From assembly GCF_028553885.1 (NCBI RefSeq), contig NZ_CP067170.1, positions 124,001 to 188,000 of the forward strand: a stretch of DNA of 64,000 nt. The letters run 5' to 3'. Shown here one piece after another: positions 1-64,000 of this stretch (the first letter of the stretch is position 1; each line of letters opens with the position of its first letter). The DNA is from Paracoccus aestuarii (lineage in GTDB: Bacteria; Pseudomonadota; Alphaproteobacteria; Rhodobacterales; Rhodobacteraceae). The position numbers were made by a program, and so were the translations under genes. Below the pieces are notes generated by a model, which worked only from the letters and a program-made list of their open reading frames with translations, did not search any database and was not told the DNA's origin.

Positions 1-192
1 CAGGATCTCCTCCCGGCTATAGCCGGTCAGGTTCGTGAAGGCTTGATTGACATAGGTGATCGGGTTGTCGGGCTGGCCGGGGTCCGTGACCAGCATCGGC
101 ATGCGGGTCGCCGCGAATGCGGCTGCGAAAGGATTGTCCGCCGGGGGCAAGGGATAATGCGAAGACCCTTCATGCGGTAAGTCATATGACAA
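1..192 (-). CDS. PAS/LOV-type sensor protein, N-terminal fragment (cut by window edge)
   Basis: The minus strand reads into a PAS fold of the LOV type: a segment containing [20 protein letters not shown] matches the start of the LOV core that precedes the flavin-binding cysteine motif. That motif would lie beyond the window, so photoreceptor function cannot be confirmed. The frame is open back to a stop just upstream. No ATG is available; a TTG at 192 preceded by GAGG with 8-nt spacing is the best start. In this family the domain usually precedes a histidine kinase or GGDEF/EAL output. Confident on the PAS fold, less on LOV chemistry or the start. Confidence 0.6.
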
Positions 193-591
193 TGGATCAG
201 CCTCGATGAATGCGTCTGCGCTTATTTAGCTGTCGCGCGATGGAATTTGCACCCGTCTTTTGGAACATTCTGGCACTGTAGCCTTCCGACCTTTGTCTGT
301 AGGACCTCGCACCTGAGGATGATAAGCGCTCACACCGAGCCAAAGACGCAGATTTCTTGATATGAAAGGCAGGCCTGGTTGCTAAGGAGCAGTCCACGCT
401 GATGGACAATGCACGTTCAGGGCCCGTGACAACCCGCGCGCTGCGGGCAGCGGAATGAGCCCGTGACCGGCGGCATTTCCGGGCCAGCGTCCGGGCAAAA
501 ATCGGACGATGAGCCACCAGCCCTCGCGGTCTCGTAACTGCGGTTGATCTTGCTGTGACGGAGGATGTCCCACCTTGCTTGCGAAGAAGGT
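193..591. other. gene-poor stretch
   Basis: About 400 bases between the PAS gene and the vapB promoter. Open frames on the minus strand here have arginine/serine-rich, low-complexity products with no recognisable motif and no convincing ribosome-binding site. I see no structural RNA or repeat. Confidence 0.4.
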
Positions 592-631
592 TTGATATAC
601 ATTGTGGGAAGGATATACATTCCCGCGGAGG
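592..631 (+). promoter_or_regulatory. vapBC promoter/operator with direct repeats and RBS
   Basis: The 10-mer GATATACATT occurs twice (594-603 and 612-621), 18 bases apart, directly before vapB. TTGATA (592-597), 16 bases and TATACA (614-619) form a sigma70-like promoter overlapping both copies. A GCGGAGG ribosome-binding site ends 5 bases before the ATG at 637. Direct repeats over a promoter fit the autorepression usual for vapBC operons; the operator role is inferred. Confidence 0.5.
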
Positions 632-636
632 TTCAG

Positions 637-864
637 ATGCAGGTCGCAAAATGGGGCAACTCACTGGCTGTTCGGCTCCCTGCGGAACTGGTGCGGGACA
701 TGGGCCTCAAAGAGGGAGATCAGATCGATCTGCTGCCGGATGACGGCCCTCTGAGGATCCGGCGCCTGCCCCGTGCCGACGAGGTGCTGGACGGGTTGCG
801 TCGCTTTCGCGGCAGACTGCCCGCCTCCGAACGGCTGAGCCGCGACGCCGCGCATGAGCGTTGA
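637..864 (+). CDS. vapB: VapB/MazE-type AbrB-fold antitoxin
   Basis: 75-residue protein with a SpoVT/AbrB swapped-hairpin DNA-binding domain at its N-terminus (MQVAKWGNSLAVRLPAEL, then GLKEGDQIDLL) and a charged C-terminal tail that would bind the toxin. The ATG at 637 is chosen over an upstream in-frame start because the AbrB fold begins exactly there and a strong Shine-Dalgarno sequence precedes it. The last 11 bases overlap vapC, the usual coupling in these pairs. It should neutralise VapC and repress its own promoter. Confidence 0.88.
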   Translation: MQVAKWGNSLAVRLPAELVRDMGLKEGDQIDLLPDDGPLRIRRLPRADEVLDGLRRFRGRLPASERLSRDAAHER

Positions 865-1249
865 GTTCGTCGACACGAACGTCATTCTCTATCTGCTGGA
901 TGACGGCCCCAAGGCCGACCGCGCCGAAGCCATTCTGGCTCAGGGCCCCCGTATCAGTGTGCAGGTGCTGAATGAGGCGATGGTCAATTGTCGTCGCAAG
1001 GCGGGCATGGACTGGAACGACACGGCCAGTTTTTTGGCAGGGGTGCGGGCGCTGTGCCCTGTCGAGGATCTCACTCTGCGCACCCATGACGTCGGTCGCG
1101 CGCTTGCCGAGCGCTATGGGTTTTCGGTCTATGACGCGATGATCGTCGCGGCAGCCTTGATTGCCGGGTGCGAGACCTTGTGGACGGAGGACATGCATGC
1201 AGGCCTCCTGGTCGAAGGCCAGCTGCGGTTGGTCAATCCCTTCGCCTGA
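854..1249 (+). CDS. vapC: VapC-type PIN-domain ribonuclease toxin
   Basis: 131-residue PIN-domain protein. The acidic active site is visible: the aspartate in FVDTNVILY near residue 7, the glutamate in LNEAM near 39, the aspartate in YDAMIVAAA near 95 and one in TEDMH near 113. PIN toxins of this size are Mg-dependent endoribonucleases that cut tRNA or rRNA and arrest growth. It overlaps the antitoxin gene by 11 bases, so the two are co-translated. All key residues are present and the pair looks functional. Confidence 0.88.
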   Translation: MSVEFVDTNVILYLLDDGPKADRAEAILAQGPRISVQVLNEAMVNCRRKAGMDWNDTASFLAGVRALCPVEDLTLRTHDVGRALAERYGFSVYDAMIVAAALIAGCETLWTEDMHAGLLVEGQLRLVNPFA

Positions 1250-2274
1250 CCGGCAGCATCCGAAACGGTCATTCGTCCTTCCTTCGCATCCTGACCGATA
1301 TGCCGTTTCATATGGCTGCGGAGTGTGCGCCTGCGGAGCGCCTCTCGCATAGAGGCGATCCATGCGGGTGCCCAGATCACCATGACCGGTCGCGTCGCGT
1401 ATCCCGCGCTGACGCTCGGCCTGCAGGTCGCGCATTTCGGGTGAGATAGGAAGGAGCTGGACCGGTCCGCGTCACCGATGGGCGCGGCCGCTCCGCGGGC
1501 GACGAGGGCAATCGCCTGAATGCCAGCCTGATCACTCTCGATATTGCGGACCGGACACCGTTGACCCGCGAGGTGGCAGGGGCCCGGGTCCAAGGCCCAC
1601 TTCGCCCATCGCGGCGCCAGCGGCGTGCGGCGTGGCCCGGCCCCGCAGCGTCCTGCCATGATCTCTGTTATCGAGGACGTGTTGGAGGGCGGGATGAACT
1701 CCGCCCTTTGCGGCGATGCTCACGGGAGGACACGGTCCTCCCCTTGCTCGGCATGGAGATCGGCACTGCCTGGGGCCGGCTTCGGAGGCTTAAGGTCGCA
1801 GCTGCTCGACGACCGTGAGGGGCCAGTTTCTCCGCAACCGATAGGGAATGGCCAGGCATGCGATATAGCCGAGTTAAGGTCGTCAAAATATCCTGGCCAT
1901 CATGGGATGGATGCGGTCCTTGAGAATTACGCGGCAGAACCCATGTAAGGACCTTTTGCCGCGCCTATGCTCATTGATCACGGTAGAGATCCGCTGGCTT
2001 GAATGGACGGATCACGTTCACTTCGACCATGCAGACGGGCGAGGTTTGTATGGCAGCACTGATGCCCGGGGCGTAGGCCGGAGGCAGGGATCCGCAGATG
2101 GGGCAATTCCTTTTTGCTTTCTGAAAATAGTTAAAAATGCATTGCGAAAGTGTTCCTGTTTCTCGGCGTTTCTCCGCCCCGTTGGTCAGATTTTCGGGAT
2201 TTGGAACATCTTTACCGGAAAAATATATTTAACACGATTTTAATAAAATATTAAATATAGTTTTCTAAATTCAT
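1250..2274. other. long gene-poor region
   Basis: About 1 kb with only overlapping short frames on both strands, none with a recognisable domain. GC content is high to about 2,100 and falls sharply after 2,120. Around 1,300-1,600 the frames keep a codon-like bias, so this may be a decayed gene, but I could not assign it. Confidence 0.35.
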
Positions 2275-2302
2275 AAAAAGCCCTTATTTAATTGGGTTTT
2301 TT
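2275..2302. terminator. hairpin with U-tract in an AT-rich island
   Basis: AAAAAGCCC (2275-2283), a 10-base loop, then GGGTTTTTT (2294-2302) can form a 9-pair stem with one G-U pair and T/A tracts on both sides, so it could work as a rho-independent terminator in either direction. It lies in a roughly 130-bp segment that is nearly all A/T, unlike the rest of the window. Confidence 0.45.
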
Positions 2303-2442
2303 TAAATTTAAAATCTAATTTTATAAAAAGTCAATATTTCGGAAGTCCGGTTTGTTTTTTATTTCGAAACGCCCCTTTTCGCCCTCCTCTCCCTGGACTG
2401 GTCCCGATCATGTCCTGACGGGACCGGCCTTGGCGACGCCGG

Positions 2443-2745
2443 TCATCCGTCGCAGCGGTAGACATCCTGATAGCTCTGCCGCGTGCCGGTGAGATCGAAG
2501 CAGAGACCGCGGGCGCGGATGTCCTCGCGGATGCGGCTCATCTCGACGCAAGCGATCGAGCGTTCGGTGATCGAGATGCCATCCGCCATGCAGCGCTCCA
2601 TGCTGGCGTGATGGCGGTCCACGAGGCGGCGGTCGGCGCCGCCGAGGGCACCGCCTTGTGTCGTCAGAACGATGACGGCGATCAGTGCGATGATGAGGGC
2701 CAAGGCGGTGGCGGCGATGACGCGGTGACGGCGGGAGAGAGGCAT
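2443..2745 (-). CDS. small single-pass membrane protein, unknown
   Basis: 100-residue protein: a short basic N-terminus (MPLSRRHR), one hydrophobic helix at residues 8-28, then a mostly polar domain with four cysteines (RCMAD, IACVE, GLCFD, YRCDG) that would lie outside the membrane and could form two disulfides. The ATG at 2745 is preceded by AAGGA at good spacing; the longer upstream frame is proline/histidine-rich and overlaps the next gene, so it is rejected. It is the last gene of a minus-strand series with two other exported proteins of unknown function. No family recognised. Confidence 0.6.
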   Translation of the reverse strand: MPLSRRHRVIAATALALIIALIAVIVLTTQGGALGGADRRLVDRHHASMERCMADGISITERSIACVEMSRIREDIRARGLCFDLTGTRQSYQDVYRCDG

Positions 2746-2828
2746 GATGGGGTCCTTCAGGAAAGGGGTGGGGCGGAGGGAGGCGGCCCGGATGCGGCCG
2801 CCTCGGGCAGGGTGATAGCGGCGGCGCA

Positions 2829-3344
2829 TCAGCGCGCCGTCAGGGCATTGTGGTCGGCGAAGACCTCGGTGCCGGTGGCGCCGTAGCCGAGCGCGGCGGC
2901 CGCGGCGAAGGGGTCGCCGCCGATCGCCGCCTCCGGATGGCAGGCATGCAGATACATGGCGGTTACCAGAGTGGTGGCGCCGACGGGGGTCACGAGATCC
3001 AGACCCTGGTAGCTGCCGTCGCCCGAGCGGAAGGCGGGCCGTGCCTCGGAGCAGAAAAACTGGACCGGGGCCGGCGCCTCCCAGTCCAGGGTGGCGGGAT
3101 CGGCCTCGGGCGCGGCGGAGACGGCAGTGCGCAGCGCGACCATCACCAGTTCGCCCGGCACGGCGGCGCTGCCTTCGCCCACTACCTGGCGCGAGACCTG
3201 ATCGACATGGATGCATTCGCCCATCTGGCAGCGGCCGAGATAGGGCGCCGCTGTCACCGCGCCGGGCAGGAGGAGCGCCGGCAGCAGGAAGGCAGGGAGG
3301 GGGATCGCGGAACGGTGGGTGTTGGTGGTCGAGGTGGTGGTCAT
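2829..3344 (-). CDS. secreted/periplasmic protein, unknown
   Basis: 171-residue protein with a Sec-type signal: a Ser/Thr-rich start, a hydrophobic core PAFLLPALLLPGAV and a likely cleavage after VTAA near residue 33. The mature part has paired cysteines (GRCQMGECIHVD and QFFCSEARP, plus HACHPE) and ends without an anchor, suggesting a small disulfide-stabilised periplasmic domain. It lies between two other exported proteins with gaps of 83 and 38 bases and is probably co-transcribed with them. No domain family recognised. Confidence 0.6.
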   Translation of the reverse strand: MTTTSTTNTHRSAIPLPAFLLPALLLPGAVTAAPYLGRCQMGECIHVDQVSRQVVGEGSAAVPGELVMVALRTAVSAAPEADPATLDWEAPAPVQFFCSEARPAFRSGDGSYQGLDLVTPVGATTLVTAMYLHACHPEAAIGGDPFAAAAALGYGATGTEVFADHNALTAR

Positions 3345-3382
3345 GGTCGTCTCCGTGGTGCTGGGGTGGGTGAGGGTGGTGG

Positions 3383-4435
3383 TCAGTCTTGGCAGCGGGT
3401 GTGGTCGGAAAGGCAGTGGCGCAGGGTCTCGGGGGCATCGGGATCGAGGTCCCGCGCCAGGCGGCCGGGGCTGAGGGCGAGGTCCCGCAGCTGCCAGAGC
3501 CCCGTCGCGTCCGGGCCGTGGAGCGTGCCGGTCAGGCTCAGCGGCGCCTCCAGCGGCCCGAGCTGCAGGCTCAGCTCGGTCCGGCTCGGCGAGAAGAGCC
3601 CGCCGCGCCGTCTCGCCTCGGCCTCGAAGCCGTGGGTGCAGAGCATCTCGGTGGCATCGAACCTCTCGCCGCCACCGACATCGAAGGCCCCGGTCCGCAG
3701 TTCGGCCGGAGCGATCTCGAAGATCCGCTCGCAGCGTAGATGGGTGTGACGGGCCTCGAAGCTGCGCCAGAGGTCCCGGCAATGGGAGAGGAGAGGCCGC
3801 AGCCAGGGCTGATCTGCGTCGAAGGCGGCGCAGTCCGGCAGATCGGACGGCCCGTGCCGCGCGAGATCGAGTGCGTCCATTGCGGCGTCGAGGCGCCTGC
3901 GCTCAGCCTCCAGCACCTCGTCCCGCTTGGCCGCGCCGGCGCGGCGGGCCTCCTCGAAGGCCGTGGCGATCTCGGGTGCCGCCGCGCGGTAGGCAGCGCT
4001 GGCCGAGATCCGGGCGAAAGCGTCGTCGGCAGGCGCGTAGCCATTCGCGGCGATCGCCGCGTCGAGCGTGGCGGGTGCGGCCTCGATCTCGGCCAGGGCG
4101 CGGCTTGCGCGTTCCCCGGCGATCTGGGCGAGCCGGGCCCCGGCGCGGGCCTCGCAGGCGGCACCGGCCGCCTCGGCTGCCGCATCGCGCTCGAAGCCGA
4201 ACGCCTCGCTCATCCGGACCATGCAGTGCATGCTGACAAGATAGGGCTCGGTGATCCGCTCGAACCCCTGCGCCAGTTCGGCCCCGCGGGCCTCCGCCGC
4301 GGCATCGGCCCCTGCCGTGGTCGCCGGACCGGCAGGCATGGCTTGCGCCGGGGTCGCGAGAGCGGCGGCGGTCAGGGCTGCGGCCATGATGGGGGCCATC
4401 ACGGTGGCGGGGCGGTTCGGGAAGAGGCAGGTCAT
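3383..4435 (-). CDS. secreted protein with long helical domain, unknown
   Basis: About 350 residues. An N-terminal hydrophobic stretch ending ALATPAQAMPA looks like a cleaved signal peptide. Residues from about 40 to 210 are very rich in alanine, glutamate and arginine and should be helical, possibly coiled coil. The C-terminal third has four spaced cysteines (LPDCAAFD, LSHCRD, RCERIF, ETLRHC). The start at 4435 has GAGG nine bases upstream; an ATG at 4444 abuts that motif and is less likely. It is first of three exported-protein genes in a row. Function unknown. Confidence 0.6.
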   Translation of the reverse strand: MTCLFPNRPATVMAPIMAAALTAAALATPAQAMPAGPATTAGADAAAEARGAELAQGFERITEPYLVSMHCMVRMSEAFGFERDAAAEAAGAACEARAGARLAQIAGERASRALAEIEAAPATLDAAIAANGYAPADDAFARISASAAYRAAAPEIATAFEEARRAGAAKRDEVLEAERRRLDAAMDALDLARHGPSDLPDCAAFDADQPWLRPLLSHCRDLWRSFEARHTHLRCERIFEIAPAELRTGAFDVGGGERFDATEMLCTHGFEAEARRRGGLFSPSRTELSLQLGPLEAPLSLTGTLHGPDATGLWQLRDLALSPGRLARDLDPDAPETLRHCLSDHTRCQD

Positions 4436-4717
4436 CAGGGTCATCCTCGGGTGGTGGCAAGATTGGGCAGCAGGGATCGGGCAGCCGGCATCCGGCCACC
4501 GGGCAGCTGAGCGCGGCAGGACGGACGGCAAGGCAGGCAGATGAGGCTGTCGCGGCGCGTCAGCGCTCAGCCGGCGGCGGGCGGGCGGAGCCGTGGCGTG
4601 CCCGGCGGCAGGCGCGGCACGGGGGCATCAACAGGCGGGGTCTCGGGCATCGGGGTCTCTCGGCTGCGAGGGATGGGGCCGGGGCTTGGGGCGGCGGTGA
4701 GGACTTGGCGCATCTTA
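4436..4717. other. intergenic region between divergent genes
   Basis: Spacer between the leftward exported-protein genes and the rightward regulator. Short arginine/glycine-rich frames are present but not convincing. The promoter-like part at its right end is annotated separately. Confidence 0.4.
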
Positions 4718-4749
4718 TTCACAGGATGCTTCTATTTCCATAGTATACT
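4718..4749 (+). promoter_or_regulatory. sigma70-like promoter and palindrome before XRE regulator
   Basis: TTCACA (4718-4723), a 17-base spacer and TAGTAT (4741-4746) form a good promoter 40 bases before the regulator start. The -10 overlaps the palindrome AGTATACT (4742-4749), which could be the regulator's own operator. Motifs are seen directly; regulation is inferred. Confidence 0.45.
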
Positions 4750-4788
4750 TCGTGGCGCGAATCGGGTTCTTTCAGGTCTAGGATCGGG

Positions 4789-5049
4789 ATGACCGATCGT
4801 GCCGATGCCCTCCTTTCCGCCTTCGCCACCGTCCTGCGCCGGCACCGCCTCGCCGCCGGGATGACCCAGGAGGAGCTGGCCCATAAGGCCGGCGTCAGCC
4901 CGCGCTACGTCTCGCTGCTCGAGACCCGCAAATACCATCCCACCCTCGCCACAGTTGACGGCATCGCGCTGGCGCTCGGGATACCGCTGGCGGCCTTCGT
5001 CGCCGAGATCGAGGCGGAGCGCGCCGCTGCCGGCCCCCGCGGGAGCTGA
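4789..5049 (+). CDS. XRE-family helix-turn-helix regulator
   Basis: 86-residue single-domain protein of the lambda-repressor/Cro type. The helix-turn-helix is clear at residues 24-55 (MTQEELAHKAGVSPRYVSLL, then ETRKYHPTLATVDGIALALG), the standard XRE arrangement. It has no sensor domain, so it probably acts as a dimeric repressor. It is divergent from the exported-protein genes and convergent with the AAA+ protease operon, and may control the accessory block. Its promoter contains a short palindrome compatible with autoregulation. Confidence 0.8.
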   Translation: MTDRADALLSAFATVLRRHRLAAGMTQEELAHKAGVSPRYVSLLETRKYHPTLATVDGIALALGIPLAAFVAEIEAERAAAGPRGS

Positions 5050-5100
5050 GCGCGGCGCCAGCGCCGCCACGGTTGACACCGTCGCCACCCGCACCAATTC

Positions 5101-5176
5101 TGTCGCCGCCTGTCGCCGCCTGTCGCCGCCTGTCGCCGCCTGTCGCCGCCTGTCGCCGCCTGTCGCCGCCTGTCGC
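5101..5176. repeat. 10-bp tandem repeat, seven copies plus a partial
   Basis: TGTCGCCGCC is repeated seven times without a mismatch (5101-5170), followed by the partial TGTCGC. The unit is not a multiple of three, so it is not a coding repeat, although three units give a 10-residue periodicity in any frame. It lies in the convergent gap between the XRE gene and the small gene after the AAA+ protease. It may be an array of protein-binding sites or simple slippage. Confidence 0.85.
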
Positions 5177-5181
5177 GGTCA

Positions 5182-5427
5182 TCACCATCGCCCGCGCGGC
5201 CCAGTCCCCGGCCGCAGCTCCGACCTCGCGGCCTCGATCCGGGCGATGAGCAGCTCGAGCCGGTCCTGGGCCATCATGGCGCCGCGGGCGAGGCCGGCGC
5301 CCTTGGGGCCGGGGACGGCCTCGGCGGCCCAGAAGAGGAGCGCCAAGAGGTCGCGCAGCACCGCCGCCTCGTCCAAGGCCTCGGTCAACGCCTGATGGGA
5401 AGGACCTGCCGGCTCACGCACCGTCAT
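5182..5427 (-). CDS. small helical protein overlapping the AAA+ protease gene, unknown
   Basis: 81-residue protein, mostly alpha-helical by composition, with a leucine/alanine-rich amphipathic core (LTEALDEAAVLRDLLALLFW, then RLELLIARIEAARSEL). The ATG at 5427 lies within the last codons of the upstream protease gene, a 14-base overlap that implies translational coupling. No family is recognised. The fixed coupling suggests an accessory or adaptor subunit of that protease, which is inference only. Confidence 0.55.
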   Translation of the reverse strand: MTVREPAGPSHQALTEALDEAAVLRDLLALLFWAAEAVPGPKGAGLARGAMMAQDRLELLIARIEAARSELRPGTGPRGRW

Positions 5428-7570
5428 GGCGCGCCTCCGTGGCGGCAGGGTCGGTGGGGCCGCCAGCAGCGGGGGTGGTGACGGCTGCGACGCCCGCGCC
5501 CGCCTCCGCGCCCCACCGAGCGGCGGCCGGCGCGGTGCGCGGTGCGGCGAAGGGATCGCCCTCGATGACCCGCTCGGCGAGGAGGCGTGCGGTCAGCGCC
5601 TCCAGTCGCGGGCGCTCGGCGATGAGCGTGGCGCGGGCGTGGCGCAGCGCGCGCTGCAGATGCGCCTCGACCCGCGCCGCCAGGGCCGGATCCGTCGCCA
5701 GCACTGCCCCGGGATCGGCCTGCCAGAGGAGGCCCGCGCCGAGCCCGTAGCCGCGCTCGATCTCGGCCGCCAGCTGCGTCGCGCGGCCGAGATCCGAGGC
5801 GGCGCCGCCGCCCGCGCCAGTGGTGGGCGCGCCGAGGATCAGCTCCTCGGCGGCGCGGCCGGCTAGGCAGCAGGCCAGCTGGTCCTCGAGCCCGGCGCGG
5901 GTGTCGAGAAGCGGCAGGTCCTCGACCGCGACATGGCCGCCGGTCATCCCGATCCGCGCGCCGGTGATGCGCCCACGCCGGGTCTGGTGCAGCATCACCG
6001 CGTGGCCCGCTTCATGAACCGCGACGCGGCGCAGCACCGCAGGGTCCTCGCGCCCGAGCCCGAGCGCGGCGGCAATGTCGCCCGCGGTGACGGCGCGGCC
6101 CGCTTCGCGCGCGCGGCTCTGCGCCTCGCGCAGCGCGGCGTCCAGCTCGGCCGGGCTGCGCCCCGCGGCGCGGCGGGAGAGCCGGTCGAGATCCGCGCCG
6201 GTGATCGCCCCACGCACCGCGCCGGGCAGTGCGGCGACCAACCGCGCCAGGATGGCGCGCACCGCCGCCGGGGAGGGGCGCGGCAGCGCCAGCACCCGGT
6301 CGATGCGGCCGGGGCGCAAGAGCGCGGGGTCGATGGCGCGGGCGTCGTTGGTGGTGGCGAGGACCAGCACCCCCTTGAGGCCCAGGACTCCGTCCAGTTC
6401 CTGAAGAAGCCCGGCGATCACCTGCGCGCGGTAGGAGACGGCATGCCGGTCGCCCGAGGCGCGGCTGCCGGCGGCGTCCAGCTCGTCGAGGATCAGCACG
6501 CAGGGCGCGTTGCTGCGGGCGCGGGCGAAGGCGGCACGCATCTCGCGCAGCATGTCGCCGAGATGGCCCGCCGCCTGCCATTCGGCCAGCGAGGCGGTAA
6601 CGAGCGGCAGCCCGGCCGATCCCGCCACCGCGCGCGCGAGCCAAGTCTTGCCGGTGCCGGGCTCGCCATAGATCAGCAGCGAGCGGGTCATCTGCGACCA
6701 GGCGATGCGCCCCGCGCGCCAGGCGGCGATGTCCGCGACCAGCCGCCGGGCCGCCGCGGCGACGGGGCCGTCGAGGCACAGATCCTCCAGCACCGGGCCG
6801 GCGTCGCGTGTCCCTGCCGCCACCTCGGTCAGCCGGCGCAACTCGGCCGCGCGGCCGGCGAGGTCCGGCAGCCGCAGCGCCAGGCGCCAGGCATCGGCAC
6901 CGAGTCGCGCCAGCGCCGCGTCCTGCGGCAGCGCGCAGTCGCCGACCAGCGGGCCGGGATCGCCGAGGCTGAGCGCGGCGGCCACCACCTCCCGGTCCGG
7001 GGGGCCGAGCTGCAGCACCGGCGGCAGCAGCCGCGCCATGCGCCGCGGCAGCTGCGCGGCATCCCCGAGGATCAGCAGATGCGCACCGCCGCCGCCCTCC
7101 AGCGCGTCCTTCCAGAAGCCGGACACGGCATCGAGCGGCTTGGTCTCGGGCGCAGTGGCCCGGCCGGAGCTGCAGACGAGGTTCAGCTTGCGGGTGGGAT
7201 GTTCGGCCTCGATCAGCTGCGCCAGCACGATGGCCAGATCGCCCGCGAGGCCGGCGGGCCGGCAGGCGATCACGGTGATGGCGCCGGGCGCCAGCCACCG
7301 GGCGAGGTCCTCGGCCGTGGGCAGCGCCCGGCAGAGCCGCGCCAGGGCCAGCGCCCTGAGCGGCCGCTGCGCGAGGCCGGGGCGGGTCTCGGCAAAGCTG
7401 ATCTCGGGCTCCTCAATGGGGACGGTCTCGTCGATCTCCTCGAGGTCGATCTCACCGATGCGGCCCTCGACCAGGGCCTCGAAGACATGCTCGGGCATCT
7501 CCTCCGCGGTGAGGGGGCGCGCGTCGATCAGCGCGGCGGCGGTGTAGAAGCGGGGCAGCCAGTCGGGCAT
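5414..7570 (-). CDS. soluble FtsH-like AAA+ ATPase with M41 metalloprotease domain
   Basis: 718 residues. Residues 1-270 form a poorly conserved N-terminal region with no transmembrane helix, unlike housekeeping FtsH, which has two. The AAA+ module follows: Walker A GEPGTGKT at about 302-309, Walker B VLILDELDAAGSR near 358-370, sensor-1 ATTND near 405 and the arginine-finger region LLRPGRIDRV near 417-426. The zinc-protease domain has HEAGH (519-523) and a later SDLGRATQLA segment supplying the third ligand. Both activities look intact, so it should unfold and degrade proteins in the cytoplasm. It is coupled to a small downstream gene and lies among genes of unknown function. Substrates cannot be read from sequence. 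Confidence 0.85.
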   Translation of the reverse strand: MPDWLPRFYTAAALIDARPLTAEEMPEHVFEALVEGRIGEIDLEEIDETVPIEEPEISFAETRPGLAQRPLRALALARLCRALPTAEDLARWLAPGAITVIACRPAGLAGDLAIVLAQLIEAEHPTRKLNLVCSSGRATAPETKPLDAVSGFWKDALEGGGGAHLLILGDAAQLPRRMARLLPPVLQLGPPDREVVAAALSLGDPGPLVGDCALPQDAALARLGADAWRLALRLPDLAGRAAELRRLTEVAAGTRDAGPVLEDLCLDGPVAAAARRLVADIAAWRAGRIAWSQMTRSLLIYGEPGTGKTWLARAVAGSAGLPLVTASLAEWQAAGHLGDMLREMRAAFARARSNAPCVLILDELDAAGSRASGDRHAVSYRAQVIAGLLQELDGVLGLKGVLVLATTNDARAIDPALLRPGRIDRVLALPRPSPAAVRAILARLVAALPGAVRGAITGADLDRLSRRAAGRSPAELDAALREAQSRAREAGRAVTAGDIAAALGLGREDPAVLRRVAVHEAGHAVMLHQTRRGRITGARIGMTGGHVAVEDLPLLDTRAGLEDQLACCLAGRAAEELILGAPTTGAGGGAASDLGRATQLAAEIERGYGLGAGLLWQADPGAVLATDPALAARVEAHLQRALRHARATLIAERPRLEALTARLLAERVIEGDPFAAPRTAPAAARWGAEAGAGVAAVTTPAAGGPTDPAATEARHDGA

Positions 7571-7682
7571 GGGTCGGCTCCGGGCATGGGGAAGGAGGGC
7601 AGGGCGGTGGACGCCTTGCGGAGGATCTGGCCGAGGTGACGGGCCTCAGCGGCCGGTGGGCGCGTCGGATGCGAAGGGCGAC

Positions 7683-8768
7683 CTAGCTGTCTGCGGCACT
7701 GACGGGTGCGCTCTCTGCGGCGCTGCGGGTCGCGCCGCCTTCCTCGCTGGCTACCGCGCTCCCGGAGGGCGCGGCCTCGATCCGGGCCGCCAGGGCGTCG
7801 AGCCGGGCCTCGATCTCGGCGCGGAGAGCGGGGCGGTAGATCTCCCGGGTCACGTTCAGCATGTCGGCGAACTCGGCCTGAGGAACGACCGCATCGGGAA
7901 AGCTCCGGCACAGATCGCGATGCATTCGTGTCTCGGCCGCGCAGGCAGCGGCGCCGGTGGGCATGACCAGCTCGCGCAGCACCCGCACGGCGGCCCCCTT
8001 GGGCAGGCCCAGCTGATGGCGGTGGCGCTTGGTCGGATGGGCGGAATAGCCCAGCTTCAGGAAGTGCCGTCCGTCATGGCGCAGGTCCAGGAGGTAGATC
8101 CGGCTCTCCCGCGCGCTCCAGCTCTGCCCGCAACCGGGGCAGTCGACCTGGCCCCAGGAAAGGTTTGCCCGGGCGAGGCGCCGCTCAGTCCCGCAGACAT
8201 GGCGGTAGAGGTGGTAGTTCGGGTTGCCCTCCGGGTCCGGCCCGATCCGGGTCCAGCCGTGCTTTGCTGCGATGGCCGCCTCGCGGGCGGCAAAGCAGGT
8301 CTCGCAGCGCAGCCCGGTCAGCCCCTCGGCCACGCGGATGATGATCTCGTATTGCCGCCGGAGCACATGGCCGCAGCGGGCGCGGTAGAACCCGTAGGCG
8401 GTGCTCTGCGGATCACGGCCCAGATACACCAGCGCCGCCCGGATCGCTGTGTCGCTGCGGCGAGCCTCCAGGCAGGCATGGCAGATCGGCTGCGCAACCG
8501 TCAGCACGGAGATCCGGCAGGCGAAGACATGACCACAGGTTCGGCAGCAGAGCGCCAGATGCAGGCGGTCGATGACCCGGGCGGCGATGTCGAAGCCCTT
8601 GGCGGCGGCGGCGCGGGACCAGCGGGCGGCGACGGGGCCCGGATGGACGGCCAAGGGCGTGCCCTCCACGAGGATCGTGTCCGGGGCGTCGGGGGCCTCG
8701 TGAGTAACAGTTGGGCAGGAAGGAACGATCGCCCGGCGAGGTGCGGCGGAACGGGGTCTGCGGGGCAT
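7683..8768 (-). CDS. zinc-ribbon protein with GIY-YIG/T5orf172-type C-terminal domain
   Basis: 361 residues. The N-terminal 215 residues carry repeated cysteine pairs typical of small zinc ribbons: C75-C78, C96-C99, C155-C158 and C210-C213, plus single cysteines at 132 and 192. Residues 224-310 resemble the T5orf172/MUG113 branch of the GIY-YIG superfamily: IYLLDL, then KLGYSAHPTKRHR with the expected arginine, then an AAETRMHRDL segment with the expected glutamate. This suggests a DNA-binding nuclease. A GGAGG ribosome-binding site precedes the ATG. Neighbours are the FtsH-like protease and an unknown gene. The domain call is by pattern; activity is unproven. Confidence 0.6.
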   Translation of the reverse strand: MPRRPRSAAPRRAIVPSCPTVTHEAPDAPDTILVEGTPLAVHPGPVAARWSRAAAAKGFDIAARVIDRLHLALCCRTCGHVFACRISVLTVAQPICHACLEARRSDTAIRAALVYLGRDPQSTAYGFYRARCGHVLRRQYEIIIRVAEGLTGLRCETCFAAREAAIAAKHGWTRIGPDPEGNPNYHLYRHVCGTERRLARANLSWGQVDCPGCGQSWSARESRIYLLDLRHDGRHFLKLGYSAHPTKRHRHQLGLPKGAAVRVLRELVMPTGAAACAAETRMHRDLCRSFPDAVVPQAEFADMLNVTREIYRPALRAEIEARLDALAARIEAAPSGSAVASEEGGATRSAAESAPVSAADS

Positions 8769-8911
8769 GAATGCCTCCAGGAGCTAAGGTATGGAAAACC
8801 CGCCCTCGCGCGACCCGTCCGCGCGAGGGATATGCAAGGCGCATGCACCATCAGGCCGAACCCCAGGCAGGGTCGGGACGGAAATCAGCGCGGATCAGAA
8901 AGGGGAAGGAG

Positions 8912-9436
8912 TCAGGCCGGGACCGGCGCTGCGATCTCCGGAGCGTCCGGCGCGATCTCGCGAGGATCGAGATGGCAGGGCAGGGCCGACATCTCCCGGA
9001 TGCGCAGGCGCGTGCTCCGCAGCATTTGCCGGCAGCGCCAGGCGGCGGCGCCATCGCCGGGGCAGGCGAAGAGGGCCGGGGCCCTGTCGAGGACCTGCCG
9101 GGCCTCGAGAAACTCGGCATTCGCGCCCGCCTGCATCAGCAGGTAGCAGATCACCGCCATGTGCCGCAGCGGCCGGTCCTCGGGGCGGATGATCTCCGCG
9201 CTGCGGACCCTGTCGATCCGGGCAAGGACGTCCGTGCGCGCCGCTTCGGCATCGCCGAGCCAGGCGGCAAAGCCCGGATCCTCGCTGTCGGCCGCGCTGA
9301 TGTCGCGCTCGGCCTCGACATGGGCCGTGAGAGCCGCGACGAGCCCCGAGAAGGCCCGCGAGATCGGCGTGTGGGTGAAGTGGCGCGATGCCGGTTCCGT
9401 CACGCCGAAAGGCGTGGTAAGGCTGCGATTAGCCAT
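8912..9436 (-). CDS. conserved hypothetical protein, 174 residues
   Basis: No recognised domain. The start at 9436 (MANRSLTTPFG) has AAGGA about 7 bases upstream; a longer frame to 9517 would run through the regulatory palindromes and is rejected. The protein is acidic and helical, with FAAWLGDAEAARTDVLARID and a hydrophobic MAVICYLLMQAGANAEFL segment, and seems soluble. It lies downstream of a divergent ribbon-helix-helix gene and upstream of the zinc-ribbon gene, in a series of accessory genes. Confidence 0.55.
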   Translation of the reverse strand: MANRSLTTPFGVTEPASRHFTHTPISRAFSGLVAALTAHVEAERDISAADSEDPGFAAWLGDAEAARTDVLARIDRVRSAEIIRPEDRPLRHMAVICYLLMQAGANAEFLEARQVLDRAPALFACPGDGAAAWRCRQMLRSTRLRIREMSALPCHLDPREIAPDAPEIAAPVPA

Positions 9437-9501
9437 CGTTGATCCTTTCTCGATCAAGCTGGTTAGGACCAGGTTGAGGGGGGCAACCCTCGCTTGGTCC
9501 G

Positions 9502-9530
9502 TTGCAAATGTGTGCAACTGAGTTTAATAT
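9502..9530 (+). promoter_or_regulatory. promoter with overlapping inverted repeat
   Basis: TTGCAA (9502-9507), exactly 17 bases and TAATAT (9525-9530) make a near-consensus sigma70 promoter reading right. The palindrome TTGCA-N6-TGCAA (9502-9517) overlaps its -35, and GTGTGCAAC (9510-9518) recurs in near-inverted form further right as AACTGCACAC. This fits autorepression by the following ribbon-helix-helix protein and possibly control of the leftward gene. Confidence 0.55.
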
Positions 9531-9572
9531 GCATCTTGCAAATCTAGATGTCAACTGCACACAATGAGATTC

Positions 9573-9725
9573 ATGGCGAAAACAGCAGCAATATCCGTCC
9601 GAGTTTCGCAGGAAACCAAGGAAGCTGTCGAAAAGGCGGCAAGCAATGACGACCGTTCAGTCGCATCGTATATCGACCGTCTTCTTGTTCAGCACCTGAA
9701 GGACACCGGTTACCTTCCGACGTGA
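9573..9725 (+). CDS. small ribbon-helix-helix (CopG/Arc-like) regulator
   Basis: 50 residues (53 if the in-frame ATG at 9564 is used). The sequence AKTAAISVRVSQETKEAVEK followed by DDRSVASYIDRLLVQHL has the beta-strand, helix, helix pattern of Arc/CopG-type regulators and of antitoxins with that fold. No toxin-like gene follows, so it is more likely a stand-alone repressor than half of a toxin-antitoxin pair. It is divergent from the 174-residue gene and has a strong promoter carrying palindromes. The length is normal for the fold. Confidence 0.65.
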   Translation: MAKTAAISVRVSQETKEAVEKAASNDDRSVASYIDRLLVQHLKDTGYLPT

Positions 9726-10032
9726 TGCTGACAGTTGCCGACTTTTCAGCACATCGGCGCGAAGCTCGATGTCGGTAGAGTTGATTAACAAAGCCATAGA
9801 TTCGAAGCGCGATTGCGGCGATCACAAGACATCAGGCGGTTTGCCTCTTCGAAAAGACATTGATTTGCCGCGCATCACCTATTGAGTGCTGCCTACGTTG
9901 GCGTTGATAACCGGCCCGAGCGCGAAGCGAGGAAAGCGCGGCGGGCTGATGCCTGCCCACGTCAGCACGGACTATCAGTTTGAAACGATCATAACAGTAA
10001 TGGAAGCAGGTGGTCCTTCCATTCCTCGTTGC
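9726..10032. other. intergenic, nothing recognised
   Basis: About 300 bases between the ribbon-helix-helix gene and the convergent exonuclease gene. GC content is slightly below the neighbourhood. No tRNA, hairpin terminator or credible small gene was found. Confidence 0.4.
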
Positions 10033-11046
10033 TCACCGTTTGCCGTGATCCGGACATGCGTCAGCGACCAGCTCTCGAAACGCACTTTCCCCGATGATCC
10101 GGATCGGGTGGCCCGCGTCCCGCATCTCTTCGGCCTTGCGGTGCTTGCTGCTCTTGTTGTGACCGGCCAGAACGGTCAGGTCCTGATCACCGACCACCAG
10201 ATGCGTGGTCTGCTTCGTCACCCCGGCCCGCACGCACATCCCCGCCTGCGCGGCCCGCGTGGCGGCCTCGGTCCGCGGCATCTGCAGGGCGCCCGTGAAG
10301 ACCACGACGGAACCCGCCAGCGCACCGGCCGGCTCGCCCTCCAGGGTCACCTTGGCGGCGTAGGTCTTGCGTGGTGGGGACTTCAGCAGATCCTCAAAGG
10401 GCAGCCCCAGCTGGCGCTCGGCATGAAGCACGACCATCGCCGCTGCCCGTGCATCCTCGCCCGCGTCATGATGGTGGAAGTCCAGCTTCAGCCTCTTCTT
10501 GAGGTTCGCCAGCCCATGCCCGCCATTCCCCTTCAGCTCGGGCCAGGCCCGCCGGGCGATCGTCACGCTGTCCGCCCACTTCCAATCCGGCACGTCCCGC
10601 CCGCAGCTGCGGCAGGCGGCCGTCACGGCCTGCCTGTCGAAATTGCTGTGCTGGACCAAGTGATGCGGGTCGAGGAGCGGCATCAGCATCTCGATGGCAT
10701 CCGTGAAGCAAGGCGCAGCCTCTACATGGTCAGGGCCGATCCCGTGCAGCCGGATGTTGAACGGGTCGAAGCGCATGCGCGGGTTGACCAGCATCGAGAA
10801 GGTCTCGATCCGGTCACCCTGGTCCACGCAGGCGATGCCGATCTGGCAGATGCTGGCCGCATCGCTGCAGGCGGTCTCGACGTCGATCGCGATGAACCGG
10901 AAGCGACCGGAGGGGATCCTGTCCGCATGGCCGAAGCGGGATCTGTCCGGCGCGGGTGCGGGCATCGGTGCCAGCCGACTGGCATCGGGACGCGGGTCGG
11001 TCTGCTTGGAGGAGGGACGGTCGAACAGCCAACTGAATACGGACAC
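10033..11046 (-). CDS. DEDDh 3'-5' exonuclease with C-terminal BRCT domain
   Basis: About 337 residues. An exonuclease domain of the DnaQ/epsilon type occupies the middle: FIAIDVETA supplies the first Asp and Glu, QHSNFDRQAV the next Asp, and HDAGEDARAA the His and final Asp, so the DEDDh set is complete. The C-terminus is a BRCT domain (GSVVVFTGALQMPRTEA, THLVVGDQDLTVL), which usually binds phosphoproteins or DNA ends. The GTG start at 11046 has GGAAGGG upstream. A role in DNA repair or end processing is likely; a stand-alone exonuclease-BRCT protein is less common than polymerase-associated forms. Confidence 0.82.
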   Translation of the reverse strand: MSVFSWLFDRPSSKQTDPRPDASRLAPMPAPAPDRSRFGHADRIPSGRFRFIAIDVETACSDAASICQIGIACVDQGDRIETFSMLVNPRMRFDPFNIRLHGIGPDHVEAAPCFTDAIEMLMPLLDPHHLVQHSNFDRQAVTAACRSCGRDVPDWKWADSVTIARRAWPELKGNGGHGLANLKKRLKLDFHHHDAGEDARAAAMVVLHAERQLGLPFEDLLKSPPRKTYAAKVTLEGEPAGALAGSVVVFTGALQMPRTEAATRAAQAGMCVRAGVTKQTTHLVVGDQDLTVLAGHNKSSKHRKAEEMRDAGHPIRIIGESAFRELVADACPDHGKR

Positions 11047-11300
11047 TGAAATACCCTTCCTCAAAACGCGGCATTGATAGGCCGGAACAAAATGGCGACG
11101 GCTAAGGCCAACGTAACATCGATAGCCGGATTGGTGGATGGCCTTCTTCCTCGCCGCGGGCCGGGAACAAGGCGCGTCGAAACCGAAAGGGGGCATCCAT
11201 GGTAACAGGGGAGTAGTCTGCGAAGAAAATCCATGGGTCGTGCCATCACCACGCCGACGGAAGTCAGTGCCCTAGGTGGCAGATGTCGGCGTCCGGAAAT

Positions 11301-11882
11301 CTACCGCTCGCCGCGCCGCCAATCCCAAGGCATCACGAAGCTGCCGCTCCAGACACCCCGCTGCGCGACCCGTGCCACGATCTCATCGGCATCATAGATG
11401 TCACCTCCATAGCGCCGGTATGCGACGGCCCAGCCATTCCGAACCATCCAGGCATTCAGATCGCGCGTGCCCGCATGACAGATGCCCACCACGCGGCCAT
11501 AACGGTCAATGTCCCGCTCTTCGCAGGTGACATCCTGTCCGCCGATCTGGGTTGCAAGCGCCTGCGTCGCCTCCGCGCCGCAGTTCCATTGGCGGCCGCC
11601 ACGCGTGCAGGTTTGAGCGGTCTCGGGCGCATCGATCCCGAAGAGGCGCACTCGCGTCCCCGCCACGTCCAATGTATCACCATCGAGAACCCGAACGCTG
11701 CCTGCATGGCGCTGCGTCGGCGGCTCCCCCGTGATGATCTCCTGTATCATGCCCTCGAGCATCTGCCGAAGCTGCGGATTGCTGTCGCCGATCACGAAAA
11801 GCGCGGCGACGATCGCCAGAGCGGCCAGCCACCCTTTGAGCCCGGGAGTGTTCTTGGCCTTGCGGCGACGTTTCTGCTTCAT
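11301..11882 (-). CDS. membrane-anchored thermonuclease (SNase-like)
   Basis: 193 residues. A basic N-terminus (MKQKRRRKAKN) and one hydrophobic helix (LAALAIVAALFVIG) form a signal anchor, followed by a staphylococcal-nuclease OB-fold. The catalytic arrangement is visible: VLDGDTLDVAGTRVRLFGID with the first arginine, DAPET, then ERDIDRYGRVVG carrying the glutamate and second arginine. Such Ca-dependent nucleases act outside the cytoplasm on DNA and RNA. It stands alone between two convergent or unrelated genes. Confidence 0.82.
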   Translation of the reverse strand: MKQKRRRKAKNTPGLKGWLAALAIVAALFVIGDSNPQLRQMLEGMIQEIITGEPPTQRHAGSVRVLDGDTLDVAGTRVRLFGIDAPETAQTCTRGGRQWNCGAEATQALATQIGGQDVTCEERDIDRYGRVVGICHAGTRDLNAWMVRNGWAVAYRRYGGDIYDADEIVARVAQRGVWSGSFVMPWDWRRGER

Positions 11883-12076
11883 CCCTCGGCTTTTAGGCGG
11901 GCGGACCGCATGGGCAAGCCCGAAATACCTGCATCGAGGGTCGATAGGCTCTGCCTCCATCAGGTCCTTTGGCCCTTGCCCCCGCCGCAACATTGCTGCT
12001 GCCACGGTGCAACCCTGTCGGTCCCGCCCTTCCGCGACCGCCGGGGGGCCATGAGCGATACCAAACGGGATGTTGG

Positions 12077-12859
12077 TCAGAGTGAACCCTGCAGCCGCTC
12101 CAACACCTTGGCGTGGAGTTCGGGTGACGCGCTTGCAACGATCCCCCCTCGTGATGCAAGAGTCAGGGGCTCTCCCCTCCAATCGGTGATCACTCCGCCG
12201 GCCTCCTGAACCACTGGGCACAGGGCGCAGATGTCATACGCATCCAAATCGTCGCCATTTATGCAGGCGTCGACGCGTCCCCTGGCAAGGGCACCATAAG
12301 CCAAGGCGCCCCCATCATGGACCCGCACGCGGCCCGTTGAGCGCAGCGCTTCGTATCCGAAGGCGGTTTCATCGCTGAAGCTGTCCGGGTTCGCCAGGCT
12401 GATGACGGCGCCCGTCATGTCGGTCCGCATACTGCTGCGAATTTGGCGTCCGGCGAACAGCGCGCCTTGACCGGCTGCAGCCGCATAGCGGGCGTGCGGA
12501 ACCGGCGTATCGATGATCCCCAGAACCGGCACGCCGTCCCTGCAGACAGCGATGAGAGACGCGTAGTTCAAAAGCCCGGCTCCGAACTGACGGGTTCCGT
12601 CGATCGGATCCAACACCCATGTGAAGGCGCTGGTCCCCGCCTGAGGGCCATATTCCTCCCCCAGAATGCCGTGCGACGGGAACTGCCGCCTGATCTCGCT
12701 GCGCCATCGTTCCTCGATCAGCAGGTCCGCCGGGGTCACGGACGAGCCATTCGGCTTGTAGTCTACCACGATATCGCTGCGCCATGCATCGGCGGCGATG
12801 TCTGCAGCCAGATCGGCCAAGCAGATCGCGGCCGCCATGAGACGATCAAGGTCCGACAT
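12077..12859 (-). CDS. inositol-monophosphatase-family phosphatase
   Basis: 260 residues. The metal-binding motifs of the Mg-dependent, Li-sensitive phosphatase family are present: GEEYG supplies the first Glu, DPIDGTRQF is the signature with two Asp, and DLDAYDICALCPVVQEAGG near the C-terminus supplies the last Asp. Family members hydrolyse inositol phosphate, 3'-phosphoadenosine 5'-phosphate or histidinol phosphate; the sequence resembles the HisN-like branch but does not settle the substrate. The start at 12859 is preceded by GGAGG; an upstream in-frame start at 12874 lacks one. Confidence 0.82.
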   Translation of the reverse strand: MSDLDRLMAAAICLADLAADIAADAWRSDIVVDYKPNGSSVTPADLLIEERWRSEIRRQFPSHGILGEEYGPQAGTSAFTWVLDPIDGTRQFGAGLLNYASLIAVCRDGVPVLGIIDTPVPHARYAAAAGQGALFAGRQIRSSMRTDMTGAVISLANPDSFSDETAFGYEALRSTGRVRVHDGGALAYGALARGRVDACINGDDLDAYDICALCPVVQEAGGVITDWRGEPLTLASRGGIVASASPELHAKVLERLQGSL

Positions 12860-13022
12860 CCTGTCCTCCGCCAAGGCGTTCAGCTAATCTGCTGGACATG
12901 ACATGTGAATGACGGCTCGGCCTGATGCGGCGTGGGGCGCATGCCGGTTCGACGGCAGCGAGACGAGTGGTCACCATGATGATCTCTGGCGGACGGCGCA
13001 GAAGCAGGAGGAGAGCTTTCGC

Positions 13023-13523
13023 ATGACAACGATACCAACACTCGTCACGGATCGGCTGTCCCTCCGGCCAATGCAGGCAGACGATTGGCCCGCCTATCAT
13101 CGCCTCATGGTATCCGACCGCTCGGTCTACATGGGCGGTCCGTTTTCGGAAGCTGTGGCCTGGGGAATGTTCTGTGCGGATCACGCCCAGTGGAGCCTGT
13201 TTGGCTGCGGCGCCCTGATGATCGAGAACAGGGCCAATGGCGGATGCCTGGGACAGGTGGGCATCAATTCAGGTCCGCTGTTTCCGGAATTCGAACTTGG
13301 ATGGTTTCTTTACCCCGAGGCCGAGGGACAGGGCTTCGCCCATGAGGCGGCAGTTGCCATGCGCTTATGGAGCCTTGGGGTGCGACACATTGATACGCTG
13401 GTCAGCTATGTTGATCCTGGCAACCGGAGATCAGCCAGATTGGCGGAGCGCCTTGGCGCGAGACTGGATCACGACGCCCGCCGACCTGATCCTTCTGATC
13501 TGGTCTACAGACACTACGGATGA
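13023..13523 (+). CDS. GNAT-family N-acetyltransferase
   Basis: 166 residues of the RimJ/RimL type. It begins LVTDRLSLRPMQADDWPAY, typical of this branch, and contains the acetyl-CoA-binding segment GWFLYPEAEGQGFAHEAA (a variant of the Q/R-x-x-G-x-G/A loop) and the C-terminal SYVDPGNRRSARLAERLGA motif. A GGAGGAG Shine-Dalgarno lies about 9 bases before the ATG. It probably acetylates a protein N-terminus or a small amine; the substrate is unknown. The gene is divergent from the phosphatase gene. Confidence 0.82.
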   Translation: MTTIPTLVTDRLSLRPMQADDWPAYHRLMVSDRSVYMGGPFSEAVAWGMFCADHAQWSLFGCGALMIENRANGGCLGQVGINSGPLFPEFELGWFLYPEAEGQGFAHEAAVAMRLWSLGVRHIDTLVSYVDPGNRRSARLAERLGARLDHDARRPDPSDLVYRHYG

Positions 13524-13970
13524 CGGATCGCCGTAAGTGTCAGACCTATCGCAATAGGTTGTCACAGACCTGACCAAGCGCCATCTGTTTTCGACACTGT
13601 GGAACATTCTGCTGATCTGCCCTTCCTGGTGCATCAGAACGGCGCGGGGCAGTCCAAAACACGCGCACTTGGCCCAGAGCGGCCTGACAGTGCCGGACTG
13701 AAGCTGCCTTGCAGCATTCCGAGACCGCACGTTCATGCTCGGCGGAGCGAGATCTAGCAGGCACAGTCTGCAATGCGGGACCTTCCGGTCATTCGCTGCA
13801 CCTGCAGCTTTGGCATCCTTACATGAGACAGATTCGCTCACAGGGCGACAAAGCCGCGAGATGGCGATGCAGCATGAGAAGCATGGCATCAGGGAAAGCG
13901 GACATTTTCAACCGCTCTTCCCGGACACGTATTAGGCGCGACGGACGCGGCAACGGTTCGCACAATCCAG
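13524..13970. other. gene-poor stretch with a short hairpin
   Basis: ACCTATCGCAATAGGT (13544-13559) is a perfect 6-bp stem with a 4-base loop just after the acetyltransferase stop; it lacks a T-tract, so termination is uncertain. The remaining 400 bases have only overlapping short frames with no recognisable product. Confidence 0.4.
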
Positions 13971-14732
13971 CTAGTGCTGCAGCACGGTGACTTTGACCAG
14001 CATCCAGACGGCCATCGCAATCATCATCAGGTTCTCCGTCAGCGACACGAAGCCCAAGGGAACGTTGCTGTCGCCGCCGACGCAGGCGCATTTCAACTCC
14101 CGCTTGTCGATGTAGACCGCCTTGAAGACCGACACCGCGCCGATCGTGCCAATGAACAGCGCCACGGGGATCGACAGCCACATCAGCGCCCCTGCGACCA
14201 TCAGGACGCCTGCGAGCCCCTCGGCGAAGGGATAGACATAGCCGTAGCGCACCCAACGCTGCGCCAGCAGGTCGTAGTTCAGGAACATGGTCGCGAAGCT
14301 CTCCACGTCCTTCAGCTTCTGCAGGGCCAGAAGACACATGGCGAAGGCCACGAACCACTCGGCTGCGGCGACCGTGATCAGCTGGCCAAGGGCAGCCCAG
14401 CTGGTGGCGAGAGCCATCGCGGCAGCCATTGCGAAGAGCGCGATCACCGGGCGGTAGGTCGTCGCGCTCTTGTCGCGGACCGTCTTGCCGAAATGCCGTC
14501 GCAGATCGTCATAGCCGCCGACGCGCTGGCCGCCGATGAAGGTCTGCGGCGTGGTCTGGACGCCGTGCTGCTGCTTGAACGCATCGACCTCGGCGCGGGT
14601 GGTCAGGTGATGATCCTCGACGCTGTAGCCCTGGCGGCGGAGGAGATCGAGCGACTTGAGCCCGTAAGGGCACATGTGCTTCGTCATCACCATCCGGTGC
14701 AGGGTCGCGGTTTTGGAAGTTGTTGTAGCCAC
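13971..14732 (-). CDS. glutaredoxin-domain plus MauE/DoxX-like membrane protein
   Basis: 253 residues. The N-terminal 75 residues look like a glutaredoxin fold (HRMVMTKHMCPYGLKSLDLL, then TTPQTFIGGQRVGGYDDL) with a single cysteine in CPYG in place of CPYC. The remainder has about four hydrophobic helices of the MauE/DoxX type (VIALFAMAAAMALATSWAAL, LAGVLMVAGALMWLSIPVAL, FIGTIGAVSVFKA), with a CACVGG cysteine pair near the C-terminus. The GTG start has GAGGG upstream. Last gene of the CueR-controlled set, it probably moves electrons or copper across the inner membrane. Confidence 0.75.
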   Translation of the reverse strand: MATTTSKTATLHRMVMTKHMCPYGLKSLDLLRRQGYSVEDHHLTTRAEVDAFKQQHGVQTTPQTFIGGQRVGGYDDLRRHFGKTVRDKSATTYRPVIALFAMAAAMALATSWAALGQLITVAAAEWFVAFAMCLLALQKLKDVESFATMFLNYDLLAQRWVRYGYVYPFAEGLAGVLMVAGALMWLSIPVALFIGTIGAVSVFKAVYIDKRELKCACVGGDSNVPLGFVSLTENLMMIAMAVWMLVKVTVLQH

Positions 14733-14741
14733 TGGAAACCC

Positions 14742-15194
14742 TCAATATCTTGCGAAGACGCTGGTGCCGGACGCGTTCCAAGCGATCACGTCGAAGGACT
14801 CAGTCTCATCGCCCATCTCCATCCCGGGCGAGCCAATGGGCATGCCGGGAACGGCCAGACCGGCCGCCTCGGGCCGCTGGTCCAGCAGGGCGCGAATGGC
14901 TTCGGCCGGGACATGCCCCTCAATCAGATAGCCCTCAACGAGGCCGGTGTGGCAGGACCAGAGGGCCTGAGGAACGCCATGCTGCTCCTTGAAGGCTGAA
15001 ACGTCGTCGGCCATGGTCACGTCGACGGTGAAGCCCGCCTGCCGCAAATGGTTGATCCAGGCGCCGCAGCAGCCGCAATCGGGCGAGCGAACCACCTTGA
15101 CCAGCGTTTCGGCTGCAGGCAGGGCGGCGAGCACGCCAGTTGCGGGGGCCAGGGCCGCGGCAAGCGCGGCGATAAACATACGCCTGTCGATCAC
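14742..15194 (-). CDS. DUF411 family periplasmic metal-binding protein
   Basis: 150 residues with an N-terminal export signal (IDRRMFIAALAAALAPATG). The twin arginine before a hydrophobic stretch could be a Tat or Sec signal. The mature domain has the DUF411 features VVRSPDCGCCGAWINHLRQA and a later HTGLVEGYLIEGHVP segment with conserved histidines. Members lie in copper- and silver-resistance operons and are thought to bind Cu. A GTG start at 15194 (AAGGA 7 bases upstream) overlaps the cueR stop by 4 bases, so the two are translationally coupled. Confidence 0.8.
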   Translation of the reverse strand: MIDRRMFIAALAAALAPATGVLAALPAAETLVKVVRSPDCGCCGAWINHLRQAGFTVDVTMADDVSAFKEQHGVPQALWSCHTGLVEGYLIEGHVPAEAIRALLDQRPEAAGLAVPGMPIGSPGMEMGDETESFDVIAWNASGTSVFARY

Positions 15195-15652
15195 GACGTG
15201 ATCCTTTCCTTGGGATGGGTGCGGTTTCGAGCATGGTGCCCGCAATCGTCTGGCGCCGGGGATGTCGCCGCCTCGAGGTTCCGCAGGATGGGGCACTCGG
15301 GACGGTCGTTTCCGGCACAGGACCGGGCCAGATCCTCGAGCGTTTCTGCCATCTCCTGCAGATGCGCGATCTTCTGGCGAAGGTCGCGCACCCGCGCCTG
15401 CGCCAGCGCCTTCACATCGGCGCTGCGCCTGCCGGTGTCGCGCCACAGATCCAGAAGATCCGTGATCTCCGCTACCGGGAAGCCCAGATCCCGCGCCCGG
15501 GCGATGAACCGGAGCATGTGGATGTCGGCCTCAGCATAGTCGCGATAGCCGGAGGCGGTGCGCCTTGCCGGCGGGATCAGGCCGATCTGCTCGTAATAGC
15601 GGATCATCTTCGCCGATACGCCCGAGCGGGAAGAAGCATCTCCGATGTTCAT
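15191..15652 (-). CDS. cueR: CueR-like Cu(I)-responsive MerR regulator
   Basis: 153 residues. A MerR winged helix at the N-terminus (MNIGDASSRSGVSAKMIRYY, EQIGLIPPA) is followed by a dimerisation helix and the metal-binding loop CAGNDRPECPIL, whose two cysteines spaced eight residues apart match CueR rather than the mercury or zinc regulators. The basic, His-rich tail extends beyond the usual 130-135 residues. It leads an operon with the DUF411 and glutaredoxin/MauE genes and has a MerR-type promoter with a 19-base spacer in front. Confidence 0.88.
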   Translation of the reverse strand: MNIGDASSRSGVSAKMIRYYEQIGLIPPARRTASGYRDYAEADIHMLRFIARARDLGFPVAEITDLLDLWRDTGRRSADVKALAQARVRDLRQKIAHLQEMAETLEDLARSCAGNDRPECPILRNLEAATSPAPDDCGHHARNRTHPKERITS

Positions 15653-15681
15653 GGACTGAGCTCCATCATGTCTTTGGAGCG

Positions 15682-15712
15682 GATATGGGGCTTCCCATCA
15701 TGGGAAGGTCAA
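15682..15712 (-). promoter_or_regulatory. CueR-type promoter with 19-bp spacer
   Basis: On the minus strand TTGACC (15707-15712) and CATATC (15682-15687) are separated by exactly 19 bases, the long spacer characteristic of MerR-family promoters. Within it lies the perfect dyad CTTCCCATCATGGGAAG (15691-15707), close to known CueR sites. It should drive cueR-DUF411-glutaredoxin/MauE with copper-dependent activation and autoregulation. Confidence 0.8.
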
Positions 15713-15822
15713 GAGCGGCGTCAGGATTTTCCTGATGCCTAACCTCCTCTGTTTCTGCTGATGCGGAAGAGGTAGCTGTGCCAGAAGCCGCGCGGTGCAG
15801 TGCCGCGCGGCCCCAGGGTGGA

Positions 15823-16317
15823 TCAGTTAGCGTTCTCGACCAGCCACGTCGTCATCTGCTCGATCTCGGCTTCTTGTGCGTTAATGATCTCCTGGGCCAA
15901 GGCGCGCATCTGCTCGTCCTCACCATGTGCCAGCAGCACCTCGGCCATATCGATGGCACCCTGATGGTGAGCAATCATGCCGCAGGCGAAGGCGACGTCG
16001 GCATCTTCGTTCATCATGCCGTCGTGCATTGCCGGCATCGTGACCATCATCCGACGCATGTTCTCCTGGACATGCTCCGGCATGGCCTCAACGTCCATAC
16101 CGCCCATGCCCATCATCTCCATCATGCCGGAATCCATCCCCGCACCATGATCGGCGTGCGCCCCGCCGTGACCCATGCTGGCGTGATCCATCTCTCCCCC
16201 GGCAGCGGCCGCTGTGCATTGCTCAGGCAGGCGGAACTCTCCGTCTTGGGCGAGAGCAGGTGCGGCGAAGGTGGCTGCGGCAATGGCTGCTGCGAAGCTC
16301 GTCTTTGCGAAGTTCAT
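15823..16317 (-). CDS. DUF305 His/Met-rich periplasmic copper protein
   Basis: 164 residues: a clear signal peptide (MNFAKTSFAAAIAAATFAAP, cleavage near ALA-Q), a linker dense in Met, His and Gly (MDHASMGHGGAHADHG, MMEMMGMGGMD), then the four-helix DUF305 domain with CGMIAHHQGAIDMAEVLL. These residues bind copper in related periplasmic proteins such as CopM. AAGGAG precedes the ATG. It lies upstream of cueR on the same strand, 170 bases away, and belongs functionally to the copper set, though its own promoter shows no obvious CueR dyad. Confidence 0.85.
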   Translation of the reverse strand: MNFAKTSFAAAIAAATFAAPALAQDGEFRLPEQCTAAAAGGEMDHASMGHGGAHADHGAGMDSGMMEMMGMGGMDVEAMPEHVQENMRRMMVTMPAMHDGMMNEDADVAFACGMIAHHQGAIDMAEVLLAHGEDEQMRALAQEIINAQEAEIEQMTTWLVENAN

Positions 16318-16587
16318 CTCGGTTTCTCCTTGCTGTTGAAATTGGTGGCTAGAACAACCCTTAGTCTTTGCCTGCGTTCCGCATCGCGGATATCGCTGCG
16401 GCATCCACAAGTGTCGGCATGGGGAAGCTGCACCGCAGCAACGATATGAGCTTGGCCAACGATTTTTACGCGACAGCACTTGCTGCGCATGCATTCGCTG
16501 CGGAGGTGCCGAATGTCAGAGAAGGGCTCTTCACGTCGATCGGCCGCTCTTTGCACGAGGGGCGGCGCGGGGCAGCCCCGAGCCTGC

Positions 16588-17988
16588 TCACGGCCCTTTT
16601 GTATGTGTCGGCTGCTGTTCGCAATTGAGAATTTGGCACGACTTCGGAAATCGCTCATATGTATCCGGCCTGTTGATCGGCTCCCCCATCCAGATGCACC
16701 GGGACGGCGCGGAGGCCCGCGCCGCTGCCCGCTTCATGACACGGGTCTTCGAGGCAGGTGTTCCGGCCTTCGGATCCTGCGCCGAATTGCAGATCGCGGC
16801 CGTCGCGGCCGGGGGCCGGACCGGGCCACGCAGCCCCGGCGCCGAGGTCGCCTGATGCCCTCGTTGTTCAGCGCGAGAACGGCCCTCCGAATGGGCGGCG
16901 CCTGGAGCGGGGCTATGTCTCCGTAGGATATCTGCTGCTGAAGCTTCAGAAATTTTCGATATCCTACCACGCCCGGGCGGTCGTCGGGATGGTGGGGCCA
17001 TTTCTAGATGCACCCTGCCCCCACAAGCTGGATCGACCAGCGCGCTCTGGTTCGCGGGCCAGCCAACGATAACCTTTACGCTGTGGCCTTGAAGACCATG
17101 CCTTTGCGAGGGAACCATAGGCCTTGGTTCCTGGCTGGAACGAGCTGTTACTCGAACGGCAACCTTCGGCTCCGTGACCTCGATATAAGCACCGATGAGC
17201 TCCCGCTTCGACAGGGACGGATAAACGGCGATACCGGCGGGTCGCGACAGGTCCAGTGACCTCAGGCGCTCCTCCAGTGTCCCGGGATCACATCCAACAG
17301 CCTTGATGAAGTAGTTGGAGCTGCGCGAATATCCCGGCGGCAGCGTCCCATCCTCAGTCGCGATCGGACGATCAAGCACCGCACCCGCACGACCACCCAC
17401 ACGACGGATGACAAGATCGGCGTCATGGATGTTGGCGACAAACGTGAAATCGACATGCGCCACCGGATCCGTCTCGATTTGGCGCGGCACGTCACGCTTC
17501 TGCCAGATCTGGAAAACCGTGTTGACGACGTGATCACCTTCCGAGGTTTCGAAATGCTGATCACCGAGCTGCGTCTCGTGAATCAGATGAAAGCGTTGAT
17601 CGATGCCCCGCTGCATGGAGGGCTTCGCAAACGAGACGGGCAGGATGAACGCCACGATATCGGCAAAACCCATGGCGTGCCGCAGAAACGCCCGGGCCAT
17701 AGCGCCGTTGCGACCAAAGGGCGGATTTCCGATAACCACGACGCGCCCTTCATGGGCCGGCGGCTCAAACGCCAGGAAATCGCCGGTGGCGATGCCCTCG
17801 GCCTCCGGGGCGATGTCAAGCGCCATCAATCGGTTCTGCGGCAGATGCCGGCAGAAAGCGCCTGCTCCGGCAGAGGGTTCTACGAAGAGATCGTCAGGCC
17901 TCATGCCGAGCGCGCGCCAGAGCGCCCCCACGCATTTTCGGACGATCGGGAGGGGCGTGTAGAACTTGTCGTGAAGAATGGCCGGCAT
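16588..17988 (-). CDS. SAM-dependent DNA methyltransferase, abnormal C-terminus
   Basis: 466 residues in the open frame. Residues 1-270 are a convincing N6-adenine-type methyltransferase: VEPSAGAGAFCRHL is the SAM-binding motif and VIGNPPFGRNG the catalytic NPPF motif, with ILPVSFAKP after it. From about residue 285 the sequence becomes arginine/proline-rich, loses family character and runs antisense through a palindrome and a fragment of another gene. The original C-terminus was therefore probably lost in a rearrangement and the frame now reads into foreign DNA. No restriction enzyme gene is beside it. Whether it is still active cannot be told. Confidence 0.7.
   Translation of the reverse strand: MPAILHDKFYTPLPIVRKCVGALWRALGMRPDDLFVEPSAGAGAFCRHLPQNRLMALDIAPEAEGIATGDFLAFEPPAHEGRVVVIGNPPFGRNGAMARAFLRHAMGFADIVAFILPVSFAKPSMQRGIDQRFHLIHETQLGDQHFETSEGDHVVNTVFQIWQKRDVPRQIETDPVAHVDFTFVANIHDADLVIRRVGGRAGAVLDRPIATEDGTLPPGYSRSSNYFIKAVGCDPGTLEERLRSLDLSRPAGIAVYPSLSKRELIGAYIEVTEPKVAVRVTARSSQEPRPMVPSQRHGLQGHSVKVIVGWPANQSALVDPACGGRVHLEMAPPSRRPPGRGRISKISEASAADILRRHSPAPGAAHSEGRSRAEQRGHQATSAPGLRGPVRPPAATAAICNSAQDPKAGTPASKTRVMKRAAARASAPSRCIWMGEPINRPDTYERFPKSCQILNCEQQPTHTKGP
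16625..16855 (+). pseudogene. class-I glutamine amidotransferase fragment
   Basis: A 76-codon open segment contains SGLLIGSPIQMHRDGAEARA and then FEAGVPAFGSCAELQIAAVA, with the nucleophile region GSCAxLQ of class-I glutamine amidotransferases (a Glu replaces the usual Gly after CA). The N-terminal and C-terminal parts, including the His-Glu of the triad, are absent. It lies antisense to the altered end of the methyltransferase frame, so it is best read as a gene remnant from a rearrangement. Confidence 0.5.
16924..16966. repeat. 43-bp nested palindrome
   Basis: TAGGATATC (16924-16932) and its exact complement GATATCCTA (16958-16966) flank 25 bases that contain a second perfect palindrome, CTGAAGCTTCAG (16938-16949). 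The structure can form a long hairpin. It sits where the methyltransferase frame stops resembling its family, so it may mark an element end or recombination site. Confidence 0.75.
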
Positions 17989-18852
17989 GCAGATGATCGC
18001 CCCGATGGTTGCAGGATCAACATATTGCCCGGGCGCGAAAAAATAAACATGGCACTACTGCAGATTGCACGCAGTTCGATTTGACATCGCCTCATCATTG
18101 AAACCGCGCAGCGCCAAGCCACGAACAGCGATCGCAGATGCTGCATCAAGCTTAAATCAGGCAAGACGCAGGCCCTGCTATTGACCCTGTCACAGCGATG
18201 GCGATGGCGATGGCGATGGCGATGGCGATGGCGATGGCGATGGCGATGGAGGCGTTTGCGCCTCCAATGCCGACCTTCAAGCGCTGTCGCGACTTTGTAG
18301 CCAAACTGGGGATGGTGCGGGTTCAACATTTGACAGGCGGAAAGCAGTGGCCCGGCCGCACGTCGAAAATGGGCAACGGGACATCCGACGACTGCTGATC
18401 ATCGGCGCCATGTCCGTCATCCAATGGGCCTCTCGTCGCGGCACGAGCTTAGGCTGGTAGCTTGCGCGCATGCTGAATCGCAAACCGCTGATGTTGGTCG
18501 TCATGGCGTTGGCTAACAAAATGGCTCGCTCGGTATGGGCAATATTGCCCAAGAAGGAGAACAACCGGGATTTTGACAGCGCGGCCGCATGAGCGTTTGC
18601 AAAGCGACTGTGACGCCATGATTGGCGGCATGTGAGGAGGTCGTGAGCGTCTATGGAAAATGATCAGTTTGATCGGGATCAGGAAATGCACCGAGGCTCC
18701 AGGAGCAAAAAGCTTGTATAGTTGATTTGCGCTTGATCCGCGTTCATCCAAGACGGCCAGCGGCACCTCCGCCGCCGCATCATAGGCGTGACACATGAAC
18801 GCACCCTACCACATGCTCGAAGACGCAGATGGAATTTGCATGGAACGGGCAT
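17989..18852. other. gene-poor region with microsatellite
   Basis: About 860 bases with no convincing gene, containing the GCGATG repeat array annotated separately. A minus-strand segment around 18,660-18,800 (containing VPLAVLDERGSSANQLYKLF) keeps a protein-like composition and could be a gene fragment, but I could not assign it. Confidence 0.4.
18195..18248. repeat. hexanucleotide microsatellite, nine GCGATG units
   Basis: GCGATG is repeated nine times without interruption. It encodes alternating Met-Ala on the plus strand and His-Arg on the minus strand, but no credible gene spans it. Such arrays change copy number by slippage. Confidence 0.9.
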
Positions 18853-19155
18853 TCACACATGGAGCCTCCGGCAAACCCGGCGCGGCTCAGTCGTCTCCTC
18901 ACCGTGTTCCGCAGCGAGACCGGCCATCGTCCGGGCGAAAATGCCCTTCTCGCTCCGGCGCCTTCAACGGTTATAAAGCGTCTTGTGAGGCCCATAGGCG
19001 GTGGGTGCATCACGCCAGCACAAGCCATTGCGTATCATGAAGGTGATCCCGCTGAAAACACGTCTGCAAAAAACGCATGGCTTGCCGTCGGACTTCGAAA
19101 AATAGGGAGCGAGACGTGCCATCTGCGCGTCGGTCAGCCAAGAAAGATCGATCAT
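18853..19155 (-). pseudogene. IS5-family (IS427-like) transposase remnant
   Basis: The frame from 19155 starts MIDLSWLTDAQMARLAPYFS and continues GITFMIRNGLCWRDAP, the typical N-terminus of IS427-type transposases. A TGA interrupts it after KTLYNR, and the same frame resumes with RSEKGIFARTMAGLAAEHG before a second stop. The DDE catalytic part is missing. The remnant borders the sulfolactate operon on its downstream side. Confidence 0.75.
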
Positions 19156-19392
19156 GCTCGACGCAACCGTCTTGTTCTGGCTTTGAAACTCAATGAGCCT
19201 GGAGCCTAGCCTTTTGGCCTGCCCCCGGTCATCCCTGATCCATAACAAAGTTTGCCGACTTGTGCGCTGCTTCCCAAATTTGGAACACCAGATGCTGAAC
19301 TTTCCCGGCTCCATCTTGGCGGCGGGCTGGCTGCGCCGCCGGGATCATGAAGCGTGATCGGGGCCGCCAGTCCGCAAGCTCTGAGCGCATTC

Positions 19393-20556
19393 TCAGCGCG
19401 CGAGAGCGTGCATCTGGGCGATCAGGTCTGATTTCCCCTCGAACCCGATGCCCGGCAGTTCGGGCATCAGCACATGGCCGTCCTGCACCGCGACCCCGTC
19501 GGGAAAGCCGCCATAGGGCTGGAACAGGTCGGGATAGCTTTCATTGCCGCCCAGCCCCAGCCCGGCTGCGATGTTCAGCGACATCTGGTGCCCGCCATGC
19601 GGGATGCAGCGCGCGGGTGACCAGCCGAACTGCCGCAGGACCTCCAGCGTGCGCAGGTATTCGACCAGCCCATAGGACAGCGCGCAGTCGAATTGTAGAT
19701 AGTCGCGGTCGGGCCGCATGCCGCCGTAGCGCAGCAGGTTGCGGGCGTCCTGATGCGAGAACAGGTTCTCGCCCGTGGCCATCGGCGCGTCGTAGAATTC
19801 CGACATGGCGGCCTGCAGCGCATAATCCAGCGGGTCGCCGATTTCCTCGTACCAGAACAGCGGATAGGCACGCAGCATCTTGGCATAGGCGATGGCCGTC
19901 TCCAGATCAAAGCGGCCGTTGGCGTCCACGGCCAGCTGCGCCTGCGACCCGATCTCGTCCAGCACGGCCTCGATCCGCCGGCGGTCCTCGTCCAGGGATG
20001 CGCCGCCGATCTTCATCTTGACCACGGTATAGCCGCGGTCGACATAGCTGCGCATCTCGGCGCGCAGGGCGCCGTTGTCCTTGCCCGGATAGTAATAGCC
20101 CCCCGCCGCATAGACGAAGACGCGGGGGTCCGCCTCGCGCCCGTGAAGGGCGGCCAGATGGCGGAACAGGGGCTTGCCCTCGATCTTGGCGACCGCGTCC
20201 CAGATGGCCATGTCGATGGTGCCCACCGCGACCGAGCGTTCGCCGTGCCCGCCCGGTTTTTCATTCGCCATCATCGCCGCCCAGATGCGGTGCGGGTCCA
20301 GGTTGTCGCCCGCTTCGGTCAGCAGGCTCTCGGGCGCGGCCTGCAGGATCCGGTCGGCGAACCGCTCGCGGATCAGCCCGCCCTGACCATAGCGCCCGTT
20401 CGAGTTGAAGCCGTACCCCACGACCCGCTGACCGTCGCGGATGACGTCCGTCACGACTGCGACCAGGCTGGTCGTCATCTTGCTGAAGTCGATATAGGCG
20501 TTGCGGATCGGAGAGGCGATCGGCTTGGTCACCTCGCGGATGTCGATGATGCGCAT
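19393..20556 (-). CDS. tarD: D(-)-tartrate dehydratase-like enolase-superfamily enzyme
   Basis: 387 residues, very like the Bradyrhizobium D-tartrate dehydratase over the full length as I remember it. Enolase-superfamily residues are in place: KMKIG near 180-184 with the catalytic lysine, metal ligands D211 (in DANGRFD), E237 (in FWYEE) and E263 (in TGENLF), and the His pair in CIPHGGHQ at 320-323. The family dehydrates D-tartrate to oxaloacetate. It is the last gene of the sulfolactate operon, 30 bases after the exporter gene, so either the operon also serves tartrate or this enzyme handles a related 2-hydroxy acid. The fold is certain; the substrate is by homology. Confidence 0.82.
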   Translation of the reverse strand: MRIIDIREVTKPIASPIRNAYIDFSKMTTSLVAVVTDVIRDGQRVVGYGFNSNGRYGQGGLIRERFADRILQAAPESLLTEAGDNLDPHRIWAAMMANEKPGGHGERSVAVGTIDMAIWDAVAKIEGKPLFRHLAALHGREADPRVFVYAAGGYYYPGKDNGALRAEMRSYVDRGYTVVKMKIGGASLDEDRRRIEAVLDEIGSQAQLAVDANGRFDLETAIAYAKMLRAYPLFWYEEIGDPLDYALQAAMSEFYDAPMATGENLFSHQDARNLLRYGGMRPDRDYLQFDCALSYGLVEYLRTLEVLRQFGWSPARCIPHGGHQMSLNIAAGLGLGGNESYPDLFQPYGGFPDGVAVQDGHVLMPELPGIGFEGKSDLIAQMHALAR

Positions 20557-20586
20557 GGTCTGGCTCCTTTTTCGGGGGTGGGCGCG

Positions 20587-21600
20587 TCATCCCAGCAGGT
20601 GGACGCCCGCGACGATGAATGTGCCCAGCAGGACCGTCTCGGCGACGATCAGGGCGATGGCGGTGCCGCCCACATCCAGCATGCGGACCAGCGAGGTGTT
20701 GATGCCCACCGCCGCGATGGCGATCAGCAGGGCCCACCGGCTGGCACCCTCGGCCAGCGATGACAGGGCAGGGGGGATCACCCCCAGGGAGTTCAGCGTG
20801 GCCAGCGCCAGAAAACCCACCACGAATGACGGCAGCAGCGGCGGACGCTTGGCGCCCGGCTCTAGATCGCCCAGACCCCCGCCCCGGATCGCCAGCGAAA
20901 AGATCAGGACGACCGGCGCCAGCATGGACACGCGGATCAGCTTGACCAGCGTCGCGGTCTCGCCGACCTCGGGGCTGATCGAAAAGCCCGCGCCGACCAC
21001 CTGCGCCACATCATGGATGGTCCCGCCCAGAAACACCGCCGATTCCAGCGCGTTGAACCCCAGGGCGGTGGACAGAGGCGGATAGATGACCATGGCGACG
21101 GTGGACAGGATCGTCACCGACAGGACGGTGAAGGCCAGGTTGCGGTCGGATTTGTCGGTTCGGGGCAGGACGGCCGCGATCGCCATCGCCGCCGAGGCGC
21201 CGCAGATCGCGACCGATCCCCCCGTCAGCAGCGCCAGCCGCCAGCCTCGCCCGAACAGCCGCGCCGCCAGCAGCGCGAACAGGATCGTCACGACCACGCC
21301 CGCGATCACCAGCGCGATCATCGGGCCGCCCAGTTCCGCCAGCATCTGCACCGAGATCCGCGCCCCCAGCAGAGCGACGCCAAGGCGCAGCACCGTCTTG
21401 GCCGAGAACGCGACCCCGGTGGCGGTGCGGGTCTCGGGCTCGGCCAGGAAATTCAGCGTCAGGCCCAGCAGCAGGGCCATCAGCATGGCGGGCGCGCCGT
21501 AATGTTCGGCCAGGAACTGCGCGGTCACGGCCACGAGGGTCGCGACCGCGATGCCCGGAAACAGTGCCCTGATCCGCGACTGGTCAAGGGCCGCAATCAC
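20587..21600 (-). CDS. YeiH/UPF0324-family membrane exporter (SuyZ-like role)
   Basis: About 337 residues with roughly ten hydrophobic helices and the YeiH-family segments LRLGVALLGARIS, GGSVAICGASAAMA and FLGGTIHDVAQVVGAGF. Related proteins are called putative sulfate exporters, and an exporter named SuyZ is encoded with suyAB in a cysteate-degrading Paracoccus. Here it would remove sulfite or sulfate made by SuyAB, which is inference from context. The GTG start at 21600 lies 4 bases after the comC stop, so the genes are tightly coupled. Confidence 0.8.
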   Translation of the reverse strand: MIAALDQSRIRALFPGIAVATLVAVTAQFLAEHYGAPAMLMALLLGLTLNFLAEPETRTATGVAFSAKTVLRLGVALLGARISVQMLAELGGPMIALVIAGVVVTILFALLAARLFGRGWRLALLTGGSVAICGASAAMAIAAVLPRTDKSDRNLAFTVLSVTILSTVAMVIYPPLSTALGFNALESAVFLGGTIHDVAQVVGAGFSISPEVGETATLVKLIRVSMLAPVVLIFSLAIRGGGLGDLEPGAKRPPLLPSFVVGFLALATLNSLGVIPPALSSLAEGASRWALLIAIAAVGINTSLVRMLDVGGTAIALIVAETVLLGTFIVAGVHLLG

Positions 21601-21604
21601 CTGA

Positions 21605-22600
21605 TCATGCCCCCAGCGCGTCGATCTGCGCCAGCAGCGCATCATCGACCTGCAGGCCGTCCGCCGCCGCTTTCCGAAGGTCGTCGCGGCGCGCGCCGGG
21701 CAGGCGGGCGCCGGGCTGCTGGGCCATCGCATCGGCCAGATCGTCGATCCGCGACCGCGCCATGTCGGAAAATGCGTCCGGGTCCAGCGTCAGGATCACC
21801 TGCCCGACGCCCGGCGGCGGGCCATCGGCGTCGAAGAACGACGAGGCCTCATGCGCGAAATTGGCGCCCATCAGGCCCGCCGCCAACAATTCCACCATCA
21901 GCGCCAGCGCGGTGCCCTTGGCATCGCCCATGGGGATCATGGTGCCCGCCAGCGCGGCGGCGGGATCGGTGGTGGGCTGTCCGTCGGCGTCCAGCGCCCA
22001 GCCTTCGGGGATGGCGGTGCCCTGCTGCTCGGCGGCCATGATCTTGCCGCGCGCGACCTTGGACAGCGACACGTCCACGACGATCGGGCTGCGCCCGCCC
22101 GAACGGGGCGCGGCAAAGGCGATAGGGTTCGTCCCGAACAGCGCCTTGCGCCCGCCCCAGGGCGCCATCGCGGCGGGCGTGTTGGCAAACAGCAGCGCGA
22201 CCAGACCGGACCGGGCCAGACGCTCGACCGTGACGCCGGCGACGCCGCAATGATGCGACCGGACGATGCCTGCCCCGGCGATGCCCTGTTGCGGCGCGGC
22301 CTCGGCCAGCCAATCCACGGCCAGATCCAGCGCCGGATAGGCAAAGCCCATCGCGGCATCCACCGCCACGACGCCGGGTCGCGGATGGGTGGCGGTGGGC
22401 GTGGCAAAGCCGTCCACCTTGCCCGACAGCGCCTGCGCGGCATAGGACGGGACGCGCCGCAGCCCGTGGCCCGACTGGCCCACCATCTCGGCTGCGACCA
22501 GCGCTTGGGCGACGGAGCGGGCATTCGCCTCGGCGGTCCGGCAGCGCATCAGGGTGCGAAGGATCAGGTCATGGACCTGATCGGGCGTCATCGTGACCAT
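21605..22600 (-). CDS. comC: (R)-sulfolactate dehydrogenase, ComC type (Ldh family)
   Basis: 331 residues of the malate/L-lactate (Ldh) dehydrogenase family, a fold distinct from Rossmann dehydrogenases. Recognisable segments are VGQSGHGLRRVPSY, the SHHCGVAG active-site region near residue 115, FGTNPIAFAAP and the GDAKGTALALMVELL C-terminal motif. In sulfolactate operons this enzyme reduces sulfopyruvate to (R)-sulfolactate with NADPH. It sits 3 bases after slcC, the enzyme that makes sulfopyruvate, and context is the main reason for choosing this substrate over malate or diketogulonate. Confidence 0.82.
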   Translation of the reverse strand: MVTMTPDQVHDLILRTLMRCRTAEANARSVAQALVAAEMVGQSGHGLRRVPSYAAQALSGKVDGFATPTATHPRPGVVAVDAAMGFAYPALDLAVDWLAEAAPQQGIAGAGIVRSHHCGVAGVTVERLARSGLVALLFANTPAAMAPWGGRKALFGTNPIAFAAPRSGGRSPIVVDVSLSKVARGKIMAAEQQGTAIPEGWALDADGQPTTDPAAALAGTMIPMGDAKGTALALMVELLAAGLMGANFAHEASSFFDADGPPPGVGQVILTLDPDAFSDMARSRIDDLADAMAQQPGARLPGARRDDLRKAAADGLQVDDALLAQIDALGA

Positions 22601-22603
22601 GGC

Positions 22604-23536
22604 TCAGACCCTCTCCGCAAGGTGGTCCAGGACCCGGTCGGCGATCAGGCTGCTGACCCGGACATTGGCCTGGGCGGTGACGCCGGCGATATGCGGCGTC
22701 AGGATCAGGTTCGACAGGCCCGCGAAACGCTGACCGGCCTTGGCGGTCAGGGGCTCGACCTCGAACACGTCCAGCGCGGCACCGGCCAGATGGCCCTGCC
22801 GCAGGGCATTGGCCAAGGCATCCTCGTCCACGACACCGCCCCGGGCCGCATTGATCAGCACCGCGCCGGGGCGCATGGCGCGCAACGCGGCGGCGTCGAT
22901 CATGTGGCGGGTCTGCGGGGTCAGCGGCACATGCAGGCTGATGACATCCGATCCCGCCAGCAGGTCCGCGCGCGACACGGGGGCGACATCGCCCCAGGCC
23001 GGATCATCGGCGGGCAGGTGCGGATCATGGGCGATGACCCTCATGCCCATCGCCTGCGCCCGCCGCGTGACCTGCCGCGCGATGGCGCCATAGCCCATCA
23101 GGCCCAGGGTCAGGGCCGAGGCCTCGGTCCCGATCAGGTCCTGGCGGGGCCAGTCGCCCGCGATGACCCGCTCGGTCGCCGCATAGGCCCCGCGCAGCAG
23201 CATCATCGCGGTGGTGATGACATATTCCGCCACCGCCAGATCATTGGCCCCGGTGGCGGGCCAGACCGTGATGCCACGCGCCTGACAGCCCTCCATGTCG
23301 ATATTGTCCAGCCCCACGCCAAGCCGCCCGACCGCCTGCAGCCGGGGCGCCGCCGCCAGCAGATCGGCATCGACGCGGGTGCGGTTGCGCACGATCAGCA
23401 CGTCGGTCGCGGCGACCTGGGCCAGCAGATCGGCGCGGCGGTCGACCAGATCGGGCGCATAGAGCGTGTCATGGGACGCCGCGATCCGCTGCACCGCAGC
23501 CTCGTCCATGAATTCGGTGATGACGATACGCGACAT
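22604..23536 (-). CDS. slcC: (S)-sulfolactate dehydrogenase (D-2-hydroxyacid dehydrogenase family)
   Basis: 310 residues. The family features are clear: GRLGVGLDNIDM, the Rossmann dinucleotide loop LGLMGYGAIARQV, INAARGGVVDEDAL with the catalytic arginine, and the DVFEVEPL glutamate followed by LTPHIAGVT with the catalytic histidine. In the known slc pathway SlcC oxidises (S)-sulfolactate to sulfopyruvate with NAD. Paired with ComC it would racemise sulfolactate into the (R)-form used by SuyAB. Gaps to the neighbours are 3 and 13 bases. The homologous family also includes phosphoglycerate dehydrogenase, so substrate is assigned by context. Confidence 0.85.
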   Translation of the reverse strand: MSRIVITEFMDEAAVQRIAASHDTLYAPDLVDRRADLLAQVAATDVLIVRNRTRVDADLLAAAPRLQAVGRLGVGLDNIDMEGCQARGITVWPATGANDLAVAEYVITTAMMLLRGAYAATERVIAGDWPRQDLIGTEASALTLGLMGYGAIARQVTRRAQAMGMRVIAHDPHLPADDPAWGDVAPVSRADLLAGSDVISLHVPLTPQTRHMIDAAALRAMRPGAVLINAARGGVVDEDALANALRQGHLAGAALDVFEVEPLTAKAGQRFAGLSNLILTPHIAGVTAQANVRVSSLIADRVLDHLAERV

Positions 23537-23549
23537 GGCGTTTCCTTTC

Positions 23550-25532
23550 CTAGAACAGCAGTGCCTGGGGCAGGGGCACGTTCAGCACCCTGTCCAGCGT
23601 CAGATAAAAGCCCACCACCATCGCCAGCAGGCAGGCCAGATAGACCGCCAGACGGCGTGCGGTCAGGCGCCCGAACTGGCCCGTCAGCATCAGGATGATG
23701 CAGGCCGCAAGCGACGTGACGAACAGACCCAGATGCGGAAAGACCAGCGCCCAGCCCAGCATTGTGGCGGCCAGAACCAGGCCGCGCACCGTGCCGTCCG
23801 CGCCCGCGCCTTCGGCATTGATGCCGCCGTGACCGCGCAGGCTGCGCAGGATCTGCAGGACCGACAGCCCCGCCAGCGCGCCGCCGATGGCATAGGGAAA
23901 GGCCGCGGCCATGGGCGACAGGCCCCGCGCCTGCATCAGCATCACGACCGCCAGCCCTAGGAACACGACCGATCCCGCAAGGCCCGCCCGGTCTACCCGC
24001 GTCGCCGCCGCGATGCCGTCTCGGGCCAGGTCCTGGGCCACCAGCCGGCGCGCCGTGCGGCCGCGCAGCAGCGGCAGCATCATCGTCAGCAGGATCAGCG
24101 CCACGATGGCCCAGCTGATCGGCCGGTTCAGCAGCAGCTGGCCCATGAAATCGCCGCGCGCGCCCCCGATCATCCAGGCGCGCATGAAGCCCTGTTCCGC
24201 GATCTGGCCCAGGACCAGCCCCAGCACGATGGGCGAGGCGCCGAACCCCGCCAGCCCCGCGGCCCATCCGACCAGCCCCAGCACCACCATGACCAGCACG
24301 TCATGCGGGTTGGCGTGGATGGCAAAGCTGCCGATGACGGTCATGAAGGCGATCAGCGGCACCAGCATCGCCTTGGGGACATTGGTGATGAAGCGGAAGG
24401 CATAGCGCCCGATGATCAGGCCCACCGGCAGCATCAGAAGCGTGGCGATGACCAGCCCGGTCATGAAGACATAGACCGTGCCGTCGCCCGACTGGAACAG
24501 CGACGGACCTACCCGGATGCCCTGCACCATCAGCGCGCCCATGATGACCGCATCCGGCGGTGTGCCCGGAATGCCCAGCACCAGCGTGGGGATGAAGCCG
24601 CCGCCGACGGTGGCGTTGTTGGCGCTTTCGGTGGCCAGCAGGCCCCCCGGTTCGCCCTTGCCGAAATTGGCGGTGTTCTTGGAGGCGCGGCGCGCCTCGG
24701 AATAGGCGATCAGCGAGGCGATCGAGCCGCCCGCCCCCGGCAGGATGCCCACCAGCGTACCGATCAGCGACGACCGGATGAGGTTGAACCAGTTCTTGAC
24801 GGAAATTCCGATGGCCTCGAACAGGCGAAAGCCGCGCGCCTCGCCGGGGTCCAGGTGCTGGCCCGGGGTGGCGACCATGCCGATCAGCACCGGAATGCAG
24901 TAAAGCCCGATCAGCGCCGCGATGATGTCGATACCGCCCAGCATCGAGGGCATGCCCCCCGTGAACCGCATGTCGCCGCCGATGACGGCCACGCCGATCA
25001 TCGACAGGAACAGCCCGAACATGCCGCCCATCAGGCCCTTGACCAGATTGCCCTGCGACAGGGTCGCGATCAGCGTCAGGCCCAGGATGGCCAGCCAGAA
25101 ATACTCGGTCGACTGAAATGCCAGCGCCAGCGTGGCCAGCCCCGGCGCCAACGTGATCAGCAGAATCGCCCCCACCAGTCCGCCGAAGACGCTGGCGATG
25201 GTGGCCAGCGTCACGGCCAGATCGCCGTCGCCGCGCCGGGCCATGGGATAGCCGTCAAAGGTGGTGGCGATGGCACTGGGCGTGCCCGGCGTGTTCACCA
25301 GGATCGCCGCAAAGGCCCCGCCATAGATCGCGCCGGTATAGATCGCCCCCAGCATGATCAGCCCCGATGCCGGGTCCATGACGAAGGTGAACGGCACCAG
25401 TACGGCGATGGCCATGGTGGCCGACAGCCCCGGCAGGGCGCCGATGACCGTGCCGCCCAGCACCCCCAGCAGCGCCAGAAGCAGGTTCATCGGGCTGAGC
25501 GCTTCGAACAGAATGGTTGCTGCATTGGCCAT
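23550..25532 (-). CDS. tripartite tricarboxylate transporter, fused TctA-TctB permease
   Basis: 660 residues. Positions 1 to about 500 are a complete TctA large permease (IGALPGLSATMAIAVLVPFT, ILVNTPGTPSAIATTFDGYP, GILPGAGGSIASLIAYSEAR, LVLGIPGTPPDAVIMGAL). Positions about 515-660 are a TctB-like small permease with four helices (ending FYLTLDRVLNVPLPQALLF). These are normally two proteins, encoded in slc operons by separate genes (slcF and slcG). Here one chain supplies both. With the TctC binding protein encoded 77 bases upstream it should import sulfolactate. No frameshift or internal start suggests a split product. Confidence 0.88.
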   Translation of the reverse strand: MANAATILFEALSPMNLLLALLGVLGGTVIGALPGLSATMAIAVLVPFTFVMDPASGLIMLGAIYTGAIYGGAFAAILVNTPGTPSAIATTFDGYPMARRGDGDLAVTLATIASVFGGLVGAILLITLAPGLATLALAFQSTEYFWLAILGLTLIATLSQGNLVKGLMGGMFGLFLSMIGVAVIGGDMRFTGGMPSMLGGIDIIAALIGLYCIPVLIGMVATPGQHLDPGEARGFRLFEAIGISVKNWFNLIRSSLIGTLVGILPGAGGSIASLIAYSEARRASKNTANFGKGEPGGLLATESANNATVGGGFIPTLVLGIPGTPPDAVIMGALMVQGIRVGPSLFQSGDGTVYVFMTGLVIATLLMLPVGLIIGRYAFRFITNVPKAMLVPLIAFMTVIGSFAIHANPHDVLVMVVLGLVGWAAGLAGFGASPIVLGLVLGQIAEQGFMRAWMIGGARGDFMGQLLLNRPISWAIVALILLTMMLPLLRGRTARRLVAQDLARDGIAAATRVDRAGLAGSVVFLGLAVVMLMQARGLSPMAAAFPYAIGGALAGLSVLQILRSLRGHGGINAEGAGADGTVRGLVLAATMLGWALVFPHLGLFVTSLAACIILMLTGQFGRLTARRLAVYLACLLAMVVGFYLTLDRVLNVPLPQALLF

Positions 25533-25609
25533 GGTTCACCCCCTTGGACGTGGCACAGGTCCACCGCCGGGCCGCCGCGCGGGCGGTCCGGCGGCGGTCG
25601 TGATGCGGC

Positions 25610-26560
25610 CTATTGCTGCAATTGCTGGGCGATGGCGGTATAGGCCTCGATCCGCTCGGCCATGAAGGCGTCCATCTCGGCATAGGGGACGTCGATCAGG
25701 GCATAGCCGTCATTCTCCATCTGCTCGCGGAAGGAGGGGTCCTGGTTGATCTGGCCGATGATGTCGGACAGCTGGGTGCGGATCTCCTCGGGGGTCGAGG
25801 CGGGCACGCCGATGCCGCGATAAGCGCCGCCGACCATCTCGATCCCCAGCTCGCGGAAGGTGGGGCTGTCGGGGAACAGCGGGTGGCGTTCCTCGGTCGC
25901 AACGGCCAGGACGCGGGTGGCATCGCCCTGACGCACGGCCACGGTGGTATAGCCCCACAGCATGTCCACCTCTCCGCCCACCAGCGCGGTCTCGGTCGCG
26001 CCGGTGCCGGTATAGGGGATATAGGTTGTCTCGACCCCGGTCTCGTTCATGAACACCTGATTGGCGATGTGATTGGCCGAATTGGTGGCCGATCCGCCCG
26101 CCGTGACGCCCCCCGGCATCGCATTGGCCGCGTCGATCACGTCCTGCACGGTCTGGAACGGGCTGTCATTCGCGACCATCAGCGCGTCGGGGGTAAAGTG
26201 GAACATATAGACGTTGGTGATGACCTCGGTCGTATAGCCGGGGTCCTGCAGCATCGGCTGCAACACGATATGCGGCAGGTTGGTGCCCATGATCGTCTGC
26301 CCGTCGCCGCTGATGCCGTTCAGCCCGGCCCAGGCCTGCGCACCGCCCGCCCCGGGTAGATACTGCACGATCATGTCGTGGCCGGTCAGCTCGCGGAACC
26401 GCGCCTGCTGATAGCGCGCGGTCACGTCGCTTTCCCCGCCTGCGTTGAACGGGATGATGTAGGTGACCGGACCGTCCGGATAGGCCAGCGCGGCCCCCGC
26501 GGTTCCCATCAGTGCAAGGCTGGCCGCGCCGATCAGGCGCCGTGTCGTCGTTCCGATCAT
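25610..26560 (-). CDS. slcH: TctC-family substrate-binding protein of the sulfolactate transporter
   Basis: 316 residues with a signal peptide (MIGTTTRRLIGAASLALMGT, then AGAALAYPDGP with cleavage near ALA). The mature part is a Bug/TctC periplasmic binding protein: VTYIIPFNAGGESDVTAR, the PGAGGAQAW ligand loop, ATNSANHIANQVF and IPYTGTGATETALVGGEVD. The binding pocket in this family holds a carboxylate between two loops, suitable for sulfolactate. It lies between suyB and the fused permease in the same operon. SlcH naming follows the equivalent gene in other bacteria. Confidence 0.85.
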   Translation of the reverse strand: MIGTTTRRLIGAASLALMGTAGAALAYPDGPVTYIIPFNAGGESDVTARYQQARFRELTGHDMIVQYLPGAGGAQAWAGLNGISGDGQTIMGTNLPHIVLQPMLQDPGYTTEVITNVYMFHFTPDALMVANDSPFQTVQDVIDAANAMPGGVTAGGSATNSANHIANQVFMNETGVETTYIPYTGTGATETALVGGEVDMLWGYTTVAVRQGDATRVLAVATEERHPLFPDSPTFRELGIEMVGGAYRGIGVPASTPEEIRTQLSDIIGQINQDPSFREQMENDGYALIDVPYAEMDAFMAERIEAYTAIAQQLQQ

Positions 26561-26647
26561 GGGTCTCTCCTCCCGCTTCGTGAATGGTCCCGATGATGCC
26601 CGGTGCCTGCCGCCCCCCTCCTCAAAGGTGCGGCAGGCGGGCGGCCC

Positions 26648-27829
26648 TCAGGCGCTGCGATACAGTTTGGTCATCGAGAATTCCCGGTGACCCAAGGCCT
26701 CGGCGGCGGTCAGACGGCCGTTGGCGGTGCGCATGATCATCTCGATCAGGCTGTCTCCGGCCTGGTCGATGGTCATCTCGCGTGTCAGGACGCCGGTGAC
26801 GTCCACGTCGATATGTTCGGACATGGTCCGCAGCGTGCGCGGATTGCCCGAGATCTTGATGACCGGCACGATGGGGTTGCCCACCACATTGCCCTGCCCG
26901 GTCGGGAAGGTGTGGATGACATAACCGCCCGCCGCCATCAGCGTCACACATTCCGCCGCCGCCGACGAGCTGTCCATGAAATACAGCCCCGGCCCCTTCT
27001 CGGGCGTCTCGGCGGGGCCGATCGCGTCGATATAGGTCGAGCTGCGGCCGATCTTTTCGAGGTTGCCCAGGGCCTTTTCCTCGATCGTGGTCAGCCCGCC
27101 CAGGATGTTGCCCTTGGTCGGCTGGCTGTCGGAAAGATCCGAGGTCTTGAAGGCCTCGATCACGTCGTCTTGGTAGGATTGCCAGATCTGCTTGAACTTT
27201 TTGGCGGCCTCGGGGGTGGCGGCGCGGGTCTCGCAGATATGTTCGGCGCCGGTGATCTCGGACGTCTCGCCAAAGCAGCCATAGATGCCTTGCGGCAGTA
27301 GCTTGTCATACATGTTGCCGACCGTCGGGCACGAGGACAGACCCGTGGTCGTGTCGCTTTCGCCGCATTTGGTCGAGATCCAAAGATCGCTGACCGGGCA
27401 ATCCTCCTTTTGCAGCTCGCTGGCCCAGTGGACGTATTCCTTGGCCTTCCAGCTGGCTTGGCGGATCGTCTCGAAATCCCCCTTCTGCTCGATGGAAAAG
27501 CCGGTGACGGGCTTGCCGGTCTTGGCGATGCCGTCCACGATGACCTTGGTCCATTCCGGCTCGATCCCGATCACGACCACGGCGGCGACGTTGGGGTTCG
27601 CGCCGGTACCGATGATAGTGCGGAAATGCAGCTCCAGATCCTCGCCGAACTGCAGGCGGCCGTAGGCATGCGGCAGGGCCATCGTGCCCTTGACGTTGTT
27701 GGCCACCGCCTCACAGGCCGCGTTCGAGATGTCGTCGACCGGCAGGATCAGGACGTGGTTGCGCACGCCCACACGGCCATTCTCGCGACGCCATGCCTTG
27801 ACGGTCGCAGTGCTGAAATCAAGCGCCAT
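26648..27829 (-). CDS. suyB: (R)-sulfolactate sulfo-lyase, large subunit
   Basis: 393 residues of the altronate-dehydratase (UxaA) superfamily, with segments diagnostic of Suy[21 protein letters not shown] near the N-terminus, TALS-type motif [52 protein letters not shown] and [16 protein letters not shown]. With SuyA it cleaves (R)-sulfolactate to pyruvate and bisulfite. It follows suyA after 3 bases with its own AGGTGG ribosome-binding site. The neighbouring slc genes support sulfolactate over a sugar acid. Confidence 0.9.
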
Positions 27830-27832
27830 GGA

Positions 27833-28120
27833 TTACCACCTTTTTGTCTTGCAGTTTTGCGTGTGGACGTGACCGCCCACATCGGCATCGCCGATCATCC
27901 GGCCGATATCCTCGCCGTATTTGATGACCGTGTCCCCCGCCTTCAGCGGCTTCAGCGCCACCTTGTGCCCGATGGGAATGTCGGCCTTGGCCGTCAGGCG
28001 GAAATCCGAATTATCGGCGGTAACTACGCATAGCATCTCGGTACCGGCGGCGAGATCCTCGACGACGACGACACCGACATTGTCCTCGCGATCATGGACC
28101 AGAAGTTGCGGAATACTCAA
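27833..28120 (-). CDS. suyA: (R)-sulfolactate sulfo-lyase, small subunit
   Basis: 95 residues, a SAF-domain protein of the UxaA N-terminal type. LLVHDREDNVGVVVVEDLAA, DIPIGHKVALKPL, GDTVIKYGEDIGRMI and the ending HVHTQNCKTKRW match SuyA. The start is TTG at 28120 with GGAGG five bases upstream; no ATG is available without running into the promoter. It is the first gene of the operon and is divergent from the GntR regulator, with a 136-bp shared control region between them. Confidence 0.88.
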   Translation of the reverse strand: MSIPQLLVHDREDNVGVVVVEDLAAGTEMLCVVTADNSDFRLTAKADIPIGHKVALKPLKAGDTVIKYGEDIGRMIGDADVGGHVHTQNCKTKRW

Positions 28121-28168
28121 GTGATCCTCCCCTTGCAGATAAACCAAAGCGGCTGCAAAGGCCATAAC

Positions 28169-28208
28169 ATACATATCATATCATATACAAGACTATTCCT
28201 ATATGTAT
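28169..28208. promoter_or_regulatory. AT-rich inverted repeat between suyA and gntR
   Basis: ATACATAT (28169-28176) and ATATGTAT (28201-28208) are perfect inverted copies 24 bases apart, with the repeated unit CATAT in the interval. The block lies midway between the divergent suyA and gntR starts and is far more A/T-rich than the genes. It is the best candidate for the GntR operator controlling both directions. Confidence 0.5.
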
Positions 28209-28256
28209 TGCGCTTCCTCGTCAGCTGGTGCTAATGCGGGAAGAAAGGATAACTGA

Positions 28257-28958
28257 ATGGCACCCCCGCTCTACCAGACGGTCATCAACTCCATCATCGC
28301 CCAAATTGCGGCGGGGGATCTGCTGCCGGGCGGCATGCTGCCCAGTGAGACGCAACTGGCTCATGATATCGGTGTGTCTCAAGGCACCGCGCGCAAGGCC
28401 CTCATGATGCTCGAACAGCATGGAATCGTCCGACGTGAACAAGGTCGAGGTACATTCGTCACCGCGCGGACGCCCGAATCGTCCCTGTTCAACTTTTTTC
28501 GCCTTCGCCCGCCAGATGGACGCGTAATCAAACCTAAGGTTCTGGAAGAGAGGATCGCAAGGCGCGCAGCCACACCCATTGAGCGTGAAACGCTGCATGG
28601 GACACCCACCGAGGTGATCGAGATTCGTCGGGTGCGCAGCCTACTGGATCGCCGCGGAGTCATGGAGACCTCCGTCATATCGGTCGACCTCTTTTCGGGG
28701 ATCGAGCGGCGCAGCCCTTTACCAAGCGCCCTCTATGTTCTGTATCAGCAGGCCTACGGGATCATTGTCCTGCATGCCGACGAGGCAATTCGTGCGTCCG
28801 TGGCGTCAATCGACGAGGCCACCTCACTCAATGTCAAGGCTGGCACTCCGCTGCTGCGAGTCGAACGTCTAGCTCGAGATGTACTCGATCGGACAATCGA
28901 GCGTCGGCATAGCCTGTATCTCACGGAGGACCTTAGCTACATGGTGCGCCTTGACTGA
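28257..28958 (+). CDS. GntR/HutC-family regulator with UTRA domain
   Basis: 233 residues. The N-terminal winged helix is canonical (YQTVINSIIAQIAAGDLLPG, MLPSETQLAHDIGVSQGTAR, KALMMLEQHGIVRREQGRGT). The rest is a UTRA ligand-binding domain, ending ERRHSLYLTEDLSYMVRLD as in HutC-type repressors. It is divergent from suyA and probably represses the operon until sulfolactate or a product binds. Other slc operons use an unrelated regulator type, so control here may have evolved separately. The inducer is unknown. Confidence 0.82.
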   Translation: MAPPLYQTVINSIIAQIAAGDLLPGGMLPSETQLAHDIGVSQGTARKALMMLEQHGIVRREQGRGTFVTARTPESSLFNFFRLRPPDGRVIKPKVLEERIARRAATPIERETLHGTPTEVIEIRRVRSLLDRRGVMETSVISVDLFSGIERRSPLPSALYVLYQQAYGIIVLHADEAIRASVASIDEATSLNVKAGTPLLRVERLARDVLDRTIERRHSLYLTEDLSYMVRLD

Positions 28959-29092
28959 ACCGCCACGACTACGCTCTAGCTTGGGGCGGATGCGAACATC
29001 CCTTAGGTGTTTGAGCTACTCACCGAAAATCGGACAGTGAAGGAAGCTACGATCTAACGTTTGCTGGTCTCCAAGAACGAGGAGATCAGGAC

Positions 29093-29386
29093 ATGAAGAA
29101 ACGCAGGAACCATGCCTCTGGGTTCAAGGCCCGCGTGGCGCTGGAGGCGGTGAAGGGCGAGCGCACGGTGTCAGAACTGGCCGCCGAATACGATGTTCAC
29201 CCGACGATAATCCACTAGTGGCAGAAGGCTCTGCTGGAGGGCGCGGCTGACATCTCCGAGCGAGGCGGCAAGAAGGCCCCAGAGGTCGATGAAGACACGG
29301 TGCGGGCGCTGCACGCGAAGATCGGGGAGCTGGCGGTCGCCAACGATTTTTTGTCACGAAAGCTCAAGCCTTGGATCGGCAAGTGA
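29093..29386 (+). pseudogene. IS3 orfA, interrupted by an amber stop
   Basis: 97 codons of a typical IS3 OrfA: the helix-turn-helix KKRRNHASGFKARVALEAVK, then TVSELAAEYDVHPTIIH. A TAG at 29216-29218 replaces the expected CAG (Gln) before WQKALLEGA, after which the frame remains open and in register (ADISERGGKKAPEVDED, the leucine-zipper region) to TGA at 29384. A single point mutation therefore broke it. Confidence 0.82.
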
Positions 29387-29394
29387 GGCGCGGC

Positions 29395-30236
29395 ATGATC
29401 GAAAAGAACCACCCGAGCCTGTCGGTTGGGTTGCAATGTCGCCTGCTGTCGATCTAGCGCTCATCGTTCTATTACGAGCCGCAGAGCGAAACGGCGATGA
29501 ACCTCGACCTCATGCTGCTGATCGACAAGCAGTTCCTGGATACCCCGTTCTACGTTGTCCGGCAGATGACGTGGCACCTGCAGAACGAGGGCCATGCCGT
29601 GAACCAGAGACGCATCCGCCGCCTGATGCGCCGCACTTTGCGGTGTCAGTCGAGTCCCCGCCTCCTCCGGCAAGACAATCCGGCACCGTCTGAACCGCGG
29701 AGGCGACAGGGCGGCCAACAGCGCACCGCACATCATCGCAATCTCCCGAATGCGCCTCGACCAGCGGACGAAGGAATACGTGGCCAGTCGCATCGCCATG
29801 GGACATTCAAAGCTCGAAGCCATCAGGATGATCAAACGATACATCGCCCGTGAAGTCTTCGGGATTATCCGTGCCCGACAAAAGAAGATCGACCAAGTAT
29901 CCGCGGCAACGTCTTGACTCACAAAAGGGCGTCCAGGGGGCACAGCTCACGTCCTTTGCCTGGACTGACCGGCTGAAGCGGGTCGGCGCCCGGAGCTCGA
30001 TGGACGGCAAGGGGCGCTGCCTCGACAACATCTTCATCGAGCACCTCTGGCGATCCCTGAAGTATGAATGCGTCTATCTGCACGCTTGGGAGACCGTCTC
30101 GCAGGCTAGAACCGGCATCGGGCGGTGGATCACTTTCTACAACCACCAGCGGCCCCACGCCGCCCATGGCGGACAACCCCCCGCCGTGGTCTACTTCAGA
30201 ACCATAGAAACCGATCAGCAGGTGCAGGCAGTAGCT
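29395..30236 (+). pseudogene. IS3 orfB (DDE integrase), split by foreign sequence
   Basis: The start region MIEKNHPSLSVGLQCRLLSI is followed by a TAG (29455-29457) where a serine codon is expected, then SSFYYEPQSETAMNLDLMLL and ALNxRRIRRLMR-type sequence to about 29,645. After the IS110 fragment the integrase core resumes at about 29,925 with SFAWTDRLKRVG, SMDGKGRCLDNIFIEHLWRS and FYNHQRPHAAHGGQPPAVVY, which includes the last catalytic Glu. The first two catalytic Asp lie in the missing part. Confidence 0.75.
29648..29916 (+). pseudogene. IS110-family transposase C-terminal fragment
   Basis: A separate frame reads SGKTIRHRLNRGGDRAANSA, then IIAISRMRLDQRTKEYVASR and MIKRYIAREVFGIIRARQKK to a TGA at 29914-29916. 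This is the conserved end of IS110 (transposase 20) proteins, whose serine (in the SGKT segment) is part of the active site. About 90 codons remain. It replaces the middle of IS3 orfB exactly, so one element recombined with or deleted into the other. Confidence 0.72.
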
Positions 30237-30537
30237 TATATTAACCGGATATCTGTCCAAGAGGCGGGGAGTAGCTCATTTCTCGGCGCGATATCGACGA
30301 TTTCGGCTTTCCGTTCCCGAATGCGACACTTAGCCTGAAGAGCTGATAACATGTCAGGCAGAGCTTCATTACCTTGCCCGATCGCATGCGACCGACAGCT
30401 TCGTCCCGCGAAGCGGCCGCCAACAGAATTAGTCACACGCGCTACTGCAACATAAGACAGATTATAAAAACTATGCGCGCGATTGCACCGTGGTGCGCGC
30501 TGCGCTAGGCCGCCCTCCGCGCCAAGGGAGAATGCCG

Positions 30538-31948
30538 ATGCGGTTCTGGACCACAATCACCCTGATCCTCGTCCTCTCGGCGGTCGGGCTGACCTACGAG
30601 ATCGCGGCAGGCCGCGTGCTGGCGCCGTTCTTCGGGACCTCGCTGGTGACATGGACATCGGTGATCGCGGTGATCCTGGCGGGATTTTCTCTAGGCAGCG
30701 CACTTGGCGGGCTGGTCGCGGATCGCGACCGGGCGGTGGCGGTGCGCGCGGTGCGGATCGCGCTGATCGCGACGGCGCTGCTGATGGCGGTCTCGCCCGC
30801 GGTGCTGGGGCTGGTCTATGCCTTGGGCGCGCGGGGCACGGGGGGGATGCTGGCGGCGGTGATGCTGGCCTTCTTTCCGGCATCGGTTCTGGTCACCTTC
30901 CCCTCGCCCTTTCTGGCGCAGATGGCGATCGAGGCCCGGCCGGGGCGCGAGGGGTCGTCCCTGGGCCTGGTGCTGGCCGCGGGCTCGCTCGGGGCGATCT
31001 TCGGGGCGGTGCTGGCGGGGTTCGTGGCGCTGCCCGTGGTGGGGTCGGTGGCGACCTTCGCGGGATGCGGGCTGGTCGCGCTGGCCTGCGTGCCGCTGAT
31101 CCGGGGGCGGGGCGCGGGCCCGGCGGGCCGGGCATGGCGGTGGCCGGGGGCTGGCGGGGCTGGCCGTGCTGGGCGTGACGGCCAGCGGGCCGATGTGCCG
31201 CCATGAATCGGGGATATCCTGCATCGATGTGCAGGTCCAGGGCGACACCGTCTGGCTGCTGTCGGACCGCACCCCGCAGGCGGCCGAGGCGGATGCGCCG
31301 GGACCGGCCATGCTGGCCCTGCCCTATACGCGCTGGATCTGGTCGCGGATGCAGGCCGATCTGGGGCCCGCGCCATCGGTCCTGTTCATCGGCGGTGGCG
31401 GCTACAGCCTGCCCGCGGTGCTGCTGGACCAGGACCCCCGGGCCCGCGCCATGGCGGTCGAGATCGACCCGCTGATCACCCGCGTCGCCCAAGGCCACCT
31501 GCCCCGCGCCGGGGCACTGATCGGGGGGGGTGACCCGCGGCTGCGCATCGCCCATGCCGACGGGCGGCTGTTTCTGAACGAGGCGACCGAACGGTTCGAC
31601 GCGGCGGTGATGGATGCGTTCTCCTCGGGGTCGGTCCCGGCGCATCTGGCCACGCGCGAGGCCTATGCCCGGCTGCGCGCGATGGTGGACGGGCCGGTCT
31701 ATGTGAACCTGATCGACCGCCCCGACGGGCCGCTGCTGCGCGGGGTCCATGCGATCCTGTCCGAGATCTATCCCCATGTCCAGGCCGTGCAGGGCCCCGT
31801 CAGCGCGCGGGGCCGGGCGAACCTGGTGCTGGCGGCATCCGACCGGGCGCTGGCCCCGCTGGCGGCGCTGCCCGACGGGTTCGCCCCGGTCGCGGTGACG
31901 CCCGCCCGCGCCTTCACCGACGACCGGGGCTGGATCGGGCATCGCTGA
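30538..31948 (+). CDS. spermidine-synthase-like membrane protein, frameshifted
   Basis: The first 200 residues form about six hydrophobic helices (LILVLSAVGLTYEIAAGRVL, FFGTSLVTWTSVIAVILAGF, FPASVLVTFPSPFLAQMAIE), typical of fused-MFS/spermidine synthase-like proteins. The C-terminal half is a SAM-type domain with PSVLFIGGGGYSLPAVLLDQ, AMAVEIDPLI and VMDAFSSGSVPAHLATREAY. The two halves lie in different frames; removing one G from the GGGGG run at 31146-31150 joins them as PGLAGLAVLG. The protein would then have about 469 residues. The start at 30538 has GGGAG upstream. Polyamine synthesis is not proven; many of this branch have unknown substrates. Confidence 0.72.
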
Positions 31949-31954
31949 GACGCC

Positions 31955-33082
31955 TCAGGGCATGCGGCCAAAGATCGCCTCGGCCTCGGCCAGGCCCTTG
32001 CGGCGCAGCGTCAGCAGACCGTCGCGCCGCGTGACCAGCCCGCGGTCATGGGCGCGCAGGATCGCCGCGCGGGCCCGCGGCGCGGACCAGCCCAGATTGT
32101 CGGTCAGGGTGCGCAGGGTGCTTTCCTCGGCCATGTCGGGGCTGTCGCGATGGGTGAAGAGATGCGCGACCAGCGCCCGGCTGTCATGGTCCATGCGCTG
32201 GCCCCGGCGGCGCAGCGCTTGCGCCACCAGCCCCCGATCGGGCGCTGCGATCAGCGCCAGCACGAACCACAGGCCCGCCATGCTGGCCATCATCCCCGCG
32301 ATGGACACGTTCCAGCGCAGCGCCAGCGCGTAGCCCGCCAGGCAGGACGCCACCGCCAGCAGGACCGCCACCGCCATCATCGACCACAGCCGCCGGCACA
32401 GCAGGAATGCCGTCGCGGGCGGCACGATGACGAAGGCGATGAACAGAATCGCCCCCACCGCGTCGAAGGCCGCGACTGCCGTCACGCTGGTCAGGGTCAG
32501 CACCCCGTAATGCAGGACCCCGGGCAGGAACCCCAAGGCCGCGGCCAGCCCGGGATCGAAGCTGGCCAGCTTCAATTCCTTCCAGAAGGCCAGCACGAAG
32601 GCCAGGTTCATCGCCAGCACCGCCCCCAAGGTCGCCACCGCCACCGGCACGGGATGTCCCGCGACCGTGACGATGTTCAGCCAGACAAAGCCGATCTCGC
32701 CCAGAAGGACGCTGTCGACATGCAGATGCACGTCGCGCGCATGGACCGAGATCAGCAGCACCCCCGCCGCGAACATCGCCGGAAAGACCAGCCCGATGGC
32801 CGCATCCATCCGCACCAGGCGCGACCGGGCCAAGGCCTCGGTCAGGATGACGGTCAGCACGCCGGTCAGCGCCGCGCCGATCAGCTGGACCGGCCCGGAC
32901 AGATGCCCCGTGGCCAGCCAGACGGTGATGACGCCCAGGACGATGGAATGGCTGATCGCATCGGTCAGCATCGCATTGCCGCGCAGCACCAGGAACGTCC
33001 CCAGCACCGCCCCCGACAGCCCCACCAGGATGCCGGTCAGAAGGATCATCGCGGGGATCGAGGCGAAGAAGGCGTCGATCAT
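31955..33082 (-). CDS. TroD/MntD-type metal ABC permease with winged-helix tail
   Basis: About 375 residues. Nine or so hydrophobic helices carry the ABC-3 family pattern (LVGLSGAVLGTFLVLRGNAM, LTDAISHSIVLGV, FDPGLAAALGFLPGVLHYGV, DAVGAILFIAFVIVPPATAF). The last 75 residues are cytoplasmic and look like a winged helix (LRTLTDNLGWSAPRARAAIL, RAHDRGLVTRRDGLLTLRRK), reminiscent of DtxR-type domains found on some manganese permeases. The ATG overlaps the stop of the preceding permease gene by 4 bases. It is the fourth gene of the troABCD-like operon. Confidence 0.85.
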   Translation of the reverse strand: MIDAFFASIPAMILLTGILVGLSGAVLGTFLVLRGNAMLTDAISHSIVLGVITVWLATGHLSGPVQLIGAALTGVLTVILTEALARSRLVRMDAAIGLVFPAMFAAGVLLISVHARDVHLHVDSVLLGEIGFVWLNIVTVAGHPVPVAVATLGAVLAMNLAFVLAFWKELKLASFDPGLAAALGFLPGVLHYGVLTLTSVTAVAAFDAVGAILFIAFVIVPPATAFLLCRRLWSMMAVAVLLAVASCLAGYALALRWNVSIAGMMASMAGLWFVLALIAAPDRGLVAQALRRRGQRMDHDSRALVAHLFTHRDSPDMAEESTLRTLTDNLGWSAPRARAAILRAHDRGLVTRRDGLLTLRRKGLAEAEAIFGRMP

Positions 33083-34200
33083 CCCGCGTCCCCCCGATCG
33101 GACCCGGCGCGGTCGCGGCCGGCGGGCGTCAGCTGCCAGCGGGGCGCGGTCTCGGGCGGATGGGCGACAGGGCGGATCAGGCCCTGCCCCTCCAGCGCGG
33201 CCAGGCGGCGCGGCGATGGTGCCTTGCCGAGCGCCGCCCCCAGCATGCCGCGTTCGGCCGGATAGGCGGCGTCGTCGTGATCGCGCGCCAGCCCGTCCAT
33301 CGCGGCCAGGATGCGCGCCTCGCTGATGCGCGCACGGGCGCGGGCGCGTGCCACCGCCCGCCACGCCAGCCCCCGCCCCGGCGCCAGGATCAGCGAGACC
33401 AGCACCACCGCCGATGCGATCAGCACCACGACCGGCCCCGTGGCCAGCCCCCGCGCGCCCGCGCTGATCAGCGCGCCGCCGGCGCCTGATGCCGCTCCGA
33501 TCGCCGCCGACAAAAGGACCATCGGCCCCAGCCTGTCCGTCCATTGCCGGGCCGCCGCCGCCGGCGCGATCAACAGCGCGACCATCAGCACCACCCCCAC
33601 CAGCTGCAGCCCCAGCACGATGGCCAGCGCGATCAGCACGGTCAGCGCGGCCTCCAGCGCGACGACGGGCATGCCTTGGGCGCGGGCGAAGTCGGGGTCG
33701 AAGCTGACCAGCTTGAATTCCTTCCACAGCGCCAGGATCACCGCCAAGGCCAGCGCGCCCCCCGCCCCGATGATCCACAGATCCCCCACCAGGATCGCCG
33801 CCGCCTGACCGAACAGGAACCCCGACAGCCCCGCGCTGGCCGATCCGCCCGCGGCCTGCAGATGGGTCAGCATCACCACCCCCACCGCGAAGAACACCCC
33901 CAGCACGACGCCGAGCGCCGCGGTCGGTCTTCAGCCGGGTGCGGCGGGTGATGACCATGACCGACAGCGCCGCCAAGGCCCCGGTCAGCAGGGCCCCGGC
34001 CATGATGCTGCCCAGATCGCGACCGCCCGCGACCAGGAACCCCAGGCAGACGCCCGGCAGGGCCGCATGGGCCAAGGCGTCGCCCAGCAGGCTCTGCCGC
34101 GCAGCACGGCGAAGGCGCCCAGCATCCCCGACACCGCCCCCAGCATCACCGCCCCCAGCAGCACCGTGCGCACGATCTGGGACGACAGCAGCTCGGTCAC
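33079..34200 (-). CDS. TroC/MntC-type metal ABC permease, two frameshifts
   Basis: The GTG start at 34200 overlaps the ATPase stop (GTGA). The first frame gives SSQIVRTVLLGAVMLGAVSG and FAVLRG; a missing base near 34098 moves reading to SLLGDALAHAALPGVCLGFL and then MVITRRTRLKTD; a second indel near 33924 moves it to ALGVVLGVFFAVGVVMLTHL and on to the end. Together the pieces make a complete ABC-3 permease with a C-terminal basic domain, so the indels look like sequence errors. The encoded protein would have about 373 residues. Confidence 0.75.
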
Positions 34201-34967
34201 GGGCGGCCCCCGTCGGGCAGGGCGATCATCGCCAGATGGCGGCCATAGGCGGCGCGCAGGTTCTCGGGCGTATAGGTCTGCGCCACCGGGCCTTGGGCCA
34301 CGATGCGGATGTTCATCATCACCAGCCAGTCGAAATAGCTCTGGACCGTGGTCAGGTCGTGATGGACGACGATGACGGTGCGCCCCTCGTCGCGCAGGCG
34401 CTTCAGCAGGGCGATGATCAAGGCCTCGGTGGCCGCGTCGACGCCCGCGAAGGGCTCGTCCAGGATCAGGATCGGCGCGTCCTGGATCAGCGCCCGGGCC
34501 AGGAACACCCGCTGCTGCTGGCCGCCCGACAGCTGGTCGATCTGGCGGTCGGCGTAATCCTGCATGCCGACCTGGGCCAGGGCCGCCATGGCGCGGGCCC
34601 GGGCCGCGCGGCCGGGTCGACGGAACCAGCCCAGGCTGCGATAGAGCCCCATCTCGACCACGTCGGCGGCGGTGGTGGGGAAATCCCAGTCCACGGAATG
34701 GCGCTGCGGGACATAGCCGATCCGCCCGCGCATCGCGCCGACCGGCCGGCCCAGGAACCGCACATGGCCCGCGACCGGGCGCACCAGCCCCAAGGCCGCC
34801 TTGATCAGCGTCGACTTGCCCGCCCCGTTCGGCCCCACGATGGCGCACATTACCCCGATCGGCACGTCCAGGTCGATGTCCCACAGCGCCGGCATGCTGC
34901 CATAGCTGACGGTCAGGTCCTCGACATGCAGGGCCTGGTCGGGTTCGTGCAGCATGTCCTTGCCCAT
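34197..34967 (-). CDS. TroB/MntB-type metal ABC transporter ATPase
   Basis: 256 residues. Walker A is IVGPNGAGKSTLIKAA, the Q-loop lies in YVPQRHSVDW, the signature is QLSGGQQQRVFLARALIQDA, Walker B is ILILDEPFAG and the H-loop histidine is in VIVVHHDL. The lengths and motifs fit the metal-chelate family that includes TroB, SitB and ZnuC. It lies 28 bases after the binding-protein gene and overlaps the permease gene by 4 bases. Both permeases should use it as a dimer. Confidence 0.88.
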   Translation of the reverse strand: MGKDMLHEPDQALHVEDLTVSYGSMPALWDIDLDVPIGVMCAIVGPNGAGKSTLIKAALGLVRPVAGHVRFLGRPVGAMRGRIGYVPQRHSVDWDFPTTAADVVEMGLYRSLGWFRRPGRAARARAMAALAQVGMQDYADRQIDQLSGGQQQRVFLARALIQDAPILILDEPFAGVDAATEALIIALLKRLRDEGRTVIVVHHDLTTVQSYFDWLVMMNIRIVAQGPVAQTYTPENLRAAYGRHLAMIALPDGGRP

Positions 34968-34995
34968 ATGCGGCCTTTCGCCAAGATCCCGCGGC

Positions 34996-35976
34996 TCAGC
35001 GGGGCAGATCCCATTCGGCCGCCCAGCCTTCCAGCGCCTCGGGCCAATCCGGCACCTGCCCGCCCAGGGCCCGCGTGATGGTCACCGCATTGGCGCGGAT
35101 CATGCCGATATAGCTGCCCTCGGGCGTGCCCGCATCCCCCATCGCATCGGAAAACAACGTGCCGCCGATGGCCAGGTCATGGCCGCGGCTGGCAACCTCG
35201 GCCTGCAGCGCCTCGATGGTGCGGGGGCTGATGGTGCTTTCGACGAAGACCGCGGGCACTTGGCGCGCGATGACGAAATCGGCCACCTGGCGGATGTCGC
35301 CGATGCTGGCCTCGGACGCGGTCGAGATGCCCTCGATCGCCTCGGAGGCCTCGATCCCATAGGCATCGGCGAAATAATAAAAGGCGTCATGCGCCGTGAC
35401 CAGCACGCGCCGCTCCTCCGGGATCGAGGCGATGGCCTGCCCCACCCAGTCATGCAGCGCGGCCAGATCCGCGACCAGCGCATCCGCATTGGCGGCCAAG
35501 GTGTCGGCGCAGGCCGGGCGGGCATCGGCGATGGCATCCGCCAGGACCGGCACGATGCGCGACCAGCGGTCCACATCCATCCACAGATGCGGGTCCATCC
35601 GGCCCGGCGCCTCGGGATCCTCCAGCAGCGCATCGGCGCCGAAGGTCGCCTGCACCAGGCCCAGGGTCGGCACCCGCCCGTCGAACCGTTCCAGCACATC
35701 GGCCAGCCGTTCCTCCAGCGCGCGGTCAACATAGACGATCAGCTCGGCATCCGCGATGACCTGCACGTCGCGCGGCGTGGCGGAAAAGGAATGCGGATCC
35801 ACCCCCGGCCCGATCAGGGTCGAGACCGCGGCGCAATCCCCCGCCACCCCCTGGGCCAGGTCGCCGATCATCCCCACCGTCGCCAGCACCTGCAAGGGCG
35901 CATCTTGGGCCTGGGCCGGTGCCGCAAGCCACAGCGCCGCCAGCAGGGTCGTGCATCGCATCACCATTCGTCCCAT
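34996..35976 (-). CDS. TroA/SitA-type metal-binding periplasmic protein
   Basis: About 326 residues with signal peptide (MRCTTLLAALWLAAPAQAQ). The mature cluster A-I fold shows the metal ligands: H in GPGVDPHSF, H in GRMDPHLWMD, H in VTAHDAFYYFADAYG and D in GTLFSDAMG. Three His plus Asp match TroA-like zinc/manganese proteins; there is no long His-rich loop as in ZnuA. Divergent placement from a Fur-family gene and a Fur-like box argue for Mn or Fe rather than Zn in this lineage. Several in-frame ATGs (35976, 35967, 35961) are possible. Confidence 0.82.
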   Translation of the reverse strand: MGRMVMRCTTLLAALWLAAPAQAQDAPLQVLATVGMIGDLAQGVAGDCAAVSTLIGPGVDPHSFSATPRDVQVIADAELIVYVDRALEERLADVLERFDGRVPTLGLVQATFGADALLEDPEAPGRMDPHLWMDVDRWSRIVPVLADAIADARPACADTLAANADALVADLAALHDWVGQAIASIPEERRVLVTAHDAFYYFADAYGIEASEAIEGISTASEASIGDIRQVADFVIARQVPAVFVESTISPRTIEALQAEVASRGHDLAIGGTLFSDAMGDAGTPEGSYIGMIRANAVTITRALGGQVPDWPEALEGWAAEWDLPR

Positions 35977-36008
35977 CCTGATTCGCCCCTTCGGTCCGGC
36001 GCAGGATA

Positions 36009-36029
36009 TGCGAATGAGAATTGTTTGCA
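36009..36029. promoter_or_regulatory. Fur/Mur-like box between troA and fur
   Basis: An imperfect 21-bp dyad with half-sites TGCGAAT (36009-36015) and TTTGCA (36024-36029) lies midway between the divergent starts. The 19 bases from 36010 agree with the classical Fur consensus at 12 positions, and TGCRAAT/ATTTGCA half-sites also resemble rhizobial Mur boxes. It probably represses troABCD and may autoregulate the fur gene. Confidence 0.55.
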
Positions 36030-36085
36030 AGTTCTGCGCGCGGAGATGCTTGAGCCGCCCCGCGCACCGGTCTAGAACCACGGGC

Positions 36086-36507
36086 ATGACGCACGAGATC
36101 GACGATATCGAAGCCCAGCTTCGCGCCAAGGGGGTGCAGGTCACGCGTCAGCGGCTGGCCATCGTCAACGTGCTGCGCCTGGTAGCGATCACCCCACCGC
36201 CGACGAGATCCTGTCCCGGGCCAAGCTGGAGGATGAAAGCATCTCGCAGGCGACGGTCTATCGCACCCTGGCCGCGCTGGAAAAGGTCGGCGCGGTGCTG
36301 AAGAACGATTTCGACGGCGCGGGCGCGCGGTTCGAGCTGGCCGACCGCGCCCATCACGACCACCTGATCGACCTGGATACGGGCGAGGTGATCGAGTTTC
36401 ATTCCGAACTGATCGAATCCCTGCAGGCCCAGATCGCGGCCGAGCTGGGATACGAGATCGAATGGCACCGGCTGGAGCTTTACGCCCGCAAACGCCCCGG
36501 GGGCTGA
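36086..36507 (+). CDS. Fur-family regulator (Fur/Mur type), one frameshift
   Basis: The start frame gives MTHEIDDIEAQLRAKGVQVT and RQRLAIVNVLRL; a one-base deletion around 36178-36186 shifts reading, after which DHPTADEILSRAKLEDESIS, QATVYRTLAALEKVGAVLKN, the HHDHLIDLDTGEVIEF metal-binding region and AELGYEIEWHRLELYARK complete a normal protein of about 140 residues. The HHDHLIDLDTG motif and the absence of the paired cysteines of Zur and PerR favour the Fur/Mur branch that controls iron or manganese uptake. It is divergent from the Tro-type transporter. Confidence 0.78.
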
Positions 36508-37941
36508 CCGCCCCCAGCCCGCAAGCCGTTCGGGCATCGCATGGTCGCGGTCCAGCGCGATCACCCGGTCGCAGCTCTGCGCCAGCAGGTCGGGATCATG
36601 GCTGACGATCAGCAGGGCCATGCCGCCGTCACGGGCGGTGCGGATCAGCAGATCCGTCACCTCGGCCTGGGTGATCAGGTCCAGCCGCGATGTCGGCTCG
36701 TCCGCGAACAGGAAGACCGGATCCAGCAGCAGCAGCCGCAGCAGGGCCAGGCGCTGCAATTCGCCTCCCGAAACCTCGGTCGGCTTGCGCGCCAGAAGCC
36801 CCGGATCCAGCCGCAGCTGCGTCAGCAGCGGCGCGACCCGCCCGCCGTCCAGCCGGTGCAGCCGGATCACGTCGCGCAGTGACCGGCCCAGGGTGACATG
36901 GCGGGGAAAGGCGCTCGGCGGATCCTGATAGAGCTTCTGGAACCGCGCCGGGGCCAGACCCGCGCCCCGTTCCACCCAGCCCGCCTGCGGCGGGGCCAGC
37001 CCCAGCAGCAGGTCGCCCAAGGTGGACTTGCCGCAACCGCTCGGACCCCAGATGCCGGTGATCTGGCCGGGATGCAGGTCCAGATCCAGACCCTGGAACA
37101 GGGTCCGACCGCCGCGGTGCGCGGTCAGGCCCCGTGCCCGGATCACCGGGGCGCCGGTGACGGGCCGGGCCGGACGCTTGGGCCAGCTGGCCGGATCCGC
37201 CGCGATCAGGCGGCGGGTATAGTCGTGACCGGGCCGCGACAGGACCCGCTCGGCGGGGCCGCGTTCCACGATGCGGCCCTTCAGCATCACGATCAGCTCG
37301 CCCCCCAAGCGGCGGGCCAGCGCCAGATCATGGGTGATGGTCAGCAGCGCGCCGCCCGCCTGGACCTCGCGGGCCAGAAGGCCGATCACCCCGTCGCGCC
37401 GCGCGATGTCCAGACCCTTGGTCGGCTCGTCCGCGATGACGATGCGGGCGCCGCCGGTGCGCGCGGCGGCGAAGGCCACGCGCTGCGCCATGCCGCCCGA
37501 CAGCTGGTCGGGCCGGCGGCCGCCCGCACCCTCCAGCCCCAGATCGGCCAGGTCGCGATCGGCGGCGGCGCGGGCCTCGGCCCAAGGCAGGCCGCGGACC
37601 AGCGCGTGACCCTCCGCCACCTGCTCGCGGGCAGGCATCAAGGGGTCCAGCGCCAGCCACGGCTCCTGCGGCAGAACGCCCAGCACCCGCCCCCAGAGCG
37701 CGCGGTGGCCGCCCGGGCGCGACAGGTCCAAGGCCCGCCCCTCCAGCGTGACGGCGCCCTGCGCGGCCAGGCCCGCGGGCAGGGTGCCGATGATGGCCTG
37801 CGCCAGAAGGCTCTTGCCCGATCCGGTCTCACCCAGGATGGTCAGGACCTGGCCCGCCCGCAGCGACAGCGAGACGGGTTGGACCAGCGGCACGCCCCGG
37901 GCGGTGACCGCGACATCGCGGGCGATCAGCAATTCGGTCAC
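36480..37941 (-). CDS. fused two-domain ABC ATPase of the peptide/nickel family
   Basis: Two ABC domains in one chain. The first has LTILGETGSGKSLLAQAIIG, DQLSGGMAQRVAFAAA and IVIADEPTKGLDI; the second has TGIWGPSGCGKSTLGDLLLG, VSGGELQRLALLRLLLL and FLFADEPTSRLDL. They correspond to the OppD/DppD and OppF/DppF subunits. The start is GTG at 37941, overlapping the permease stop. The uninterrupted frame continues to 36148, antisense through the Fur gene, with non-family sequence after MPERLAGWG; a one-base indel in the C run near 36511 would end it at 36480 instead. I favour the shorter form. Confidence 0.75.
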
Positions 37942-38752
37942 GGGCGGCGTCCTCCGGCAATCAGGTTCAGGCCCAGCAGCGTGACGAATGTCGCCAGCAC
38001 CGGCACCAGCAGCGCCATCGGCGCCTCGCGGTAATAGGGCAGCATCTCGACCATCATCTGGCCCAGCTCGGGCTCGGGGGGGCGGATGCCCACGCTGACG
38101 AAGCCGAGCGCCGCGATGGTCATCACCGCCGTCGCCGCACCGAAGGCCGCCAGCGTCAGCAGCATCGGCGCCAGCTCGGGCCACAGATGGCGGCGGAAGA
38201 CGTGCCATGGCCCAAAGCCCAGCAGGCGCGAGGCCTGCACCCCCGGCGCCGCCAGAAGGCGGCTGACCGTGGCCCGGGTCAGGCGGAAATATTCGATCCA
38301 CAGGACCAAGGTCAGGCCGATCCAGAAGGCCACCGGCGTCACCGGCACAATAGCCAGGACGATCAGCACCAGAAGCAGCCCCGGCAGGGCCAGAAAGCTG
38401 TCCGCGACCAGGCTGGCCAGCCGGTCGACCCAGCCCCGCGCCACGCCGCCAGCACCCCCATGGCGACGCCCAGGACCGCCGAACTGACCACCGCCGCCGC
38501 CGCGATCGCCAGCGACAGGCGCAAAGCCGCCGCCAGCCGCGCCGTCAGCGACCGGCCCAGATGGTCGTAACCCAGGGGCGACGCGGCATCCGGCCCCGCC
38601 AGGATGTGGCGCAGGCTCTGGCGCAGCGGATCGGCGGGAAAGATCCACGGCGCCAGCAGCGCAAGGCCCAGCACCGCGGCCAGCAGCCCGGCTCCGATCC
38701 AGCGGCCCCAAGGGCGGGCGGCGGGGGCCAGGGGGATGTCGGCGACGATCAT
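37938..38752 (-). CDS. OppC/DppC-type ABC permease, one frameshift
   Basis: The first part gives PLAPAARPWGRWIGAGLLAA, PWIFPADPLRQSLRHILAGP, DAASPLGYDHLGRSLTARLA and VLGVAMGVLAA, typical of DppC. The remainder, VARGWVDRLASLVADSFLAL, WIEYFRLTRATVSRLLAAP and LGFVSVGIRPPEPELGQMM, lies in another frame. Adding one G to GCGGCG at about 38447 restores LAGVARGWVDRL. The restored protein has about 271 residues. It overlaps both neighbours by 4 bases (ATGA and GTGA), so the operon is tightly coupled. Confidence 0.78.
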
Positions 38753-39690
38753 GTCCCGACCCCCCCTGCGCGGGGGTCGATCCAGCGCGCGGCCAGGTCG
38801 ACCAGCGCGTTCAGCAGCACGAAGCCCAGCCCCAGCAGTAGCGCGGTCCCCTGCACCATCGGCACGTCGCGCCCGAAGATCGCATGGACCAGCGCATGCC
38901 CGATGCCCGGCCAGCCGAAGATCGCCTCGATGACCACCACGCCCTCGACCAGCATCGCGAATTGCAGGCCCAGATAGGTCACCATCGCCACGCCGATATT
39001 GCGCAGCCCGTGGCGGCGCAGCATCTGCGCCTCGGACAGGCCCTTCCAGCGGCCGAAGGCGTAATGCGGACTGCCCGCCACCCTGGCCATCGCGTCCCGC
39101 GCCACCCGCGCCGAGACCGCCGCCAGCCCCAAGGCCAGGGTCAGCGCCGGCAGGATGAAATGCTCGGCCCGGCCATGCCCCGCCGCGGGCAGCCAGCCCA
39201 GCTGGATCGACAGCAGCACGATCAATACCAGCCCCATCAGGAATTGCGGCACCGATCGCAGCGCGGTGGACAGGACCAGCAGCACCCGGTCCAGCAGGCC
39301 CCCCGCGCGCAGCCCGGCCAGGATGCCGATCGGCGGCCCGATCACCAGGGACAGTGCCAAGGCCGCCCCGGCCAGCTGCAGGCTGGCGCCCAGCTGGTGG
39401 CGGATCTCGGTCATCACCGGCGCGCCCGAGATCACCGACGTGCCGAAATCCAGCCGCATCAAGTCCCAGAGCCATGACCCGAAGGCCGCGATGGCCGGGC
39501 GGTCCAGCCCCAGCTCCTGCCGGACGGCCTCGGCGGCCTGGGCGTTCACATTGTCATAGCCATAGCGCCCCGCCGCGATGCGAAAGGCCATGTCGCCGGG
39601 CAGGGACTGCATCATCAGGAAGGTCAGGACCCCGACCAGCAGTGCGACCATCACGGCCTGCGCCAGCCGGTGCAGGATCGCCCGCCTCAT
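38749..39690 (-). CDS. OppB/DppB-type ABC permease
   Basis: 313 residues, six hydrophobic helices. MRRAILHRLAQAVMVALLVG and VLTFLMMQSLPGD are the standard DppB start; LGLDRPAIAAFGSWLWDLMR, LDFGTSVISGAPV, and the cytoplasmic coupling loop EAQMLRRHGLRNIGVAMVTY follow, then VEGVVVIEAIFGWPGIGHAL. It works with the downstream OppC-type permease and the fused ATPase to move a small peptide, nickel chelate or related solute inward. The start overlaps the binding-protein stop (ATGA). Confidence 0.87.
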   Translation of the reverse strand: MRRAILHRLAQAVMVALLVGVLTFLMMQSLPGDMAFRIAAGRYGYDNVNAQAAEAVRQELGLDRPAIAAFGSWLWDLMRLDFGTSVISGAPVMTEIRHQLGASLQLAGAALALSLVIGPPIGILAGLRAGGLLDRVLLVLSTALRSVPQFLMGLVLIVLLSIQLGWLPAAGHGRAEHFILPALTLALGLAAVSARVARDAMARVAGSPHYAFGRWKGLSEAQMLRRHGLRNIGVAMVTYLGLQFAMLVEGVVVIEAIFGWPGIGHALVHAIFGRDVPMVQGTALLLGLGFVLLNALVDLAARWIDPRAGGVGT

Positions 39691-41192
39691 TCCGCCCACC
39701 GGATGGACCGCAGCCCGAGCGTGCGCTCGAAGGGATCGACCACCGCGCCGGTGATCGCCCCGGATATGGCGGCGGTCTGCTGATACCATGCGACAGGGAT
39801 CACCGGCAGTTCGGTCTGCAGGATCTCGATGGCGCGGTCGCGTTCGGGCTGGCCGCCCTCGCCCCGGGCCAGGTCGCGGATCAGGGCGGTGAATTCCGGG
39901 CTGTCCCAGTTCATCGCCCCCCAATCGCCGGTCGGCGCGTAATCGGTCAGGAAGGTGCCGATCGGGTCCGGCACCAGCGCGAAGTTGCGCGCGAACAGCG
40001 CCATGTCCAGCGACCCGTCCCCGTGCCGCACCGCCACCTCGGAGGAGTTGGTGGAATCGATCACCACCTCGACCCCGATATCGGCGAACATCTGCTGCAG
40101 CACCGCCGCCGACAAGGGCAGCTCGGGGCGGTCGGGATAGGTGGTCAGCACCAGGCTGAAGCGGTCCCCGTCGCGGGTCAGGATGCCGTCCGGCCCCGGC
40201 TGCCAGCCCAGATCGGCCAGCAGCGCGCGCGCGGCCTCCGGGTCATGGGTCAGGGGCGCGACCGTCTCGGAATGCCAATCGGCCAGCGAGGGCGGCAGGA
40301 TCTGGTCGGCCCCGGCGGGATAGCGCAGGATGGCCTGGGCCAGCCCCTCGCGGTCGATGGCCATGGACAGGGCCTGGCGCGCGCGGGCATCCGACAGGGC
40401 CGGATGATCGCCGTTCAGCTTGATCAGCAGCGAACGCGGGACCGAGACCGACTGCACCTCCAGCCTGTCCAGCCCCGACAGCCGCGCCACCGAGGCCGGG
40501 TCCAGGTTGAAGACGTAATCGGCATCGCCGCTTTCGGCCAGCAGGGCGCGCGTCTCGGCCCGGCCCACGGATTGATAGCTGGCGCGGTCGATGAAAGGGG
40601 GTCCGTCCCAGTGATCGGCGAATCCCTGCGCCTCCAGCCGCAGCGGCGCGTCCAGGCGCGTGACGCGATAGGGGCCGGTGCCGATCACCTCGGTCACCTC
40701 GCCCCCCGGGCCATAGGCGGCGGGCGCCAGGATCAGCGAGCGGTATTCCGACAGGAAGGCCGGCAGCGGCGCGAAGGGTTCGGTCAGGGTGACGACCAGG
40801 TCCCCGCCATCCGCCGAGATGGCCGCAATGGGCGCGGTCTCCAACAGGCCGGGCTTGGCGCGGGCCACGTTCAGCGCATGGGCGGCGGCATCGGCGTCGA
40901 AGGCGCTGCCGTCGTGAAAGACCACGTCCGGGCGCAGATCGAAGCGCCATTCCAGCCCGTCATCCGAGGCCTGCCAAGACAGCGCCAGCCCCGGGGTCAG
41001 CCGCCCGTCCGGGTCGACATTCACCAAGGTCTCGGCCAAGTCCATCTTGATGAAGATGTTGCCCGAGGTGACGGGATCGGCCCCCTTGATCTCGAACGGG
41101 GCGACGATGTCCAGGACACCGTCATTCGTCCCCGCGGTCAGGGGCAGCGACAGGGCGGCAAGGGCCGCCGCGGAAAGAAAAGCGGGACGCAT
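39687..41192 (-). CDS. family 5 extracellular solute-binding protein (peptide/nickel type)
   Basis: About 501 residues with signal peptide (MRPAFLSAAALAALSLPLTA). Family 5 features include LAETLVNVDPDGRLTPGLAL, WRFDLRPDVVFHDGSAFDAD, GTGPYRVTRLDAPL and ARQALSMAIDREGLAQAI. It binds ligand in the periplasm for the permeases encoded next. The sequence does not show a nickel-specific histidine loop, so peptide, opine or metallophore remain possible. The ATG at 41192 has GGAG six bases upstream; an in-frame TTG at 41198 is less likely. The upstream region has ATATCACATATCAT, partly like the suyA control region. Confidence 0.85.
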   Translation of the reverse strand: MRPAFLSAAALAALSLPLTAGTNDGVLDIVAPFEIKGADPVTSGNIFIKMDLAETLVNVDPDGRLTPGLALSWQASDDGLEWRFDLRPDVVFHDGSAFDADAAAHALNVARAKPGLLETAPIAAISADGGDLVVTLTEPFAPLPAFLSEYRSLILAPAAYGPGGEVTEVIGTGPYRVTRLDAPLRLEAQGFADHWDGPPFIDRASYQSVGRAETRALLAESGDADYVFNLDPASVARLSGLDRLEVQSVSVPRSLLIKLNGDHPALSDARARQALSMAIDREGLAQAILRYPAGADQILPPSLADWHSETVAPLTHDPEAARALLADLGWQPGPDGILTRDGDRFSLVLTTYPDRPELPLSAAVLQQMFADIGVEVVIDSTNSSEVAVRHGDGSLDMALFARNFALVPDPIGTFLTDYAPTGDWGAMNWDSPEFTALIRDLARGEGGQPERDRAIEILQTELPVIPVAWYQQTAAISGAITGAVVDPFERTLGLRSIRWAE

Positions 41193-41300
41193 GGTCAACT
41201 CCGATGATATGCGGCGTTATTATATCACATATCATGGATTGCAAGCGGTCCCGTCCGCTACCGGCGCAGCGGGCCTTCACGGCCCGCTGCGCCTTGGGCG

Positions 41301-42744
41301 TCAGAAGGGGTAATGCTGATGCGGGTCCTCGATCGTGACCCATCGCAGCCAGGTGAAGGCGTCGATGGCCGCGGTGCCGCCGAACCGGCCATAGCCCGAA
41401 TCCTTGACCCCGCCGAAGGGCATCTGCGCCTCGTCGCCCACGGTCGGGCCGTTGATGTGGCAGATGCCGCTGTCGATCCGGTCGGCCACGCGCATCGCGC
41501 GCGTCAGGTCGCCGCCATAGACCGCCGCCGACAGCCCGTAGGGCGTGTCATTGGCCACCCGCACGGCCTCGTCGTCATCGGCCACGCGGATGATCGGCTT
41601 GACGGGGCCGAAGCTTTCCTCGGCATAGACGGTCATGTCGGGGGTGACATGGTCGATCAGCGTCGCCTCGACCACGGCGCCGTCGCGGCCGCCCCCGGCG
41701 ATCACCCGCCCGCCCTTGGCGGTGGCGTCGGCGATGATGTCGTCCATCCGGTAACCGCCTCCGGGGTGACCAGGGCGCCCAGGACGACCTCGCCCCGCGG
41801 ATCGCCCGCGGGCAGGCCGCGGACCTTGTCGACCAGCGCCGCGACGAAGCGGTCGGCGATCCCCTGCTGGACGATGATGCGTTCGGTGGACATGCAGATC
41901 TGTCCCTGGTTCATGAAGGCGCCGAAGGCCGCGCCGTTCACCGCCGCATCCACATCCGCATCGTCCAGCACGATCAGCGGCGCCTTGCCGCCCAGTTCCA
42001 GCAGGGCGGGCTTCAGCCCCTCGGCGGCCAGGCGGGCGATGATGCGCCCGACCTTGGTCGATCCGGTGAAGTTCACATGCCTGAGGCGGTCGTCGCCGAC
42101 CAGCGCCTCGACCACCGCGGCGGCATCGTCGGGGGCGTTCGTCACCACGTTCAGCACGCCCGGCGGAAAGCCCGCGCGGCGGAAGGCCTCGCCGATGGCC
42201 ATATGGGTGGCGGGGCACATCTCGGAGGCCTTCAGCACCACGGTGTTGCCGCAGGCGATGGGCATGGCCACCGCCCGCGTGCCCAGGATGACCGGGGCGT
42301 TCCACGGCGCGATCCCCAGGCAGACGCCATGCGGGCGCCGCTGCGCCATGGCCAGGGTGCCGGGCTTGTTCGACGGGATGATCTGGCCCGCGATCTGGGT
42401 GGTCATGGCCGCGGCCTCGCGCAGCATCCCGGCGGCCAGGCTGCAGTTGAAGCCGATCCAGGGGCCGGTCGCCCGGTTTCGGCCATGGCGGTGCGGATGA
42501 TCTCGGGGGTCATCTCCTCCAGCGCGTCGGCGGCCTTGGACAACAGCTTGCGGCGCTCGCCCGGGCCGGTGGCGGACCAGGCGGGAAAGGCCGCCGCCGC
42601 CGCATCCACCGCCCGGCGCATGTCGTCCGGGCCCGCGGCGGGGGCGGTGGTGGCCACATCCCCCGTCACCGGGTCGCGGCGGTCATAGGTCGCGCCGGAT
42701 GCGGCGGGGCTGTCCTGCCCGTCGATGATCATGGATAGCGTCAT
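41301..42744 (-). CDS. NAD(P)-dependent aldehyde dehydrogenase (benzaldehyde/vanillin type), two frameshifts
   Basis: Three frames join to a full-length ALDH. The first (from 42744, GGAGG upstream) gives MTLSMIIDGQDSPAASGATY to TAMAETG; adding one C at 42472-42474 leads to GVCLGIAPWNAPVILGTRAV, NFTGSTKVGRIIA, LELGGKAPLIVLDDADVDAA and the FMNQGQICMSTERI catalytic cysteine; adding one C near 41755 leads to YRMDDIIADATAKGGRVIAG and FGGVKDSGYGRFGG. All catalytic residues are present. It lies 25 bases after pobA, so 4-hydroxybenzaldehyde or a related aromatic aldehyde is a likely substrate. The indels look like sequence errors. Confidence 0.75.
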
Positions 42745-42769
42745 TGAGTCCTCCCTTTCCCGCCCCGGT

Positions 42770-43948
42770 TCACAGGGGCAGGCCCACGTAATTCTCGGCC
42801 AGGTCGCGGCGCGCGGTCTCGGACCGGGCCAGGTGGTCCAGCGTCGCGCGGCGCATCTGGGCGGCAAAGCCGTCCTCGCCGTCGAAGCGGTGCAGCATCG
42901 TGGTCATCTGCCAGCTGAACCGCATCGCCTTCCAGATCCGCGCCAGCGCGCAGTCGGAATAGCCGTCGATGCCCGCCCGGTCGCCGCCGCGCAGCGCCGC
43001 GATCAGCGCCTGGTGCAGATAGAACACGTCCGAGGCCGCCAGGTTCAACCCCTTGGCCCCGGTCGGCGGCACGATATGGGCGCTGTCGCCGACCAGGAAC
43101 AGGTTGCCCCATCGCAGCGGCTCGGAGACGAAGCTGCGCAGCGGCGCGATGGATTTCTCGATCGAGGGGGCGGGGGTCAGGCCTGCGGCCAGTTCGGCCG
43201 GGATGCGGCGCGCGAAGGCCTGCCAGAACCGCTCGTCGGACCAGTCCTCGGGGCGGTCGGTGGCGGGGACCTGGACATACATCCGCACCAGCGCGGCGTT
43301 GCGCATGGAGGCCAGGGCAAAGCCGTCGGGGGAATTGGCATAGACCAGCTCGGGCGCCAAGGGCGCCATCCGCGCCAGGATGCCCAGCCAGCCGAAGGGA
43401 TAGACCCGTTCGAATTCGCGGCGCCGATCCTCGGGAATGGTGCGGCGCGACACGCCGTGAAACCCGTCGCAACCGGCGACGAATTCGGCCTCCAGCCGCA
43501 TGGCGCGGCCCTGATGGGTGAAGGTGACGACCGATCGGGGCTGGTCCAGATCGGTGATGCGCACATCCTCGACCCCGTGCAGGATCCGGGTGCCCATCGC
43601 ATCCTGCGCCTGATAGAGGTCGCGCGTCACCTCGGTCTGGCCATAGACAGTGACCTGCCGCCCGGTCAGCGCATGGATGTCAACATGGATCATCCGGTCC
43701 TCGTCCGACAGGCAGAAGCCGTCATGGGGGATGCCCTCGGCCCGCAGGCGGTCATCGACCCCGGCCTCGGCCAGCAGGTCCACCGTGCCGCTTTCCAGGA
43801 TGCCCGCCCGGATGCGCGACAGGACGTGGTCGCGGGTGGCGCGTTCCAGCACGACCGTGTCGATGCCCGCCCGGTTCAGCAGCTGCGACAGCAGCAGCCC
43901 CGACGGGCCGCCGCCGATGATGGCGACCTGGCTGCGGATGGTGGTCAT
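42770..43948 (-). CDS. pobA: 4-hydroxybenzoate 3-monooxygenase
   Basis: 392 residues, the usual PobA length (about 394). FAD motifs are intact: VAIIGGGPSGLLLSQLLNRA at the N-terminus, the CDGFHGVSR DG motif, and LFLVGDSAHIVPPTGAKGLN near residue 285. The early segment RIRAGILESGTVDLL is typical of this enzyme. It hydroxylates 4-hydroxybenzoate to protocatechuate with NADPH and oxygen. It is divergent from an AraC-type regulator like PobR and precedes an aldehyde dehydrogenase gene that may supply its substrate. Confidence 0.92.
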   Translation of the reverse strand: MTTIRSQVAIIGGGPSGLLLSQLLNRAGIDTVVLERATRDHVLSRIRAGILESGTVDLLAEAGVDDRLRAEGIPHDGFCLSDEDRMIHVDIHALTGRQVTVYGQTEVTRDLYQAQDAMGTRILHGVEDVRITDLDQPRSVVTFTHQGRAMRLEAEFVAGCDGFHGVSRRTIPEDRRREFERVYPFGWLGILARMAPLAPELVYANSPDGFALASMRNAALVRMYVQVPATDRPEDWSDERFWQAFARRIPAELAAGLTPAPSIEKSIAPLRSFVSEPLRWGNLFLVGDSAHIVPPTGAKGLNLAASDVFYLHQALIAALRGGDRAGIDGYSDCALARIWKAMRFSWQMTTMLHRFDGEDGFAAQMRRATLDHLARSETARRDLAENYVGLPL

Positions 43949-43979
43949 GGCGCGTTCCCCCTTGTCTGGTCCCAGCCTA

Positions 43980-43998
43980 GCGCCGGCGGGTCCGGCGC
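43980..43998. promoter_or_regulatory. inverted repeat between pobA and pobR
   Basis: GCGCCGG (43980-43986) and CCGGCGC (43992-43998) are perfect inverted copies 5 bases apart within the 88-bp divergent control region. It could be an operator or simply a GC-rich hairpin; AraC-type PobR proteins often use direct repeats, so the assignment is tentative. Confidence 0.35.
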
Positions 43999-44036
43999 GA
44001 ATGGACGCGCCCGGCATTGAGTGGTACTTTTCGCGC

Positions 44037-44854
44037 ATGATCCCGGTCTTTTCCCTCTATGGCGAAACCAGCGCCTTTCCCGATGTCGTGCATTGCGAAC
44101 GCGTGCTGGACCGCGCGCGGCTGCATGACTGGGTGATCACCCCGCATCGCCACCCCCAGATGTCCCAGATCCTGCGCATCGAGGGGGCGAGGCGCAGGCC
44201 CGCGCCGATGGCGAGGCGATGCGGCTGCGGGCGGGGGATTACCTCTATATCCCCGCGCAGGTGGTGCATGGCTTCGTCTTTTCCCAAGGGGCCGAAGGGG
44301 CGGTCCTGTCCTTTCCCAGCCCCGTGACGGCGGGGATGATGCCCGATATGGCGCCATGGCTGGGCGCGGTGCGGCGCGGGCGGGTGGGCGCGCGGGCCGG
44401 GACGCTGATGGACGACCTGCAGGCGGTCCATGCGGGCGCTGGCACATTTCGCGCCCAGCAGCTGGTCGGGCTGACCCAGGTCCTGCTGGCCAGCTTGGCC
44501 GAGGAGAGCGACGCCGCGGCCCCCCCTGCGGGCCATGCCCTGACCCGGCTGGAATCGCTGATCGCCGCCAATCTGGGCCGCGGCTGGACGGCGCGGGACT
44601 ATGCGGCGGCGATGAACGTGACGACCAGCCATCTGAACCGGATCATCCGCGCCGCCAAGGGTCACAGCCTGACCGCCCATCTGGAGGCCGCGACCATGGC
44701 CGAGGCCTGCCGCCTGATCGCCTTCACCCGGATGCCGGTGGCGCAGATCGGCTATCGCTTGGGCTTTGGCGATCCGTCCTATTTCTCGCGCCGCTTCCGG
44801 CGGCGGATGGGGGAATCGCCGTCGGATTACCGATTGCGCCTGCAGGACGGCTAA
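44037..44854 (+). CDS. pobR: AraC-family regulator, PobR-like, one frameshift
   Basis: The N-terminal frame gives MIPVFSLYGETSAFPDVVHC and HDWVITPHRHPQMSQILRIE, the cupin effector domain of PobR-type activators. Adding one G to the GGGGG run at 44183-44187 restores GGEAQARADGEAMRLRAGDY, LYIPAQVVHGFVF and the C-terminal pair of helix-turn-helix motifs (WTARDYAAAMNVTTSHLNRI, MPVAQIGYRLGFGDPSYFSR). The complete protein would have about 272 residues. Divergent from pobA, it should activate it with 4-hydroxybenzoate. The indel is probably a sequence error. Confidence 0.78.
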
Positions 44855-44863
44855 GGTGAGTCT

Positions 44864-45379
44864 TTATAACCGACGGATTACGGTTTCTGGGAGGGCGATG
44901 GCCGAGAGGAAGATCTTTGGACGTCTGTCCTGTCGCACCGCCACGCGCCTCCAATCCTTGAGCTTCCCGACCATGATCTCGATGCGGCTGCGCCGCTTGT
45001 CATACGCGATCGGCGTCTTGCGCTGCTTCCGACCAGGGAGTCAGGCGCGTATCCCCTTGTACTGCGAAGCGCCTCTCGATCATTCAGCGTCAAGACCGCG
45101 ATCGCCAAGCAGCCCTCCGACGTTCTTCAAGGCTTGGCTGCGAGGCCGGCCATCATCCCCAGCACGGATGCCCTTTTCGCTCCAACGCCTCCCACGGCCG
45201 TGAAGTGTCTTGCGGGGCCATAAGCGGGGTGCATCACGCCAGCGCAAGCCATTGCGGATAGTGAAGATAATCCCGCTGAGAACAAGCCTGTCATCAACGC
45301 GTGGCTTGCCGTTTGACCTTGGGAAAAAGCCGACCATGCGTGCCATCTGCGCGTCAGTCAGCCACAAAAGGTCGCTCAT
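44864..45379 (-). pseudogene. IS5-family transposase remnant with internal deletion
   Basis: The N-terminus MSDLLWLTDAQMARMVGFFP and GIIFTIRNGLRWRDAP is the same type as the remnant at 18.9-19.2 kb. After RWSEKGI the sequence jumps to GGLLGDRGLDAE, so most of the first catalytic region is gone. The final part, RIEIMVGKLKDWRRVAVRQD and PKIFLSAIALPETVIRRL, is in another frame and ends at 44864. About 516 bases remain of the roughly 780 expected. Confidence 0.75.
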
Positions 45380-45655
45380 GTCACCGCTCCGTTTCCGGGC
45401 CGTGAATGACGCAGCGCAATGAAAATCATTGCATCCTGACCCTTCTGTATCTCCGTCCCGCCAAACCGGCCCGTCACCGGCAGGGCCGATGGCGGGTGGT
45501 GCGCGACGTCTGACCCTTGTGGCATGACCACGGCTCTTGGCATGTCGGCACCGCTTCTCTTCATCGTCTTGGACAGTTGATCGCGGCCTTCGAAGGACCG
45601 CGCACCAGAGTGAGGGCATGCTGCCACCGGTTCAAAGGAATGCCCGAACGAGAGC
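45380..45655. other. spacer between two insertion-sequence remnants
   Basis: About 280 bases separating the IS5-type and IS110-type sequences. No credible gene is seen. It may hold the outer ends of both elements, but I could not find matching inverted repeats. Confidence 0.35.
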
Positions 45656-46598
45656 ATGGACAATCTATCCCATGGCCGCGTCATCGGTATGGATGTCAGC
45701 CGCGACCGGCTGGACCTTCATTGCCTGCCCGACGGGCATCGCTGTAGAATGCCAAACGATCCGGCAGGTCATGCTGCTGTGGCGGATCTTGCCCGGGACA
45801 GAGATGCCGTCGCCTGCTTCGAGGCGACTGGTGGTCAGGAGGGGCAGCTCCGACCGTTTCTGAAGACAGAAGGCATTGGGGAACGTCAGGTGCCTCCCGC
45901 TCAGGTGAAGGCGTTTGCGCAAGGCCGGGGCACGCGCGCCAGGACCGACCGGATCGATGCGGAGCTCATCGCCCGCTTTTTCGCCTTCCGACCCGAAGCG
46001 GGCCGCAGTCTTCCGGCGGACAAGATACGCCTTCTCAGAGCCTTGACGTCAAAAAAGAGCGCAAATGGTCGAAATGCGCAAACGGCCGTCGGCCCAAATC
46101 CGTGCCCATCAGAAACTGGGCACCGCCGCGATGTTCGAGCACATCGACACCGAGCTGAAGCACCGGATCGACCGCGTGATCAAGGAACTGGAAGATCGGA
46201 TTACCCGGGCCATCGCCGGTGACCATCGCCTTTCGGAGACCGCCATCGTCCTTCGCTCCATCCCGGGGATCGGCCCGGTGGCCAGCGCGATGCTGATCGC
46301 CGACATGGCCGAGATCAGCACCATCACCGGCGAAGAGGCTGCGGCACTCACGGGATTGGCCCCGGTCGCGCATGACAGCAGAACCCTTCGTGGGAAACGG
46401 GCAATCGCCGGAGGTCGCCGAGCCCTGCGGCACGTGATATTCCAGGCGGCACTGGTCGCAGCACATCACAACCCAAGCCTGAAACCCTTCGCAGATCGCC
46501 TCGGCAAGGCCGGAAAACCGCACAAGGTCATCATCACCGCAGCTGCCGGAAAGCTCGTCACCATCGCGAACGCCCTGTGCAAAAGCCCTCAGAAATGA
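45656..46598 (+). pseudogene. IS110-family transposase, frameshifted
   Basis: The N-terminal RuvC-like DEDD domain is present: VIGMDVSRDRLDLHCLPDGH, VACFEATGG, and GTRARTDRIDAELIARFFAF. An extra A in the A6 run at 46051-46056 shifts the frame; reading resumes as QMVEMRKRPSAQIRAHQKLG and SIPGIGPVASAMLIADMAEI, then TGLAPVAHDSRTLRGKRAIA and GGRRALRHVIFQAALVAAHH, the transposase-20 domain. It belongs to another IS110 subgroup than the fragment at 29.6-29.9 kb. With the frame repaired it would have about 313 residues. Confidence 0.78.
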
Positions 46599-46656
46599 AC
46601 CACCGCGACAGCATGAGAAATACAGTGGCAAAGCGCCCTGTGGGTATCAAAAGACT

Positions 46657-48862
46657 TTATGACCTCCTACCGTTGCTTTCGCTGAACTCGTTTGTCAGGC
46701 TTTGTCGACAGAATGAGAACGTATCCGATGCAGTGATCCCGGCTCGCATCACGCCGTCCGGCCAAAGGCCCCCCAGCCCCTCATCGCCCTCCGTCAGGCC
46801 CCATGACCACGCTGCGCAATGCTCCATCAGCGCCTCGGTCGTGCCTCCCCGACCGGGGATGATACGGCTCAGCCAAATGTGCCGGGCCAGCGAGACCCGC
46901 CGCAGCAGCGCGATGCGCGGGCGGTCCAGGGGACGCCGCGCGGCATAGCCCGACAGGAAGGCCTCGCCCTGCGCCTCCAGCGCGGTGATGCTGCCGTGGG
47001 CGCGCAGGCCCTGCTCGTCCAGATGGGCCAGGAAATTCCCCAGGTCGATCGCCGGATCGCCCTGCGTGAAAAGGTCCAGATCCAGGATCCATGCCCGACC
47101 CCCGTCGATCAGGATCTGATCGGGATAGAAGTCCCGGTGGATGCCCACCGGCGCCTCGGGCGGCAGGGCCGCCAAGGCCTGCCGGGCGGCGTCCCGGATA
47201 CCCGCGATGCGGGGCGCGGCCAGGGGATCGGCCGTCGCGGCCTGCCCCAAGGCGCGGTCGAGGACCCGGTATTCGTCCTCCAGCGTCCAGCGCCGGTCGG
47301 CAGAGGCGGGCAGCGCGCCGGGCGCGACCCCGTGCAGCCGCGCCAGCGCCCGCCCCGCCAGCCGCGCCGCATCGGTGGCACCGCCCGGCCGCAGCAGATC
47401 GGTCAGCACCCGCCCCGGGACCATCTCCTGCAGCCAGAGCGCGCCCATCTCGCCCAAGGCCGCGGGGACGCCCGTCTCGGCGGTCCCGTCCAGCCCGGCG
47501 GCGCGCAGGGCGCGGTGCAGCGCGGGGGTGCGGCGGTCGGGGCCCTTGGCGCGCAGCTTTCCCAGGATCGGCGCCGCGCCCGGCAGGTCATAGCGCAGCA
47601 GCGCCCGCCGCCCCGGCTTGTGCCGCAGCAGCGTGACGGCGGGCCGGTCCGCCTGCGGGCGGCGCAGCGCTTGGGCCAAGGGCGCGGCCATGGCATCGCC
47701 GTCCTGCGCCCGGGCCAGGCCCGGGGTGACGAGCAGCGCCGCGCGGGCGGCCAAGGCCCGGGCCAGGGCGGGCCAGTCGGGGTGGCGGGCGCGAAACCCC
47801 TCGGGCAGCAGGGCCAGCAGGGCTGCGGCGCGGCAGGGCGCAATTCCGTCCGGTAGGGCGGCGACCGTCCCATAGCCCTGCAGCAGCGCCGCGCCGGCGG
47901 CCTGCGCGACCTCGGGCGTGATCGCGCCCATGGCCGCATCGGCATCCAGCCGTGCCAGGAAACGGCCCAGATCGCGGGCCGGATGCCCGGCGGCCAGCCT
48001 GTCCCAATCGATGATCCGGGGGCCATCCGCGCCGATCACCACCTGATCGGCGCTGAAATCGCCGTGGATGGCGCAGATCGGGGATCCGGGCAGGGCGCGG
48101 GCGACGGCATCCGCCGTGGCCGCCACGGCCAGATCGGGCAGCAGCGCCGCCATGGCCGCGGCATCGGCCCGGGGGTCGGGGGCGTCCGGGCGCAGATCCG
48201 CAGGCACGGCCATGCCATGCAGGCGCGCGATCAGTGCCCCCGCCTGGTGAAAGCCCTCGGGGCCGTGGCGGGCGGGGTCCAGCACCTCGCCCGGGATCCA
48301 TGGCAGGACGATGCAGCGAAACCGCCGCGACACCGCCATGGGGGGCGGCCCCGCGTGATGCGCGCCGGCCAGCGCGCCTGCGAAATCGCGCGTCCCATGC
48401 GCCTTGATCAGCGCGACCCGCCCCGAGGGCAGATCGGCCCGCATCACCAGCCGCCGCCCGGGCTTGTAGCGCAGGACCGTCAGCCCCGCGCCCTCCAGAC
48501 CCAGGGCCTGCAGAAAGGCCTGACGCCGCGCGGGCGTGCGCAGCGCCCGCGCGGCCTTCAGGTGGCGGTCGCGGGACAGGGGCACCAAGGCCGTGCAGAT
48601 CGCGTCGAGGAACCGCACCGCATCCGGCCCCGTCCACCAGGACGGCCGGGCGCGCACCTCGGCATAGCGGGCGGGGGGATAGGTCATCGCGGCCAAGACC
48701 GCCCCGTCATCGGCCACCACCCCCAGCACGCAGCTGGTCCCGGGCTTGTAGCGCAGATAGATCGGCCGCAGCGCCCCCTGCCCCGCCAGCGCGCTCAGCC
48801 GGTCGGCATCCAGCACCGCCGCCAGGCCCGGCAGCGCGGGGTCGCGCGCGCAGAGCGCCCGG

Positions 48863-48879
<17 letters not shown>
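46657..48879 (-). CDS. tandem APH-fold phosphotransferase (two kinase domains)
   Basis: 740 residues with two copies of the choline/aminoglycoside kinase fold. The first half has AIHGDFSADQVVI and RIIDWDRLAAGHPARDLGRF; the second has GIHRDFYPDQILI and WILDLDLFTQGDPAIDLGNF, so both have the catalytic HxD and metal-binding D. A further RYKPG segment recurs (LRYKPGTSC, LRYKPGRRL, LRHKPGRRA), which suggests a third partial copy. It overlaps the ABC exporter gene by 17 bases (GTG start) and is followed by glycosyltransferases, so the substrate is probably a sugar or lipid-linked sugar. The last 25 residues border an IS110 remnant and may not be native. Confidence 0.75.
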
Positions 48880-50673
<1,794 letters not shown>

Positions 50674-50677
<4 letters not shown>

Positions 50678-51825
50678 GCGGCGGCCCGCCCGGCCAGCCC
50701 GGCCCAGGACAGCAGGCGCGCGGCGACGCCGTGCCAGCTGTGATGGGCCAGCACATGGGCCCGTGCCCTCCGCCCCAGATCGGCGCGGCGCACGGGATCG
50801 GCGGCCAGCCCCGCCAAGGCATCCGCCAGCGCCGCCGCGTCGCCCGGCGGCGTCAGCAGGCCGGTGCGGCCCTCGTCGATCATCTGCGGCAGATGGCCCA
50901 CGCGGCTGGCCACCACGGCCAGCCCGGCGGCCATGTATTCATGCAGCTTCAGCGGCGAGAAATAGAAATCCTGCCGCGCGGCATAGGGCGCGGTGCCGAC
51001 ATGCATCCGCGCCAGCTGGGCGGGAACCTGATCGGGGGGCAGCGCGCCGGTCAATTCGATGGCCTCCGCCACGCCCAGATCGCGGGCCAGATCCTCCAGC
51101 CGGGGCCGTTCCGGGCCGTCGCCCACGATCAGCAGCCGCGCATCGGGCACCCGGCCCGCGCGCAGCAGGGCCAAGGCCGCGATGGCCGTGTCCACGTCAT
51201 GCCACGGCCGCAGCCCGCCCAGAAAGCCGATGGTGAAGGGCCCGTCCGGGGCGGGGCGTTCGGGAAAGCGATCGGGGGTGACGCCGTTCGGCACGACCTC
51301 GACCCGCGGGGCGCCCATATGGCTGCAATGCGCCGCCACCGCGGGCGAGACCGCCGCCACGATCTCCGCGGCCCGCATGGCGCGGCGGGCGCTGTCCTCG
51401 GCCTCGCGCGGCAGGGACAGGCTGCGATGGCGCGCCTGTTCCTCGATCAGGGGGGCGTTGACCTCCAGGATGCCGGGGCAGGCGCGGCCCTGCGCCCATT
51501 CCATCGCCCCATGCGCATGCAGCGCGTGGCGTTCATAGACCAGATCCAAGGGCCCCAGCCCGTCCAGCGCCGCATGGACCAGCCCGTTCTGCGCCAATGC
51601 GGCGGCGGCGCGCAGATCGCCGTCGCCCTTGGGCAGCGGCGGCAGCGGATGCAGCGTCACGGCCGCCAGATCGGCGGGGGGCGTGCCCTCGGCCCGCGGG
51701 GTGATCAGCGCGACCTCGGCCCCATGGGCCAGAAAGGCGCGCAGCATCTCCTGCACATGGATCGAGGCGCCCTTGGTGCCGAAGACCGGGATGCCCGGAT
51801 CGGTGCAGACATAGGCGATGCGCAT
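50674..51825 (-). CDS. glycosyltransferase family 4
   Basis: About 383 residues. The GT-B fold is visible: the N-terminal MRIAYVCTDPGIPVFGTKGA and SIHVQEMLRAFLAHGAEVAL, the linker EVVPNGVTPDRFPERP, and the C-terminal nucleotide-sugar region LLIVGDGPERPRLEDLA with HEYMAAGLAVVASRVG. It transfers a sugar from a nucleotide donor to an acceptor. The stop overlaps the exporter start (ATGA). A GTG just upstream of the chosen ATG overlaps the previous gene's stop in the same way and is also possible. Confidence 0.82.
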
Positions 51826-53066
51826 CACGCGGCCCCCCGCAGGCCGTCCATCCGCCCCGCGATGGCGCGGGCAAAAACGCCGCGCAAGGCCTCAGCGCTG
51901 CGGGTGACGTCGTAATCGGCCTCGATCAGCGCGCGGGCCCCGTGGGACAGCCGGTCGCGCAGGGCGGCATCGTCCAGCATCCGAGCCAAGGCATCGGCCA
52001 AGGCCTCGGGGTGGCCTTCGGGGACGAGCAGGCCCGTCTGGCCGTCGCGCACCAGTTCGGGAATGCCGGTCACATCCGTGGACACGCAGGGCAGGCCAAG
52101 GGCCATCGCCTCCAGCAGGACCGTGGGCAGCCCGTCGCGATTGCCGTCGCCGCCGACCACGCAGGGGCAGGCCAGCACGGCGGCTTCGCGCATCTGGGCC
52201 ATGACGGCGTCCTGCGCCATGGGGCCGACCAGCTCGACCGCCTGCGACAGGCCCGCATCGGCGATCTGGAAGGCCAGGTTCTCCTGTTCCTCGCCCTGGC
52301 CGACGATGCGGCAGGTGACGGGGCGCCCGGCCCCGTGCAGCAGGCGGATCGCCTCAATCAGGATGTGAAAGCCCTTCTTTTCGACCAGGCGCCCGACGGC
52401 CAGGACATGCCCCGCGCCGGGCCGGGGGGCGGCATGGGCAAAGCGGTCCAGATCCAGCCCGTTATAGATCCGCGTGATCCGCGGCGCATCCGCCGGGAAC
52501 CGCCGCGCCAGATGGTCCAGATTGTAATCCGACACGGTCACGATATCGGTCGCGTCGCGCATCTTCAGATCCAGATGCTGCGGCTCGTCGTAATCGTAAT
52601 AGATGTCCTTGGCATGGGCGGTGAAGCTGTAGCCGATCCCCGCCAGCGCCGCCGCGATCCGCGCGACCGAGGTGGCCACCGTCCCGAAATGCGCATGCAG
52701 ATGCGCGACGCCCCGACGCTTCGCGGCCAAGGCCAGGATGATGGCCTGGGCCACGTCGCGCCCCTCCATCGCGCCCATGTCGCGCAGCGCGTCCCAGGAT
52801 CCCGGCAGCTCGGCCTGGGCCTCGGCGATCAGGCGCCACAGGGGATCCGCGCCGCGGAACTGTTCGGGGATGCGCGTCACCGGGGCGCGGACGCGGCCGA
52901 TGATGTCCTGGAAATGCGTCTCGGCCACGCCGCGCAGGGCAAAGATCTCGATCTGCTGGCCGGCGGCCTCATGGGCCAGGATCTCGTTGACCACGAAGGT
53001 CTCGGAAAAGCGGGGATAGCGCTTCATCACATATCCCACCTTGGGAAGGGGCGTCTGGTCGGTCAC
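51825..53066 (-). CDS. glycosyltransferase family 4 (colanic-acid/exopolysaccharide type)
   Basis: About 413 residues. It opens PKVGYVMKRYPRFSETFVVN EIL-like, the signature of exopolysaccharide glycosyltransferases of the WcaL type, then HLHAHFGTVATSVARIAAAL and YSFTAHAKDIYYDYDEP. The C-terminal half has ITRIYNGLDLDRFA, VGRLVEKKGFHILIEAIRL, RIVGQGEEQENL and the EAMALGLPCVSTDVTGIPEL donor loop. The GTG start at 53066 has AAGGAG upstream. It is closely spaced with its neighbours in the cluster. Confidence 0.84.
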   Translation of the reverse strand: MTDQTPLPKVGYVMKRYPRFSETFVVNEILAHEAAGQQIEIFALRGVAETHFQDIIGRVRAPVTRIPEQFRGADPLWRLIAEAQAELPGSWDALRDMGAMEGRDVAQAIILALAAKRRGVAHLHAHFGTVATSVARIAAALAGIGYSFTAHAKDIYYDYDEPQHLDLKMRDATDIVTVSDYNLDHLARRFPADAPRITRIYNGLDLDRFAHAAPRPGAGHVLAVGRLVEKKGFHILIEAIRLLHGAGRPVTCRIVGQGEEQENLAFQIADAGLSQAVELVGPMAQDAVMAQMREAAVLACPCVVGGDGNRDGLPTVLLEAMALGLPCVSTDVTGIPELVRDGQTGLLVPEGHPEALADALARMLDDAALRDRLSHGARALIEADYDVTRSAEALRGVFARAIAGRMDGLRGAA

Positions 53067-53083
53067 GGTCTTCTCCTTCGGGG

Positions 53084-54313
53084 TCAGGATGCGCGGGCGG
53101 CGATGGCTCGGACGGGTGGGCGGGACAGGATGTCCTGAACCAGGGCGCGGACGCGGCCCGATCCGCCCATGTCGGGCGCGGGACCGGTCGGGCGCGGGGG
53201 CGGGCCCGCCATCCAGTCGCCCAGGGCCTGGGGCGTCAGCGCGTCGGGATGGATCATCGCGACCAGCCCCCGCGCGGCCAGGCGTTCGGTGCGGATCACC
53301 TGTTCGGCCCGGGGCCGCGCCCGCGGCACGATCAGCGACGGACGTTCCAGCGACAGGATCTCGCAGGTGGTGTTGTAGCCGCCCATGGCCACGATCCGCG
53401 CAGCCCCCTGCATCAGCGCAATGGGTTCGCGCACGAAGGGGACCAGCGTGATCTCCGGGCGGCGGGCGGTGATGTCGCGGATATGTTCGCGCAGGGCCAG
53501 GGGCATCTGGGTGCCGGTGACCAGGATGCCGCGATGCCCGGCGGGCAGCGGCGCGCGGGCAAAGGCCTCGCAAAGGCTGGCGCCGTCGCGCCCCCCGCCC
53601 ACCGCGCAATAGACATAGGGCGCGGGATCGCCGCACAGGACCGCATCCGCATCCATCCGCGCCGTGGGCGATGCCAGCCGCACGGAATGATCCAGATAGC
53701 CGACATGGCGCTGGCGCCCGCCAAAGGCGCCGTCCAGGCCGCAATCCTCGGCCAGATCGTAAAGCGAGGGGTCGCCATAGATCCAGATCGCGTCATAAAA
53801 CCGGCGCACGGTCTCGAAATTGCGCTGGCGCAGCCATTGGCGGCGCACCACGGCGGGGCGGTCGATCACGTCGCGCAGACCCAGGACCAGCCGGGTGTGC
53901 CCGTTTCGCGACAGGGCGGCCAGGGTCGCGTCCAGTTCGAACAGGGCGCCGCGCGGCACGTTGTCCACGATCATCAGATCGGGGTCGAAGGCCTGGACCG
54001 TCGCCTTGATCGCCTGCGCCCGCAGCGCGGTCAGGGGCGCCAGGTCGCGCCCCAGGTCGCGGGGGCGATAGCTGCCATCCGACCCCTTGGCATAGGCGGG
54101 CAGGGTCAGGCAGTCGACGCCCTGCGGCAGCTCGAACGCGCCCGCCTCGCGCATGCCGCCGATCAGCAGGATCTCGGGCGTGGGCAGGCCCTCCTTCAGG
54201 GCGCCGGCCAGCAGCAGGTTGCGCCGCAGATGCCCAAAGCCGAGCGTGTCATGCGAATAGAGCACGATGCGCGGCGCGCGCCGCGCCGGGGGGAATTCGT
54301 GGATCTGGGACAT
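53084..54313 (-). CDS. MurG/GT28-like glycosyltransferase
   Basis: 409 residues with a GT-B arrangement. The N-terminal RIVLYSHDTLGFGHLRRNLL is typical of this little-studied family, PDLMIVDNVPRGALFELDAT follows, and the C-terminal part has YCAVGGGRDGASLCEAFARA and ARIVAMGGYNTTCEILSLER PSL with the GxNT-type donor loop of MurG relatives. First gene of the cluster (kinase, exporter, three glycosyltransferases). The ATG at 54313 starts the conserved region; a longer frame upstream is Arg/Pro-rich. Confidence 0.78.
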   Translation of the reverse strand: MSQIHEFPPARRAPRIVLYSHDTLGFGHLRRNLLLAGALKEGLPTPEILLIGGMREAGAFELPQGVDCLTLPAYAKGSDGSYRPRDLGRDLAPLTALRAQAIKATVQAFDPDLMIVDNVPRGALFELDATLAALSRNGHTRLVLGLRDVIDRPAVVRRQWLRQRNFETVRRFYDAIWIYGDPSLYDLAEDCGLDGAFGGRQRHVGYLDHSVRLASPTARMDADAVLCGDPAPYVYCAVGGGRDGASLCEAFARAPLPAGHRGILVTGTQMPLALREHIRDITARRPEITLVPFVREPIALMQGAARIVAMGGYNTTCEILSLERPSLIVPRARPRAEQVIRTERLAARGLVAMIHPDALTPQALGDWMAGPPPRPTGPAPDMGGSGRVRALVQDILSRPPVRAIAARAS

Positions 54314-54509
54314 GGGGCGTTCTCGCCTTCTGGCTGCGGGATGGGGTGGCCGGTCGCGGTTCGCGGGGACAATCCGCACCATCCCCCCGCCGTTCCCGAG
54401 GCTCAAATTAGAAGTTCATTAGAATGGCGCCGCGGCGCTTTCCCCCGATGGGACAGGCTGTATCCTGCCGATCGACGGACCCCGTCCGACCGGCCCCAAG
54501 GGAAGGCAC

Positions 54510-56144
54510 ATGCCCGCCATGCTGATCCGCACCAAGCTCTTTGCCAGCCACGGCGCGACGGTCGCCGCCATGACGCTGATCGCCATCGGCATCATCGCCA
54601 TCCTGCGCGTGGGCGAGGCGAACCAGCGCGAGCTGCGCAGCAGCTATGAACGGATCCGGGCGATCAACCTGGTCGCGGCCTGGTCCAACGATTACGCCGA
54701 ACAGATCGCCGAACTGTTCATCCTGGGCACCGACCCGACCGAGATCGAGGAGGCGCGGCGCAACCTGACCGCGGCGCTGGATCACAAGGAGGGGCTGATC
54801 CGTGCCGACCCCCTTCCCCCCGGCCCCGGGCCGGAGGCCGACCGCGCCGCCGAACTGGCCCGGATCGAGGCGATCCGCCATGTCATCGGCCAGTCCGAGG
54901 GCACCCGCCTGCAGGTCGCGGCACTGTTGGACCAGGGCCTGCGCGACGAGGCGGCGGCGCTGTATCGCGACCAGCTGGAACACCGGCTGGACGCGGTCCT
55001 GGGCGCGCTGATCGGGGCCGCGACCGCGCGCGAGCGCGACGACGTGGTGGCCACCATCGCCAGCTCCGAACGGCTGGCCGACCGGCTGCGCCTGCTGGCC
55101 TTCGCGATGGTCGCGGCGGCATCGGCCTTGGCGCTGATCAGCGCATCGATGCTGCATTTGGCGATCTCGCGCCCGATCCGGGCCTTGGATGCGGGGGCCG
55201 AGGCGGTCGGGCGCGGCGATCTGGGCCATGTCGTCGACATCCGCCGCCGGGACGAGCTGGGGCGGCTGGCGCAGCGCTTCAACACCATGACCGCGCAGAT
55301 CCGCGAGCAGCGTGACCACCTGATGCGCACGAATGACCGGCTGGAACAGCAGGTCGCGCGGCGGACCCGCGAATTGCGCGCGCGCGGCGCGCTGGAACAG
55401 GCCGTGGCCCGGCTGGAGACGCTGGACAGCAACCGCGCCCGGTTCTTCGCCGATATCAGCCACGAGCTGCGCACCCCCCTGACCGTGCTGCGCGGCCATG
55501 CCGAGGTCGCCCTGCGCGCCCCCGGCCAGTCGCCCGAGGGGCTGCGCGCGGCCCTTGCGCGGGTGGTGGCCAAGGCCGACCAGATGGGCCGCCTGGTCGA
55601 GGAACTGCTGTTCCTGGCCCGGTCCGAGGCCGGGACCATCACCGTCGACCGCCGCCCCGTCGACCTGCAGGAGGTCATGGCCGACGTGCTCTTGGACAGC
55701 CAAGGCCTGTCGCGGCGGGCGGGCGTCACCATCTCGCCGCGCCAGGCGGCGGGGCCGGTGATCGTCACCGGCGATGCGGGGCGGCTGCGTCAGGCGATCA
55801 TGATCCCGCTGGACAACGCGATCCGCCTGGCCCCCGCCGACAGCGCGGTCCGGCTGGAGCTGACCGCGGAGGAGGGCCGGGCCGTGGTCACCATCGCCGA
55901 TCAGGGCCCCGGCTTCACCCCGGAGGAGGCCGAGCGCGCCTTCGTCCGCTTCTTTCGCGGCGATCAGGGGCGCGGACGCAGCGGGCGCGGCCTGGGCCTG
56001 GGCCTGTCCATCGCGCGCTGGATCGTGGACCGCCATGACGGCACCATCGCCATCGACAGCCAGCCGGGCCAGGGCGCGGTGGTCCGCATCGACCTGCCCC
56101 TGGCCCAGACCCTTCCCGATACGACGCCGGAGACCGCGACATGA
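54510..56144 (+). CDS. membrane sensor histidine kinase with HAMP
   Basis: 544 residues. Helix 1 at about 15-35 (VAAMTLIAIGIIAILRV), a periplasmic helical sensor domain to about 195, helix 2 (LLAFAMVAAASALALISASM), then a HAMP linker (SRPIRALDAGAEAVGRGDLG), a coiled coil, the phospho-accepting histidine in FADISHELRTPLTVLRGHAE near residue 316, the N-box DNAIRLAP and the ATP-lid motifs ADQGPGFTPEEA and RGLGLGLSIARWIVDRHDGT. The gene overlaps the response regulator gene by 4 bases. The signal sensed is unknown. Confidence 0.87.
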   Translation: MPAMLIRTKLFASHGATVAAMTLIAIGIIAILRVGEANQRELRSSYERIRAINLVAAWSNDYAEQIAELFILGTDPTEIEEARRNLTAALDHKEGLIRADPLPPGPGPEADRAAELARIEAIRHVIGQSEGTRLQVAALLDQGLRDEAAALYRDQLEHRLDAVLGALIGAATARERDDVVATIASSERLADRLRLLAFAMVAAASALALISASMLHLAISRPIRALDAGAEAVGRGDLGHVVDIRRRDELGRLAQRFNTMTAQIREQRDHLMRTNDRLEQQVARRTRELRARGALEQAVARLETLDSNRARFFADISHELRTPLTVLRGHAEVALRAPGQSPEGLRAALARVVAKADQMGRLVEELLFLARSEAGTITVDRRPVDLQEVMADVLLDSQGLSRRAGVTISPRQAAGPVIVTGDAGRLRQAIMIPLDNAIRLAPADSAVRLELTAEEGRAVVTIADQGPGFTPEEAERAFVRFFRGDQGRGRSGRGLGLGLSIARWIVDRHDGTIAIDSQPGQGAVVRIDLPLAQTLPDTTPETAT

Positions 56145-56848
56145 CCGCCCCCCGCATCCTGATCGTCGAGGACGATGCCGAGATCGCCGAATTCCTGTCG
56201 CTCGGCCTGACCGCCGAAGGCTACGAGGTCAGCGTCGAGCCGAACGGCGCGGGGCTGATGGACCGGGTCCGCACCGACGGAATCCGGCTGGTGGTGCTGG
56301 ACCGGATGCTGCCCGATGGCGAGGGGGTGGACCTCTGCCGCCGCTTGCGCGCCGCGGGCAGCGGGGTGCTGGTCCTGATGCTGACGGCGCGCGACGCGCT
56401 GGACGAAAAGCTGGAGGGGCTGCGCGCGGGGGCGGATGACTACGTCACCAAGCCCTTCGCCTTCGAGGAGCTGCTGGCCCGGATCGAGGCGCTGCTGCGC
56501 CGCGACGCGGCCCCCGCCCCCGCGCCGCGCGTCATCCGCTATGCCGACCTGACCGTGGACCTGGCCGCCAAGACCGCCCGGCGCGGCGACACCGATCTGG
56601 GCCTGACCGCGACCGAGTTCAACCTGCTGCGCTATCTGGTTGAAAACGCCGATCGCGTCGTCAGCCGGATGGAGATCCTGAACGCGGTCTGGGGCTATGA
56701 CTTCGATCCCAACACGAACATCGTCGAGGTCTATGTCGCCTATCTGCGCAAGAAGATGGAGGGCCGGGACGGATCGCGCCTGCTGCAGAACGTGCGCGGC
56801 TTCGGCTATCAGCTGTCCATGACCGCCCTGCAGCCGAGCCGCGCGTGA
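56141..56848 (+). CDS. OmpR/PhoB-family response regulator
   Basis: 235 residues. The receiver domain has the acidic pair in ILIVEDDAEIAEFL, the phospho-accepting Asp in LVVLDRMLPDGEG near 55 and the conserved Lys in VTKPFAFEELLAR. The C-terminal winged helix is intact (LTATEFNLLRYLVENADRVV, NTNIVEVYVAYLRKKM, VRGFGYQL). Partner of the overlapping histidine kinase. It is convergent with the TetR gene, which ends 4 bases away. Confidence 0.9.
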   Translation: MTAPRILIVEDDAEIAEFLSLGLTAEGYEVSVEPNGAGLMDRVRTDGIRLVVLDRMLPDGEGVDLCRRLRAAGSGVLVLMLTARDALDEKLEGLRAGADDYVTKPFAFEELLARIEALLRRDAAPAPAPRVIRYADLTVDLAAKTARRGDTDLGLTATEFNLLRYLVENADRVVSRMEILNAVWGYDFDPNTNIVEVYVAYLRKKMEGRDGSRLLQNVRGFGYQLSMTALQPSRA

Positions 56849-56852
56849 CCCC

Positions 56853-57467
56853 TCAGCCCCCCGGCGGCATCAGCCCCGCCTCGAAACGCGCCATCTCGGC
56901 CGGGTCGGGGGGCTGGCCCGTATAGATCGTCACATAGGTCGGGATGCGCGACAGGCGCGTCGGCAGATCCTCCTGCGCCTGCATCGAGATATAGCCGATC
57001 TGGACCAGATAGACGGTGCGGGCGCGGATGTCGGCCTCGGCCGGCGGGTGGCCCCATGCGGCCAGCATCGCGGTCAGCGCCGCCAGCCGCCGCGCATCGG
57101 CATCCGCGACCCGCGCCGCCACCGCGCCGTCCTGCAGCGCCCAGCTGCGCACCGCGAATTCCAGCCGCGCGTCGAAGGCCCCGGGCGCCAGAAAGGCCGC
57201 CAGCACGTTCAGCATCGCCTCGGTCCCGGTCACGGCATAGCGGGTCGTGGCCTGGATCAGGGGCCGGGTGGTGCGGTCCTCCCACCCCGCCAGCAGGGCC
57301 GCCAGCAGCGCCTCGCGATCGTCGAAGAACCAGTAGAAGCTGGTCCGCGACAGCCGCAGCCGCCGCGCCAAGGGCAGGATGCGCACGGCATCGACCCCGC
57401 CCTCGATCAGGGCCTGGCGCCCCGCCTCCAGCCAGCCTTCGCGCGATCCGCGCCCGCCTGCATCCAC
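56853..57467 (-). CDS. TetR-family regulator
   Basis: 204 residues. The helix-turn-helix is in the N-terminal 50 residues (EGGVDAVRILPLARRLRLSR followed by TSFYWFFDDREALLAALLAG), with a C-terminal helical ligand domain. The start is a GTG at 57467. It is divergent from the flavin/Fe-S oxidoreductase gene with a 102-bp shared control region that includes TTGACAGTGGTGTACATTCA, and probably represses it until substrate appears. The ligand is unknown. Confidence 0.82.
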   Translation of the reverse strand: MDAGGRGSREGWLEAGRQALIEGGVDAVRILPLARRLRLSRTSFYWFFDDREALLAALLAGWEDRTTRPLIQATTRYAVTGTEAMLNVLAAFLAPGAFDARLEFAVRSWALQDGAVAARVADADARRLAALTAMLAAWGHPPAEADIRARTVYLVQIGYISMQAQEDLPTRLSRIPTYVTIYTGQPPDPAEMARFEAGLMPPGG

Positions 57468-57569
57468 CGCCCCGACCCCGCATCCTGTTCACCTGTGACC
57501 TTAAGCTTGACAGTGGTGTACATTCAACCCAGTCTGGCCGCCATATCCCCCATGCCCCGGGTCCGCGCC

Positions 57570-59600
57570 ATGTCGAACGATCCCCTTCTGCAGCCCTTCC
57601 GGTTGAAGCATCTGACCCTGCGCAACCGCATCATGATCACCAGCCACGAACCCGCCTATCCCGAGGACGGGATGCCCAAGGACCGCTACCGCGCCTATCA
57701 CGTCGAACGGGCGCAGGCGGGGGTGGCGCTGACCATGACGGCGGGATCGGCCTCGGTCTCGCGCGACAGCCCGCCGGTCTTCAACAACATCTTGGCATGG
57801 AAGGACGAGGTCGTGGGCTGGATGCGCCGGCTGACCGATGAATGCCACGATCACGGCTGCGCGGTGATGATCCAGCTGACCCATCTGGGCCGCCGCACCC
57901 GGTGGGACAAGGCCGACTGGCTGCCGGTCGTGTCGCCCGGCCATGCGCGCGAGGCCGCGCACCGGTCCTTTCCCAAGCTGCTGGAGGATTGGGACATCGC
58001 CCGCATCATCGCCGATTACGTCGATGCGGCCGAACGCATGCAGGCCGCAGGCCTCGACGGGATCGAGCTGCAGGCTTACGGTCATCTGATGGACCAGTTC
58101 TGGTCGCCGCTGACCAACGATCTGGACGGCGATTACGGCGGATCGCTGGAAAACCGGCTGCGCTTCACCTTCGAGGTTCTGGGCGGCATCCGCGCCCGCT
58201 GCGGGCCGGATTTCATCACCGGCATCCGCTATACCGGCGACGAGGGCCTGCCCGGCGGCATCACCGCCGAGGAAGGCCTGGCCATATCGCGCCGCCTGAA
58301 GGACAGCGGGCTGGTCGATTTCCTGAACGTGGTGCGCGGCCATATCGACACCGATGCCGGGCTGACCGATGTGATCCCCATCCAAGGCATGCCCGCCGCC
58401 CCGCATCTGGATTTCGCCGGCACGGTCAGGCAGGCGACCGACATGCCGACCTTTCACGCCGCCCGCATCCCCGACGTGGCGACCGCGCGCCATGCCGTCG
58501 CATCGGGCCTGCTGGACATGGTGGGGATGACGCGGGCCCACATGGCCGACCCGCATCTGGTGCGCAAGATCGTCGAGGGGCGCGAACACGACATCCGCCC
58601 CTGCGTCGGCGCGAACTATTGCCTGGACCGGATCTATCAGGGCGGCATGGCCTTCTGCCTGCACAATGCCGCCACGGGCCGCGAGGAGACCCTGCCCCAC
58701 CACGTCCCCCCCGCCCCCGCGCCGCGGCGCATCACCGTCATCGGCGCCGGTCCCGGCGGGCTGGAGGCCGCCCGCGTCGCCGCCGAACGCGGCCATGCCG
58801 TGACCGTGCTGGAGGCGGCAGACAGCCCCGGCGGCCAGATCCGCCTGACCGCCCGGCAGCCTCGGCGGCGCGAGATGATGGCGATCATCGACTGGCGCAT
58901 GGCCCAATGCCAGGCGCGCGGCGTGACCTTCCGCTTCAACACCCTGGCCGATGCGGATGACGTGCTGGCCACCCGGCCCGATGCGGTGATCGTGGCGACA
59001 GGCGGCCTGCCCCATGTCCCGGACCTGCGGGCGGGCGGCGATCTGGTCTGTTCGGCCTGGGACATCCTGTCGGGCGACGTGGCGCCGGGGCGCGATGTGC
59101 TGATCTTCGACGATGCGGGCGATCATGCGGCCCTGCAGGCGGCCGACCGCATCGCCACCACCGGCGCCCGGGTCGAGATCGCGACCCCCGACCGCGCCTT
59201 CGCCCCGGAGGTGATGGCGATGAACCTGGTCCCCTATATGCGCAGCCTGCAGGCAGGCGACGTGACCTTCACCGTCACTTGGCGGCTGCTGGCGGTGGCG
59301 CGCGACGGCAACCGCCTGCGCGCCACGCTCGGCAGCGATTACGGCGATGTGACGCGCGACCGGCTGGTGGATCAGGTGGTGGTCAATCACGGCACGCGGC
59401 CGCTGGACGACCTTTACTTCGCGCTGCGGCCCCTGTCGGCGAATGGCGGTGCGGTGGATTACGACGCGCTAGTCGCGGGCACCCCCCAGCCCCCAACCGC
59501 GGATGGCCGGTTCCAGCTGTTCCGCATCGGCGACGCGGTGGCCGCGCGCAACACCCACGCCGCGATCCATGACGCGCTGCGCCTGGTGAAGGATCTGTGA
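57570..59600 (+). CDS. OYE-type flavin/Fe-S oxidoreductase (dimethylamine dehydrogenase / N-methylproline demethylase-like)
   Basis: 676 residues. The N-terminal 340 residues form an FMN TIM barrel (LLQPFRLKHLTLRNRIMITS, HEPAYPEDG, DGIELQAYGHLMDQFWSPLT, DYGGSLENRLRF). A cysteine region at 345-363 reads RPCVGANYCLDRIYQGGMAF C-like; relative to trimethylamine dehydrogenase one of the four cluster cysteines is replaced by alanine. The C-terminal half binds a dinucleotide (ITVIGAGPGGLEAARVAAER, ADSPGGQIRLTA). Such enzymes oxidatively demethylate amines. The replacement and sequence style recall N-methylproline demethylases, but the substrate is not settled. It is divergent from a TetR gene. Confidence 0.8.
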   Translation: MSNDPLLQPFRLKHLTLRNRIMITSHEPAYPEDGMPKDRYRAYHVERAQAGVALTMTAGSASVSRDSPPVFNNILAWKDEVVGWMRRLTDECHDHGCAVMIQLTHLGRRTRWDKADWLPVVSPGHAREAAHRSFPKLLEDWDIARIIADYVDAAERMQAAGLDGIELQAYGHLMDQFWSPLTNDLDGDYGGSLENRLRFTFEVLGGIRARCGPDFITGIRYTGDEGLPGGITAEEGLAISRRLKDSGLVDFLNVVRGHIDTDAGLTDVIPIQGMPAAPHLDFAGTVRQATDMPTFHAARIPDVATARHAVASGLLDMVGMTRAHMADPHLVRKIVEGREHDIRPCVGANYCLDRIYQGGMAFCLHNAATGREETLPHHVPPAPAPRRITVIGAGPGGLEAARVAAERGHAVTVLEAADSPGGQIRLTARQPRRREMMAIIDWRMAQCQARGVTFRFNTLADADDVLATRPDAVIVATGGLPHVPDLRAGGDLVCSAWDILSGDVAPGRDVLIFDDAGDHAALQAADRIATTGARVEIATPDRAFAPEVMAMNLVPYMRSLQAGDVTFTVTWRLLAVARDGNRLRATLGSDYGDVTRDRLVDQVVVNHGTRPLDDLYFALRPLSANGGAVDYDALVAGTPQPPTADGRFQLFRIGDAVAARNTHAAIHDALRLVKDL

Positions 59601-59667
59601 GGCGCCTCCGGGTTCACGCGGCCCGCCTTGCGCCCTATGCTGGGCCGACAGGAACCCCGGAGGCCCC

Positions 59668-60585
59668 ATGCCCATCGAGATCGCCACCCCGCTGGAGCTG
59701 CACGCCGCCCAGCTGGTGAATGCCGCCCGGGCCGAGAACGGCCTGGACCCCGTCCATGTCGAGGTGCATCTGAACAGCGCCGCCCAAGGCCATTCCGACT
59801 GGATGGCGGGCGGCGGCGGGCTGTCCCATCGCGGCGCGGATGACAGCCGTCCCGCCGACCGGGCCGAGGATGCCGATTTCCCGATGGCCGGCGCCAGCTG
59901 GCAGCTGACCGAGAATGTGGGCTATGTCAGCTATCGCGGCACGCCCGGGCGGGGCGATGTGGACAACCTGCACGCCGCGCTGATGGACAGCGAATCCCAT
60001 CGCGACAACATCCTGGATCCGGACGTGGATTACGTGGGGATCGGCCTGTCCACCGGCCAGCTGGGCCAGCATGACGTGCTGTTCATCACCCAGAACTTCG
60101 CCGCCACCACCCGCCCCGTCCTGGTCCAGGAGGAGGCGGACGGCCAGCCCGTCCTGACCACCTATGAGAACGGCGTCCCCGTCGACGGCACCACCCGCCC
60201 CGTCGATGCCGAGGACCTGCCCGAGGACCAGACCCCGCCCGAGGACGAGGCGCAGCCGTCCACCGCCGGGGCCTGCTTCGTGGCAACCGCCGCCTATGGC
60301 GATGCGGCCCATCCCGACGTGATCCTGCTGCGCCGCCTGCGCGACGAGGTGCTGGTCCGATCGGCGGCGGGGCGGGCCTTCATCCGCGCCTATTGGCGGA
60401 TCGGCCCGGTCCTGGCGCGGCTGGTCCGGGCGCGCGGCGCCACGGGGCGCATGACCCGCCTGGCCCTGCGCCCGGTGATCGCCGGGGCCGCGTGGGCCGT
60501 CGCGGGCCGCCCGCCGCGCGGCGTCGCATCGCCCATGGCGCATCGCGACCGGCGCACGACAGGCGCTATGTCCGGGCGCAAATAA
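59668..60585 (+). CDS. CAP (SCP-like) domain protein with CFI-box C-terminal domain
   Basis: 305 residues. Residues 5-150 are a CAP/SCP domain: LHAAQLVNAARAENGLDPVH, AAQGHSDWMAGGGGLSHRG, LTENVGYV and MDSESHRDNILDPDVDYVGI show the conserved His/Glu cavity. An acidic proline-rich linker (DAEDLPEDQTPPEDEAQP) follows. The C-terminus starts ACFVATAAYGDAAHPDVILL and continues with an arginine-rich hydrophobic region, matching the CFI-box C-terminal domain proposed to act in protein sorting. No N-terminal signal peptide is visible, which is odd for a CAP protein. The start has CCGGAGG upstream. Confidence 0.75.
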   Translation: MPIEIATPLELHAAQLVNAARAENGLDPVHVEVHLNSAAQGHSDWMAGGGGLSHRGADDSRPADRAEDADFPMAGASWQLTENVGYVSYRGTPGRGDVDNLHAALMDSESHRDNILDPDVDYVGIGLSTGQLGQHDVLFITQNFAATTRPVLVQEEADGQPVLTTYENGVPVDGTTRPVDAEDLPEDQTPPEDEAQPSTAGACFVATAAYGDAAHPDVILLRRLRDEVLVRSAAGRAFIRAYWRIGPVLARLVRARGATGRMTRLALRPVIAGAAWAVAGRPPRGVASPMAHRDRRTTGAMSGRK

Positions 60586-60610
60586 CGCTTGCCTTTCCGC
60601 CCCCCATGCG

Positions 60611-60634
60611 CGTTATTTCCCGGTGACCATAACC
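60611..60634 (+). promoter_or_regulatory. ModE-like operator before modA
   Basis: CGTTAT (60611-60616), exactly 12 bases and ATAACC (60629-60634) match the half-site sequence and spacing of the Escherichia coli ModE operator (CGTTAT-N12-ATAACG) with one mismatch. In addition AAATAACGC (60580-60588) and GCGTTATTT (60610-60618) are perfect inverted copies. The site lies 10 bases before modA, as expected for molybdate repression. Confidence 0.7.
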
Positions 60635-60644
60635 GGAGCCCGCG

Positions 60645-61400
60645 ATGCGCCTGATCCCCGCCGCCCTCGCCGCGGCTCTTGCCCTTGGCGCCGCGCCCGC
60701 CCTAGCCGATCAGGTCACCGTCTTCGCCGCCGCCAGCCTGACCGACGCGCTGGACCGGATCGCGGCGGATTGGACCGATGCGGGGGGCGCGGCGGTCGTG
60801 ACCTCCTATGCCGGGTCGTCTGCCCTGGCCCGCCAGATCCGCGAGGGGGCGCCTGCGGATATCTTCATCTCGGCCAGCCCGGACTGGATGGACGCGCTGG
60901 AGGCATCAGGCGACCTGCGCCCGGGCACTCGGCGCGACATCCTGGGCAACCGCCTGGTGCTGATCGCGCATGGGGACGCAGATCCGGTGACCATCGACGC
61001 GGATCTGGACCTGCCCGCGCTGCTGGGCGGGGGGCGGCTGTCCATGGCGCTGGTCGATGCGGTCCCGGCGGGGATCTATGGCCGGGCGGCGCTGATGCAT
61101 CTGGGCCTGTGGGACGCGGTCGCGCCCTTGGTCGCGCAATCGGACAATGTCCGCGCCGCGCTGGCCTTCGTCGCCCGGAACGAGGCCCCCTTGGGCATCG
61201 TCTATGCCACCGATGCCGCGGCCCAGGAAGCGGTGAGCGTCATCGGCACCTTTCCCGCCGACAGCCACCCGCCCATCACCTATCCCGCCGCCCTGACCGC
61301 GCAATCGGATGCCGCGCAGGCGCAGGCCTTTCTGGACCACCTCTCCTCGGATGCGGCGCGGCAGGTCTGGGCGCGGTTCGGCTTCACGCTGCCCGAATGA
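60645..61400 (+). CDS. modA: molybdate-binding periplasmic protein
   Basis: 251 residues with signal peptide (MRLIPAALAAALALGAAPAL, cleavage after ADQ region). The ModA features are FAAASLTDALDRIAADW, AGSSALARQIREGAPADIFI SASPDWMD-type ligand loops and GIVYATDAAAQEAVSVIGTF with VIGTFP near the C-terminus. It binds molybdate or tungstate in the periplasm. It overlaps modB by 4 bases and sits behind a ModE-like operator. Confidence 0.92.
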   Translation: MRLIPAALAAALALGAAPALADQVTVFAAASLTDALDRIAADWTDAGGAAVVTSYAGSSALARQIREGAPADIFISASPDWMDALEASGDLRPGTRRDILGNRLVLIAHGDADPVTIDADLDLPALLGGGRLSMALVDAVPAGIYGRAALMHLGLWDAVAPLVAQSDNVRAALAFVARNEAPLGIVYATDAAAQEAVSVIGTFPADSHPPITYPAALTAQSDAAQAQAFLDHLSSDAARQVWARFGFTLPE

Positions 61401-62104
61401 TGGATGCGGTGACAGGCTGGCTGGGGCCCGGGGAATGGCAGGCGGTGCGGCTGTCGCTGCGCGTGGGGCTGATCGCGACGCTGGTCAGCCTGCCCTTGGG
61501 GATCCTGACCGCCTATGCCTTGGCGCGATGGAGCTTTCCGGGCAAGCAGATCCTCAACGGGCTGGTCCATCTGCCGCTGATCCTGCCGCCGGTGGTGACG
61601 GGCTATCTGCTGCTGATCACCTTCGGGCGGCGCGGCAGCGTCGGCCAATGGCTGGAGACGGTGGGCATCGTCTTTTCCTTTCGCTGGACGGGGGCGGCGC
61701 TGGCGGCGGCGATCATGGCCTTTCCGCTGATGGTCCGCGCCATCCGCCTGGCGGTCGAGGCGGTCGATCCGCGGCTGGAGGCGGCTGCCGCGACCTTGGG
61801 GGCCAGCCCGCCCTGGGTCTTTCTGACCGTGACCCTGCCCCTGATGCTGCCGGGGGTGATCGCGGGGGCGATCCTGGCCTTCGCCAAGGCGATCGGCGAA
61901 TTCGGCGCGACGATCACCTTCGTGTCGAACATCCCGGGCCAGACCCAGACCGTGCCATCGGCCATCCACGCCCTGCTGCAGGTCCCGGGGGGCGAAGGCG
62001 CGGCCGGCCGGCTGGTCGTCATCGCCATCGCCATCGCCATGGCGGCGCTGCTTCTGTCGGAATACCTGGCGCGGCGGGTCGGGCGGCGGGTGTCGGGCGC
62101 ATGA
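61397..62104 (+). CDS. modB: molybdate ABC permease
   Basis: 235 residues, five to six hydrophobic helices, with the ModB start VTGWLGPGEWQAVRLSLRVG, the LPLILPPVVTGYLLLITFGR segment and the coupling loop EAAAATLGASPPWVFLTVTL followed by AFAKAIGEFGATITFVSNIP. The ATG overlaps the modA stop (ATGA) and its own stop overlaps modC (ATGA). It moves molybdate into the cell with ModC. Confidence 0.92.
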   Translation: MMDAVTGWLGPGEWQAVRLSLRVGLIATLVSLPLGILTAYALARWSFPGKQILNGLVHLPLILPPVVTGYLLLITFGRRGSVGQWLETVGIVFSFRWTGAALAAAIMAFPLMVRAIRLAVEAVDPRLEAAAATLGASPPWVFLTVTLPLMLPGVIAGAILAFAKAIGEFGATITFVSNIPGQTQTVPSAIHALLQVPGGEGAAGRLVVIAIAIAMAALLLSEYLARRVGRRVSGA

Positions 62105-63135
62105 CCCTGTCGGTCCGCCTGGCCCATCGCTTCCAGGGCTTCGCCCTGGACGTGGCGTTCGAGGCGCCGCCCGGTCTGACCGTGCTGTTCGGCCCGTCCG
62201 GATCGGGCAAGACCACGGTGGTGAACGCGGTGGCGGGCCTCTTGCGACCGCGCGCGGGTCGCGTCGCGGTGGGCGACTGGCTGCTGGATGACAGCGCGGC
62301 GCGGCGGCACCTGCCCCCGCATCGCCGCCGCTTGGGATATGTCTTTCAGGAGGGGCGGCTCTTCCCGCATCTGTCGGTGCGCCAGAACCTGCTCTATGGC
62401 CGCTGGTTCGCGCCGCGCAGGGCGGCGGGTCCCGACATGGCCCGCGTGGTCGAGATGCTGGGCATCGGCCCCCTGCTGGCACGCCGCCCCGGCGCGCTGT
62501 CGGGCGGCGAACGCAGCCGCGTGGCCATCGGCCGCGCCCTGCTGGCCGCCCCGCGCCTGATCCTGGCCGATGAACCCCTGGCCGCCCTGGACGAAGCCCG
62601 CAAGACCGAGATCCTGCCCTATTTCGAACGGCTGCGCGACGAGGGCGGCGTGCCGATCCTCTATGTCAGCCATGCCCTGCCCGAGGTCGCGCGCCTGGCC
62701 ACCACGGTCGTGACGCTGCAGGCCGGGCGCGTGACGGCGGTAGGCCCGCCGGGCCGGGTGCTGGGCGATGCGCCCTCGCTGCTGTCGGCGCGGATCGAGG
62801 CGCATGAGGGTGACGGGCTGACCCGCCTGTCCACGCCGGGGGGCGCGGTCTTTGCGCCCCGCCTGGCCGCGCCCCCCGGCACGCCGGTCCGGCTGCGGGT
62901 GGCTGCGGGCGACGTGATCCTGTCCCGCGACCGCCCGCGGGACATCTCGGCCTTGGGCATCCTGCAGGCGCGGATCGCCGCCATCGATCCGGACGACGGC
63001 CCCGATGCGCAGGTCGTGCTGGCCATCGGCCCCGACCGCGTGACCGCGCGCATCCCCCGCCGGGCGCTGGCCGGGATGGGCCTGGAACCCGGCCAGCCGG
63101 TCCATGCGATCCTGAGGACCGTCACCCCCGCCTGA
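62101..63135 (+). CDS. modC: molybdate ABC ATPase with Mop domain
   Basis: 344 residues. Walker [22 protein letters not shown]-loop [20 protein letters not shown], signature [20 protein letters not shown], Walker [15 protein letters not shown] and H-loop [14 protein letters not shown] are intact. The C-terminal 70 residues are a molybdate-binding Mop/TOBE domain ([23 protein letters not shown]-like), through which intracellular molybdate can inhibit transport. Overlaps modB by 4 bases. Confidence 0.92.
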
Positions 63136-63350
63136 AGGCGCGAAAAAAGGACGATGATCCGCCCCGCGCCCGCCGCGCCGGAATGTCCGCCCGGCCGGGG
63201 GCGCGCGCCCGTCGATGCTGTCGCGGCGCTACCGGGGCGGGGCGAATATCCGTCGCCCGGCCCCCGCCCGCCCCATGGGCCCGCCGCTTGCCCGGTCCCC
63301 CGCCACGCCCTAGGTCACGCTGCGGCGACATGCAGCGGGAAGGGCCATCC

Positions 63351-64000
63351 ATGACCATCAGCGTGACGGGAATGACCAAGCGGTTCGGCCGGACCGAGGT
63401 GCTGCGCGGCATCGACCTGTCCATCGACAAGGGCGAGCTGGTCGCGCTGCTGGGTCCGTCCGGGTCGGGCAAGACCACGCTGCTGAAGATCATCGCGGGC
63501 CTGGAATGGCCCGATGCGGGCGCGCTGCAGGTCGATGGCGCCGACTGGCTGCGCCTGGCTGCGCAGGACCGGCGCATCGGCTTCGTGTTCCAGCATTACG
63601 CGCTGTTCCCGCATATGCGGGTGCGCGACAACCTGGCCTTCGGGCTGACCGTGCGGCCGCGCGCGCAGCGCCCGTCAAAGGCCGCGATCGCCGCCACCGT
63701 GGACGAATTGCTGCATTTCCTGCAGATCGCGCATCTGGCCGACCGCTATCCGACCCAGCTGTCGGGCGGTCAGCGCCAGCGCGTGGCGCTTGGCCGCGCC
63801 TTGGCGATCGAACCCAAGGTCCTGCTGCTGGATGAACCCTTCGGCGCGCTGGACGCGGCCATCCGGCGCGACCTGCGCCGCTGGCTGCGCGGCGTGCATG
63901 ACAAGACCGGCTCGACCACCATCTTCGTCACCCATGACCAAGAGGAGGCCTTCGAGCTGGCCGACCGCGTCGTGGTCATGGGCGAGGGCCGGATCGAACA
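63351..64000 (+). CDS. cysA: sulfate-type ABC transporter ATPase, 5' part (runs off window)
   Basis: 216 codons of a CysA-like ATPase are visible. [20 protein letters not shown] and the [20 protein letters not shown] segment are typical of CysA; Walker [22 protein letters not shown]-loop [20 protein letters not shown], signature [20 protein letters not shown], Walker [14 protein letters not shown] and H-loop [20 protein letters not shown] are complete. The C-terminal regulatory part lies beyond the window. The ATG at 63351 is preceded by GGGAAGGG. Related polyamine and spermidine ATPases are similar; the next genes would decide. Confidence 0.78.

Follow-up and report, generated by a model that had tools for sequence, protein, structure and literature searches.

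The window (the whole stretch of 64,000 nucleotides from Paracoccus aestuarii that was analysed) carries a sulfolactate operon with a gene for a D-tartrate dehydratase homologue, tarD, at its 3' end. The best explanation is that tarD is a standard D-tartrate dehydratase gene and that one transporter serves both acids, which we consider probable, though far from certain. Sulfolactate would be imported via TctC-TctAB, its enantiomers would be interconverted through sulfopyruvate by SlcC and ComC, SuyAB would cleave (R)-sulfolactate to pyruvate and sulfite, and the YeiH protein would export sulfite or sulfate. D-tartrate would enter through the same TctC-TctAB transporter and TarD would convert it to oxaloacetate by a single-step dehydration, so that no further tartrate gene is required. 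A GntR regulator acting at the suyA operator would control all eight genes.

ORF and profile analysis of the window places suyA-suyB-tctC-tctAB-slcC-comC-yeiH-tarD in this order on the minus strand (28120-19393), behind a divergent GntR gene (Table 1). The original prediction of eight genes in one direction with small gaps is thus correct: from suyA to tarD the intergenic distances are 3, 87, 77, 13, 3, about 4 and 30 bases, counted with the GTG at 21600 as start of yeiH. The start codon of suyA is TTG and is preceded by GGGGAGGATCAC. Transposase remnants flank the operon at 18964-19314 and 29497-30338.

Table 1. Features of the sulfolactate operon and its upstream region (positions of the window)
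Feature	Positions	Strand	Basis or remark
GntR/UTRA (HutC-type) regulator gene	28257-28958	+	Pfam GntR and UTRA; divergent
putative GntR operator	28177-28196	.	core TCTTGTATAAGA at 28181-28192, one mismatch
suyA, (R)-sulfolactate sulfo-lyase small subunit (predicted)	27833-28120	-	homologues; weak galactarate dehydratase match
suyB, (R)-sulfolactate sulfo-lyase large subunit (predicted)	26648-27829	-	Pfam GD_AH
tctC (slcH-like), TTT transporter periplasmic binding protein	25610-26560	-	Pfam TctC
tctA-tctB fusion (slcF-slcG-like), TTT membrane part	23550-25532	-	Pfam TctA and TctB, single frame
slcC-like 2-hydroxyacid dehydrogenase	22604-23536	-	Pfam 2-Hacid_dh, 2-Hacid_dh_C
comC-like sulfolactate dehydrogenase	21605-22600	-	Pfam Ldh_2
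YeiH-type exporter	20587-21600	-	Pfam Cons_hypoth698
tarD, D-tartrate dehydratase homologue, final operon gene	19393-20556	-	phmmer to PDB 2dw7

The locus has the features of a SuyAB operon: suyA and suyB adjoin, the large subunit is of the GD_AH family and a GntR gene lies alongside. SuyA has no Pfam match and is 84-97% identical to its counterparts in loci of the window's genus, in P. versutus, in P. seriniphilus and at locus L132; SuyB is 93-94% identical to the P. versutus and P. seriniphilus proteins (94% for P. versutus). A YeiH relative directly follows suyB in P. versutus, and the YeiH protein of the window is, by homology and context, probably a sulfite or sulfate exporter. The names SlcC, ComC and YeiH rest on Pfam families and operon context, as the NCBIfam scores are below the cut-offs: the best model for SlcC is phosphoglycerate dehydrogenase (273.3, cut-off 454), ComC reaches 193.5 bits with L-sulfolactate dehydrogenase (NF040650, cut-off 500) and YeiH 130.8 bits with TIGR00698 (cut-off 232.6).

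The divergent GntR/UTRA gene, absent from the gene list of the original prediction, probably encodes the operon regulator and is retained next to suyA at the loci with the same operon. The palindrome in front of suyA is its probable operator. Among 36 suyB loci with a gntR match of at least 35%, 35 have the core upstream of suyA with at most one mismatch; the core is missing from all 104 loci that lack suyB, tarD being present at 96 of these. Allowing two mismatches, the suyA site is the sole operator-like site in the window. A pattern scan returned one promoter-like site (shuffles: 1.7) and seven terminator-like sites (shuffles: 3.6, sd 2.4); no terminator-like site lies between yeiH and tarD and those on the operon strand are all intragenic. 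We infer that the eight genes are co-transcribed.

The last gene had been described as a full-length relative of D-tartrate dehydratase with its catalytic residues, and this is what we found. Its product has 387 aa, and the best match of solved structure is Bll6730 (PDB 2dw7; phmmer E 2.5e-224, 748 bits, residues 1-386), which we take to be the characterised TarD of B. japonicum (PDB 1tzz, 2dw6, 2dw7). K180, K182, D211, E238, E263, D290 and H320 are invariant in 101/101 aligned TarD rows (98 distinct, 3 repeats); these presumably provide the KxK motif, the three metal ligands and the His-Asp pair of catalysis. In 2dw6, the Lys at the position of K182 is replaced by Ala; the numbering puts the second metal ligand at E237, beside E238, and E237 is kept in the alignment to the PDB match. 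The window protein thus appears to be an ordinary D-tartrate dehydratase that would be active on D-tartrate.

A new role on a sulfonated or related 2-hydroxy acid had been offered as the second of two readings; TarD might, for instance, be an epimerase or a further lyase of sulfolactate. The sequences lend this reading no support and we regard it as very improbable. The TarD proteins of the four suy operons with this gene order have no column that sets them apart from 87 other TarD rows (a distinguishing column being a residue common to all four and present in at most two of the 87; at least 80% identity), they are nested inside the TarD tree among other TarDs, and the reactions in question are already covered by SuyAB and SlcC/ComC. 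In the TarDs of comDE operons (see below), columns 2 and 363 are of this kind, both outside the catalytic positions. What favours a sulfonate substrate is that tarD was recruited into sulfolactate clusters twice independently and, by our own reasoning, that the C2 geometry of (S,S)-tartrate is that of (R)-sulfolactate, so that alpha-proton abstraction and loss of sulfite are conceivable. If true, the enolase superfamily would include a sulfonate-processing lyase or epimerase masked by the sequence of an ordinary tartrate dehydratase.

The same eight genes in identical order are present at L134, L135 and L132 (four genomes with the window, one of another genus), and this shared order makes the arrangement more than chance. 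The DNA 3' of tarD differs in all four genomes. Across genomes, tarD is found within 9 kb of suyB at five loci including the window, and four further tarD genes lie behind comDE-tctCAB; the possibility that the two genes adjoin only in the window is thus rejected. The genome survey that had been proposed identifies the pairing as an exception: 78 of 83 suyB rows lack tarD, these 83 counting one locus twice (L166 = L207, in G197) and including two copies each in G211 and G473, and none of 80 TarD loci with fetched DNA, the best 80 of at least 585 in GTDB, a set that may omit records close to the window's genome, has suyA or suyB nearby. Nor is tarD a core gene of sulfolactate operons: related operons of P. 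seriniphilus (L003), L227 and L230 carry the other seven genes, transporter included, followed by different sequence. Two more, L228 and L233, stop at a contig end and may have tarD beyond it. We counted the retention of the transporter without tarD at L003, L227 and L230 against the best explanation.

At the level of whole genomes, SuyB is present in 12 of the 16 genomes with TarD and in 68 of 394 overall (p 3e-7, with no correction for phylogeny); the 68 include matches in G087 and G101 at 36-40% identity that are probably not SuyB. ComE has no link to TarD: it is found in 2 of the 16 TarD genomes, and at no place in the 394-genome sample near TarD. In 9 of the 12 family genomes with both TarD and SuyB, the two are far apart or on different contigs, some of which are so short (e.g. 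G008) that the genes could still be adjacent. These separated genomes, like the absence of suyA/suyB from the 80 best TarD loci, were counted against the best explanation. SuyB occurs on 23 plasmid records and TarD on 101; the 60 TarD records listed of these 101 include none of the 23.

TctC, TctA and TctB are all present and the order tctB after tctA, given as a slcHFG trait in passages of PMC5812351, is retained in the fusion. In both the TctC tree and the TctA tree (with outgroups from tblastn matches), the window proteins fall outside the SlcHFG clade of R. nubinhibens, and we therefore call the transporter only slc-like. The window clade is sister to tartrate-type fused TctAB in the TctA tree (93/89, node not starred), and related fused TctAB occur in seven TarD-linked loci of tartrate type. 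In the TctC tree it is equidistant from the slc and tartrate clades, the mean identity to both being 52%, and of 23 positions that differ between these two clades, 11 are slc-like, 6 tartrate-like and 6 neither. The remaining three TctA matches in the genome are 29-36% identical to the operon TctA, and the best ttuC-like frame of the genome (54%) contains an in-frame TGA, which we counted in favour of the best explanation. At L132, tctAB has a frame change near its start.

tarD near suyB is confined to operons whose transporter is of this type. It is present in 5 of the 15 rows that have one and in 0 of the 68 that do not (Fisher p 1e-4; as 4 of the 5 loci are one operon lineage, Fisher values overstate independence). 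Counts for the Fisher tests were those of the suyB, TarD and ComE surveys; several suyB loci end at a contig edge (e.g. L224, L225, L234), so that any transporter genes may have gone undetected, and L234 has tctC yet was counted as without transporter. The original prediction stands in part: its first reading, two acids sharing one transporter, gains indirect support from this confinement, from the kinship to tartrate-cluster transporters and from two recruitments of tarD, and the transport of both acids is what we infer. The confinement would also suit a clearing role, in which the sulfolactate transporter admits D-tartrate accidentally and TarD prevents its build-up or an inhibition of the enzymes of sulfolactate breakdown. 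Such a role would account for the place of tarD in the sulfolactate operon, under an operator that is the only site of its kind in the window, and not beside a LysR gene; however, tarD was not seen in 10 of the 15 transporter rows (some with cut contigs), and we consider it possible but unlikely.

In four Roseovarius genomes, located via TarD matches, tarD follows comDE-tctCAB; the matching cluster of R. nubinhibens (L178) is without tarD. An AU test on 36 rows selected from the 98 of the TarD tree rejects a single clade, and with it a single origin, of suy-operon and comDE-operon TarDs (p 0.0003), which suggests that tartrate genes joined sulfolactate operons at least twice, perhaps since one kind of transporter imports both acids. 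The TarD of L148, a tartrate-type cluster, nests among the four suy-operon TarDs; a single clade for these four is compatible with the same 36 rows (AU p 0.27), so that they may stem from one recruitment. At L133, a suy operon that has a transporter of this type lies next to a tartrate cluster, which was counted in favour of the best explanation; the contig stops about 0.9 kb past the second ttuC of the tartrate cluster. The tartrate cluster L149 likewise lacks tctCAB between LysR and ttuC, and the suy locus of the same genome (L169) has no such transporter; both this pattern and the contig end of L133 were counted against the best explanation.

Purifying selection acts on tarD, with dN/dS values of 0.056, 0.058 and 0.095 between the window and L134, L135 and L132 at a dS of 0.19-1.14. 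Between the window and L135, the dS of tarD (1.14) is above that of the other operon genes (0.41-1.00), and the L135 copy may therefore have a separate history. Selection over such distances argues against tarD being a chance passenger that arrived by recombination or IS activity and was retained with no functional link, as do the two recruitments and one adjacency, where the neighbouring TTT transporters all belong to a single broader family. The flanking transposase remnants and the dissimilar sequences after tarD in the four genomes are what such a passenger might leave; we regard it as improbable.

In Chromohalobacter salexigens and Paracoccus pantotrophus, the sulfolactate operons comprise suyAB, slcC, comC, slcHFG and an exporter gene. 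The genes of the window operon are of the same predicted types (a transporter, two dehydrogenases for racemisation, a lyase and an exporter), and it differs in the fused TctAB and the terminal D-tartrate dehydratase gene. Compared with Bll6730, TarD of the window is alike over its full length and in the catalytic residues, but its gene belongs to a suy operon and is neither stand-alone nor LysR-linked. Tartrate-type clusters of Rhodobacterales (tarD, LysR, tctC-tctAB, ttuC-like and ttuD-like, the ttu names being a reading of Pfam families) also have TarD and a related fused TctAB, whereas an Iso_dh protein (tartrate/malate dehydrogenase-like) and LysR replace suyAB and GntR. According to review passages, the slcD/comDE-slcHFG cluster of Roseovarius nubinhibens ISM has a TTT transporter that belongs with that of the window in one broader family and has sulfolactate as substrate; the cluster differs by having ComDE in place of SuyAB and by the absence of tarD, present in the four other Roseovarius clusters. 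Passages of PMC12421959 and PMC5812351 support the gene sets of sulfolactate operons. Within the excerpts of papers that pair sulfolactate with tartrate dehydratase, with D-tartrate, or with tartrate and Paracoccus, an operon with tarD is not described.

If one TTT transporter does import both acids, naming such a transporter by its neighbouring enzyme is unsafe, and the question is raised whether the ligand of the GntR regulator is sulfolactate, tartrate or both. Sulfolactate, a common natural sulfur compound, resembles tartrate in being a small and strongly acidic hydroxy acid. With one enzyme recruited more than once beside a single transporter family, these operons offer a testable case in which operon content might be shaped by a promiscuous importer, and organisms that utilise sulfolactate may, if the transporter is shared, also use tartrate.

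As predicted from the sequence, the window contains a sulfolactate operon of eight genes (suyA-suyB-tctC-tctAB-slcC-comC-yeiH-tarD) that run in one direction and end in a tarD-like gene: all eight were found on the minus strand, with intergenic gaps of 3 to 87 bases. Pfam agrees with seven of the eight gene assignments and has no match for SuyA; comC, slcC and yeiH score under the NCBIfam cut-offs, so their names are based in part on context.

Features of the window operon, its surroundings and two frames at other loci (window positions unless a locus is named)
Feature	Position	Strand	Remark
Eight-gene operon	28120 down to 19393	-	
GntR/UTRA gene	28257-28958		divergent from suyA (Pfam)
Copy of the core TCTTGTATAAGA	28181		one mismatch
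TctC	25610-26560		residues 157, 158 and 184 among nine fixed differences, four operons with tarD vs six without
Transposase remnant flanking operon	18964-19314	-	IS4/5-type fragment (DUF4096), directly beyond tarD
Transposase remnant flanking operon	29497-30338	+	HTH_21 / rve_3 pieces, past gntR
Spermine_synth match	31166-31948	+	below cut-off, beside ABC-3 frame
Frame with ABC-3 transport domain	31955-34075	-	near operon
Frame of 740 aa	46657-48879	-	APH phosphotransferase domain in C-terminal part; no Pfam family above cut-off in the rest
ttuC-like frame, window genome	L236 (G000:C2:290470-291495)		54%, one in-frame TGA
tctAB of L132 (G091)	L132:5714-7699		shifts frame near start, beside run of G; may be assembly error or broken gene

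The last gene of the operon had been described as a full-length D-tartrate dehydratase homologue with its catalytic residues, and this stands. The top solved-structure match of the window TarD (phmmer) is 'Bll6730 protein' (748 bits, residues 1-386), which we take to be the D-tartrate dehydratase characterised from Bradyrhizobium japonicum, and seven positions that are presumably catalytic (K180, K182, D211, E238, E263, D290, H320) are invariant over 101 aligned TarD rows. In the alignment to the solved structure (numbering offset of two), the second metal ligand corresponds to E237, adjacent to E238, and is kept, and the lysine replaced by alanine in 2dw6 aligns with K182. At the level of sequence, the predicted enzyme identity of the window TarD is strongly supported; a D-tartrate dehydratase from B. 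japonicum is named in an excerpt of PMC10079672. No residue is common to the four TarDs of suy operons and present in at most two of 87 other TarD rows (each at least 80% identical), and by the same criterion the four comDE-operon TarDs have two marker columns, 2 and 363.

The arrangement is not restricted to the window: three further loci (L134, L135, L132) carry the identical gene order with a divergent gntR in front. Three others (L003, L227, L230) have the first seven genes without tarD, and in two (L228, L233) the operon is visible as far as comC, where the contig ends. Relative to the window copy, dN/dS of tarD is 0.056 (L134), 0.058 (L135) and 0.095 (L132). For the window-L135 pair, dS reaches 1.14 in tarD, compared with 0.41-1.00 in the other operon genes. 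The sequence downstream of tarD is unlike among all four loci.

A genome search for tarD beside suyAB found the pairing in a few lineages, with neither suyA nor suyB at any of 80 TarD loci of GTDB (the best 80 of at least 585 confirmed). Among 394 genomes of the family (393 by genus), SuyB is present in 68, TarD in 16 and both in 12 (Fisher p 3e-7, without phylogeny correction); for TarDs of at least 85% identity, the window's own included, SuyB is found in 8/9 genomes (p 4e-6, likewise uncorrected). ComE, a sulfonate gene of like frequency (82/394), is present in two of the 16 TarD genomes, and shows no link to TarD in the 394 genomes (without phylogeny correction). SuyB and ComE occur together in two of these genomes vs about 14 expected, again uncorrected, and each desulfonation route seems to take the place of the other. 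In the genus of the window (101 genomes), 13 have SuyB, 14 TarD and five both. The two genes lie together in 3/12 family genomes having both (G000, G091, G262) and in 3/5 such genus genomes (G000, G394, G409), the window genome G000 being counted in both tallies.

Sulfolactate and tartrate genes also meet in other settings. Four Roseovarius loci (L041, L046, L047, L062) have comD-comE-tctC-tctA-tctB followed in the same direction by tarD, 56 to 315 bases past tctB; at the widest gap (315 bases) tarD possibly has its own promoter. The names comD and comE are based on TPP-enzyme domains (weak and clear) and on the match to R. nubinhibens, which has a matching slcD-like, comDE, tctCAB cluster with no tarD in the 20 kb covered, its tarD lying ~160 kb away. 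Going by an excerpt of a review (PMC5812351), this cluster would be the slcHFG cluster of Denger and co-workers. L133 holds two neighbouring units, a tarD-LysR-LysR-ttuC-ttuC cluster and a suy operon carrying its own tctCAB, and the contig stops about 0.9 kb past the second ttuC. An excerpt of PMC12636525 mentions tarD and suyAB, separately, in SAR11.

In the TarD tree, suy-operon and comDE-operon copies form two separate groups, the latter among TarDs of tartrate-type clusters. A single clade of both was rejected (p-AU 0.0003) and one clade of the four suy-operon TarDs was not (p 0.27; 36 chosen rows each). In the TctA tree, seven transporters from tartrate-type clusters are the sister group (93/89, not starred) of the window clade, which comprises the four tarD operons and P. 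seriniphilus, without tarD; an eighth TarD-linked transporter, L074, falls within the slc clade. The TctC tree separates window, tartrate and slc clades (midpoint root, for drawing only), window TctC having a mean identity of 52% to each of the other two.

Near suyB, tarD was seen only alongside the transporter: a TctA with 50% identity or more lies no further than 9 kb from suyB in 15 of 83 suyB rows, and five of these 15 have tarD, compared with 0/68 rows without such a TctA. The Fisher p of 1e-4 overstates the case, because four of the five tarD rows are one operon lineage. A counter-case is the tartrate cluster L149, which lacks tctCAB between LysR and ttuC in a genome whose suy locus (L169) also has no such transporter. 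The next TctA in the window genome is 36% identical. In a search for tartrate-dehydrogenase-like frames, the best one in this genome (54%) is interrupted by an in-frame TGA and may be what remains of a tartrate or malate dehydrogenase gene.

The 12-base core TCTTGTATAAGA, with at most one mismatch, is present within 260 bases upstream of suyA at 37/83 suyB loci, and at 35 of the 36 where a gntR match of at least 35% occurs as well; one extra match lies elsewhere within a suy locus, and there is none at 104 loci without suyB, 96 of these with tarD. The window copy is the sole site with up to two mismatches in the 64 kb. LysR genes adjoin several TarDs of the family. The window tarD is therefore probably now controlled by the suy operator.

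Thus, the occurrence of tarD in a sulfolactate operon is real and recurs in a few lineages. Most likely, an ordinary D-tartrate dehydratase gene was added to the operon because its TTT transporter would take both acids, and the two pathways would share transport as well as regulation.
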